A DNA stretch of 8,473 nt from a bacterium (lineage in GTDB: Bacteria > JAHJDO01): NCBI GenBank assembly GCA_030652805.1, contig JAUSPT010000090.1:1-8473 (forward strand), given 5' to 3'. Below the pieces are notes generated by a model that was not told the origin of the DNA, did not search any database, and was given only the letters and a program-made list of their open reading frames with translations. Below are positions 1 through 8,473 of this stretch, piece after piece (positions within the stretch are counted from its first letter, which is position 1; each line of letters begins with the position of its first letter). The position numbers were made by a program, and so were the translations under genes.

Positions 1-30
1 AAACATGATGCTTCTTTCCTTATCTCCTTA

Positions 31-60
31 AATATTTTCGCAGATACTATTAATATTTTC
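31..60. repeat. Pair of 9-bp direct repeats, 21 bp apart
   Basis: The 9-mer AATATTTTC occurs at 31-39 and again at 52-60, a start-to-start distance of 21 bp, or about two helical turns. Same-face spacing is what a dimeric regulator would need, so these could be operator half-sites in front of nifJ or of a gene to the left of the window. In DNA this AT-rich a chance repeat is also plausible, and no regulator family is recognised. Confidence 0.25.
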
Positions 61-62
61 CT

Positions 63-94
63 GACCCCATCCCGAAAGCTTTCGGGATGGGGTC
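63..94. repeat. Perfect 32-bp GC-rich palindrome
   Basis: The arm GACCCCATCCCGAAAG (63-78) is followed immediately by its exact reverse complement (79-94), giving 16 paired bases around an AAAGCTTT core. As RNA it would form a very stable hairpin whose loop has to come from the central bases. It is far more GC-rich than its surroundings. No U-run follows on the + strand (CCTTGTATCC comes next), so it is not a textbook intrinsic terminator in that direction. On the - strand it is followed by AGGAAAATATT, also not a U-run. It could be a dispersed REP-like repeat, a factor-assisted or bidirectional terminator, or a protein-binding site. The palindrome itself is certain; its role is not. Confidence 0.9.
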
Positions 95-229
95 CCTTGT
101 ATCCTCCACCTAGGGGGTAAGGATGTATCTTACCATTTCCACATGTCAAAAACTATCTCATTTTTTTTTCTCTGATTTTATGATAGTATTCATAATCTTA
201 ATCCTTATAACTTAATACTGAAAATTTAT

Positions 230-236
230 AGGAGGT
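230..236 (+). promoter_or_regulatory. Shine-Dalgarno of nifJ
   Basis: AGGAGGT lies directly upstream of the ATG at 240, with 3 nt between the end of the motif and the start codon. It is close to the full anti-16S complement. It favours ATG 240 over the next in-frame ATG at 252, which would leave more than 15 nt of spacing. The perfect match suggests strong translation, as expected for an abundant central-metabolism enzyme. Confidence 0.85.
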
Positions 237-239
237 ATT

Positions 240-3200
240 ATGACTCGCAGGATGGTTCCTTATGATGGAAATAGCGCTGTAGCGCATGTAGCACATGCAA
301 CTAATGAAGTAATTGCAATATATCCAATTACCCCTTCTTCTGCAATGGGTGAAATTGCTGACGGGAAATCTGCAAAAGGAGAAAAAAATATCTGGGGAAC
401 AGTGCCAGTCGTTGTAGAACTCCAATCAGAGGGAGGAGCATCCGGGACAGTTCACGGCGCACTTACTACAGGCGCGCTTACTACAACATTTACAGCATCC
501 CAGGGCCTGCTTCTTATGATCCCAAATATGTATAAGATTGCAGGGGAATTGTGTTCAACAGTATTTCATATAGCTGCTCGCTCCATCGCATGCCAGGCAC
601 TGTCTATATTTGGAGACCATACAGATGTTATGGCAACCAGAGCGACAGGATGGGCAATGCTTGCTTCCGGGAGCGTGCAGGAAGCAATGGATTTTGCCCT
701 GATAGCTCAGGCAGCAACCCTGGAAGCCAGAGTTCCTTTTCTGCATTTCTTTGAAGGCTTTCGCATTTCGCATGAAATACAAAAAATAGAGGAACTTACA
801 CCTGAGGATATGCGAGCTATGATTGATACTAAATTAGTTAGGGCACACAGGTTAAGAGGCCTTTCTCCCGACCGGCCCCAGCTTCGAGGAACTTCTCAGA
901 ATCCAGATGTGTTTTTCCAGGGACGCGAGAGTGTTAATAAGTATTATAATGATTGTCCTGGAATTGTCCAAAAAACAATGAATAAGTTCGCTCAGATAGT
1001 AGGACGACAGTATAAGCTGTTTGATTATATTGGGGCTCCTGATGCTGAAAATGTGATTGTGATAATGGGTTCCGGAGGAGAAACAGTTCATGAAACCGTT
1101 GAATACTTGAATGCCAAAGGTGAAAAAATTGGAGTTATAAAAGTTCGCCTTTATCGGCCATTTGACGTAGCAGCATTTGCGTCTATTCTACCAAATACAG
1201 TAAAAAGAATAGCTGTTCTTGATAGGACAAAAGAGCCAGGAAGCCTTGGAGAGCCTTTATATGAAGATATTCGTACAGCAATTGGCGAGGCAATGGAGAG
1301 AGGATTGATTAAATTAGATGGATATCCTTTAATCATTGGCGGACGCTACGGTCTTGGTTCTGCGGAATTTAATGGAGCAATGGCTAAGGGAGTTTTTGAT
1401 AATCTTCTTAAGACTAAACCCAAAGATCATTTCACTATTGGCATTGAAGATGACATTACTCACACAAGTCTGGAATATGACCCATCATTCAGTTCCGAGA
1501 AAGATGTGTATAGGGCTATGTTTTATGGGCTTGGTTCTGACGGGACAGTTGGCGCTAATCATAATTCCATTAAAATCATAGCAGAAAAAACAGACAATTA
1601 TGCTCAGGGATATTTTGTCTATGATTCCAAAAAGGCAGGCGCTGTCACAGTTTCGCATCTTCGATTCGGCAAAAAAACTATAAGAAGCCCTTATCTGATT
1701 TCAAAAGCAAATTTTCTTGCATGTCATAATTTCACATTTCTAGAAAAGTACGATATGCTTAAGTACATAGTTGATGAAGGCACCTTTCTTCTAACATCAG
1801 AGTATGATAAAAATACTGTGTGGGAAAAGTTGCCTCCAAAAGTACAAAAACAAATTATAGATAAAAACCTTAAGTTCTATGTTATAGATGCAGTCAAGAT
1901 TGCCTCAGAACTTGGGTTAAGCACACGTATTAATACAATAATGCAGACTGCATTCTTCTTGATTTCAGACATCCTTCCTAAAGAAACGGCTATTTCCGCA
2001 ATTAAGGAATCAATAAAGCGGACATATGGCGAAAAGGGAGAGAAAGTTGTTAATATGAACACTCAGGCTGTTGATGCAACTGCCGATAATATTCAGGAAG
2101 TAGAAGTTCCTCACTCTTTCAAAGGACAGGTGGTTGAGAAGCCTACTGTGGCTGATGATGCACCTGATTTTGTTAAAGAGGTTACTGCAAGGATAATAAG
2201 ACGAGAAGGAGAAAGTATAAAGGTCTCTCAAATGCCATCAGATGGAACCTGGCCCACAGGAACAACTCAATATGAAAAACGCAATCTTGCTATTAACATT
2301 CCAATATGGAATCCAGAAACATGTATTCAGTGTGGAAGATGCTCATTAGTTTGTCCGCATGCTGCGATTCGGCCAAAGATATATAAAAAAGAACTTCTTA
2401 AAGATGCTCCTAAAACATTCAAGCATACAGATTCAAAGCCTTCAAAAGATATGGAAGATTATCAATACACACTTCAGGTAGCTCCCGAGGATTGTACTGG
2501 GTGTGGCACTTGCTTTGAGAATTGTCCCATGAAAAATAAAGAGGCGATTAAAATGTCGCCGCAATCTCCAATAAGGGAAGAAGAAGTGAAAAACTATGCG
2601 TTCTTTCTCAACTTACCAGATACAGCCCCTGATCTTTATAATAGAAACACTGTTAAAGGAAGCCAGTTTATAAAACCTCTTTTTGAATATTCTGGTGCTT
2701 GTGGAGGATGTGGAGAAACAGCATATGTTAAACTGCTTACTCAGCTTTTTGGTGACCGGGCAATTATAGCAAATGCTACAGGATGTTCCTCAATCTATGG
2801 AGGAAATCTTCCTACAACACCATATTGCAAACGTTCGGATGGACGCGGTCCAGCATGGAATAACTCGCTCTTTGAAGATGCTGCTGAGCTGGCCTTTGGT
2901 ATGAGACTGACTGTTGATAAATTCACACAATACGCATATGAACTTGCAGATAGAATTGCAGATGATAATTCCTCGTCAGATGAATTAAAGAATATCATCT
3001 CGAAAATAAAAGATGCTGACCAGTCAATACAGGAAGGTATAGAAAAACAACGAGAACGAGTTGAAAAACTAAAGAATTTATTAAAATCCTGCGCCTTGCC
3101 TGATTGTAAGGAACTTCTTACGGTTTCAGATTATATGGTTAAAAAATCTATATGGGGGATTGGGGGAGACGGCTGGGCATACGATATAGGATATGGCGGG

Positions 3201-3800
3201 CTTGACCATGTTTTAGCTTCAGGGAAAAATGTTAATATACTTGTGTTGGATACTGAGGTGTATTCAAACACAGGAGGACAGTCTTCAAAAGCTACTCCTC
3301 TTGGCGCTGTTGCCAAGTTTGCTGCTGCAGGAAAACCAGTTCCCAAGAAAGACCTTGGACTTATGTTTATGAGTTATGGATATATCTATGTTGCCAAGGT
3401 TGCAGTAGGCGCTGATCCAAACCAGTTGGTCAAGGCGTTTGTAGAAGCGGAAGCTTATAAGGGGCCTTCAATAATTATTGCATACTCTCACTGTATAGCT
3501 CATGGTATAGATATGACACGCGGACTTACTGAGCAGAAGAATGCAGTAGCGAGCGGATACTGGCCTCTTTACAGATACAATCCCGAGCTCACTGACCAGG
3601 GAGAAAATCCACTTATACTTGACAGTAAAGAACCACAGATTCCATTTTCAGATTATGCATATAATGAGAACAGGTACAGAGTCCTGAAGAAGATAGATCC
3701 GAAACGCGCAGATAAACTGATGAAATTCGCTCAGCAAAACGTTACGCAAAGATTCAAGCTCTACAAACAGCTCGCAGAATTGGACTACACTAAAGAATAA
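240..3800 (+). CDS. nifJ: Pyruvate:ferredoxin (flavodoxin) oxidoreductase, single-chain
   Basis: This cytoplasmic enzyme catalyses pyruvate + CoA + oxidised ferredoxin to acetyl-CoA + CO2 + reduced ferredoxin, using TPP and three [4Fe-4S] clusters. At 1186 aa it has the usual length of the fused homodimeric family. Visible domains in order: the pyruvate/TPP-pyrimidine domain with YPITPSS (28-34), E64 and R114, at the positions I recall for Thr31, Glu64 and Arg114 of the Desulfovibrio africanus enzyme; domain II with GSGGET (277-282); the gamma-type domain with GLGSDGTVGAN (430-440); a two-cluster ferredoxin domain with C695/C698/C701/C705 and C752/C755/C758/C762; and the TPP-diphosphate domain with GGDGWAYDIG (975-984) and D1004...SNTGGQ (1009-1014). 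Proximal cluster ligands are C821, C824, C849 and C1085. All catalytic residues I could check are present. panD follows after 47 nt. The direction (pyruvate oxidation or synthesis) and the electron carrier cannot be read from sequence. Confidence 0.97.
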   Translation: MTRRMVPYDGNSAVAHVAHATNEVIAIYPITPSSAMGEIADGKSAKGEKNIWGTVPVVVELQSEGGASGTVHGALTTGALTTTFTASQGLLLMIPNMYKIAGELCSTVFHIAARSIACQALSIFGDHTDVMATRATGWAMLASGSVQEAMDFALIAQAATLEARVPFLHFFEGFRISHEIQKIEELTPEDMRAMIDTKLVRAHRLRGLSPDRPQLRGTSQNPDVFFQGRESVNKYYNDCPGIVQKTMNKFAQIVGRQYKLFDYIGAPDAENVIVIMGSGGETVHETVEYLNAKGEKIGVIKVRLYRPFDVAAFASILPNTVKRIAVLDRTKEPGSLGEPLYEDIRTAIGEAMERGLIKLDGYPLIIGGRYGLGSAEFNGAMAKGVFDNLLKTKPKDHFTIGIEDDITHTSLEYDPSFSSEKDVYRAMFYGLGSDGTVGANHNSIKIIAEKTDNYAQGYFVYDSKKAGAVTVSHLRFGKKTIRSPYLISKANFLACHNFTFLEKYDMLKYIVDEGTFLLTSEYDKNTVWEKLPPKVQKQIIDKNLKFYVIDAVKIASELGLSTRINTIMQTAFFLISDILPKETAISAIKESIKRTYGEKGEKVVNMNTQAVDATADNIQEVEVPHSFKGQVVEKPTVADDAPDFVKEVTARIIRREGESIKVSQMPSDGTWPTGTTQYEKRNLAINIPIWNPETCIQCGRCSLVCPHAAIRPKIYKKELLKDAPKTFKHTDSKPSKDMEDYQYTLQVAPEDCTGCGTCFENCPMKNKEAIKMSPQSPIREEEVKNYAFFLNLPDTAPDLYNRNTVKGSQFIKPLFEYSGACGGCGETAYVKLLTQLFGDRAIIANATGCSSIYGGNLPTTPYCKRSDGRGPAWNNSLFEDAAELAFGMRLTVDKFTQYAYELADRIADDNSSSDELKNIISKIKDADQSIQEGIEKQRERVEKLKNLLKSCALPDCKELLTVSDYMVKKSIWGIGGDGWAYDIGYGGLDHVLASGKNVNILVLDTEVYSNTGGQSSKATPLGAVAKFAAAGKPVPKKDLGLMFMSYGYIYVAKVAVGADPNQLVKAFVEAEAYKGPSIIIAYSHCIAHGIDMTRGLTEQKNAVASGYWPLYRYNPELTDQGENPLILDSKEPQIPFSDYAYNENRYRVLKKIDPKRADKLMKFAQQNVTQRFKLYKQLAELDYTKE

Positions 3801-3802
3801 TG

Positions 3803-3819
3803 CCAAATTTAAGATTTGG
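3803..3819 (+). other. Weak hairpin between nifJ and panD
   Basis: CCAAAT (3803-3808) can pair with ATTTGG (3814-3819) around a 5-nt loop, immediately after the nifJ stop codon. The stem is only 6 bp and AT-rich, and it is followed by ACTTTGAAATTT rather than a clean U-run. It is therefore at most a weak attenuator or mRNA 3' stabilising element, and read-through into panD is likely. Confidence 0.25.
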
Positions 3820-3847
3820 ACTTTGAAATTTATACGGAGTAGAAAAA

Positions 3848-4204
3848 ATGATACTAACAAATGTGATAAAAGCAAAGATTCATAAAGCCACAATTACAAA
3901 AAAGGTGCTTGATTATAATGGCAGCATTGGTATAGACAAAGCGCTTCTTAGAGCAAGCGGGATGATACCTGGTGAAAGAGTGCAGGTTCTGAATTTTCAA
4001 AATGGCGCCAGACTTGAAACATACATTATAGAAGAGAAAGAGAATTCAGGCATAATTGCGCTTTATGGCCCTGCCGCAAAGCGTGGAGAAATTGGCAATG
4101 AATTATGTATTATTTCCTATGCTCTAATCACGAGCGATGAGATACCGAATTTCAAAAGCAAGGTTGTATTCGTAGATAAAAACAACAAGATTGTTACAAA
4201 CTAG
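3848..4204 (+). CDS. panD: Aspartate 1-decarboxylase proenzyme (pyruvoyl-type)
   Basis: This cytoplasmic enzyme decarboxylates L-aspartate to beta-alanine for pantothenate and coenzyme A synthesis. It is made as an inactive chain that cleaves itself between Gly and Ser, the Ser becoming the pyruvoyl cofactor. Here the site is YNGS with cleavage expected between G25 and S26. Other matches to the E. coli enzyme, shifted by one residue, are K10, H12, Y23, R55, T58 and Y59. The length of 118 aa is normal to slightly short, the C-terminal tail being trimmed. The usual NGAAA turn reads YGPAA, so the position of E. coli Asn72 is Tyr73. The start is supported by GGAG at 3836-3839, 8 nt upstream of the ATG. 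The 3' end overlaps comEC by 14 nt. No PanM-like maturation partner is visible, and most bacteria outside the enterics lack one. Confidence 0.95.
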   Translation: MILTNVIKAKIHKATITKKVLDYNGSIGIDKALLRASGMIPGERVQVLNFQNGARLETYIIEEKENSGIIALYGPAAKRGEIGNELCIISYALITSDEIPNFKSKVVFVDKNNKIVTN

Positions 4205-6362
4205 TCCTCTTATATACATCACTCTCCTATTTATTGCGGGCATATTGCTTGAGACGTATTTACATATTCCTCTATTATATAAAGCAATATGCGTCCTTGT
4301 TCTTCTTCCAGCAGGAATAATCTGCTTTAGAAAGAAAAGGATTCCCAATATTCTGGGGATAATCCTTCTTTATTGCCTAACGATCCCAATAAGCATGATG
4401 TATACTGAAATCTACTCATCTTTTCATCAACCAAACCTCCATAGCCACTTCTACAATACCAATGCTGAGATTCAAATTAAAGGCATAATAATAAAAGACC
4501 CTGTAAGCCGAAGATTCTATACGAATATTGTTATATCTCCTGAGCAAATTAAGGGGTTGCAAACCCCTAGAGGATTAATTCTTGTTAGAGTAAGCTCTTG
4601 CAATCTTAATTTTAAATACGGTGATAAAGTTCAGGTGTTTGGAAAACTTTCTCGTCCATACTGGGACGGGAATATAGGAACATTCAACTATAGAAAGTAT
4701 CTGGAACGGCATCACGTATATGGAGTAATGAAGATAAAAGATGCAGGGAATATAAAAATTATTGCCAGGAATGAGGGGAATTTTATTATTGGCAAAGCAC
4801 TTACTTTAAAGAACATGATAAAAATGATCAATAAACGAAGTTTACCTGATCCTCAGGCTGCGATGCTGAACGGGATTCTTCTGGGCATGCGGGAGGATAT
4901 ACCACAACAGATTTTTGATATGTTCAGAAAGAGCGGCATAGTACATATTCTTGCAGTATCAGGTCTTCATGTTGGTCTGATTCTTTTTATGTTCTGGGGA
5001 TTTTTAAAACTATGCAGAGTTCCAAAAAAGGCCGCTGCACTTATCCTGATATTGCTGGTTACTTTGTATTGCATGGTTACAGGCATGCGGGATCCGATAT
5101 TCCGTACAACTATAATGGCTTTAGCAGTATTGGTGGCTATTATAATCGACAGGGAGCAGAATCTTTATATCAGCATGTCGTTAGCATGTCTTGTGCTTTT
5201 ATTTATCAATCCATATAGCTTGTTTAATGCTGGTTTTCAGCTCTCTTTTATAGCTACATTGGGAATTATTTGTCTTGCTCCCATACTGAAAGGTTCCCGT
5301 TTTTTGTTTATTGCCTTTGCAGTGTCTCTATCAGCCCAGATAAGCGTTATGCCGATAGTTGCATATCACTTTAACTATCTATCCTTATGGAGTGTTTTTA
5401 CTAATATCGTAATACTTCCAGCTGTTGCCTGTATATTGGCACTTGGATTGCTCGCATCTGTATTTGGAATGTTATGGATTAAACTTGCCTATATCTTCAG
5501 TATGCCAAATTGGATTCTGCTGACAATACTATTAAAATTAATAGAATTTTTCTCATCAATTCACCTCATGTATTTTGAGGTACAAAAGCCATGTATTACA
5601 GATATCATTGGATATTACACATTAATTGCGTTTGCTTTATATGCATTTTATAACGGTATGAAAAACAGGAAGACATTATATGTCTTTGTGCTTATTTTAT
5701 TAATTCTATTTTTATTTCCAAGAATAAAGAGCAATTCCATTGAGATTGTTTTTCCGCATTCTCCAGACGGAGATATAGCGCTTATAAAGCTTCCCTGCGG
5801 ACGGACTCAAAATAAAATCATGCTTATAACCAGTGATAGCAATAAATTTAATAATGTTGAAAAAGTAATTCAACCACTTCTATGGGCAAAACATATCTCA
5901 AAAATCGACTATCTGTTCTTGAATAGAGTAAGCGATGATCATCTAGGCACAGTTCGGGATTTATCAAAGAACTTTGATATTAAACAAGTTCTAGATATTG
6001 CGCAGTCCAAAAACTCCTTTACATACAAGAACTTCCTTGAATTCATTAAAAACACTGGAATCGGTTATGAAAACATTAATCATGAAAAATCCATTCTGAA
6101 ATCTTCCGGAATAGATTTCAGGATGCATAACGGTAATCTCAAGCTTCGCATTATGCCTAGCAATATAGAGCTTTTAATCACACCCGATTGTATGCATACA
6201 ATAAATATTAACGGTAGAAAAATCCTGATTTATCAACGTAAGCCTTCTGTCATAAAACATATTCAGGATAAAGATATCTATTACACAGACACAGATGGAG
6301 CAATTTCAATAAAAATAAAGAATAATAGAGTCAATATATTATGTTCAAAAAAATCCAGCTAA
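4191..6362 (+). CDS. comEC: ComEC/Rec2 DNA-uptake channel with degenerate MBL domain
   Basis: This inner-membrane channel carries single-stranded DNA into the cytoplasm during natural transformation. The 723 aa are family-typical. Three N-terminal membrane segments (about 7-24, 30-46, 53-69) precede an OB-like DUF4131 region with NIGTFNYRKYL (161-171). The Competence domain has HILAVSGLHVGL (252-263), GMRDPIFRTTIM (298-309), GFQLSF (348-353), MPIVAYHF (387-394) and a conserved N...P near 405-410. The last membrane segment is about 496-510. The C-terminal metallo-beta-lactamase-like part (about 515-723) looks inactive. DVGQGD is replaced by HSPDGD (523-528), THxxxDH by NRVSDDH (578-584), and no HHGS block exists, although the terminal TDTDGAI (699-705) survives. 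The start is TTG 4191 with only a weak ribosome site. The frame closes upstream at TAG 4173, and the first in-frame ATG (codon 69) would remove all three leading membrane segments. It overlaps both neighbours, suggesting translational coupling. Confidence 0.92.
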   Translation: MLQTSPLIYITLLFIAGILLETYLHIPLLYKAICVLVLLPAGIICFRKKRIPNILGIILLYCLTIPISMMYTEIYSSFHQPNLHSHFYNTNAEIQIKGIIIKDPVSRRFYTNIVISPEQIKGLQTPRGLILVRVSSCNLNFKYGDKVQVFGKLSRPYWDGNIGTFNYRKYLERHHVYGVMKIKDAGNIKIIARNEGNFIIGKALTLKNMIKMINKRSLPDPQAAMLNGILLGMREDIPQQIFDMFRKSGIVHILAVSGLHVGLILFMFWGFLKLCRVPKKAAALILILLVTLYCMVTGMRDPIFRTTIMALAVLVAIIIDREQNLYISMSLACLVLLFINPYSLFNAGFQLSFIATLGIICLAPILKGSRFLFIAFAVSLSAQISVMPIVAYHFNYLSLWSVFTNIVILPAVACILALGLLASVFGMLWIKLAYIFSMPNWILLTILLKLIEFFSSIHLMYFEVQKPCITDIIGYYTLIAFALYAFYNGMKNRKTLYVFVLILLILFLFPRIKSNSIEIVFPHSPDGDIALIKLPCGRTQNKIMLITSDSNKFNNVEKVIQPLLWAKHISKIDYLFLNRVSDDHLGTVRDLSKNFDIKQVLDIAQSKNSFTYKNFLEFIKNTGIGYENINHEKSILKSSGIDFRMHNGNLKLRIMPSNIELLITPDCMHTININGRKILIYQRKPSVIKHIQDKDIYYTDTDGAISIKIKNNRVNILCSKKSS

Positions 6363-7333
6363 TAATCTTAACAGGTGCGCTTTTAAGCTTTATACCCTGT
6401 CATAAACATATTGGAGCTAATAGGACTGAAAGCCCTTTACTCAAGGATTATGATTCTATTTCCGCATATTTTGGCCCAAAAGAGAATCTAAGTGCGCAAT
6501 TAATAAAATTGATAAATCTATCTGAAAAAAATGTCTATGGCGCATTTTATAATTTGGAGCTTATTAAGGTTGCTTCTGCTTTGATAGATGCGAAAAACAG
6601 GGGAGTAAAGGTGCATTTAGTGATGGATAAAGAAAGAATAAATAGTCCAGGATCCCAGTATGCACTATTATCCAAACATATTAATATAAAGGTTGCAAAA
6701 CAGCCGAGAGGCCTTATGCATAATAAATTTTGTGTATTTGATAATAAAATTGTATGGACAGGGTCTTATAACCCTACTTACAATGGCACATATTACAATA
6801 ACAATAATGTAGTTGTTATAAACTCGAAAGTGCTGGCAGAAGATTTTATAGAGGAATTCCGCAGGATTTCCGGCTCTTTGGATTACAAAGACCACAGACG
6901 ACAGACCACAGAGGAGAAAATAGTAGCCTTTTTCTCAAAAAAAGATAATTGCAAACAGAAGATAATTCAGCTGCTGAACAATGCTGAGGTGAGTATCTGT
7001 TTTGCAAGCTTTATTTTTACAGATAAAGACATAGCAAAAGTTATTATATCCAAACATAACAAAGGCATAAAAATAACAGGTGTGATGGAAAAAGGCATGG
7101 ATAGTTTCTGGAACATGTTCAGCTTTTTCCGTCATGTAGGCATTGATGTGAAATGGGACAAGAATTATTCTCACCAGATGCATCATAAAATTTTTCTGAT
7201 AGATAAAAGAATAATAATTACAGGTTCCTTTAATCCGACATTTAGCGCTCATAAACTGAATTGGGAAAATATAATTGTTATACAAGATGCGAAATTAGCC
7301 GCACAGTTTATGGATGAGATAAAAAACCTTTGA
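6341..7333 (+). CDS. Exported phospholipase D-like protein with two HKD motifs
   Basis: This is a PLD-superfamily phosphodiesterase; the family includes phospholipases, cardiolipin synthases and non-specific nucleases. The 330-aa chain has an N-terminal signal-like segment, MFKK followed by a hydrophobic stretch to about residue 18. C20 is preceded by FIP, which does not fit a lipobox. Two homologous halves follow, each with a complete HxKx4D motif and downstream GSxN: H127/K129/D134 with GSYN at 141-144, and H281/K283/D288 with GSFN at 295-298. Both halves continue as TGSxNPT...N..VVI...LA..F..E, showing an internal duplication in which both half-sites form one active centre. It lacks the long two-helix N-terminus of typical cardiolipin synthases, which favours a periplasmic hydrolase or nuclease. 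The ATG lies inside comEC (22-nt overlap) with only a weak AGAG ribosome site, so it is probably translated by coupling. Its substrate is unknown; the position after comEC makes DNA a reasonable candidate. Confidence 0.9.
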   Translation: MFKKIQLIILTGALLSFIPCHKHIGANRTESPLLKDYDSISAYFGPKENLSAQLIKLINLSEKNVYGAFYNLELIKVASALIDAKNRGVKVHLVMDKERINSPGSQYALLSKHINIKVAKQPRGLMHNKFCVFDNKIVWTGSYNPTYNGTYYNNNNVVVINSKVLAEDFIEEFRRISGSLDYKDHRRQTTEEKIVAFFSKKDNCKQKIIQLLNNAEVSICFASFIFTDKDIAKVIISKHNKGIKITGVMEKGMDSFWNMFSFFRHVGIDVKWDKNYSHQMHHKIFLIDKRIIITGSFNPTFSAHKLNWENIIVIQDAKLAAQFMDEIKNL

Positions 7334-7375
7334 CAGAGCCTGTCTTGTGCCGTAGAATAAATGTTAGAATTAAGT

Positions 7376-7380
7376 GGAGA
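7376..7380 (+). promoter_or_regulatory. Shine-Dalgarno choosing the GTG start of the lipoprotein
   Basis: GGAGA sits 6 nt before GTG 7387. The longer alternative, TTG 7330 overlapping the previous stop codon, has no comparable ribosome site. It would also put 19 extra residues, rich in Arg, in front of the signal peptide. The site therefore supports the shorter protein. Confidence 0.75.
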
Positions 7381-7386
7381 ATTGAT

Positions 7387-8334
7387 GTGAAAAAATACAT
7401 AGCTTTTTCTGTAATATTAATAATTTGTTTATCTGTACTCGGATGTAAAAAAAGTGATATAGGAACAGTAGATGCAAGTAAGAAAATAGCAGAATTGAGA
7501 AGGGCTACACAAAAAAGACAGGAAGAGAAAAAAGAAGAGACAAAGATTGAGATAGAATTTATAAGAATTACAAAAGCCTATGAATACGATTCTGCTCCTG
7601 CTTTTTCCCCGGATGGCACTAAAATAGCTTATGTATCGTATCAGGATGATGTGCAAAATATATGGATTGTAGATTCCGAAGGAAAAGAAGAACCAAAACG
7701 CATAACTAATACAGCAACACTGGACAATCGTCCAACCTGGAGTTATGACGGTAAGTCAATAATCTTTAGTTCTGCAAAGCTGAATGATAATGCAGAGCCT
7801 AAACTGTGTATGGTTAACAGTGATGGGGCTAATCTTCGACAACTAGGCAAAGGAGTACAGGGATATAACCCTTCATGTTCGCCAGTTAATGGACAAATTG
7901 TGTTTATTTCTCAGAATAATCTATGGATAATGAATGGGATAGATGATGAGCAGCCTAAATACGTTACTACAAGAGGATATCATGATTATCCGTGCTGGAT
8001 GGATAATGCTAAAAAGGTGCTTTTTTTCAGCGATAATGACTTGCACTCAATGAACATTGATAAAGAAGACAGCATATGTTTAACAAACACTGCATGGAAT
8101 AGCTTCCCAAGTGTTTCATTAAAAACAAACAAGATAGCTTTTATATCTAATAGAAGTGGGAATTATGATCTTTGGATCATGAATAGTGATGGCACTAACC
8201 CAGTTCAGATTACAGATGACAAATATAATGAATTATATCCATGCTTTTCCTCTGATGGAGACAAAATTGTCTTTCAATCGGATAGAAGTGGAAACTTTGA
8301 TATATGGGTAGCTAAGCTGCCTGGAAATATGTAA
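7387..8334 (+). CDS. TolB-like six-bladed beta-propeller lipoprotein
   Basis: This 315-aa predicted envelope lipoprotein starts at GTG. MKK leads into a hydrophobic core and SVLGC with the lipidated Cys at 20, an acceptable lipobox. A short charged, helix-prone linker (about 29-50, rich in Lys, Glu and Arg) follows. Then come six PD40/WD40-like TolB repeats, recognised by a Pro-x-(hydrophobic)-S..G..I.F.S core, with Pro at 71, 116, 162, 202, 241 and 285. Blades commonly continue as LWIMNSDG or IWIVDSEG. Spacing is 39-46 residues, giving one full propeller and little else. True TolB has an extra N-terminal alpha/beta domain and is soluble in the periplasm. That domain is missing here, and no tolA/tolQ/tolR/pal genes are seen, so I do not call it tolB. 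Such propellers usually bind proteins or glycans; DPP-type peptidase propellers are related, but no hydrolase domain follows. The gene lies 53 nt after the PLD gene. Confidence 0.85.
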   Translation: MKKYIAFSVILIICLSVLGCKKSDIGTVDASKKIAELRRATQKRQEEKKEETKIEIEFIRITKAYEYDSAPAFSPDGTKIAYVSYQDDVQNIWIVDSEGKEEPKRITNTATLDNRPTWSYDGKSIIFSSAKLNDNAEPKLCMVNSDGANLRQLGKGVQGYNPSCSPVNGQIVFISQNNLWIMNGIDDEQPKYVTTRGYHDYPCWMDNAKKVLFFSDNDLHSMNIDKEDSICLTNTAWNSFPSVSLKTNKIAFISNRSGNYDLWIMNSDGTNPVQITDDKYNELYPCFSSDGDKIVFQSDRSGNFDIWVAKLPGNM

Positions 8335-8468
8335 GAGTTCTGCAAAATGGAGAATTAAAGGAAAAAGAAAAAGAGATAGAGAATAAAAAAAGGCAGAAAC
8401 ATACATCAAAGGTAGAAAAAAGAATGTTAAAGAGATTTTCAGAAGGAATTAGACGATTTAAGACATAG
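8316..8468 (+). other. Open, charged reading frame at the right end (small gene or frameshifted tail)
   Basis: After the lipoprotein stop, another frame is open from 8316 (just after TAA 8313) to TAG 8466. From 8337 it reads as a Lys/Glu/Arg-rich peptide, VLQNGELKEKEKEIE and onward, ending GIRRFKT, and is helix-prone. It has no ATG, GTG or TTG near its beginning. Only CTG 8340 or the late ATG 8424 could start it. It may be a C-terminal extension of the lipoprotein split off by a one-base error or frameshift, a decayed gene end, or chance openness caused by purine-rich DNA that avoids stops. Nothing in it is recognisable as a family. No terminator hairpin is seen before the window ends. Confidence 0.25.
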
Positions 8469-8473
8469 TTTAC

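Follow-up and report, generated by a model that had tools for sequence, protein, structure and literature searches.

The window, as we call the whole 8,473-nt stretch of DNA analyzed here, carries a comEC homolog followed on the same strand by a gene for a predicted exported protein of the phospholipase D (PLD) superfamily with two HKD half-sites (Table 1). The ATG of the PLD gene sits 22 nt within comEC and in a different frame, in agreement with an earlier note on this DNA, which had the PLD-type gene beginning inside comEC. The start codon of comEC is uncertain, and the TTG at 4191 was taken; for the TolB-like gene a GTG start is proposed, with the longest open reading frame (ORF) beginning at TTG 7330.

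Table 1. Features of the window, with two nuclease fusion genes from other contigs in the last rows
Feature	Position	Strand	Basis or remark
Putative pyruvate:ferredoxin oxidoreductase-type gene	240-3800	+	Name taken from sequence
panD	3848-4204	+	
comEC: DUF4131/OB, Competence channel, degenerate C-terminal MBL-like domain	4191-6362	+	ORF, Pfam
ComEC Competence (channel) domain	4875-5642	+	PF03772, E 2e-60
ComEC C-terminal remnant of MBL nuclease domain	5715-6359	+	hhalign, 215 columns
Degenerate motif II NRVSDDH	5922-5942	+	Alignment to intact C-terminal domains; NRVS[DN]DH in five genus species
comEC end/PLD start overlap, 22 nt	6341-6362	+	Sequence; congeners show the same overlap
Putative exported double-HKD PLD-superfamily protein, predicted nuclease, 330 aa	6341-7333	+	PLDc_2 x2, 2.5e-46
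PLD N-terminal export signal or membrane anchor, ending at conserved Cys20	6341-6400	+	Hydropathy, sequence
First HKD half-site HNKFCVFDNKIVWTGSYN	6719-6772	+	Residues 127-144
Second HKD half-site HHKIFLIDKRIIITGSFN	7181-7234	+	Residues 281-298
TolB-like beta-propeller lipoprotein, 3' of PLD	7387-8334	+	PD40 2.9e-31; lipobox LSVLGC
Exported staphylococcal nuclease (SNase) with C-terminal ComEA-like HHH_3 (fusion)	G000:C34:7695-8567	-	Other loci L242, L243, L244
SNase-HHH_3 fusion	G088:C279:2993-3862		65% identical across the two phyla

Like canonical ComEC/Rec2 (PMC8579336, PMC12455585), the window ComEC combines an OB (DUF4131) domain (PF13567; 5e-18) with the Competence channel domain (PF03772; 5e-59), and no Lactamase_B domain was detected in it by Pfam. 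Against the full-length ComEC model TIGR00361 it scores 144.6 bits, below the cut-off of 190, with a match that ends inside the degenerate C-terminal domain (CTD). A profile-profile comparison (hhalign) nevertheless aligns the CTDs of the five genus members with 23 intact ComEC CTDs at a probability of 98.7% and an E value of 1.7e-16. Motif I reads PHSPDGD instead of LDVGQGD, and motif II reads NRVSDDH instead of SHPHDDH (consensus H-x-[DH]-x-D-H), the first His being replaced by Arg and the second ligand by Ser while the last Asp-His is retained. Motif IV is TPD instead of SGD, keeping the Asp, and the HHGS stretch is deleted in the ComEC of all five genus species. Since other ComECs need the motif II metal ligands both to cut DNA and to support transformation (PMC8579336), a working MBL nuclease in the window ComEC is, from its sequence, very unlikely, which upholds the earlier proposal that this domain is inactive. 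Purifying selection on the CTD remnant persists (dN/dS, 0.19-0.33), so that it is probably retained for structure or DNA guidance.

Both HKD half-sites of the PLD protein are exact matches to HxK(x)4D(x)6GSxN, and the residues H127, K129, D134, G141, S142, and N144 of the first and H281, K283, D288, G295, S296, and N298 of the second are invariant across 36 aligned relatives; the two complete half-sites described earlier thus stand. The protein begins with a basic segment followed by a hydrophobic stretch up to a Cys that is kept across the genus, which makes export very likely and accords with the separate export signal that had been claimed for it. The signal ends in F/L-I/L-P-C, a noncanonical lipobox, and has no conserved AxA; as a Pro precedes the Cys, the protein is no more than a possible lipoprotein. 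Among homologs of the Aerophobota clade, the corresponding residues are LCGC in two and FSGC in one. The mature protein is basic (pI 9.4), and pairwise dN/dS values of 0.12-0.29 show purifying selection on its gene.

Several lines of evidence bear on the activity of this protein. In profile searches its nearest solved relatives are the Nuc endonuclease (1BYR; 2e-32), MitoPLD/Zucchini (4e-30), and NucT (3e-16), with phospholipase 7e0m (2e-10) and PLD3/PLD4 ranking behind them, and it carries GSxN together with a downstream xEN signature, as in MitoPLD. The curated NucT models are its best NCBIfam matches, at 52 to 71 bits, well below the curated cut-offs of 211 to 351 for these equivalogs (PRK13912). 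An AlphaFold2 model built from 36 sequences (pLDDT 89.2, pTM 0.85; an earlier model from 6 sequences had pLDDT 71) has a fold of two domains, like that of PLD phospholipases and of PLD3 and PLD4, single-stranded DNA (ssDNA) exonucleases with two HKDs. A structure search with this model returned phospholipase D 7e0m at Z 33.5 and PLD3/PLD4 at about 33, and since the two rank equally, the fold alone cannot discriminate between them. This structural ranking would suit a phospholipid enzyme (a phospholipase or a cardiolipin synthase) whose tie to comEC has to do with the membrane or is an accident of gene order, and we saw no clear separate HKD cardiolipin synthase in genome G000. We nonetheless regard this as improbable, given the profile ranking, the MitoPLD-like signature, and a score of 32 bits for the cardiolipin synthase model TIGR04265 (cut-off, 290), lower than for the NucT models. 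A nuclease is thus our best guess for the PLD protein from its sequence. It contains no detectable EndA-type beta-beta-alpha-metal domain; the Pfam matches are to PLD-type domains, plus a sub-threshold match to TrmB. Two anti-phage candidates were rejected as well: DISARM DrmC (57.7 bits against a cut-off of 133, with panD, comEC, and the TolB-like gene forming the wrong context) and DpdK (similarity below cut-offs, wrong context).

The overlap of comEC and the PLD gene is not restricted to this genome, and its recurrence makes it more than chance. It was read in each of the five species of the window genus, and a PLD scan across an 85k-species genome set added two further contigs, one labeled Omnitrophota, in which comEC overlaps a PLD gene (L072, L080). 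These belong to a second phylum, separate from the window genus by kinship labels, in which five of seven genomes gave matches and all five ComEC-bearing genomes carry the overlapping pair, with overlaps of about 14 to 50 nt. Three of the second-phylum ComECs end directly after the channel (504 to 527 aa) and have no MBL domain, and two keep a shorter C-terminal remnant devoid of MBL motifs (668 aa, and 604 aa where cut at a contig edge). Across the 10 genomes with the linked genes, the ComEC nuclease domain is therefore degenerate in seven and absent in three. The flanking genes differ, being panD and the TolB-like gene in the genus and nadD or a GH5-like gene in the second phylum, and the comEC-PLD pair is thus the only conserved unit. 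The TolB-like gene also lies 3' of PLD in congeners wherever the contig continues (L003, L004, L005), and it is absent at the comEC-PLD loci of the second phylum.

When the 80 nearest PLD loci were searched with a ComEC profile, comEC lay next to PLD, besides three window-genus contigs, only in L072 and L080. With a joined ComEC and PLD profile run on 289 genomes, the pair was adjacent, among the matches listed, only in the window genus and the second phylum; few candidates were scored per genome in this survey, and weaker cases may be missed. A search of the available literature found no paper on an overlapping comEC-PLD pair.

In the PLD tree, the genus, the second phylum, and Aerophobota form one clade of 16 sequences (SH-aLRT 98), separate from the PLDs of Poribacteria/Chloroflexi and of archaea. 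Aerophobota carry PLD at loci apart from comEC, and their full-length ComECs (509 to 545 aa) have no MBL domain, so that within the PLD clade that holds the linked genes every recovered ComEC is without a working CTD. The ComECs of the same three lineages group weakly (support 80), which would be expected if the two genes had become neighbors once, had been kept in this order in two lineages without any functional link, and had seen the MBL domain decay independently. Nonintact ComEC CTDs are indeed common in bacteria, occurring in 26 of 49 lineages sampled. We consider such inherited gene order very improbable all the same, as the overlap has outlasted the turnover of surrounding genes across two phyla and the PLD protein has kept invariant catalytic sites under purifying selection.

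The earlier note had also suggested testing whether the presence of PLD correlates with loss of the ComEC nuclease motifs, and as a general rule this was rejected. In a sample of 49 bacterial lineages, in which the window genus was counted once and PLD was scored as present where a double-HKD protein occurs, the MBL motifs of ComEC are intact in 5 of 10 lineages with PLD and in 18 of 39 without it (Fisher p=1). Co-occurrence with an intact ComEC, raised earlier as evidence against a functional link, is accordingly found in the wider double-HKD family, Poribacteria among them, and is not found in the PLD clade with the linked genes. ComEC was not detected in the four archaeal genomes searched, all of which have PLD. 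The intact ComEC of Poribacteria, these archaea, and the null result over 49 lineages together indicate that the double-HKD proteins are exported enzymes of general use, and that linkage to comEC arose on one or two occasions. With only one or two origins of linkage and nonintact CTDs in 26 of the 49 lineages, the complementary loss in ComEC and gain of PLD is not statistically strong and is suggestive; the weight of the case is in the conserved overlap and the graded decay of the MBL domain.

This breadth of the family, mostly unlinked to comEC, would also suit a general extracytoplasmic nuclease for nucleic-acid scavenging that shares an operon with a DNA transporter and has no strand-degrading role in transport, and Helicobacter pylori NucT acts in purine salvage with a mild transformation phenotype (PMC5714352). 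Such a role strikes us as rather unlikely here, since the comEC overlap is conserved in two phyla despite changing neighbors and the PLD clade coincides with nuclease-less ComEC.

Other components of DNA uptake are present in the genus. Full matches to DprA were obtained in four of five genomes, and several secretins and several PilT-type ATPases are retained. In G000, G002, and G003, the best match to a ComEA-like HHH protein is a fusion with an exported SNase domain, and the fusion recurs in the second phylum, intact in G088 and in pieces in G087. At 65% identity between the phyla, the SNase-HHH fusions are far more alike than the linked PLDs (about 35 to 40% identical), which suggests horizontal transfer of the fusion. 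This protein is the chief rival nuclease to PLD, or else it acts with PLD as a further step in one pathway. It joins a nuclease to a DNA-receptor-type domain in intact frames, and one may ask whether DNA uptake in these cells relies on it for the nuclease step, with PLD serving another role. We judge this distinctly unlikely, as its gene is unlinked to comEC and the fusion was not found in G059, G060, G085, G004 (90% complete), or G001 (62% complete), all of which have the comEC-PLD pair.

That two groups of uncultured bacteria, unrelated to each other, share this overlap, with a ComEC whose own nuclease domain is broken or missing, suggests, short of proof, that the PLD protein took over cutting from ComEC. 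As we picture it, PLD would be an extracytoplasmic, probably membrane-anchored nuclease from the Nuc/NucT/Zucchini side of the PLD superfamily, produced together with ComEC by overlapping translation. Having two HKD sites in one chain, a single polypeptide would suffice to form the active site, for which Nuc and NucT need a dimer. The enzyme would act on DNA as it arrives at the external opening of the ComEC channel, its most likely task being to cut the non-transported strand, and would thereby stand in for the decayed MBL nuclease domain of this ComEC. We infer the nuclease activity, the action on this strand, and the physical partnership with ComEC. That PLD is a nuclease recruited to ComEC, made by overlapping translation, and a replacement for the decayed domain seems to us evenly poised between right and wrong. 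The more specific proposal of a dedicated split-function DNA import module in at least two phyla, in which a two-HKD nuclease, metal-independent as reported for NucT, removes the non-transported strand, is tentative and somewhat more apt to fail than to hold. The split-function uptake module of the earlier note is partly supported: gene overlap, the second phylum, and degenerate or absent CTDs speak in its favor, and the lack of a family-wide association and the second exported nuclease speak against it.

Comparable divisions of labor are known. The ComEC of H. pylori is without an MBL domain, and this species has no EndA (PMC12455585); its NucT is a periplasmic PLD-family protein that prefers ssDNA (PMC5714352). 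NucT resembles the window PLD in being exported, in its HxK(x)4D(x)6GSxN site, and in the state of its host's ComEC, but it has a single HKD and dimerizes, whereas the window protein has two HKDs per chain, overlaps comEC, and scores far under the NucT cut-offs (71 of 297 bits). In Streptococcus pneumoniae the ComEC CTD is probably inactive and a separate EndA is present (PMC12455585). This membrane nuclease beside a probably inactive MBL domain parallels the window pair (PMC12455585, PMC8579336); unlike the window protein, EndA is a nuclease of the beta-beta-alpha-metal type with no relation to PLD (PMC5714352). By analogy, the comEC-PLD pair would work like the S. pneumoniae and H. pylori cases, the new elements being a two-HKD enzyme and a gene overlapping comEC. 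Among other relatives, Nuc and MitoPLD/Zucchini differ from the window PLD as single-HKD dimers with other biological roles. PLD3 and PLD4 are 5'-exonucleases that share the two HKDs per chain and act on ssDNA, yet they are eukaryotic, about 15% identical, and have no link to DNA import. Canonical ComEC/Rec2 itself has an active MBL nuclease, whereas the window ComEC and its congeners have lost the metal ligands, and the function is proposed to have moved to a second protein.

Close to half of ComEC proteins are without a nuclease domain, and how their hosts remove the non-transported strand has been named as an open question (PMC8579336). The comEC-PLD pair, in which a nuclease-type gene overlaps a comEC with a dead or missing nuclease domain in two phyla, offers a concrete candidate for this step. 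If true, it would take the hint from H. pylori NucT further, adding to a mild phenotype a partner that is coupled genetically.

Double-HKD proteins of the PLD family are also carried by many DPANN archaea (Woesearchaeota and Nanoarchaeota; loci within L071-L139). Three Chloroflexota genomes (G074, G078, and G072) hold an unlinked double-HKD protein, and their ComECs (L193, L194, and L195; 810 to 825 aa) have a full-length C terminus in which canonical MBL motifs were not found. Weak ComEC-profile matches in L067 and L068 look like TrkA-type proteins and were rejected as ComEC. In these Aerophobota-like contigs, labeled Clostridia, the gene that lies within a few bases ahead of PLD is proB-like (glutamate 5-kinase) and not comEC (L067, 6738-8921; L068, 6510-8915).
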